26,051 nucleotides of DNA from a virus, in IMG/VR virus record IMGVR_UViG_3300047548_000650, positions 1-26,051 of that record; one strand, 5' to 3'. The translations under genes and the position numbers were made by a program. Below are positions 1-26,051 of the stretch, piece after piece. How positions within the stretch are numbered: the stretch's first letter is position 1; each line of letters starts with the position of its first letter. The notes below the pieces were generated by a model. That model made no database searches. It worked only from the letters and a program-made list of their open reading frames with translations, and was not told the DNA's origin.

Positions 1-524
1 GTGTCGTTTATAAGGTCTTGAACTCTGTACCTGTATGCGTTGTCGTACTCGATAAAGTGGGAGATTATTTCAGCAAATTGCCTTGCAACATGCTCTGAAA
101 TTCCAATCTCTCTCAAGAAGACGTAGGTAAACTTGCATATCTCATAGGCACAAGGTGTCATATATTTCTCCAAAAGTATGTGAGGGGACAAGACTTTGAA
201 TAGTATGCTGTTATAAGCCTCTAGGACGCTCGCTATTGATAGTTTGTGACGTTTTGGTAGTATCGCTTGTCCTACCATAAAACTTATCGCTACGGGCAAT
301 TTTGAGGCTATTTTTAAACCCTCTGCTAGAATCCTCTTGGCTATGTTGAATGCAAATAGCGTGTCGGCGGGTGCTGTTCCTTTCTGTGGGTACTCCGCTC
401 CCTTAAGCCATACCTGTATACCATTGTCAAATGTGATGTTTTCTTGAAGGTAGAACACCTCACTCTCGCTTCTTATCTGTTCCGCACTTTCCTTGTACTT
501 GAATATGTGTCTGGGTAGGCTCAT
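1..524 (-). CDS. Unknown protein, C-terminus beyond window edge
   Basis: An uninterrupted minus-strand frame runs from ATG at 524 through the left edge, giving at least 174 residues and no stop. It begins MSLPRHIFKYKESAEQ. The visible part is mixed alpha/beta and mostly soluble, with a moderately hydrophobic stretch (KLPVAISFMVGQAIL) near residues 80-95 that is too weak to call a membrane segment, and two cysteines near residues 132-137. I do not recognise the family. It follows a helix-turn-helix gene and has its own TGTTATAAT promoter just upstream, so it may start a new transcription unit after the lysis gene. The reading frame is well supported by its length, its promoter and its codirectional placement; the function is unknown. 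Confidence 0.7.
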   Translation of the reverse strand, partial: MSLPRHIFKYKESAEQIRSESEVFYLQENITFDNGIQVWLKGAEYPQKGTAPADTLFAFNIAKRILAEGLKIASKLPVAISFMVGQAILPKRHKLSIASVLEAYNSILFKVLSPHILLEKYMTPCAYEICKFTYVFLREIGISEHVARQFAEIISHFIEYDNAYRYRVQDLIND

Positions 525-542
525 GCAATTATTATTATAACA
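525..542 (-). promoter_or_regulatory. Extended -10 promoter close to ATG 524
   Basis: Minus strand reads TGTTATAAT followed by 9 bases and ATG. TG-T-TATAAT is a perfect extended -10. No good -35 is visible. The 9-base gap predicts a leader of only two or three bases, or none. Confidence 0.6.
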
Positions 543-543
543 C

Positions 544-861
544 TCATTGTAATATGAATGGGTCTTCAGAGCAATTTTCTATCTTTATAGTCATAGCAAG
601 CCTCATTCTCGCAATCTCGTTGCGTATGTATCTTGCAAGGTGAGGGTTGTCTTTCATCTTTTGTTGTAGCCTGACAATCTCGTTCATTTGGTAGTCACGC
701 AAACATTTAGGGTGTTCAATCCGTTTTGCTCCCTTTTTCTTGATGTGATAATAGACCACCATCTTTGCTACACCTAACTCTCGTGCAAGAAATGAAATCG
801 ACTCTCCGTTTGAGTGCCTCTCTAATATTTCCCGTACTTGTTCTTGTGTAAGTCTGCTCAT
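544..861 (-). CDS. Small helix-turn-helix protein
   Basis: 105 residues from ATG at 861. Residues 4-40 (LTQEQVREILERHSNGESIS, then FLARELGVAKMVVYYHIKKK) look like the resolvase/Mor-type helix-turn-helix in which the second helix follows GVAK. The rest is a basic, helical tail. Such small DNA-binding proteins in phages act as regulators or as remnants of homing nucleases; no nuclease motif is visible here. A longer start (TTG at 876) is possible, but ATG 861 fits the first HTH helix better. It lies 23 bases after the endolysin stop and ends 20 bases before the next ATG. It is a candidate regulator of the unusual promoters in this window, but that is only inference from position. Confidence 0.7.
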   Translation of the reverse strand: MSRLTQEQVREILERHSNGESISFLARELGVAKMVVYYHIKKKGAKRIEHPKCLRDYQMNEIVRLQQKMKDNPHLARYIRNEIARMRLAMTIKIENCSEDPFILQ

Positions 862-884
862 CTTTTTATGAGCCAAATGTAATG

Positions 885-1934
885 TCAGGACGGGAATTTG
901 GCGGTTAGTAGTTCCTCAATTTTTCTGCGTGACTGCTTTCCAAAGTAACCCGTAGGCAATTTCAACCCTACACTCCACAATATGCTTTCCTCGTAATCCT
1001 TTTGGAAATCTTTGACTGCTTGGCGTGTGATTCCGCCAAAGAAAGACGTGGTGTTCATTTTTGGGAAGTAACCGTTTGCCTTTAGTATCTCCTGCAAGGC
1101 TTTCACGTCTTCACCCTGCATTTCTACGGTGAGGTCACGGGTAAACTTATACCCCTTGTATTTGGCAGGTGTGACCCACTTCTTTGGCTGTGCAAACTCA
1201 AAGTCTACAAAATAAAGTCCTGCGTTGTGCCGTGCCTCATAGAACTCTTTGGTAATATCTCGCTTTGAAAACCCTCCAAAGTGGGCTGAATCTGTTATGA
1301 AGAACCCAAAACCATCTTTGGTCTTGTATGCGGTGTTAGGTATGGCACAGATTGCGTGGTGTATTGTGGACTTATCCCGTGTTAGTTTAGGGTCTAAAAC
1401 AAGTGGCTTTTCCCTTGCCCATTCATTCCTGTTAGCCCAGATAGAGAACGGTACGGGATAACCTGCGTTTATGGCACTTGCTATTGCATTGAAATCCCTT
1501 TCCTTGAGCCAGATGTAAGACGATTGCCTGTGAAGGAATGCGTCTGCCTCCTGCTGGAGCGTGAGTTTTACACTGTTAGCCTCCGCCTCCGTAAATACCT
1601 CTTTTAATAGGCTTCTCTTGCACGTTCCTTGTGCAAGTACCTTATCGGCTATATCGTGCCACCAGCACCCTTCTTGGGGCTTATTTGCCCGTTGTGTGTA
1701 CAAATACTCGTCTGAAAGTATCTCTTTCTCGGTATGCCATAGGGCATTACACATTGAAGAAGGCACGCACGATGACTTACTCTTTTGGTTTCTTTCAACG
1801 TATGCCTGTGCGGTCTTCTGTGCTTGCTTATAGGTGACGTACTTTATCTCGCCGAGGTCTACTTCACGAGAATCAAAGTCCTTGTCCTTTAACTTCTTTG
1901 GTCTATTGTCTTGTAGTTCTCCTGTGTATTTCAT
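885..1934 (-). CDS. Endolysin: papain-like cysteine peptidase plus PG-binding domain
   Basis: 349 residues. The N-terminal two thirds look like a papain-fold (C1/C39-like) peptidase: Cys56 in KSSCVPSSMCNAL at the head of a helix, His192/193 in TIHHAIC, and Asp215 in FFITDSAHFGGF where papain-type enzymes have the NSWG asparagine. Residues 266-345 form a PG_binding_1 domain (VKALQEILKANGYFP, then GGITRQAVKDFQ), with the long EESIL-GL-TGYFG extension common in Patescibacteria proteins. It probably cleaves host wall peptides at lysis. I chose ATG 1934 because it sits one base after the preceding stop (TAATATG); an upstream ATG at 1958 would overlap that gene. No signal peptide is visible, so release should need a holin. 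The peptidase assignment rests on motifs only. Confidence 0.75.
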   Translation of the reverse strand: MKYTGELQDNRPKKLKDKDFDSREVDLGEIKYVTYKQAQKTAQAYVERNQKSKSSCVPSSMCNALWHTEKEILSDEYLYTQRANKPQEGCWWHDIADKVLAQGTCKRSLLKEVFTEAEANSVKLTLQQEADAFLHRQSSYIWLKERDFNAIASAINAGYPVPFSIWANRNEWAREKPLVLDPKLTRDKSTIHHAICAIPNTAYKTKDGFGFFITDSAHFGGFSKRDITKEFYEARHNAGLYFVDFEFAQPKKWVTPAKYKGYKFTRDLTVEMQGEDVKALQEILKANGYFPKMNTTSFFGGITRQAVKDFQKDYEESILWSVGLKLPTGYFGKQSRRKIEELLTAKFPS

Positions 1935-1935
1935 A

Positions 1936-2799
1936 TTATGATTTTGTATAAAATTCATAAACTACTATCTTTCCTTTTCCACCTGCACCAGAAGTTCCTG
2001 TTACACTTGCACCACCACCGCCACCAGGTACAGAACCTGCAGTTGCGCTTCCTAGATGATTTCCATTTCCCCCATTTCCTCCACTGATAGAAGTTCCTGC
2101 TGTACCTGAACCAGCAGAAGAACCAGCCGAACCACCACCAGCTCCTCCATACACAGCAGAACCAGCAGAGTTTAAGTTATTCCCGTTTATTCCACCTCCA
2201 CCTCCTGCATTGAGTGCATTGACCGCACCTCCACCAGAACCACCACCATTAGTTGAAATTGGTGTGCTAGGTGTTCCAGCAGAACCGCCAGTTGTAGAAC
2301 CTGCCGAACCAGCTGAAAGATGCCCACCACCACCACCTCCTCCTGCATCTGATCCAGCCTGTGTAGAACCAGCTCCTCCTCCATAAGCAGTAAGCAAAGA
2401 ACCAAAAGTTGTGTTTCCACCTGCATTTCCGTTTGTGTTTCCGCTTACACCTGTTCCTCCGTTTCCTATAGTCACTGTTTCAGTTGCTCCCAATTCAGAC
2501 GCTAAGAATTTTTTTGTATTAAATCCTCCACCACCTCCCCCACCTGCATTAGCAGTAGTTGTTCTTGATGCTCCGCTACCTCCACCTCCCCATGCTTCTA
2601 CTATAATAAACTCAAGTCCAGCATCTTTTGTCCAAGTCCCTGATGATGTAAATTCAACAACATCACTGTATTGACCTGTAAATGTTACATCTAAAACCCC
2701 ACTCCCATTTAACTTAGGTACTTTCCCACTATCACCAGCACCTGCTGATGTTGAAACAAAGTCTGAAGCGAGTGCTGTTTGTCCTGAAGCGATTGTCAT
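1936..2799 (-). CDS. Glycine-rich tail tip adhesin
   Basis: 287 residues. Residues 1-45 (MTIASGQTALASDF, then GKVPKLNGSGVLDVTFTG) resemble the start of tail-fibre subunits. Residues 46-75 match the glycine-rich fibre domain entry (FTSSGTWTKDAG, FIIVEAWGGGG). The rest is dominated by Gly, Ser, Thr, Ala and Asn with runs of up to seven glycines, ending in a beta strand KIVVYEFYTKS. This composition is typical of receptor-binding tips built from polyglycine-II helices, as in the gp38-type adhesins of T-even relatives. It is the last structural gene before the endolysin, the usual place for a receptor-binding protein. The repeats make it a likely site of recombination or length variation. Confidence 0.7.
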   Translation of the reverse strand: MTIASGQTALASDFVSTSAGAGDSGKVPKLNGSGVLDVTFTGQYSDVVEFTSSGTWTKDAGLEFIIVEAWGGGGSGASRTTTANAGGGGGGGFNTKKFLASELGATETVTIGNGGTGVSGNTNGNAGGNTTFGSLLTAYGGGAGSTQAGSDAGGGGGGGHLSAGSAGSTTGGSAGTPSTPISTNGGGSGGGAVNALNAGGGGGINGNNLNSAGSAVYGGAGGGSAGSSAGSGTAGTSISGGNGGNGNHLGSATAGSVPGGGGGASVTGTSGAGGKGKIVVYEFYTKS

Positions 2800-2814
2800 A
2801 TATATTTTATTAAA

Positions 2815-3294
2815 TTAAGTAATTGTAAATTGGACCTCCAAAGTTGTGTCCTCGTTTGTTCCCTTTGTGTATACAGAACCAAAGAGGGCGTGGTTGAACA
2901 TCTGACCTGTCGATACTGTCGCTGTTCCGTCAACAAATGTCCCAACTTCCCAATATGAGCCGTTTGCAAGGTCTGCACTTGCAAAGAAGAATCTTAATGT
3001 GAGCGTATTTGTTGATATTGTTCCAGTCACCTTTGCCGTTCTTGCTGTAACCGCATTGAGTGCCGTATCAGAAACAGTAGGAGTCGTGTTTGACGTTCCT
3101 ATGTCTAAATGAGTTATATTTAATGAGTAAGTGTTAGTGCCGTTAAGTCTATCAAGCACAAGGTCTTTACCTGTATTAGTTCCAAGAAGAACTATATTGT
3201 CATAAAAAGGAGTTACTTCAATTAACTTTCCTGTAATTGAACAGGACTTGATTGCTCTAAACTTTCCTTTTATTCCAGTTTTTTCTTTTAACAT
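2815..3294 (-). CDS. Tail fibre or tail-tip associated protein
   Basis: 159 residues. After a short basic N-terminus (MLKEKTGIKGKFRAIKSC) it is all-beta: LDIGTSNTTPTVSDTALNAV near residues 64-83, then RTAKVTGTISTNTLTLRFFF and SYWEVGTFVDG. The pattern 'GTSNTTPT.SDT.L' followed by 'E.G.F' occurs in many phage minor structural proteins found near fibres. It lies between the baseplate hub and the glycine-rich adhesin and has its own promoter, so it may be needed in more copies than the hub or form a trimeric stem for the adhesin. The exact role is unknown. Confidence 0.6.
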   Translation of the reverse strand: MLKEKTGIKGKFRAIKSCSITGKLIEVTPFYDNIVLLGTNTGKDLVLDRLNGTNTYSLNITHLDIGTSNTTPTVSDTALNAVTARTAKVTGTISTNTLTLRFFFASADLANGSYWEVGTFVDGTATVSTGQMFNHALFGSVYTKGTNEDTTLEVQFTIT

Positions 3295-3309
3295 AAAAAT
3301 ATTATACCA
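3295..3309 (-). promoter_or_regulatory. Leaderless promoter of the 2815-3294 gene
   Basis: Minus strand TGGTATAAT, then exactly 6 bases (ATTTTT), then ATG. Perfect extended -10 (TG-G-TATAAT); no convincing -35. The start point predicted 7 bases after the -10 is the A of the ATG. Confidence 0.65.
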
Positions 3310-3327
3310 CTTTAGTTCTCTTTGGCA

Positions 3328-4746
3328 TTAACTCCATGTACCAAATCCCCACACAAGGGTTGTTGTTCCTGTTGTCCATCTGTAAGGAGGTGATGTCTTG
3401 CTGTTGGTCGGTGTCGAGTCGACAATCGTAAATGATTCAGTTGTTTGCCTAATCCGAGATACAAACTCATCTTCCTGAATCTCTATCTGGTCTGACGGGT
3501 TCACGATTAGAAGTCTTGCCAGTATGTCGTTTATTCCAATGTCTTCTGCGGTCACACACTCGACCTCGTGGGTAAGCTCGTCAGTGTCAGGCGTTCTTAG
3601 GTAACTGCGTATTGATTGAACCTTGAAGTCCTCGTCAATCCCACGTATCGTAGACTGTACGTTTATGGTCTGTCCTGTCATAAGACCAGAAGTATAGGTG
3701 AGAAACGATGCAGTCTTTTCGGGTGTCGAGTACCTAAGAAGCTCGACGTCCGCCCTAAGACCAGCAGTATCAAGGTCACGAATGTTCTTGTCCACGATGA
3801 CGTGCTGAAATAAGCCGTATGTCGCTATGCTTGCCTCGTTTCTCTTTTGGAGGATAAGAGGGTATTGCGGATATTGCGTGACTGTTATGTTTGACGTACC
3901 GCTTGCAGGAGGTGTTACAAACTTGAGCGACTTCTCGTTGTAGTTCCAATAACAGTCAAAGCCAGCAGGGTCAATGTTCTCAACTCCGACAGTCTTGGCT
4001 ACGGACGCAACCTCAATCGTAGGTAGGTTGGCGAATTTTGTAGCAAGGGGAAACACGTCCTTTGTTCCGTCACCTGATAGGTACTCTGTTCTAAGCGTTG
4101 TGCTGGTAAGCAATCCTCCCCGTATGATGACTTCATTTCTTAACTGATGCGTGTCCTCTCGTACAGACAGAGAGTTATAGACATAATTGCCTGACGTGTC
4201 CGTAAGGTCAAAGGCGGATGCAGTCGATGCTGTTTCAAAGAAATGAATGTCCTTGTCATAGTCTATATACCACTCAAAACCGTCTACAAGCTCTGTGAGG
4301 CGTGTTAAACACCTTGATATGGGTAAGTAGTTGAACGTGACCGAATCAATCGTCACAGGGCAATTTACGGCATTGTCAGTAATACCAGAGGCAAATGTAG
4401 TAGTTAGGTCTGCAATTATGGCATTGACTGTCATCGCTTCGTATGTCTTTGACACCAGTTGCCTATCAAGGTCATGTGTATAGTCCTTGCAGATACACCT
4501 GATGTACTCGACCCTTCCCTCTACTTCCTCCTCCATTTCAACGATGTACCCACCAAACTCCTTAGTTGCTCCAATTGTTAATACCACCTCATCACCAGAA
4601 GTAGGCTTGTATGTTTGTCCGTTAAACTTCTTAATCAAAAAAGAAAGTTTGTCAGCCTCCTTGCTCAAGATCTGCTCTCTTTTCAAAGATTTCCAATCAA
4701 CCAGAGATACCCTGTTTGTTCCATTTATGGTTAGTGTGATTGACAT
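3328..4746 (-). CDS. Baseplate hub / tail-associated protein
   Basis: 472 residues. The N-terminal part (MSITLTINGTNRVSLVDW, then FGGYIVEMEEEVEG and IRCICKDYTHDLDRQLV near residues 85-97) is the pattern of phage hub proteins related to T4 gp27 and siphovirus Tal N-domains: an OB-like domain followed by 'Dyt..LDr..V'. WYIDYDKDIHFF near residues 160-172 is another hallmark. The C-terminus (SKTSPPYRWTTGTTTLVWGF) looks like a separate small beta domain. The protein should form the ring at the tail tip below the tape measure. It begins 8 bases after the tape-measure stop. I see no lysozyme or peptidase motif. No separate distal tail (Dit) gene lies between it and the tape measure. Confidence 0.7.
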   Translation of the reverse strand: MSITLTINGTNRVSLVDWKSLKREQILSKEADKLSFLIKKFNGQTYKPTSGDEVVLTIGATKEFGGYIVEMEEEVEGRVEYIRCICKDYTHDLDRQLVSKTYEAMTVNAIIADLTTTFASGITDNAVNCPVTIDSVTFNYLPISRCLTRLTELVDGFEWYIDYDKDIHFFETASTASAFDLTDTSGNYVYNSLSVREDTHQLRNEVIIRGGLLTSTTLRTEYLSGDGTKDVFPLATKFANLPTIEVASVAKTVGVENIDPAGFDCYWNYNEKSLKFVTPPASGTSNITVTQYPQYPLILQKRNEASIATYGLFQHVIVDKNIRDLDTAGLRADVELLRYSTPEKTASFLTYTSGLMTGQTINVQSTIRGIDEDFKVQSIRSYLRTPDTDELTHEVECVTAEDIGINDILARLLIVNPSDQIEIQEDEFVSRIRQTTESFTIVDSTPTNSKTSPPYRWTTGTTTLVWGFGTWS

Positions 4747-4754
4747 AGTGTTAT

Positions 4755-6143
4755 TTAAAATCTAGCAGTCCTTTTAAAGACCTGAATTATCTTGTCCCCG
4801 ATACGCTCCGCAACACTGTCATCAAGATACGTTCCTCCATTCATATTGATTGTCAGGTTAACACCTCCTGCACCTGCCATTTTGTAATTAGGTGTGATTG
4901 AGCCGTTGGATGACGGGGTAAATAGTTCAGGCCCCTTTTCACCTACCATATATGATTGCCCTAACTGCACACCTCCTCCTGTTGCCTTGCCCTTGAACCA
5001 GTCAGACAGTTTCTCACCTGCTTTCTTTGCAAGCCCAAGACCGCTTGCCTTAAGAAATAAGTCTATTACTGACTGCAAAGCCCTTTTTAATGAGGCTATT
5101 GGGTTATCTATAATGTATGTAAATGTTTCAGTAAACATCGCTTTTAGCCCTCCAAGAACTAAGTCCATATCGTTCTGCAAGATTTTTATTGACTCGTTCA
5201 GTGCGTATATTGTTGCCGTAAACGCCGCCACAATACCGATGACTGCAAGAACAGGAGTGCTAAGCAAAGCAAATCCAGCAGTGATGGCAGGTATGGCAAG
5301 ACCAAGCAACCCGAGCGCAACAAGCAAAGCGGATATTCCTGCTGTAATTGCCAAGATTGTAACAACAAGCCTAGGGTTTTCCTCTGTAAATGTAGCCACT
5401 GTCTGAATTACTGGAAGCATTGTGTTTGCAAGAGCAAGGAGAGCAGGTTGCAAAGACTTTCCTATGCTTTCTACAATGTCGCCAAATGAACCTTTAAGCT
5501 GTCCAAGTGACTTGTCATATCCTGCAACAGTGTCTGTTGTTTCTCGTAGGTTCTGGTTAAATCCCTCGATGATTGTTGCAACCTTCTGCTGTTCAGTACC
5601 TGTATTGATGAGTTCCTGCTGGTGTTCCGTGAAGCGAATACCCATTTTAGACAGCATGCCGAACTCTCCTCGTAATGCCTTTGCCATAATGTTAGCGCTT
5701 GATATGTAACTGTCCGCACCAGCCGTCACACCGTCCTGATTGATTGTAAGGTCTGCAAGCGATTTGGTAAGGTCAATGACTGATTGTGACTGAAGACCGA
5801 ACGTGGATAGCTGGGCTACTCCTGCATTAAGAGCATCCGCATCTACTCCTGCCTTTTTTTGAAGTGCATTAGTAATCTCATTGACTGCTTTTACCTGCTC
5901 TTTTGTCCCCTTTGAAACCTGTATGATTGCGTGTTCAAGTTGTCTTTGTGACCGCTCGCTCTCCGCATATGCTTTTACGGACACTCCTACAACAGTAGCA
6001 ATAGCACCAAGCCCGACTGTTCCTGCTGTTGCCATGTTCTTAAAGCCTTGCTCATTGTCTTTTAGAGTTCGATTAAGACCCTGCAAAGTTTTCTCTGCCT
6101 CGTTCTTTGCCTTTATTACGATTTGCAAAACTTTTTCGTTCAT
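4755..6143 (-). CDS. Tape measure protein, short
   Basis: 462 residues. A long helical N-terminus (IVIKAKNEAEKTLQGLNRTL) is followed by the MCP-signal-like tail region seen in TMPs (QLEHAIIQVSKGTKEQVKAV, ALQKKAGVDADALNAG). Hydrophobic segments lie near residues 258-320 (LVVTILAITAGISALLVALG and VLAVIGIVAAFTATIYAL). A Gly-rich C-terminus carries the frequent TMP motif GLAKKAGEKLSDWFKG and VGEKGPELFTPSSNG. At about 0.15 nm per residue the length predicts a tail near 70 nm, which is short for a siphovirus. ATG lies one base after the stop of the frameshifted chaperone. TMPs set tail length and may help DNA cross the host membrane. Confidence 0.88.
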   Translation of the reverse strand: MNEKVLQIVIKAKNEAEKTLQGLNRTLKDNEQGFKNMATAGTVGLGAIATVVGVSVKAYAESERSQRQLEHAIIQVSKGTKEQVKAVNEITNALQKKAGVDADALNAGVAQLSTFGLQSQSVIDLTKSLADLTINQDGVTAGADSYISSANIMAKALRGEFGMLSKMGIRFTEHQQELINTGTEQQKVATIIEGFNQNLRETTDTVAGYDKSLGQLKGSFGDIVESIGKSLQPALLALANTMLPVIQTVATFTEENPRLVVTILAITAGISALLVALGLLGLAIPAITAGFALLSTPVLAVIGIVAAFTATIYALNESIKILQNDMDLVLGGLKAMFTETFTYIIDNPIASLKRALQSVIDLFLKASGLGLAKKAGEKLSDWFKGKATGGGVQLGQSYMVGEKGPELFTPSSNGSITPNYKMAGAGGVNLTINMNGGTYLDDSVAERIGDKIIQVFKRTARF

Positions 6144-6144
6144 T

Positions 6145-6665
6145 TTATTTCTTATTTTGTTGCTTGTTTTCCAGTGACCACTTCATTATCAGGCAATCTA
6201 TAAACCAGTTTGGCTGGTTCAGGTACTCCTGATATGACCAGCCCATCTTCTCGCACACCATGCACGTCATCACTTCTGTTGGTATGTCTGTCTTGCTTCC
6301 GCTTAGAAGAACCTTGTACGAATACTCTATGTCGTTTTTTTTTGAGTATACGAAGAATCGCTTGTCACCTTGTTTATCTCCTCAAGAAGCATGTCATAGT
6401 CAGATGACGGCAAGTTCTTTACCTGCTCAATCACATTATCTGCGTTTCCATTCACGTTTCTCACCAATAACTCAAGTGCCTTGTCGTTGGATTTGTAGAC
6501 CAGAGAAAGTGGAATATCCCCTTTGACTGAACCAGTTGCATCCGCTGACATGTTTGATGTCATAATCTCCGTTATCTGCTGTTTCTCTCCAGCCGTAATG
6601 TATGAGTAATACTCAATCTCAAATCCCGTAATTGGTAACTTGATTTTTAATGTTTTTCTTTCCAT
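6145..6665 (-). CDS. Tail assembly chaperone G-T, made by -1 frameshift
   Basis: The minus strand stays open in the -1 frame from the A9 run at 6343-6335 to TAA at 6147-6145. Slipping one base back at A-AAA-AAA joins residue 110 of the G protein to 63 more (NDIEYSYKVLLSGSK, then CEKMGWSYQEYLNQPNWF and IDCLIMKWSLENK), total about 173 residues. The extension has the look of T domains (a 'W.yqEyLnqP.wfid' helix) and no start codon of its own near the slip site. Its stop is one base from the tape-measure ATG. The arrangement matches lambda G/GT: G-T coats the tape measure and recruits tail-tube subunits. The slip itself is inferred from sequence. Confidence 0.82.
6327..6665 (-). CDS. Tail assembly chaperone G
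   Basis: 112 residues, the unshifted product. It begins MERKTLKIKLPITGFEIEYY, a beta-rich start common in G-like chaperones (often next to the major tail protein), followed by helices (EKQQITEIMTSNM and SDYDMLLEEINKV). It ends QKKTT with TAG at 6329-6327, just past the A9 slippery run. It lies between the major tail protein and tape measure, the fixed place of this pair in siphoviruses. It has a promoter of its own immediately upstream. Excess G over G-T is normal for tail assembly. Confidence 0.82.
   Translation of the reverse strand: MERKTLKIKLPITGFEIEYYSYITAGEKQQITEIMTSNMSADATGSVKGDIPLSLVYKSNDKALELLVRNVNGNADNVIEQVKNLPSSDYDMLLEEINKVTSDSSYTQKKTT
6335..6343 (-). other. Slippery sequence for -1 frameshift
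   Basis: Nine A residues on the minus strand, read in frame 0 as CAA AAA AAA ACG. The heptamer A-AAA-AAA allows both lysine tRNAs to slip back one base. The frame-0 stop comes two codons after the slip. Confidence 0.8.
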
Positions 6666-6677
6666 TACGTTATTATA
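6666..6677 (-). promoter_or_regulatory. Leaderless promoter of the tail chaperone gene
   Basis: Minus strand TATAATAACGTAATG: perfect -10 with 6 bases before the ATG, in the short gap after the major tail protein stop. No clear -35 and no TG extension. Confidence 0.55.
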
Positions 6678-6682
6678 ATATA

Positions 6683-7666
6683 TTAGGCGTAAGAAGAAAC
6701 GGTATTAACCAATGCGATGTCAATCATTCTTGAATCAGACAGCGAGTAGAACGCCTCAAAGTTAATCGTCGCCATTACAATATCGTCCTTTCCTAGATTT
6801 CGTGCTACCTCCGTTAACTTCACCTTTGCAAGCTTAATAGTAATTGCTGGTCGTGTTGACGCTCCAATAAGTACGTTTGTGTTGGTAAACGCAATCTGTA
6901 TAGCTCGTGTAGAGTTTGCAAGCATTTCGGTAATGTTTGTTCTGTTGTCATACACAATCTCAAACGAGCCAGTAACTTGGAACTGCTTATTAAGCCTATC
7001 AGTTACGTTAGTTGACCCAATGTTGTGGTCATCCTCTACGTTCTTTGAAATAGATACAGATGCTCGCCTTACAGCGTAAGTAGTTCCTGATGCAAGACCT
7101 CCGTATGTAGTTGCAATCCTGATAGAGCCGTCCTGTGGTCGGAAGTTGTTAGGTGCAGTGTACGATACTGTCGCTGAAGTAGCACTTGATACGTTTGAAG
7201 TAAACGATGCCGAGTATGTAGGGTATTGCCCAACCTCAAAATCAAGGTCAAGACTGTCAATCGCGACGAGAGGAAAGAGAAGGGAAGCGGTTGTCTGTGC
7301 ATTTGGCTCACTTGCTGTGAATGTAAGTGACTGTATCTGTGCGGTCTGTGCAACAGTAAACGTATGAGTGTACGCACTGTCTGTCGGCCCTGACGTACTG
7401 ATTGAACCAAGCGCTCCATAAAGGATATACCCAATCCCATTATCGTCCACCAATCCTGAAATTGACCCCTCTGCAAATGTCTTTACAACGTCTGCATCAG
7501 TCTGATTTTCTATTACTCCATATACGCTTTCCTCTTTTGCGTGTTCTACCTTTTCGTCAATAGTTAGTTCAGTTGTAGGAAGCCACCTCTGTACAGCACG
7601 CCCTGTACCTCGTGTGCTTTCTCGTCCCACTCCTATGTTAAATCTTCGTCCCTGTAATTTTGCCAT
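6683..7666 (-). CDS. Major tail protein (tube)
   Basis: 327 residues, beta-rich throughout. The start (MAKLQGRRFNIGVGRESTRG, then WLPTTELTIDEKVEHAKEES) and the middle (EGSISGLVDDNGIGYILYGA) match tail-tube proteins of the kind with an N-terminal strand, 'GT...W.P..el...e...' and a long beta sandwich. Near residue 255 it has RLNKQFQVTGSFEIVYDN and at the end AKVKLTEVARNLGKDDIVMA, consistent with the stacking loop and final strands. It lies just before the G/G-T chaperones, as in most siphoviruses. It should be the abundant tube subunit. The leader AATAGGTATG has only a weak AGG. Confidence 0.82.
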   Translation of the reverse strand: MAKLQGRRFNIGVGRESTRGTGRAVQRWLPTTELTIDEKVEHAKEESVYGVIENQTDADVVKTFAEGSISGLVDDNGIGYILYGALGSISTSGPTDSAYTHTFTVAQTAQIQSLTFTASEPNAQTTASLLFPLVAIDSLDLDFEVGQYPTYSASFTSNVSSATSATVSYTAPNNFRPQDGSIRIATTYGGLASGTTYAVRRASVSISKNVEDDHNIGSTNVTDRLNKQFQVTGSFEIVYDNRTNITEMLANSTRAIQIAFTNTNVLIGASTRPAITIKLAKVKLTEVARNLGKDDIVMATINFEAFYSLSDSRMIDIALVNTVSSYA

Positions 7667-7668
7667 AC

Positions 7669-7821
7669 CTATTTCTTATTGATAATTGCTGATAATTTGC
7701 GTTCTGCTTCCTCGTGTGAGGTTGCTGTAACAGTAATCTGATGGTCAGGAAAGAAATATTCAACGTCTTTGTTCTTTACATCCTCCTTATTCATCATTTT
7801 GTTGCTTGCTTTCTCTTGCAT
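7669..7821 (-). CDS. Small unknown tail-module protein
   Basis: 50 residues, from ATG 7821 to TAG 7671-7669. It starts MQEKASNKMMNKEDVKNKDV and continues with EYFFPDHQITVTATSHEEAE, ending in a helix RKLSAIINKK. The 'veyfFPdh.itv.A.s.eeAe.kL' pattern is familiar from small phage proteins next to tail genes, but I cannot name a function. It fills the gap between the tail terminator and major tail protein and ends two bases before the latter's ATG. It has a TGGTACAAT box exactly 6 bases before its ATG, which supports the start. Confidence 0.75.
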   Translation of the reverse strand: MQEKASNKMMNKEDVKNKDVEYFFPDHQITVTATSHEEAERKLSAIINKK

Positions 7822-7836
7822 ACGTTTATTGTACCA
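7822..7836 (-). promoter_or_regulatory. Leaderless promoter of the 7669-7821 gene
   Basis: Minus strand TGGTACAAT, 6 bases, ATG. TACAAT differs from consensus at one position; the TG extension is present. No good -35. Confidence 0.5.
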
Positions 7837-7844
7837 CTTTGTTG

Positions 7845-8273
7845 TTATATGATGTCTGCCACATTAAGAACGATGTCAAGCTGTTGCTGGAACGCCATGC
7901 CAGACGATGTTACTACTTGCTGTCTTGGTCCGACTACTGGGCTTATCCAGTCAACCGCACCTGAAAGAGATATATTATCCTCATCTCTTAATTCAAGAAT
8001 AAGTGCATCTGTAACAGTATCAAGTAATCGTGTAGCATCTTCAACACCATTTTCAAATATCTCTACAATTACATAAGCCGAGAAGGTTATTTTTAATAGA
8101 TTTTCTTTATTAGTAAGGTAATCATCTGTATTGTTTGTAATATCAAACACAATAGCAGGATAGCCTGAAACATTAGGCTCGAAGTAGTCATACACAACTG
8201 ACACTGTGCTTGATGTCACTAGGTTTGATATGACCGTCTTAAGGTTCGTGCGTATAGTAGAAATGCTTATCAT
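7845..8273 (-). CDS. Tail terminator / tail completion protein
   Basis: 142 residues. N-terminal helix ISTIRTNLKTVISNLV is followed by VYDYFEPNVSGYPAIVFDI and, later, LLKITFSAYVIVEIFENG, then a helix EDATRLLDTVTDALILEL. This is the usual pattern of lambda gpU / SPP1 gp17-type terminators: helix, 'y.y.p....gyPav.i', beta strands, helix. It overlaps the preceding gene by 4 bases (ATGA), so the two are translationally coupled. Terminators cap the tail tube after it reaches full length and connect it to the head. The fit of position and fold pattern is good; no catalytic residues are expected. Confidence 0.72.
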   Translation of the reverse strand: MISISTIRTNLKTVISNLVTSSTVSVVYDYFEPNVSGYPAIVFDITNNTDDYLTNKENLLKITFSAYVIVEIFENGVEDATRLLDTVTDALILELRDEDNISLSGAVDWISPVVGPRQQVVTSSGMAFQQQLDIVLNVADII

Positions 8274-8743
8274 AAATCGTTCATTAGGTTGGTAAATGCC
8301 CTGTCAAACTCCCTGTCAATGTTTGCTTTCTGGCTGTCTATTGCTGGCTTAAAGAACGGCTTGGCTCGTGTACCTTTCTTGCTTATGCTTTTTGATACTG
8401 CCCACGGATTAAGACCTCTCCTCTCTGCCCACAGCCTAAACATTGGGTTGTTTGCTACTGGTACAAAATGAGGTTTTGTACCATACTCAACCGCCAGTCC
8501 ATAACTGTAGCCGTTTCTTTTTGCACCAGACTCAAGAGAACCCGAGAACCTGCCCATTCTTAATATCCAGTTTTGTCTTAGTTGCTGTGTATCTCCTGAC
8601 GGTGCTTTTCTCTTTGCCTCATCTTGAATCCTTATAAGTGACTTGTTAATAGCACCGTTTATGTGCTTTTCACTAATTGCTGGGTACTTATCCGCAACCC
8701 TTATTAACTCATTTAGTCCTTTAATTTCGATTGATACGCTCAT
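8270..8743 (-). CDS. HK97 gp10-like neck / tail protein
   Basis: 157 residues. It starts MSVSIEIKGLNELIRVADKY and has the HK97 gp10 signature: an N-terminal 'i.i.Gl.eL...l...p', then AINKSLIRIQDEAKRKAP (a helix ending in AP), TQQLRQNWILRMGRF, YSYGLAVEYGTKPHF and PFFKPAIDSQKANI. In the family these residues form the neck connector at the head-tail joint. It starts one base after the previous stop (TAACATG) and ends in an ATGA overlap with the terminator gene. Length and motif order are normal. Confidence 0.85.
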   Translation of the reverse strand: MSVSIEIKGLNELIRVADKYPAISEKHINGAINKSLIRIQDEAKRKAPSGDTQQLRQNWILRMGRFSGSLESGAKRNGYSYGLAVEYGTKPHFVPVANNPMFRLWAERRGLNPWAVSKSISKKGTRAKPFFKPAIDSQKANIDREFDRAFTNLMNDL

Positions 8744-8744
8744 G

Positions 8745-9062
8745 TTAATTTTCAGGTTTAATCAGCAACGCCTTTACATATCTCGTACCTTTACCTCTGT
8801 CGTGGTTTGCCGTACCTTGAACAAGATATTGCACGCCCTCAATCGTTATTTTATCCTGCTGTCTGATATCCGTTCCGTCCTCAAAGATTGCATTGAACGC
8901 TATGCCATACTGATAGCCATTGGCACTGCTCTCTGTTTCTGATAGCGGTCTTAGATAGCAAGAAGTGATAGAGGTTATTGTTGTTGACTGGGAAAGGTTG
9001 CCCACATAGCCAGTTATTCGTGAAACGCTATTGACCGTCTTCTGGGTGGTGAAACTTAGCAT
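8745..9062 (-). CDS. Head closure / head-tail adaptor protein
   Basis: 105 residues, all-beta. DGTDIRQQDKITIEGVQYLV near residues 63-82, followed by GTANHDRGKGTRYVKALLIK, is the pattern of SPP1 gp16-type head-closure proteins: 'd.i...d.i...g..y.v.gv.d..g...h..v.l'. Position between the gp6-like connector and gp10-like protein agrees. It should sit under the portal to retain DNA. It starts three bases after the gp6-like stop. Confidence 0.65.
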   Translation of the reverse strand: MLSFTTQKTVNSVSRITGYVGNLSQSTTITSITSCYLRPLSETESSANGYQYGIAFNAIFEDGTDIRQQDKITIEGVQYLVQGTANHDRGKGTRYVKALLIKPEN

Positions 9063-9065
9063 GAG

Positions 9066-9653
9066 TTATACGTTAATGCTCCTGTATGACATAAGTCTTG
9101 ATGAGTATTGCTTTGTCACGTCAGAATCCTTGTAAGTAATTGACTGACCCTCGGTAGTTTCGTTTGAGATACCAACCGAAGTCCTTTGGTTGAACGTCTG
9201 TGCCACAATCTCGGTCGCTATTTGAGTAAGATCTGCTGGTAAATTGTGCAGTGCAGGGTTTGTTTCATTAGCAAAGTCTATCTTGTAGCCTCCGACATAC
9301 ACTATCTTGATGTACTTTTCTGCTTGGGGTAGCACGAAAGCAAGAGAAACCTTGCCGTTTTCGTTAAGCAGGTAGTCGTTAATGTTCAGGTTTTCCCATG
9401 TAATTGCTCCCCACGTTCCGTTTCTGTATTGAACGCTTGTTAGACTTGATACAGGAAAGTTACGCAAAAACAGTTTTGCTACTGGCTCTGTGTCAAAGTA
9501 TTCGGTGTACGTAGCCTCGGTAAAGTTCCTGTTGCAGTATCTTTCTATGCTTGCCGTAGCATTCTTGATAAGTTCGTCCAATAGAGTGTCGTGTGTTGTT
9601 CCACTTAGACCAAGATATGACTTCACCTTACTTTTTGTTGTGATGTCGCTCAT
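9066..9653 (-). CDS. gp6-like head-tail connector
   Basis: 195 residues. Begins MSDITTKSKVKSYLGLSGTT with LLDELIKNATASIERYCNRN at residues 24-43, the classic gp6-like helical start (lasl..lK.yL...... d..l..li..A...ie.y..R.f). FLRNFPVSSLTSVQYRNGTW and YLLNENGKVSLAF follow in the inserted beta region, and a C-terminal helix LPADLTQIATEIVAQTFNQR closes the bundle. The protein docks to the portal. The upstream sequence is A/T-rich with no Shine-Dalgarno. It follows the 59-residue gene by three bases. Confidence 0.85.
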   Translation of the reverse strand: MSDITTKSKVKSYLGLSGTTHDTLLDELIKNATASIERYCNRNFTEATYTEYFDTEPVAKLFLRNFPVSSLTSVQYRNGTWGAITWENLNINDYLLNENGKVSLAFVLPQAEKYIKIVYVGGYKIDFANETNPALHNLPADLTQIATEIVAQTFNQRTSVGISNETTEGQSITYKDSDVTKQYSSRLMSYRSINV

Positions 9654-9656
9654 TGT

Positions 9657-9836
9657 TTATTTCTTTGCTTTTAGGGTCTTGTTTGTCATTGACTTTGGCT
9701 TTTCTTCTTTTGGCTCTTTTTCGTCTACCAGTTCAAAGTCATTGACATCAAGTCCTGTAATTTCTTTCTTTGAGTAAATCTTACCTGCCTCGTAATATCT
9801 GTTCTCGCAGAAGATGTTGCATTTTGCCTTGTACAT
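9657..9836 (-). CDS. Small head-module protein
   Basis: 59 residues, ATG 9836 to TAA 9659-9657. It begins MYKAKCNIFCENRYYEAGKI and ends in a charged tail rich in Lys and Glu (DEKEPKEEKPKSMTNKTLKA). The opening 'y.A......f..g..Y..G..Y.v' resembles short phage proteins found just before gp6-like connectors. Two cysteines (6 and 10) sit near the start. Function unknown; it could be a head-completion or decoration partner. The frame is well supported by position, three bases before the next ATG. Confidence 0.72.
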   Translation of the reverse strand: MYKAKCNIFCENRYYEAGKIYSKKEITGLDVNDFELVDEKEPKEEKPKSMTNKTLKAKK

Positions 9837-9859
9837 ATGTGTATATTGTTATGTTTAAA

Positions 9860-9873
9860 AGCAGTTCCCTGCT
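9860..9873 (-). other. Hairpin AGCAG-GGAA-CTGCT with T run
   Basis: Minus strand AGCAGGGAACTGCTTTT: 5-bp stem, GNRA-type loop GGAA, then TTTT. It may be a weak terminator or an mRNA 3' end stabiliser after the 9912-10334 gene. It lies in the 75-base gap 9837-9911, where I see no other feature. Confidence 0.4.
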
Positions 9874-9911
9874 CTATACAACCCCCAAAAAGAGGCTGTA
9901 AGAACCAAAAA

Positions 9912-10334
9912 CTAAGCGAATGTTGATGAGTTTAGTCCCTCTGTTGCCGTTACTGGCTTTACAAGAAGATTAACTCCAATTACCGCTGACACTGTTCCAC
10001 CGTTAGCAGTCGTATCAACCTGCGCTCGGATAAACTTGTTGTTTGCCGAGTTTGTTAGGTTTACCTTTGCAGAAGCCACGTCATATGAAAACGCTGTTCC
10101 TGAAAGTGATGCAAGCGAAGCCAATGTTGTGTAAGTACCTGAAACAGATGTTGAACCCTGAATGTTAATGACGTATGTCGCCGCCGTACTTGTGATAAGT
10201 CCTGTGCTTGCAATTACAAACGCATCTGATTCGTATTGCTCAAGGTCAACCCCTGTGCCGTTCAAGTCCCCTGTTACTGTAGTAGACCCAAGCAGGTTGA
10301 TGACCTTATATTCCTGTGATAAGTCGAAACTCAT
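9912..10334 (-). CDS. Putative capsid decoration or minor structural protein
   Basis: 140 residues, rich in Ser, Thr, Ala, Val and Gly and mostly beta. Key stretches are TYVINIQGSTSVSGTYTTLA near residues 53-72 and NNKFIRAQVDTTANGGTVSA near 97-116; the latter resembles the 'fiR..v....g......v.v' strand of Ig-like virion proteins. No cysteines. It follows the capsid gene after two hairpins, a place commonly held by decoration proteins, but no decoration family is recognised with certainty. A sequence TATAAA lies 5 bases before its ATG and may be a weak leaderless promoter. Confidence 0.55.
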   Translation of the reverse strand: MSFDLSQEYKVINLLGSTTVTGDLNGTGVDLEQYESDAFVIASTGLITSTAATYVINIQGSTSVSGTYTTLASLASLSGTAFSYDVASAKVNLTNSANNKFIRAQVDTTANGGTVSAVIGVNLLVKPVTATEGLNSSTFA

Positions 10335-10356
10335 TGTGTTTTATATTATCTGATAA

Positions 10357-10374
10357 TAAGCAGTCACCTGCTTA
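10357..10374 (-). other. Hairpin TAAGCAG-GTGA-CTGCTTA
   Basis: A perfect 7-bp inverted repeat with a GNRA-type loop (GTGA on the minus strand), between the capsid stop and the next ATG. It shares the core AGCAG-GNRA-CTGCT with the hairpin at 9860-9873. Followed by ATTATC, so it is not a standard terminator. Confidence 0.45.
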
Positions 10375-10379
10375 ACCCA

Positions 10380-10405
10380 AGAGGGGAAAGCCTTAGCCTT
10401 CCTCT
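10380..10405 (-). terminator. Hairpin directly after capsid gene
   Basis: Minus strand AGAGG-AAGGC-TAAG-GCTTT-CC-CCTCT: two 5-bp stems (one G-U pair) with a two-base bulge, 17 bases after the capsid stop. No T run, so it is more likely an RNA-stabilising or attenuating structure than a strong intrinsic terminator. Confidence 0.35.
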
Positions 10406-10422
10406 CCTGAATAAGCGGACGA

Positions 10423-11589
10423 TTAAGCCGTCTTAAGAACAGCAAACGCTGTAGGAAGTCCAACTGCGAGAGCGTGTCGAGCGATAACTCGAACTGCTGA
10501 CTGGTTAGTTTCAAACAACGAAACACCGTTAATTACACCCTCCTGTGAGATTGCAACCGCTAGGTTTGCCCTATCTCCCATGTAGATGTGCTTTAGGTTT
10601 CCGAAGATACAGAACTTAGTTCCTGTCTGTGACCCAACTGAAGTGGCTGGCATCTTGTCAGAAAGGTACACTGGGTAACCCCATAGGAATCCTGCTGTTG
10701 CAGTAGGATATCCCTGTGGTACTCCAACGATTACAGGGTTTGTGCTTGCTCCGAAGAAATCTCCAGAGTTAGTTCCACCAGTTCGTAGAGTCTGAATGTT
10801 AGCCCAAACAGTTCGGTGCATGATGTAACCTGCTCCCTGCAACGCCCATGGCTTCACCTGTGTAATCAGGTTGCGGTAGTCTGCAAGTTCTGCCTCAACA
10901 TATGTGTCCTTTCCTGCTCCCATAGTAACTACGTTCACAGACGCATTTCCAAGAATACCTGTAAATGGCGACCCTGTTCCTGTAAGTCCCTGTGAGTCAA
11001 GCTCACCTGCGATTGCCTCTGCAAATAGTTCAACCAAAAGGTTTACTACTGAAACGTTAGCATCCTCAAGCAACTCGTTTGACATAGGTGTAAGTCCTAC
11101 CCATGTCTTAGCGATAAGCTGTACCTGTGCAAGCACTGGCTGTGATGCTGTTCCTGCTGTTGCCTCACCTGGGTATGAACCACTTACTGATGATGCTACA
11201 GTAGGGATGTTTCGTGTGTCAGAAGCCATTGGGAACTTTGTTGCCATCTTAGCAACAAGTCCAAAGTCCTCAACAACTCGATACACCTCTGCTGTAAACT
11301 CCTCTGGTACAAGGAATGCTCCTGCTGAACCAGTAGTTTCGTTCATAGCCTTAAATGATGCAAGAGTTCCTAGGTCTTTGTTGTAAAGAGCCTTGAAGAA
11401 CTTTGCTGACTTCTCCTTTCCATCAAGTCCTGAAATGTCCTCCGCCTTTGCTGAAAACTTTGCAAACTTCTGGTCGATTGAAGTATCAATAGCCTTGACC
11501 TGTGCGTCCACCTCCTCCTTCACGATAGATGAAGCCACGTCCTTTAGAAGTGACGCAAGCTCGTCCCGTGTGATTTCCACTTTATCCAT
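10423..11589 (-). CDS. Major capsid protein, HK97 fold
   Basis: 388 residues. An N-terminal helical delta-like region (residues 1-65, EITRDELASLLKDVASSIV and QVKAIDTSIDQKFAKF) is followed by the start of the mature capsid (TGSAGAFLVPEEFTAEVYRV near 96-115), the usual G-phage-capsid signature. Later come VGLTPMSNELLEDANVSVVN, the 'G....TGIL' region as LTGTGSPFTGILGN, and a C-terminal strand and helix (VIARHALAVGLPTAFAVLK). The delta region is expected to be cut off by the protease encoded just upstream and to act as internal scaffold. No separate scaffold gene is visible. No obvious leaderless box; ATG is preceded by CCAATT. Confidence 0.92.
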   Translation of the reverse strand: MDKVEITRDELASLLKDVASSIVKEEVDAQVKAIDTSIDQKFAKFSAKAEDISGLDGKEKSAKFFKALYNKDLGTLASFKAMNETTGSAGAFLVPEEFTAEVYRVVEDFGLVAKMATKFPMASDTRNIPTVASSVSGSYPGEATAGTASQPVLAQVQLIAKTWVGLTPMSNELLEDANVSVVNLLVELFAEAIAGELDSQGLTGTGSPFTGILGNASVNVVTMGAGKDTYVEAELADYRNLITQVKPWALQGAGYIMHRTVWANIQTLRTGGTNSGDFFGASTNPVIVGVPQGYPTATAGFLWGYPVYLSDKMPATSVGSQTGTKFCIFGNLKHIYMGDRANLAVAISQEGVINGVSLFETNQSAVRVIARHALAVGLPTAFAVLKTA

Positions 11590-11620
11590 AATTGGTAATA
11601 CTGTTAAGTATCTAATAAAA

Positions 11621-12406
11621 TTAGATGTTCTTAAGAGTAGAGAGTATTTTGTCGTTCGTTCGGTTATCTACCCGAAGCATAAACTTTAGGTCGTCAATAA
11701 GTGTCTTTGGAACGACAACGTAATCTTTGCCCTCAACATCATCCTCTGTCGTAGTAACTCCTTGTGCAAGAAGTTTCTCTATTTCAGAGAGTGCTGTTCG
11801 CAAAGAATCTGCTGTCGCTTCAAGCATCTTCCTGTTCTTTTGGCTGATAACACGTCCTGATTTCTCAACCGTGTCCTCAACAACCTCCTCAACAGGCTCT
11901 GTAACGCTCAAATCTGCCGCTGGTTGAGAGGAAAGAACCTCCTCGATGTCTTTCACAAAAGCCTCGTCCAATGACTTGTACGCAAGGCGTAGAGCCTCTG
12001 CATTTGCTGGAACTGGGACAATAGAAACCTCAAGCAGTTCCGCCTTTGTGATGATGTTCCCGTTTCGCTCTTTTTGAATGAACCCGACTGATGTGGTGTT
12101 AAGCATACCCTCATCAACAAGTCGCTTGACCTGCTGTGCTTTAGGATTTGCCTCCTCGCTAGCAAACTGTATCTTAATAGTAAGTGACTTCTCTCCCTTA
12201 ATTACCTCGATAGCCTTTGCAATAGGTAGTTCCGAATAGTTGTGTGCAAACATGATAACAGGGTTCTTCATAAAGTTATCAAGCTCCCAACCTTTCTGGT
12301 CGATGCTGTCACCTTGTCTATCTTCCGAAGCAGTCGATGCGATGAACTCATAAATGTCATCGTTATCGGCTTTTTGTATATAGCCTTTTAGGTATGTCTT
12401 ATTCAT
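11621..12406 (-). CDS. Prohead protease (S78-like) with long C-terminal extension
   Basis: 261 residues. Residues 1-150 match HK97-type prohead proteases: FIASTASEDRQGDSIDQKGW, the histidine in FMKNPVIMFAHNYSELPIAK, the serine in GMLNTTSVGFIQKE, and LLEVSIVPVPANAEALRLA. It processes the capsid delta domain during maturation. The C-terminal 95 residues form an acidic and helical extension (SEIEKLLAQGVTTTEDDVEG, ending LRVDNRTNDKILSTLKNI) that could act as scaffold and be removed by self-cleavage, which is inference. Its promoter TTGGCG-17-TATAAT lies in the end of the preceding gene, so it may be made in extra amount. Confidence 0.88.
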   Translation of the reverse strand: MNKTYLKGYIQKADNDDIYEFIASTASEDRQGDSIDQKGWELDNFMKNPVIMFAHNYSELPIAKAIEVIKGEKSLTIKIQFASEEANPKAQQVKRLVDEGMLNTTSVGFIQKERNGNIITKAELLEVSIVPVPANAEALRLAYKSLDEAFVKDIEEVLSSQPAADLSVTEPVEEVVEDTVEKSGRVISQKNRKMLEATADSLRTALSEIEKLLAQGVTTTEDDVEGKDYVVVPKTLIDDLKFMLRVDNRTNDKILSTLKNI

Positions 12407-12441
12407 ACACTTATTATATAGGAGGTTATTTATACCGCCAA
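12407..12441 (-). promoter_or_regulatory. Leaderless promoter of the protease gene
   Basis: Minus strand TTGGCG, 17 bases, TATAAT, 6 bases (AAGTGT), ATG. The -35 lies over the last codons of the preceding gene. One of the best-spaced promoters here. Confidence 0.68.
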
Positions 12442-12774
12442 AAGTGCATCTTCTAACGCAACAACATAACTTGCGATTGTAGGAGAAAACTTTGCCTCGG
12501 TAACTGCTTTCTTGATAAAGTCGAACTCTCCGTCCTCAAATGAAACCTCATAATCTCCAGTATTCATGGCGGTCTGCATCTTTGACTGAATCTTTACCCA
12601 AATCCTTCTAAACTGTGAGTCCAATCCGTCACGGTGCGACATAAGAACAGCAGTTTCAATGTAATTGTTTGTCAGTTCTGCATTTCCCTTTGCAATTTCA
12701 ACGTCTGTGTACTCCTTGCCCTCGGCGTTGGTCTTGTTTAGTTTGTAATCCACGCAAATGTTAAACTTTTTCAT
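12430..12774 (-). CDS. Unknown head-module protein
   Basis: 114 residues from ATG 12774, one base after the preceding stop (TAATATG). A longer start at 12804 would overlap that gene by 29 bases and is less likely. The start KKFNICVDYKLNKTNAEGKE is followed by mostly helix (AELTNNYIETAVLMSHRDGL, QFRRIWVKIQSKMQTAMNTG, SPTIASYVVALEDALLAV) and one acidic beta stretch (DYEVSFEDGEFDFIKKAV). No motif known to me. The position just before the protease hints at an assembly accessory role, but this is only context. Confidence 0.68.
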   Translation of the reverse strand: MKKFNICVDYKLNKTNAEGKEYTDVEIAKGNAELTNNYIETAVLMSHRDGLDSQFRRIWVKIQSKMQTAMNTGDYEVSFEDGEFDFIKKAVTEAKFSPTIASYVVALEDALLAV

Positions 12775-12775
12775 A

Positions 12776-12925
12776 TTATTTTTTCTTACTTTTAATAGTT
12801 TCATCTTCCACTACCTGCAAACCTTTAAATAAATTGCTTATAGCATCAAAAGTGGTCGTTTTAATTCCCTCTGCCCATAATGATTGAAGTATGGCATCAA
12901 TCTGTGCCTGTGAAATTTGTTTCAT
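12776..12925 (-). CDS. Small unknown protein
   Basis: 49 residues from ATG 12925: MKQISQAQIDAILQSLWAEG with a basic end (ETIKSKKK). Helical, amphipathic, no cysteines, no membrane segment. A TTG 33 bases upstream in the same frame is rejected as start because the intervening bases are a promoter. It is coupled to the next gene by TAATATG. Function unknown. Confidence 0.65.
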   Translation of the reverse strand: MKQISQAQIDAILQSLWAEGIKTTTFDAISNLFKGLQVVEDETIKSKKK

Positions 12926-12958
12926 GCCGTTATTATAACACCACAACACCAGTGTCAA
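12926..12958 (-). promoter_or_regulatory. Leaderless promoter with consensus -35
   Basis: Minus strand TTGACA, 15 bases, TGT-overlapped TATAAT, 6 bases (AACGGC), ATG 12925. Both hexamers are perfect, with an extended TG and a short spacer. GTTAT-A-ATAAC around the -10 is a small palindrome similar to that at 20227-20241. Confidence 0.75.
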
Positions 12959-13228
12959 CTACCTTAGAGCATCTTTTATAAATAGGAGTGATGTTTCTAT
13001 CGAGGACAGTCTGGCGTTTATTTCTGCAATAACAAGAGCATCCTTTACTGACTTGTCTTCTATCTTCTCTACTCGTTCTACTATAGATTCAATAGACTTT
13101 CCTGTTTCTTCTTTAAAGGCAAGGTATGCCGAATAGTTAAAGATTATCTGTGCGGCGAACCCAAACACCACCCAATACTTTGCTATAAATGATAGTGTGT
13201 TCTCGAATGTTGCCTGTGCCTTGGTCAT
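12959..13228 (-). CDS. Membrane-anchored coiled-coil protein, possible lysis function
   Basis: 89 residues. One membrane segment near residues 15-38 (FIAKYWVVFGFAAQIIFNYS) is followed by a long charged coiled coil (SIESIVERVEKIEDKSVKDA and AEINARLSSIETSLLFIKDA). The layout, a single anchor with an extended coil, fits holin-accessory or spanin-like proteins and XhlA-like proteins, though XhlA has its membrane segment at the C-terminus. It starts one base after the stop of the 13230-13430 gene (TAGTATG) and ends 34 bases before the next ATG. Function by context only. Confidence 0.62.
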   Translation of the reverse strand: MTKAQATFENTLSFIAKYWVVFGFAAQIIFNYSAYLAFKEETGKSIESIVERVEKIEDKSVKDALVIAEINARLSSIETSLLFIKDALR

Positions 13229-13229
13229 A

Positions 13230-13430
13230 CTACTTAATCCTTAATCCTTCTGTCGCTTTGAATCGTCCATATACCGCAAGTGAAAGTCCTGCAAGTTGGA
13301 GGATAAGCTGGTATGCTGTGTCTGCCTCTTCTACTGATATAACTTCTGGTGCAACTGTTGCAAAGACCGTGAGGAATGCTCCAAGCACGGTCTTTGACAT
13401 CAGGAAGTGTTTTTTAGTTTTCTTTGCCAT
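13230..13430 (-). CDS. Putative holin
   Basis: 66 residues. After a basic start (MAKKTKKHFLMSK) come two hydrophobic segments, TVLGAFLTVFATVAPEVISV near 14-33 and LILQLAGLSLAVYGRFKA near 42-59. The 'K..lG.......p...........l.l.gl.lavyGR..A' pattern is that of several small phage holins with two membrane spans and a conserved GR after the second. It would form pores that free the endolysin. It sits between two other small membrane proteins, away from the endolysin gene. Role inferred from topology and pattern. Confidence 0.6.
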   Translation of the reverse strand: MAKKTKKHFLMSKTVLGAFLTVFATVAPEVISVEEADTAYQLILQLAGLSLAVYGRFKATEGLRIK

Positions 13431-13446
13431 ATCTCTTATTTTACCA
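13431..13446 (-). promoter_or_regulatory. Near-leaderless promoter of the putative holin gene
   Basis: Minus strand TGGTAAAAT, 7 bases (AAGAGAT), ATG 13430. TG extension present; one mismatch in the -10. No clear -35. Confidence 0.45.
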
Positions 13447-13463
13447 TTATAAATAATTACGCA

Positions 13464-13670
13464 CTAATCTTTTGGTCTGAACCACCAGAAGTGGGCTATA
13501 AGGGCTGTAAATGCCCCGACAAGCGTCGTAAATCCAATCAGAGGGTCATTGTGCAAAAAGTTATAGAACCACTCGGATATAGTGGCATTTTCGCCTAGGG
13601 AGAGGATTGTATCTACCCCAAACACCAGTGCTATACATCCAAGTATTACAGTTCCAGTGTACTTCTTCAT
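13464..13670 (-). CDS. Small two-span membrane protein
   Basis: 68 residues. Two hydrophobic stretches: TVILGCIALVFGVDTILSL near 7-25 and GFTTLVGAFTALIAHFWWF near 46-64, with a short acidic middle. The first looks like a signal-anchor. Similar small proteins are common in phages with unknown role; a holin or antiholin partner is possible because the next gene looks holin-like. Joined to the preceding gene by TAATATG. Confidence 0.65.
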   Translation of the reverse strand: MKKYTGTVILGCIALVFGVDTILSLGENATISEWFYNFLHNDPLIGFTTLVGAFTALIAHFWWFRPKD

Positions 13671-13671
13671 A

Positions 13672-14004
13672 TTACTCTGGTGTTACTTCTATAGGGTCGC
13701 CGATTGTTACTGTTCCGTCTGGATTGATGGTGAACTCATTTGGTGCAGGAGGCGGTGTCCACGATGGGTCAAGAGCCTGTATGCACCCAATCCATACTCC
13801 AGCCGTTTCAAATATCTTGTATGCCTGATTTCCTGCCGCATCACAGATGGCTTGTGTAGTAGTTCCCTCTGGTCGCCAGAATCTAAAATACGCAGTGTAG
13901 TAGTTTTGCTTTGCTACTTCTACTGATTCCTTTGAGTGATTGTTAATCTCCGTAAGTCGGTCAAATGCTATCTCCTCTGCTGTTTTTTCTCTTATGTCTA
14001 TCAT
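13672..14004 (-). CDS. Unknown structural accessory protein
   Basis: 110 residues. The N-terminal part is helical (EEIAFDRLTEINNHSKESVE). The middle, YYTAYFRFWRPEGTTTQAIC then DAAGNQAYKIFETAGVWIGC, resembles small proteins that follow fibre genes in other phages ('W......QaicDa.G..A...f..s'), whose role is not known to me. The end is Pro-rich then beta (PPPAPNEFTINPDGTVTIGD). It lies 23 bases after the large fibre gene, so it may be a fibre cap or an assembly factor. Confidence 0.6.
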   Translation of the reverse strand: MIDIREKTAEEIAFDRLTEINNHSKESVEVAKQNYYTAYFRFWRPEGTTTQAICDAAGNQAYKIFETAGVWIGCIQALDPSWTPPPAPNEFTINPDGTVTIGDPIEVTPE

Positions 14005-14027
14005 AATGTTTATGTTAATTGTTAAAC

Positions 14028-16151
14028 TTACGCTACGGCTATTGTCGTCACTGTGCCAGAAGAACCTCGATATTTAAGCGCTCCTGATTCTACATACAAC
14101 ACACCACCTCCTGTTGGGTTTGTAGTAGGGACAGTTGTGGCGTTTGCAATACCAATAACGAGAGTTCCCGAACCGAATTGTGATGTGGTGTTTATTCCAA
14201 TATTTCCGTCCTCTCTTGTATAAAATCGACTTGTTCCAAGATATGATTGCACATTTAGGACACCAACTGTAGTAGAATTGATATTGTTTCTAAGTGTAAG
14301 TTGTGAGGTAGGAGTAGGGTCGTTTGCGCTTCCGTTTCCAATCTGTACAAGACCTTGAGTTCCAAAGGAATCTCCTACTTGTAGTTTAACGTGGCGTGAT
14401 GTGCTGTCTGTACGAATATGCCACGTTCCAGTACGAGTAAACAAGAAAGAGTTACCTGATGTACCTGTCATTTCAAGAACAGGGTCGCCAGATGTGTTTG
14501 TGACACGAAGTCTACCAACGACTTCGAGTGCTTGTGCGGGTCCAGTAGTTCCAACTCCAAGTCTTCCTGCGGAAGTGATCCTCATTCTTTCAGAGCCTCC
14601 TGTAGAGAAGTTGATAGTGTCTGCTCCAGATGACCAGATTCCAGTGTTTGTATCTCCTATGAATGAGAGTGACGGCGTTCCAACTACACCAAGGGCATGC
14701 TGAATAGCACCAGCAAAGTAGTTTACATCAGTAGTTCCTGCTTGATACACACCGTAGCCTTGTGTGATATTTCCACTAGACATTGAGTCAATGTAAAGAC
14801 CGTACAGACCAGTTATAAAACTAGAGCCTCCAATTTGAGGAGCGATTGCCCTGAACGTATAGGCGTTTGTGATTGTTGATGCCCCAGTATGCCTGATTTG
14901 GGAACTATTACTTGTAAAGTTGGTGAGGTTTCCTGTTCCAGTGTTTACTGTATCTGCATGCAGGTTACGCATATTTGATGTGATGGCAACAGAACCAGTC
15001 TTTTCAAATTGATAATATGCAGCCGTTGGAGTAAAGGCAGTGTTTGCAAGGGGCGTATAGGTCTGTTTTACATACAAAGTACCGTCTAGGTTTCCAGTCA
15101 ACGTACCTAGTGATTCGGCTACATGGAACTTAGAGGTTGGAGATATACCAATTCCAAACTTTCCATCATTGAGGAACCGTGCAAACTCTGTTGCTCCATT
15201 GTTTCCTCCTTGGAAAATCATGTCCGCTCCAGTCGTTCCTACTCCTGATGTTGTTCGGAGTATCAGGTCATCTGTCGTTCCTGTTCCTCCAATCACAAGT
15301 GGAGTAGTAAGGCTTGTGGCTACAGTTGCCACGGTGTTCATATTCACCCCTCCATAAAACGTAGCACCAGAACCTCCTCCTGCTCCAAATAGGGCTACAT
15401 CTGTTCCACTGTTTGATTCGATAAGAAAGCCTCCTGATGTGTTGGCTGTAATGGCTGTTGTGTTAAGACCTCCTGAAAAGGTTGAAAGGGTAGAAGTAGA
15501 CGCTCCACGTCCTGTTACTGTTGCAAGGGTGTCGGATTCAGATGAGCTTCCTCCACCACCACCTCCCCCAGAAGTAGCAATAAATGTCGACATATACTTC
15601 TCAAGACCTTTGATTGCTTTTGCATCAAGACGTGCGTTTCCTTTTAAGGTTTCAAGTTTTGTTCGTATTGCCTCTGCTGAAAGTTCAGGAATCTTCTTTT
15701 CGTCTATTGCTTTAAGCAATCTGTCTGTTATGTCATCAACGTATGCCTTTAATTCCTTGTATTTGGCACTTATTAGGGGCGTAGCGAGTTCTTTTACCAC
15801 AGAATAGTCCACAGTAGCATCTTTTCCGTTTTCACCCTTTAATTCGTCTTTTGAGGGCATAAGGGACAGTACCTGACCTACAATGTCCTTTATGTCCGAT
15901 TCAGTGAAGAAGTCCTTGCCCTTTACTGGCAGGTTGTCCTTGATAAAGTTAAAGACTGTCTTCTCGCTAGGGTAATCTTTGTCTTTTACTGGTGTCACAC
16001 CGTCTTTCCCAGGCTCTCCTTTAAATATCACTCCTTTGATTTCATTTTCACCAAGAAAGTCTTTAGGCTTATCTGCTATCTCATTACGAAGACCTACCAG
16101 ATACGGCACGATTTCCTTCTGCAATAGTTTCTTTATTGTTTTTTCGTCCAT
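14028..16151 (-). CDS. Long virion fibre with GIG/GVG repeats
   Basis: 707 residues. Residues 1-200 are charged and helical, with a collagen-like bit ([20 protein letters not shown]) and [21 protein letters not shown] hinge of eight glycines near 194-201 leads to a Ser/Thr/Gly-rich beta region. Here short units recur: [31 protein letters not shown] and [19 protein letters not shown], plus [19 protein letters not shown], the tail-fibre 'dadTGi......t..f...g...mrI' unit. No intramolecular chaperone or peptidase is recognised at the C-terminus. It starts two bases after the portal stop. Its place among head genes suggests a head fibre or a neck whisker, as well as a normal tail fibre. Surface role very likely, location unsure. 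Confidence 0.78.
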
Positions 16152-16153
16152 AA

Positions 16154-18190
16154 TTAATCTTTAAAGACCGCAACCGTTGTGCATCTACAATTAACGTGTT
16201 GAGGAGGCTGTGTGTCACCCGATGGGAACTCATCTCCTATCTTTCTAATATTGCCGTCATTTGATAAACACGCATCTGATGTTCTGTCATCTCCTACTGC
16301 AAGCCATTCAACCTCCTCAATACCTGCTTGTTTGTATGCCTGAATAGAACCCTCATTAAGTGATGCTGATACTTCTGTTCGTGCAATTCTTTCTGTTCTG
16401 TAATCATATGCTTGCTGGTATACGTCTGTGATTGTCTGTGCGATAACGTCAAACCCTGCACCCTCATTAAGAGCCTCGTTTATCTTTGTAAGCAAAGCCT
16501 CTCGTGTGGTTTTGTTTATCGTTTCTGCAAAGAACTTAGCACGCTCTTGTATAAACTTTGCTGTGTCTGTGTTATTTGGGTCAAACTCACCTCCTGTCTG
16601 ACTGTCTGCGACCTCCGCTCCCTCCTTTAAGAAAGTCCTGATGTGGGGTGTGATAAGCGATATACCAGTAGCAATAGCCTTTTTCTCGTCAAACAAAACG
16701 TCTTCAACGCCCTTTAATTTGTACTCCTTTGGCTTTAGTCCTGCGTACTCGCTCTTTGCGTTCTCAAGAACCTCCTGTTCCTGCTTTTTAAAATAAGCGT
16801 TAACGTCCTTAATAAGTTCTTTCTCGTTCTTATCGAATCGCTTTACCCATACGTCCTTTACCACTTCTTTCTGACTTGCTGTCAGTTTTCTGTAAGTAAT
16901 CTCCTTTTTAGGAAGACGTGCCACAAAGTCATCAATAGTCTTATTGATTGTGTTGTGTTTACTTACCCGTACTGCCTTTACTTGTGTCACAGAGTCTTGT
17001 GGTGCATCAGAAAACGGCCCGTAAAACACATCTCCCTGCTCTGATTCGGTAAGACCCTCCTTTCGTCTGATGTCGTTTCGTGTAAGCCACTTGTTGATTC
17101 CTAGTGAGTAGGCGTTAATCGTAGCCATTCTGTCATCTGGTACAGGGTTCTCAAAATCAAATACAAGGTCAAGGTCAAATTCTGGCAACAGGTATTCGTT
17201 AAGCACAGTGACAAATCGCTCCATAAGCGGTCGCACAGTTCTCTTTGCAAAGACATAATCAGAAGCCTCTGCGTTTGCCCTGTTAACATCATCTGTAATA
17301 CCCACAACCGTCTTAGGTACTCTGAACAACGACAGTATCTCATCCCGTGAGAACGTTCGCTGTGCAATAAAGTCCATATCCTTTTGTGTCTTTGATATGT
17401 CTTGCCACTTTAGACCTCCCTCAAGAATAGCTGGCTTGCCGTTGTTTCGTGAACCCCTATAGGTCTGCTCCCACTGCTCCTTAAGCCTCTTAAACTCATC
17501 ATCTCCAAGCACCTGCTCCGTAGTAAGCACCCCGTCAGGTCTTGCGCTATTTTTAAAGAATGAGTAGTTCCAATTTCGAGCCTCATTATCTGTTTCAATA
17601 GCCCACAATGAAGCCTCAACCACGCCCATTCCCTTGTGCGGTCTTGGATAACCACCGTTCGGGTTAAAGTTCTTAAAATGAATGACCTCGCTCTTGTCAA
17701 AGGCAATCTTGTCTTCTTTGTGTCCGTATGTATAGCCCAGAATGATCAATGGGTTATCTTTATCTAGTATGATATTGACCTTTTCAGGTGATAGAAGATA
17801 AATCTCTCGTATTTTCCCCTTGCCCTCATTGTCACGAGCAAGATACCAGTAGGCATTTCCCGTAAGGTCAAGCATAGCCTGTGTACCAAAAAACAATTCA
17901 TACTTTGTTGTGTTCGGGTTAACGTCGTTCAAAAGCGTCATTACCTCATTATTTTCTACAATGTCACCTGACTTCTTGCTCTTAAGTATCAAATGTATGC
18001 TAGCAACCTCCTCTGCTCGTGCAGTCACGCACGCAAATACCCAGTTCTTGTACTCTTTAAAGTAAGTGCCGTCATCTCTTTGGTTAGGCAGGTTATGTCT
18101 TGCACCGTTAATCATTGATGACACAGTATTGATAATTGGTAACTTGATTCCTTTCTCCTCCCTGTTAAGTAGTTTGTTTATAAAATCCAT
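16154..18190 (-). CDS. Portal protein fused to MuF-like minor head domain
   Basis: 678 residues. Residues about 30-410 match HK97-type portals: [78 protein letters not shown] and [18 protein letters not shown]. After a helical linker, the last ~200 residues match Phage_Mu_[21 protein letters not shown], then [18 protein letters not shown] and [15 protein letters not shown]. Portals are usually near 400-450 residues and MuF is usually the next gene, so this is a fusion. The portal dodecamer forms the DNA channel; MuF-like domains enter the head interior. I chose ATG 18190, next to a TATAAT box; a GTG at 18235 is in frame but lies within the promoter. Confidence 0.9.
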
Positions 18191-18225
18191 ACCGTTATTA
18201 TACAACAATCCTTTTATAGTGTCTG
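18191..18225 (-). promoter_or_regulatory. Leaderless promoter of the portal gene
   Basis: Minus strand CAGACA, 17 bases, TATAAT, 6 bases (AACGGT), ATG 18190. The motif TATAATAACGGTATG is nearly identical to that at 12925 (TATAATAACGGCATG). Confidence 0.7.
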
Positions 18226-18239
18226 TAGCCAACACGCCC

Positions 18240-18594
18240 TATCCTTGCATAACAAGGGTTTCGCTTTTATTTGTTCAACAAAATACAGTTAGTTCCTGAC
18301 CCTTGCCCTCATAGTAGTGAGTTAGTATTACATCAGATGTCCTGTAAAGTCTTGTGTGCTAATGCAAGTCCTCGTTGTAGGCATAAACACAGAGCGAGGA
18401 TTTTAATCAACACACAAACACTTGGTAATTATTGCAGAAATGTTTAAAGACTAGTTACCGTTTCCTGAAAAGTCTGTCGTTGAATCTGTAACAGAAAACA
18501 CCCCCTAAGTGATTAGAGAGTGTTCGCTGGGTGCTTCAAACCACAACTGAATACTTGATAACAAATATGCAAATGTGGTTTTAGTTTGAAGCAT
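18240..18594 (-). ncRNA. Candidate large structured RNA between terminase and portal
   Basis: No gene of normal size is found between 18643 and 18191. On the minus strand a transcript expected to start near 18594 would fold strongly. P1 (18593-18532): TGCTTCAAA/TTTGAAGCA, then CCACA/TGTGG, then ATATTTG-TTAT-CAAGTAT. P2 (18524-18497): 12 continuous pairs, AACACTCTCTAA-TCAC-TTAGGGGGTGTT. P3 (18418-18406 with 18363-18351): 13 continuous pairs, enclosing TCCTCG (18400-18395) / CGAGGA (18374-18369). Further stems include CAAGGGT/ACCCTTG near 18308-18260. G-U pairs in P1, P2 and P3 hold only for the minus strand, which fixes the sense. The 3' end is unknown; 18240 is a guess just before the portal promoter. 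Family unknown; a long untranslated leader is the alternative. Pairing is read by eye, without energy calculation. Confidence 0.6.
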
Positions 18595-18609
18595 ACTTAT
18601 AGTATAACA
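18595..18609 (-). promoter_or_regulatory. Extended -10 promoter of the structured RNA
   Basis: Minus strand TGTTATACT, with TTGCTT 18 bases before the -10. The predicted start point is 18594, exactly at the base of hairpin P1. Spacing to an ATG (18594) is 6 bases, the same as at the leaderless genes. Confidence 0.6.
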
Positions 18610-18643
18610 TATTTGAAATAAAACAAGCAAGTTCTCCTAAAGC

Positions 18644-19792
18644 CTACAGTGTCCTTATGTTAGGTCGTGTCGCCTTGCCAGCTAAGTATGTGTGAATGGC
18701 GTACCTAGTCGCACACAAGGCATCGTCCATTACTCTTACTGGCTCATCAAGTATCTTGTTGTCTGCGGTCGTCTTCCATGAGTAACTTCTGTACTCCTTT
18801 AAAAGATTAAGGCTGTCTTTAGTAACATATATCTTCTTGCTCTTGAGTGTGTCGATTCCTTTCTTGACATCTTTATCAGATGAGTGTGCATTAAAACCTG
18901 CCCTGCGTATCTCCTCGATTCTCGCTGGTTCTGCACTATCACAAAACAAGAACTTGCCCTTTTGTATGCCAAGTTCCCTCATACGCTCTATAACGTCCAA
19001 ATTGGTCAATCCTGACGAGTAAATCACTTCACGCACATAATACGCATCATCGTACTCTCGCACCTCTACGAGGGCGGTAGGGTGGTTATAGCCGAAGTCT
19101 AGTCCGTATATCGTTTCCCCTACCTCTGGCAACTCATCACACAGCTCAAAATGGTTGTAGATGCGAGCCGAGGCTATTCCAAACAGCCCAAGACCATAAA
19201 TGCGCCACAAGTTAGGGTCTGCATCTTTAAGCCGTTCAATTTCCTGTATTGTTTCCTTATTTAAAAACGGGTTGTCTTTGTATGTTGATTTAAACACCTC
19301 AACGTCATCTCGTACCTTGATTTTCTCCTCAATCCAGTGGTCTTCTGCATGAGAAGGGTTATAGTCCATGTAAATACGCCCTGTGGTTCTCATTGATAAC
19401 TGTACAAAGTCGTTGTAAGTCAGTTCGTTTGCCTCGTTCATAAACAGGTACTTTCTCTTACGACCCTTGACCTTTGAGTAGTCGTCCACTGATATAAACT
19501 CAATCTCGTTGCCGTGCAAAAAGTAACTGTTAATGGACTTGTTATGAAATGCCTCATCATAAATGCCGTACTTATCCAAGACCTCAAAAAAGTCTTTCAT
19601 GGCGGTTGCTTTTAAAGAGGGCAGGGTCTTTCGCACGATAGTAAACACCTCTCCTTTTTCCTGTAATGCAAGTTGTATCAATACCTGAATGGTTGAGTAC
19701 GTCTTTGAGGAACGGCTTGACCCCTCATTTATGAAGATACGTTTACTGCTCTGTATTGTCTTGTGAAATATCGGCGTTACTTTGACTTTCAT
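18644..19792 (-). CDS. terL: Terminase large subunit
   Basis: 382 residues, the Terminase_3/PBSX type. Walker A is GSSRSSKT at 24-31, with Ser where many have Gly before Lys; Walker B is YLFMNE at 115-120. The ATPase also has RKTLPSLKATAMKDF at 54-68 and the motif III-like RIYMDYNPSH at 139-148. The nuclease domain shows Asp232 in GLDFGYNHPTA, Asp285 in FCDSAEPARI and Asp356/357 in VMDDALCATRYAIH, the expected metal-binding triad. It packages DNA into the prohead through the portal. The start overlaps the terS end by 50 bases; no later ATG would keep the Walker A region intact. The stop is 50 bases before the candidate RNA's start. Confidence 0.95.
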   Translation of the reverse strand: MKVKVTPIFHKTIQSSKRIFINEGSSRSSKTYSTIQVLIQLALQEKGEVFTIVRKTLPSLKATAMKDFFEVLDKYGIYDEAFHNKSINSYFLHGNEIEFISVDDYSKVKGRKRKYLFMNEANELTYNDFVQLSMRTTGRIYMDYNPSHAEDHWIEEKIKVRDDVEVFKSTYKDNPFLNKETIQEIERLKDADPNLWRIYGLGLFGIASARIYNHFELCDELPEVGETIYGLDFGYNHPTALVEVREYDDAYYVREVIYSSGLTNLDVIERMRELGIQKGKFLFCDSAEPARIEEIRRAGFNAHSSDKDVKKGIDTLKSKKIYVTKDSLNLLKEYRSYSWKTTADNKILDEPVRVMDDALCATRYAIHTYLAGKATRPNIRTL

Positions 19793-20225
19793 TTTGTACT
19801 ATCTCGTATGTTATATGGTCTAACTTACCTGAAACATCAACAGCGGACGTTTCTTTCCAGTCCTCAACCCACTTAACCCATAGCCTTGCGTTCTCACCTC
19901 CTTTTTTGATTGCTTGGTTGTATACGCCCATGACAACGTTCTTGGTTAACTTCTTTGCCCACTTCTTAATATCCTCTACATTAGGGTTCTGGTCTATGTG
20001 TCTACCCCATACTGCAAGAGTATCCATATCAACTCCGAACTTAGCCGAGAATTGTGTCCTGTTTTTAATAGATGCCAGTTCAAGCAACATAATGTCGTCT
20101 ATACCTAGTTTTCCTTTTAATACCTCCTCTGGTTGTGTCTTAATAAAGGCTGGCAGTGATGACCAAATGCAAAATAGGTCATACTCATGTGATTTGTTAG
20201 GTTTTATAGTCTTTTCTTCTTTCAT
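19743..20225 (-). CDS. terS: Terminase small subunit
   Basis: 160 residues. The N-terminal part has helical segments ending in a DNA-binding-like helix-turn-helix (LLELASIKNRTQFSAKFGVD, then MDTLAVWGRHI, residues 47-77). A central helix follows (KWAKKLTKNVVMGVYNQAIK), then ENARLWVKWVEDWKET near 110-125, which is the usual 'g...a.k.w....e.w.e' oligomer signature of small terminases. The C-terminal tail is Ser/Asn/Gln/Asp-rich and probably disordered. It recognises the packaging site and hands DNA to TerL. It has a strong promoter within a palindrome. Confidence 0.85.
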   Translation of the reverse strand: MKEEKTIKPNKSHEYDLFCIWSSLPAFIKTQPEEVLKGKLGIDDIMLLELASIKNRTQFSAKFGVDMDTLAVWGRHIDQNPNVEDIKKWAKKLTKNVVMGVYNQAIKKGGENARLWVKWVEDWKETSAVDVSGKLDHITYEIVQNESQSNADISQDNTEQ

Positions 20226-20241
20226 GCTGTTATTATAACAG
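20226..20241 (-). promoter_or_regulatory. Leaderless terS promoter within a palindrome
   Basis: Minus strand TGTTATAAT, 6 bases (AACAGC), ATG; a possible -35 TTCAAA lies 17 bases upstream. The -10 is inside CTGTTAT-A-ATAACAG (20227-20241), a perfect 7-bp-arm palindrome that could be an operator. The stop codon of the preceding gene overlaps the -10. Confidence 0.7.
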
Positions 20242-20424
20242 ACAATCTATCTTCTTTGAAATAATGTAGTTTACCTTGTACTTTATTTTTGGGTACTGCG
20301 ACATATCAAAGTCTATGTTGTACATCCCATCGTACATGTACACATTTTGAAGCGGGTTTTTTATTATGAGTTCGGTGTTGTTTGTCACAAACTCCTCTAT
20401 TAGCATCTTGTGTATGTAATTCAT
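20233..20424 (-). CDS. Small unknown protein
   Basis: 63 residues, beginning MNYIHKMLIEEFVTNNTELI. Aromatic (seven Tyr) and mixed alpha/beta (NVYMYDGMYNIDFDMSQYPK, IKYKVNYIISKKIDCLL). No motif known to me. It lies between the early small-gene run and terS; its TAA is part of the terS -10 region. No Shine-Dalgarno upstream. Confidence 0.65.
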   Translation of the reverse strand: MNYIHKMLIEEFVTNNTELIIKNPLQNVYMYDGMYNIDFDMSQYPKIKYKVNYIISKKIDCLL

Positions 20425-20440
20425 ATGTTAGTTTTCTTAC

Positions 20441-20764
20441 CTATCTATTAAGCGCAAGCCACAGACGTGCAACAGCCTCCTCGGGGGTCTTTCCCCGTTC
20501 CCAATCATCTTTCTCACGGTGTGTAAAGCAGGTTGCGGCTCCCCATTCGTCAGACAGATGCTCAAGGTGAAAGTCGCCGTCCTCTGTCATACTAACGCAC
20601 GCCTCTATCAACTCGGAGAGGGTCGGTGAGTACGAGTATTCAACACCCGCAAGCTTCTCCTCTCCCTCGTGCTCAACCTGGCAGATGAACCTGCCCTCAT
20701 AGAATCCTTCGTGAGGTTGTGGAAACCCCTCCTCTTTTAATTCCTTTGCCAGTTCGTAGTCCAT
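20441..20764 (-). CDS. Conserved-looking phage protein of unknown role
   Basis: 107 residues. MDYELAKELKEEGFPQPHEG, PTLSELIEACVSMTEDGDFH and KTPEEAVARLWLALNR are a pattern seen in many phage and prophage small proteins ('myelAk.LkeaGFPq', 'PtLsELIeac', 'G.tPeEAvA.LwlaL'). The C-terminal helix is typical for this group, whose function is not known to me. Acidic, with Trp74 and Cys78 in the middle (DEWGAATCFTH). It follows the preceding gene by three bases. The gene is visibly more G/C-rich than its neighbours, perhaps a recent arrival. Confidence 0.72.
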   Translation of the reverse strand: MDYELAKELKEEGFPQPHEGFYEGRFICQVEHEGEEKLAGVEYSYSPTLSELIEACVSMTEDGDFHLEHLSDEWGAATCFTHREKDDWERGKTPEEAVARLWLALNR

Positions 20765-20767
20765 AGG

Positions 20768-21139
20768 TTATTCGTTATCGCCTTTAATGTTGTCCTGTGT
20801 GAGTGAGGTGATGACTTTCTCTCTCATTTCTCTTTGCGCTTCTTCTCTGCCAAGACCCCTATACCAAGTTCGTTGGTCATCACTGCTTGGGTTTACGTCG
20901 ATTATCAGTATTTTCTCAATCTCCCCTACCACAATCCCAATCACCTCGTCGGCAAGCTGGGGAATTCGTGAGCGGATGTTTTCCAATGCCTGATTGTACC
21001 CCTTTGTGAAGTAATCATCCCTGTACATGTTTGTCAGTGTCCCGCCTTCCGTCAGGTATGGCTTCTTTGAGACAGCCTTGGTGTCCTCCCCGACAATCTC
21101 CAGTCCCTTCTCGATTATCCTTTCTCGTGGTGTTTTCAT
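20768..21139 (-). CDS. Unknown protein with GYNQALE motif
   Basis: 123 residues. Helical N-terminus (MKTPRERIIEKGLEIVGED), then TKGYNQALENIRSRIPQLAD near residues 45-64, a helix repeated in related form in the 21412-21666 protein. Later, LIIDVNPSSDDQRTWYRGLG and REEAQREMREKVITSL. Function unknown. Joined to the previous gene by TAAGATG. Confidence 0.65.
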   Translation of the reverse strand: MKTPRERIIEKGLEIVGEDTKAVSKKPYLTEGGTLTNMYRDDYFTKGYNQALENIRSRIPQLADEVIGIVVGEIEKILIIDVNPSSDDQRTWYRGLGREEAQREMREKVITSLTQDNIKGDNE

Positions 21140-21140
21140 C

Positions 21141-21407
21141 TTAGTTTCTGTTTATTTTATTCCAAAGTCTTCGCATAGAGTTTCTGATAAAAGGCAAATG
21201 TTCATTCTCCACCGCACCTCTTTCTGGTCCAAAAACTTGCTCAAGTACAATATTTTTTACCCTGTCCTTTACTGGTTCCGTAATCATCATCCCCGTATCG
21301 TCAGTGAAGGCCTCAATCAATGCGTCAAGCGAGGCAAGGTTCGCGTCAAGTGCCTTTATAAATCGCTTTCTGTCCTCTCTTATTTGCTCAATTTCTATGT
21401 ACCTCAT
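21141..21407 (-). CDS. Unknown helical protein
   Basis: 88 residues from ATG 21407: MRYIEIEQIREDRKRFIKAL, then ANLASLDALIEAFTDDTGMM, VKDRVKNIVLEQVFGPERGA and a basic end (RRLWNKINRN). All helix, highly charged. A start at 21509 is open but would overlap the preceding gene by 98 bases, so I prefer the ATG four bases after that gene's TAG. Unknown function. Confidence 0.6.
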   Translation of the reverse strand: MRYIEIEQIREDRKRFIKALDANLASLDALIEAFTDDTGMMITEPVKDRVKNIVLEQVFGPERGAVENEHLPFIRNSMRRLWNKINRN

Positions 21408-21411
21408 ATCC

Positions 21412-21666
21412 CTATTCGTTAGCCAGTAATGCCCTCGCCTCCTCAATCCTTTTGTTATGGCTGTGGATTTGATCTTCAAGTGCTTGATTGTAACCTTGTT
21501 TACTATCAACGTCGTATTCAGGAAATCTTTGTTCCAGCATTTCTATGGTTGTCTTTCTAACCTCTTTCTTATTCAGCCTAAGCCTCCCTTTCTCCTCCTC
21601 CCACATGTCTATATGCGACTGGTCGAATGACTGTATGATGTCTGGCTTGTTTTGTTGTATTGTCAT
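21412..21666 (-). CDS. Unknown helical protein with GYNQALE motif
   Basis: 84 residues. Charged helices (DMWEEEKGRLRLNKKEVRKT), then SKQGYNQALEDQIHSHNKRI near residues 55-74 and EEARALLANE. The motif GYNQALE is shared with the 20768-21139 protein. AAAGAGG lies 3 bases before the ATG, one of the few Shine-Dalgarno-like sequences here. Function unknown. Confidence 0.62.
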   Translation of the reverse strand: MTIQQNKPDIIQSFDQSHIDMWEEEKGRLRLNKKEVRKTTIEMLEQRFPEYDVDSKQGYNQALEDQIHSHNKRIEEARALLANE

Positions 21667-21719
21667 ATCCTCTTTGTTACTTCTGATAATCTGCGAAGCG
21701 CCCGATGCTGGAGGCGAGG

Positions 21720-22106
21720 TTACTTTCCGTATTTCTTACGGTAGGCAACTCTTATTCTACTCACCCTAGCCGCATATTCTGGTTCCGTTCGCTTCCTTTC
21801 TTGCTTGTAATGCTTGTTGCACAACCCTCTTGCTCGTATCTTATCTCCGCAGACAGAGCATTTTCCTGCGTGCATTTTCCTTCTATGATGCTCTCGACAT
21901 ATCCATATGATTTCCTCGGGTTTCGAGTAATCTGGATGATGTCGTTCACCAATACTCTGACATCCTTCAATAACGCACTCTTGTGCTATAGGATTCGCCT
22001 TCTTTGCCTTGTAAAGAATCTTCCTATACTCGCTTATCTTATCCTTGTTTCTGGATAGCCACTTTCTGTATGCCTCCCTTGATTTTTCTTTGTCTTTATA
22101 TGGCAT
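21720..22106 (-). CDS. HNH-type nuclease or double zinc-finger protein
   Basis: 128 residues. The first cluster has Cys44, Cys49, His56, His57, Cys70, His73/74 and His79 (ECVIEGCQSIGERHHPDYSK, then IIWICREHHRRKMH), the arrangement of zinc-bound HNH domains in phages where HHpDY and 'WiCreHHr..H' are the catalytic and zinc-binding segments. A second zinc finger, Cys83-Cys86-Cys96-His99, follows (KCSVCGDKIRARGLCNKHY). The N-terminus and C-terminus are basic, fitting DNA binding. It may be a free-standing homing endonuclease. It has its own leaderless promoter. Confidence 0.75.
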   Translation of the reverse strand: MPYKDKEKSREAYRKWLSRNKDKISEYRKILYKAKKANPIAQECVIEGCQSIGERHHPDYSKPEEIIWICREHHRRKMHAGKCSVCGDKIRARGLCNKHYKQERKRTEPEYAARVSRIRVAYRKKYGK

Positions 22107-22141
22107 AGACTTATTTTAACAAATCCCTCGCCTCTGTGCAA
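22107..22141 (-). promoter_or_regulatory. Leaderless promoter of the HNH gene
   Basis: Minus strand TTGCAC, 17 bases, TAAAAT with TG extension (TGTTAAAAT), 6 bases (AAGTCT), ATG 22106. Confidence 0.62.
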
Positions 22142-22176
22142 ACACCCCAGCATTTGACGCTCCGCTTGTAAATGTA

Positions 22177-22350
22177 CTACTTACTCTCCTCTTGCTCCTT
22201 AACTGCCTTGCTCTGCTCGTATGACACGTCCACTATCCTGTCCATCCACTTGCTCATAAACGGCTCGTTGACTACTGGCATCGGGACTTCGTACCCGTAG
22301 TCAGTATCGTCAGTGTGCTGGCTCATGATGTAATCTTTCATTTTGCTCAT
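22177..22350 (-). CDS. Small unknown protein
   Basis: 57 residues, ATG 22350 to TAG 22179-22177. It begins MSKMKDYIMSQHTDDTDYGY and continues EVPMPVVNEPFMSKWMDRIV, ending in a charged helix (EQSKAVKEQEESK). Five methionines. It starts one base after the preceding stop (TAACATG), which supports it. Unknown function. Confidence 0.68.
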   Translation of the reverse strand: MSKMKDYIMSQHTDDTDYGYEVPMPVVNEPFMSKWMDRIVDVSYEQSKAVKEQEESK

Positions 22351-22351
22351 G

Positions 22352-22645
22352 TTACTTTGCGTTATAGCCGTATTCTAGTAATGCTTTCCTTTCGTATTTC
22401 TTTTTTGATGACCAGTCTGTACCCCTAAGTTCCTTGTGCTTCTGCTTCACATGCCTTATATCTCGGTCATACTTGATTGCGTAGTACACTATCCTTACCA
22501 GTTCCGCCTTGTCTATTGCCTTTGCTATGGGGTTCATGTTCTGAATTAGGTTGGTCACTGTCTTGTACTTGTTGACCCTTTCCCTTGCCTTTGGAACATC
22601 CGTAAGATATCTGTATGCGTTCAGTTTAGTTCCCTTGTATTGCAT
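22352..22645 (-). CDS. Unknown basic protein
   Basis: 97 residues: MQYKGTKLNAYRYLTDVPKA, then KYKTVTNLIQNMNPIAKAID, RIVYYAIKYDRDIRHVKQKH and a Lys-rich end (DWSSKKKYERKALLEYGYN). Strongly basic and helical, possibly nucleic-acid binding. It overlaps the previous gene by 20 bases, so translation is probably coupled. No family recognised. Confidence 0.65.
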   Translation of the reverse strand: MQYKGTKLNAYRYLTDVPKARERVNKYKTVTNLIQNMNPIAKAIDKAELVRIVYYAIKYDRDIRHVKQKHKELRGTDWSSKKKYERKALLEYGYNAK

Positions 22646-22820
22646 AATCTTTTGCTACTTGTAATAAAGATGTTGCGATTCTTACTCTAGCCTTAAAAGA
22701 AACTGATTTTGCCAATTGTCCCTCAAGATAATCCGCTTCCTGCTTTAGTCTTGTCGTATCGAATTGCAGGTCAAGGTTTCTCTCGTTATCTTCTATAATC
22801 CTCCTTAATGTAAGGTGCAT
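22626..22820 (-). CDS. Small helical protein
   Basis: 64 residues from ATG 22820, one base after the preceding stop (TAACATG): MHLTLRRIIEDNERNLDLQF, then TTRLKQEADYLEGQLAKSVS and RVRIATSLLQVAKDYAIQGN. A longer frame to 22940 exists but would cover the preceding gene. Helical, possibly a coiled coil. Function unknown. Confidence 0.62.
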   Translation of the reverse strand: MHLTLRRIIEDNERNLDLQFDTTRLKQEADYLEGQLAKSVSFKARVRIATSLLQVAKDYAIQGN

Positions 22821-22821
22821 G

Positions 22822-23004
22822 TTATTCCTCTGCGTTAAAAATTTTGTTAATTTCTCGCTCCATTGCCCTTTTTGCTCCCTGCTTGCTTGCATATGAGTTG
22901 TCCGACTTTTTGCCATTAATCTCAAAACCGTAATCCCCATAAAGTGAACCCGAGAATTCCATCGGGCTTAGTATCTTTGCACTTATCTGATTATTGTTGT
23001 TCAT
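22822..23004 (-). CDS. Small unknown protein, first of the operon
   Basis: 60 residues: MNNNNQISAKILSPMEFSGS, then LYGDYGFEINGKKSDNSYAS and an end helix (AKRAMEREINKIF). The short strand followed by a helix 'sYaSk.gAkRAmerei' resembles small DNA-related phage proteins, but no name can be given. It is the first gene after the operator-promoter region and has an A-rich leader (AACAAACAAAACAAC) without Shine-Dalgarno. Confidence 0.65.
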   Translation of the reverse strand: MNNNNQISAKILSPMEFSGSLYGDYGFEINGKKSDNSYASKQGAKRAMEREINKIFNAEE

Positions 23005-23030
23005 GTTGTTTTGTTTGTTAAACCTCTAAT

Positions 23031-23056
23031 ATGTACTTGTCTAGTACATTATTATA
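23031..23056 (-). promoter_or_regulatory. Promoter with inverted-repeat operator
   Basis: TATAAT (23056-23051, minus) is followed at once by ATGTACT-AGACA-AGTACAT (23049-23031), 7-bp perfect arms with 5-base spacer. The repeat covers the expected start point near 23044, a classic repressor position. A weak -35, TTGTGT, lies 19 bases upstream. The rest of the gap 23005-23112 holds an A/T-rich leader and nothing else I can name. Confidence 0.6.
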
Positions 23057-23112
23057 ATAACAGATTGCAGGAATAACACAACTGTTTGCACAAGGGAACC
23101 TGTGGGTAACTT

Positions 23113-24123
23113 TTATCTCAAAAACCATTGCTTCTCAACCTCCTTTGCTATTCCGTAAATCATGAGAGGGGGAACGGACATTCCTATGAGGTATTTTGGG
23201 TCAACGTTCATGTAGTCATAATCAGTCGGAAACGTGCCGCATAGGGAATACACCTGGTTTGAAAGCTCATAGGGTTCGTATGGGTGGCAAATCTTGCCAA
23301 CGCTTGCTGACGTTATCGTGTAAAGCACCGATTCTGAGCTTGCCTTCTTGGTATTAAAAAAACTTCCTTTAGGATGGACTTGTCCGAACGAGCCACTTAG
23401 GTTCTGCATCTTGTCATACCATTTCCTATATGCTGGAGTAAGCGGTTTGCCCTTGTGCTTCTCAGTCCTCTTAAAGACTTCCCTTAATGGTATTGGCTTT
23501 TCATTAAAGCTCAACGTAATCTTGGGATAGTTTAGGTCATTCCTACTACACACGAAGAACACTCGTTCCCTTTTCTGCGGGACACCCATGGTCGCCCCGT
23601 TTAGAAGAAACAGTTGAACTCGATACCCTATCGCCTCAAGCCTTTTCTTGACCATCACAAGATACCCCTTTGCGTTTCCTACCAGCATGCCCTTGACGTT
23701 TTCCGCGATGATAACTTTTGGCCTAAGTCTTTCGGCGACCGCAATGAAGTCAAAGAACAGGTCGTCAAGAACCTGCTCGCTCTGCCCTTCCCTGAACTTC
23801 TTGAGCTTTCCCCAATTCTCGTCCCTCTTTCCCGCCGTCGAGAATGTGGAGCACGGAGGGGAGCCATCAAGAATATCTAATCCAAATAATTCCTCTGGCA
23901 AATCCATCGTTATCAGGTCCTTTATTGGAGCCTGAATATATATCTTTGGATTATGGTTGTGCTTATAAACCTTGGCCATCTCTGGGTCTATGTCGTTTGC
24001 CCCGATAACGTCAAATCCCGCGAGCTTGTACCCCATAGTCGAGCCTCCTCCGCACGCAAATGTCGTAAACACCTTCAGGCCGTTTCCTTTTGGATATTCG
24101 CTCTTTGACCACTTGTAATCCAT
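23113..24123 (-). CDS. C5-cytosine DNA methyltransferase
   Basis: 336 residues. Motif I TFACGGGSTMGYKLAGF (21-37), motif IV with the catalytic cysteine in DGSPPCSTFS (86-95, Cys91), motif VI ENV (141-143), motif VIII QKRERVFF (183-190), and motif X near the end (IGMSVPPLMIYGIAKEV). The target recognition region lies between about 215 and 300. It methylates cytosine C5 in DNA; the site cannot be read from sequence. No linked restriction enzyme of known type is seen, so it probably shields phage DNA from host enzymes. ATG three bases after the ParB-like gene's TAG. Confidence 0.93.
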   Translation of the reverse strand: MDYKWSKSEYPKGNGLKVFTTFACGGGSTMGYKLAGFDVIGANDIDPEMAKVYKHNHNPKIYIQAPIKDLITMDLPEELFGLDILDGSPPCSTFSTAGKRDENWGKLKKFREGQSEQVLDDLFFDFIAVAERLRPKVIIAENVKGMLVGNAKGYLVMVKKRLEAIGYRVQLFLLNGATMGVPQKRERVFFVCSRNDLNYPKITLSFNEKPIPLREVFKRTEKHKGKPLTPAYRKWYDKMQNLSGSFGQVHPKGSFFNTKKASSESVLYTITSASVGKICHPYEPYELSNQVYSLCGTFPTDYDYMNVDPKYLIGMSVPPLMIYGIAKEVEKQWFLR

Positions 24124-24126
24124 ATG

Positions 24127-24582
24127 CTAGAACTTGAATCCGCACTTAGGGCACTCATGCTCGAGGGTTCCCTCAACCCCATCAACGTCAATCTCCTTGT
24201 TCTTGTCATCAAAGTCCTCCTCAATGCCAAAGTTCTTAAGGTCGAGTCCCCATTCTTGAAGCTCGTTTATGCCGTAATCAGCACCAAGCATCTCATAATC
24301 CCATACTCCGTAAGACAGGTTGTCCTTGACCACGAACTGCCTTTTCTGCTCCTCCGTCCAATCAACGATTGTCACTGGTACTTCCTTAATGCCTACCTTC
24401 TCAAGCGCCTTAAGTCTCATGTTGCCTCCGATGACCACGTAGTCCCTGTCCACGATAAGCGGGCGTGCGTCAAGCATCTCTGGGAACTCCCTGATGCTGT
24501 TGACCAGTTTCTCGAACATGTCCTCGTTAATCTTTCGAGGGTTCCTAGGATTCTCCTTAATCAGCTTGATGTCTACTTGCAT
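24127..24582 (-). CDS. ParB-like nuclease-domain protein
   Basis: 151 residues. ParB N-terminal-type domain: NPRNPRKINEDMFEKLVNSI (11-30), PLIVDRDYVVIGGNMRLKAL (41-60), where GGNMR takes the place of the GERR/GHRR motif, then EVPVTIVDWTEEQKRQF and VKDNLSYGVWDYEMLGADYG. This version with GNMR and 'kDN.s.G.WD' is often found next to or fused to phage DNA methyltransferases. The C-terminal HECPKCGFKF is half of a zinc ribbon. It lies immediately before the C5 methyltransferase, so a joint role in modification or target choice is likely but unproved. Confidence 0.85.
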   Translation of the reverse strand: MQVDIKLIKENPRNPRKINEDMFEKLVNSIREFPEMLDARPLIVDRDYVVIGGNMRLKALEKVGIKEVPVTIVDWTEEQKRQFVVKDNLSYGVWDYEMLGADYGINELQEWGLDLKNFGIEEDFDDKNKEIDVDGVEGTLEHECPKCGFKF

Positions 24583-24800
24583 AGTGTCTTTCTTAGTTCA
24601 CTGTTAATGGTAAATCTCATACGCTTTGAAAACACTGGTGAGCCTTCCTTGTTTCTGAATCCGCAGAACGTCTTGCCCTTTCTTCGTGGGAGCAGTTCAA
24701 ATACTCCCTTTGTGGGTACTTCAAGCCTTCCTGTATTGCTCAAATGCCTTTCAATTATGCCAAAGGCGGCGTTCATTATGTCTGTTTCATTTTGGTTCAT
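24573..24800 (-). CDS. Small unknown protein
   Basis: 75 residues: MNQNETDIMNAAFGIIERHL, then NTGRLEVPTKGVFELLPRRK and GKTFCGFRNKEGSPVFSKRM. The first 20 residues are an amphipathic helix, the rest basic and beta. It overlaps the nuclease gene by ATGA and the ParB-like gene by 10 bases, hence is clearly part of one operon. No family recognised. Confidence 0.65.
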   Translation of the reverse strand: MNQNETDIMNAAFGIIERHLSNTGRLEVPTKGVFELLPRRKGKTFCGFRNKEGSPVFSKRMRFTINSELRKTLCK

Positions 24801-25126
24801 AGTCCTATGTTTATAACGTCATCCAACTTCCTGATAATGTAATACTCGCACCCAATGTCCTCGCATCGTGCTTGGAACTTTTTTTGATCTTCTGATAAAA
24901 CCCCTCTGGTTGCCTTTATTTCTAGGAACACCGCATATCCTCCTTCTGTCAGTACGATTACGTCTGGCACGCCATTTAGAGCGTATTTTGGTTTTTTCCT
25001 AAACGTCTTCTTCTTTGGGTCGTACACACCTACGGAGTTTTGCCTCCAAAAGAAGTGCTTTTTGCGTGCAAGATAGTCGCATACTGTGTTTTGTATTTCC
25101 CTTTCTGGTGTGCGTATTAGTTGCAT
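24797..25126 (-). CDS. VRR-NUC domain nuclease
   Basis: 109 residues from ATG 25126. PD-(D/E)XK-type VRR-NUC: Glu10 in TPEREIQNTVCDYL, GVPDVIVL at 52-59 with catalytic Asp55, FLEIKATRG with Glu69 and Lys71, and Gln81 in LSEDQKKFQ. The stand-alone small form is common in phages, where it is thought to resolve or trim branched DNA during replication. A TTG at 25162 is in frame but lies in the preceding gene and ahead of a TATAAT box, so ATG is preferred. Ends with ATGA to the next gene. Confidence 0.88.
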   Translation of the reverse strand: MQLIRTPEREIQNTVCDYLARKKHFFWRQNSVGVYDPKKKTFRKKPKYALNGVPDVIVLTEGGYAVFLEIKATRGVLSEDQKKFQARCEDIGCEYYIIRKLDDVINIGL

Positions 25127-25136
25127 TGTTATTATA
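25127..25136 (-). promoter_or_regulatory. Leaderless promoter of the VRR-NUC gene
   Basis: Minus strand TATAATAACAATG: perfect -10 with only 4 bases before the ATG. An alternative -10, TATTAT, is 7 bases away. No clear -35. Confidence 0.5.
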
Positions 25137-25139
25137 ATA

Positions 25140-25505
25140 TCACCTGATGTTTTTAAGCACAACTTTTATGTCGTCATGTATTATTTCTATAAATTCCTTT
25201 ACTCTTTTTTGTTCAATCTTTGGCATGTTGTCTATGTAGTATCTGTTTCTATACAGTGCGGTCAGAGTAAGAAACAGCAAGTCCCTCCTAACCTTTGTTC
25301 CCTTTATGCCAGTTATCCTATTGAAACTGTCTGCTACTGCATGACACTCATGGCACAAGACAATGCCGTTGAATAATGCTTTACTGATTCTTGAATAGAT
25401 ATGGTGTTGAGATAACATTTGATTACTACCACACTTCTGGCAACAGGGCTGTGTGTCTGCCAATACCCATTTTACCCACTGCGAAAAGTTGTTCGTGCCG
25501 CTCAT
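25140..25505 (-). CDS. HNH-like endonuclease
   Basis: 121 residues. Zinc and catalytic residues in the HNH order: Cys22-Cys25 (QPCCQKCGSNQML), His34-His35 (SQHHIYSR), Asn46 (LFNGIVL) and Cys51-Cys54-His55 (CHECHAVADSF). The C-terminal half is helical and basic (KVRRDLLFLTLTALYRNRYY). Could be a nicking or homing enzyme or a terminase-linked HNH, though it is far from terL. It overlaps the preceding gene by ATGA. Confidence 0.78.
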   Translation of the reverse strand: MSGTNNFSQWVKWVLADTQPCCQKCGSNQMLSQHHIYSRISKALFNGIVLCHECHAVADSFNRITGIKGTKVRRDLLFLTLTALYRNRYYIDNMPKIEQKRVKEFIEIIHDDIKVVLKNIR

Positions 25506-25864
25506 CTGTGCCTCTCGTAGTACTCAAGACTAAAGTCATTCATGTGTGCCTCATAAAACTCCTTATAAAATTCCATATTAAGATATTCGCCGTCTTCCCA
25601 ATATTTAAATGGGGAGGTATATGCAAGCCACTCAAGTGCTTTTTCAAAAGTATAGTGAACGGGGTGGTATTCCTCCGTTGCCTCAAATACCTTTCTTGCT
25701 CCATGTATTGAGTAAAAGCCCTTTCTTATATCCTTTGGTTGTATAAGTTTAACGTCAAAACCTAAACTTCTGTCAAAGTATTTCTTTGCGTTTGTCGGGT
25801 CTAGAAATATCTCCTTAAACTGTAAATCTCTGTTTCTTTGTCTTATTGCGTCTGTTTTGTTCAT
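25502..25864 (-). CDS. Unknown protein
   Basis: 120 residues: MNKTDAIRQRNRDLQFKEIF, KYFDRSLGFDVKLIQPKDIR, KGFYSIHGARKVFEATEEYH and FEKALEWLAYTSPFKYWEDG. Rich in Tyr, Phe and charged residues; the C-terminal end is helical (EFYKEFYEAHMNDF). No known motif. It lies between the structured intergenic region and the nuclease genes and is translationally coupled to the HNH gene. Confidence 0.65.
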   Translation of the reverse strand: MNKTDAIRQRNRDLQFKEIFLDPTNAKKYFDRSLGFDVKLIQPKDIRKGFYSIHGARKVFEATEEYHPVHYTFEKALEWLAYTSPFKYWEDGEYLNMEFYKEFYEAHMNDFSLEYYERHR

Positions 25865-25880
25865 GTTTATTTCGATTAAA

Positions 25881-25960
25881 GACCTACAACCCCTTTATTG
25901 TCTGCGAGAGAGAATACATTTTAGAGGTCGGAGTTGCAGGTCACTAACCAAAAGGTTAGT
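25881..25960 (-). other. Structured intergenic RNA after ssb
   Basis: Minus strand: hairpin ACTAACC-TTTT-GGTTAGT (25960-25943) followed at once by GACCTGCAACTCC (25942-25930), which pairs with GGGGTTGTAGGTC (25893-25881) over 13 bases with two G-U pairs and a 36-base loop. Then CTTTAATC. It may be a terminator, a processing site or a regulatory leader for the 25502-25864 gene. Confidence 0.5.
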
Positions 25961-25966
25961 TGTTTC

Positions 25967-26051
25967 CTAAAAAGGAATGTCCTCTGGGTTAATATCATCG
26001 GACGGATAATCTATATCATCACTTGGCGCAGACGGATAATATGATTTTGCC
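25967..26051 (-). CDS. ssb: Single-strand DNA-binding protein, C-terminal tail only
   Basis: The last 27 residues before TAG (25969-25967) are visible: AKSYYPSAPSDDIDYPSDD then INPEDIPF. The acidic, Pro/Ser-rich stretch ending DIPF is the classic SSB tip, which binds repair and replication proteins. The body of the gene is beyond the right edge. A short repeat, YPSxxxDDI/YPSDDI, is seen. It suggests that replication genes lie upstream. Confidence 0.8.
   Translation of the reverse strand, partial: AKSYYPSAPSDDIDYPSDDINPEDIPF

Follow-up and report, generated by a model that had tools for sequence, protein, structure and literature searches.

ROOL and GOLLD, two structured phage RNAs without an assigned role, are often found near tRNA islands. 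Phage morons are units inserted where related phages have two genes side by side; they have their own promoter, their own terminator, usually a single coding region, and a base composition unlike that of their neighbours (PMC4378225). In lambdoid prophages, small-RNA genes for the EcOnc anti-sRNAs are known from the moron site (PMC4104026). Leaderless genes preceded by a TAtaaT box are known in bacteria (PMC3160421, PMC12340547).

The locus described here lies between terL and the portal gene in positions 1 to 26,051 of the IMG/VR virus record IMGVR_UViG_3300047548_000650. This whole stretch of 26,051 nucleotides is termed the window. All genes of the window, where assigned, are on the minus strand. 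The terL-portal gap is the largest of the window with 453 nt (compared to 183 nt for the runner-up and a median of 3 nt), in agreement with the first-pass annotation, which had pointed to a gap of about 450 bases in a packed genome. Our best explanation, which we hold tentatively and with slightly less than even confidence, is that the gap contains a moron-like, lineage-specific insert of ~430 bp with its own short transcription unit, whose product is a small, non-coding transcript of about 105 nt. The insert resembles phage morons and the EcOnc genes (PMC4104026) in being extra DNA that separates genes which are neighbours in relatives, and in having a promoter-like site as well as a terminator-like hairpin. 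It differs from them by the lack of a clear coding region, by a marginal terminator, by its terL-portal position, by having no sequence relation shown to them and by being predicted only. The features are:

18644-19792, minus strand: terL, large terminase (Terminase_3), assigned by PHROGs and Pfam
18215-18652, minus strand: segment of ~430 bp inserted relative to relatives, from comparison of terL-portal junctions
18601-18630, minus strand: promoter-like site, TTGCTT (18630-18625), 18-nt spacer, extended -10 TGTTATACT (18609-18601)
18505-18594, minus strand: possible leaderless ORF of 29 codons, MLQTKTTFAYLLSSIQLWFEAPSEHSLIT, ATG 6 nt after the -10
18532-18593, minus strand: hairpin 1, 62 nt, 24 pairs, -24.2 kcal/mol, z -6.2
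18490-18529, minus strand: hairpin 2, continuous 12-bp core (18524-18497) followed by TTCTGTT, z -4.6
18346-18423, minus strand: hairpin 3, 29 pairs including a 13-bp helix and TCCTCG/CGAGGA, z -4.4 alone
18190-18225, minus strand: the portal gene's own leaderless promoter, CAGACA, 17 nt, TATAAT (18202-18197), 6 nt, ATG 18190
16154-18190, minus strand: portal protein with Mu gpF-like C-terminal domain, assigned by PHROGs and Pfam
22106, 20225, 18190, 12925, 12406, 7821, 6665, 3294 and 524, minus strand: leaderless ORF starts with a TATAAT-like box 6 nt upstream

The portal (PF04860) and a Mu gpF-like minor head domain (PF04233) are fused in a single ORF. Elsewhere in the window, genes for a C5 cytosine methylase, a ParB-N protein and a VRR-NUC nuclease are clustered at 23113-25162.

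The terL-portal junction was compared with that of seven relatives whose portals are 61-78% identical (L002-L006, L010, and L011, with L002/L003 and L004/L005 being near duplicates). In all seven, the portal ATG follows the terL stop after ~20-30 nt, no such RNA is present, and the junction is otherwise intact. The spacing is 10 nt in the more distant relatives L014-L016. Since the seven relatives have only this short stretch at the junction, the insert is, judged by this comparison, lineage-specific and not a conserved packaging RNA. A single gain would be the simplest history, because all other loci, even the outgroup L014/L015, are without the segment. In the portal tree, which has little resolution, L002 is nearest to the window. 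An 8-bp near-repeat, ACACT(G/A)TA, was found at both ends of the insert (18645-18652 and 18215-18222) and at no other place in the window. This suggests a target-site duplication in which the end of terL was duplicated on insertion, and proves nothing, because the repeat has eight bases and 2.2 occurrences of ACACTRTA are expected by chance in the window. The GC content of the insert is 0.37 compared to 0.43 for the window, a modest gap that is possible for any non-coding DNA.

The first 108 nt of the predicted transcript region (18595-18488, minus strand) fold with -43.1 kcal/mol compared to -18.7 ± 3.2 kcal/mol for shuffled sequences (z -7.7), and none of 200 shuffles was as good. This region was the most structured among 948 segments of 110 nt taken from both strands. 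The 62-base hairpin, the continuous 12-bp hairpin and the continuous 13-bp helix (18418-18406 with 18363-18351) enclosing TCCTCG/CGAGGA, all described in the first-pass annotation, were recovered at the positions given there. Of the large structured RNA proposed there, the structure was found for the first ~108 nt and for hairpin 3, whereas "large" was not supported, since the 255-nt tail (18490-18236) as a whole gave a z of only -1.1 with 27 of 200 shuffles as good. The proposal that the symmetry reflects RNA of the minus strand rather than DNA gained support. The 18488-18595 fold has a z of -7.7 on the minus strand vs. -4.3 on the plus strand, and the three stems contain nine G-U pairs vs. 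one A-C mismatch. The G-U excess favours RNA of the minus strand, as support and not as proof, because the folding program favours G-U.

The extended -10 was present as claimed, and its TATACT is arranged like the -10 of the phage's leaderless promoters. Transcription is predicted to start at A18594, 1 nt before hairpin 1, which fits the earlier placement of the start point at the base of the 62-base hairpin. The -35 is poor (three of six matches), and the site is absent from the list returned by a promoter scan of the window. The promoter of its own that was proposed for the RNA is thus upheld as a promoter-like site directly followed by strong strand-specific structure, but with these two points against it. 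A terminator scan at the classical cut-off (d = 0) gave no site on either strand, and a lower cut-off was used thereafter. Among the terminator-like sites then returned for the two strands of the window, hairpin 2 with its tail scored best (d -5.2, compared to -13.1 for the next best on the plus strand and -21.2 on the minus strand), and ten strand shuffles gave a d of at most -7.2. Termination at hairpin 2 is plausible, a grading set by a d below the classical cut-off.

The insertion pattern, the strong strand-specific structure and the promoter-like and terminator-like sequences are plain in the DNA. That the insert is transcribed, and that the transcript ends near 18490, we infer from them. 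Initiated from the extended -10 promoter at about A18594, transcription would proceed through the 62-nt hairpin and end at the 12-bp terminator-like hairpin. The product would be a small non-coding RNA of ~105 nt, and read-through would give a longer form with hairpin 3. Downstream, the portal gene would retain its own leaderless promoter, a counterpart of which was found in the relatives without the insert. There the TATAAT is located exactly 6 nt upstream of the portal ATG in L002/L003, L010, and L011, 7 nt upstream in L004/L005 and 10 nt upstream in L006. The RNA could have RNAs or proteins of the host or the phage as its targets in trans, or it could separate terL and portal transcription. 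A search for antisense targets among the phage start regions gave nothing above noise. If transcribed, the insert would be a small-RNA gene that an uncultured phage acquired as one discrete unit, and the near relatives without it would be natural controls.

DNA searches found no homologue of the insert in 50,697 phage records (one 38-nt chance match) or in 72,556 plasmids, and neither the window nor the records searched gave a second copy. The Rfam search that had been proposed for ROOL, GOLLD and phi29 pRNA was run and gave no family at gathering score, and so none of these three. A permissive Rfam search of 18150-18680 returned chance matches only (a nematode snoRNA and a microRNA). DNA and covariance-model searches of the related contigs, which are fragments, did not find the RNA elsewhere in them. 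Single-sequence covariance models run over the related loci returned self-matches, their reverse strands and a chance stem in L179 only, and DNA patterns of hairpins 1, 2, and 3 found no true relative in viral contigs. L178-L180 have the basal stem in common by chance, and the copies of L179 and L180 are within coding sequence. L171/L173 are from GC-rich phages, and the 21 nt that they have in common close an unrelated ORF. The stretches after terL of the distant phages L086-L088, L052, L033, L054, and L041 were folded, and none was like the insert; L086 and L052 have strong hairpins after terL that appear to be ordinary terminators. In the more distant relative L007 a short hairpin unit occurs twice in tandem directly after terL (5004-5077, AAAACAGCTTCTTACAAATGGTTTTAAGAAGC).

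A tRNA search found no tRNA near the insert or anywhere in the window. The insert is like ROOL and GOLLD (PMC12286853) in being a structured phage RNA without assigned role, but differs by having no Rfam match, no tRNA island and a much shorter significant structure, and the parallel to these RNAs drawn by the first-pass annotation was rejected.

In weighing the small-RNA insert we counted for it the A-C/G-U ratio, the z of -7.7, the absence in relatives, the best terminator-like site, the buried AUG and the lower GC content. Counted against it were the lack of a homologue, the d below cut-off, the poor -35, the lack of a convincing antisense target and an ATG at +1 with an open frame. Taken together, the orphan moron-like insert is real and unusual and probably makes a small hairpin RNA. 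It is possible, though less likely than not, that it represents an RNA-only moron, i.e., a recently acquired self-contained unit whose cargo is a new orphan family of structured small RNA made beside the late head genes. Compared with the definition of a moron, the insert separates two genes that are neighbours in related phages; its promoter-like site has an extended -10 as elsewhere in the phage but a poor -35, its terminator-like hairpin is the best site of the window but below the classical cut-off, and its single candidate coding region is the 29-codon ORF with ambiguous codon usage. That the insert works like a moron is therefore a better claim than membership of the class, since promoter, terminator and coding region are each ambiguous.

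The first-pass annotation had read the -10 as an RNA promoter alone and missed the ATG 6 nt on, which is the spacing of the phage's leaderless genes. The insert could instead carry a leaderless gene for a microprotein or leader peptide. The A of ATG 18594 would be the first base of the transcript, 29 codons would be translated, and the stop codon would lie inside hairpin 2, which could attenuate or terminate. This is the foremost rival, and we consider it rather doubtful. The minus strand has 12 instances of a -10 box with an ATG at 6 nt, compared to 1.7 expected, and the plus strand has none. Nine of the other 11 sites are ORF starts, and so the phage very probably uses leaderless genes; the remaining two are pattern matches inside genes, i.e., false positives, and weaken the argument for the ORF. 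A Shine-Dalgarno core was found for only four of 39 genes, which also speaks for the peptide. The insert's TGT-TATACT, 6 nt and ATG are like the leaderless genes described in bacteria (PMC3160421, PMC12340547) and have the spacing of the nine ORF starts and of several of the relatives' portals, but its ORF has just 29 codons, a start codon in a strong hairpin and ambiguous codon usage. The first 66 nt of the ORF fold with -24.2 kcal/mol, with two bases of the start codon, U and G, being paired, compared to -1.9 to -10.1 kcal/mol for the nine other leaderless starts. Early ribosome loading might still occur, because the first 40 nt are open (-1.7 kcal/mol). The codon score of -2.2 is intermediate between that of genes (6.2 ± 4.2) and that of off-frame sequence (-7.7 ± 4.1) and slightly against coding, and the ORF has no protein relative in the phage collection. 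In our judgment the RNA outweighs the peptide by about two to one. As a caution, a -10 box with an ATG 6 nt on should be considered a possible leaderless gene before it is taken for an RNA promoter.

The leaderless enrichment together with the few Shine-Dalgarno cores points to a host favouring leaderless mRNA. A search of genome_contigs for relatives that could assign the host found none.

In the other main rival, the hairpins would serve only as punctuation in cis, ending or processing terL transcripts and insulating the portal promoter, with the upstream promoter-like site being incidental. The terminator-like quality of hairpin 2 and the portal gene's own promoter, likewise present in relatives, agree with this. 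We nevertheless regard it as unlikely, as the relatives manage without any such structure and hairpin 1, which is no terminator, has its base exactly where the upstream promoter is predicted to initiate.

That the segment is a decayed insertion or a non-autonomous mobile element, with dyads that served DNA mobility, is improbable. The near-repeat at both ends, the restriction to one lineage and the lack of a clear coding region are in line with such an origin, but no second copy was found, the G-U to A-C ratio is 9:1 and the insert has no long terminal inverted repeats.

A phi29-like packaging or virion RNA, as the first-pass annotation had suggested, is largely refuted and most improbable: the location between terL and portal genes is the sole point for it, against which stand the seven relatives having the same motor genes without the RNA, the lack of an Rfam pRNA match, a large terminase of the Terminase_3 family rather than a phi29 gp16-type ATPase, and the location of pRNA genes elsewhere in phi29-like phages (PMC6266182), because of which the gene position of the insert provides no analogy to phi29. 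The likeness to phi29 pRNA is that of a small structured phage RNA and nothing beyond. A packaging RNA would have been important, but the comparison with relatives speaks against it.

In L004 (1580-2312) and L005, whose protein is identical, terL contains an intein-like insertion that starts with CFTADTIITVPIGE, ends with FFLANGVVVKN before C and has a weak match to an intein model. A different, overlapping frame of the insertion encodes an HNH_3 endonuclease (176-179 aa, E 9e-17), and the intein-like and HNH_3 frames are both open over the same ~530 nt.
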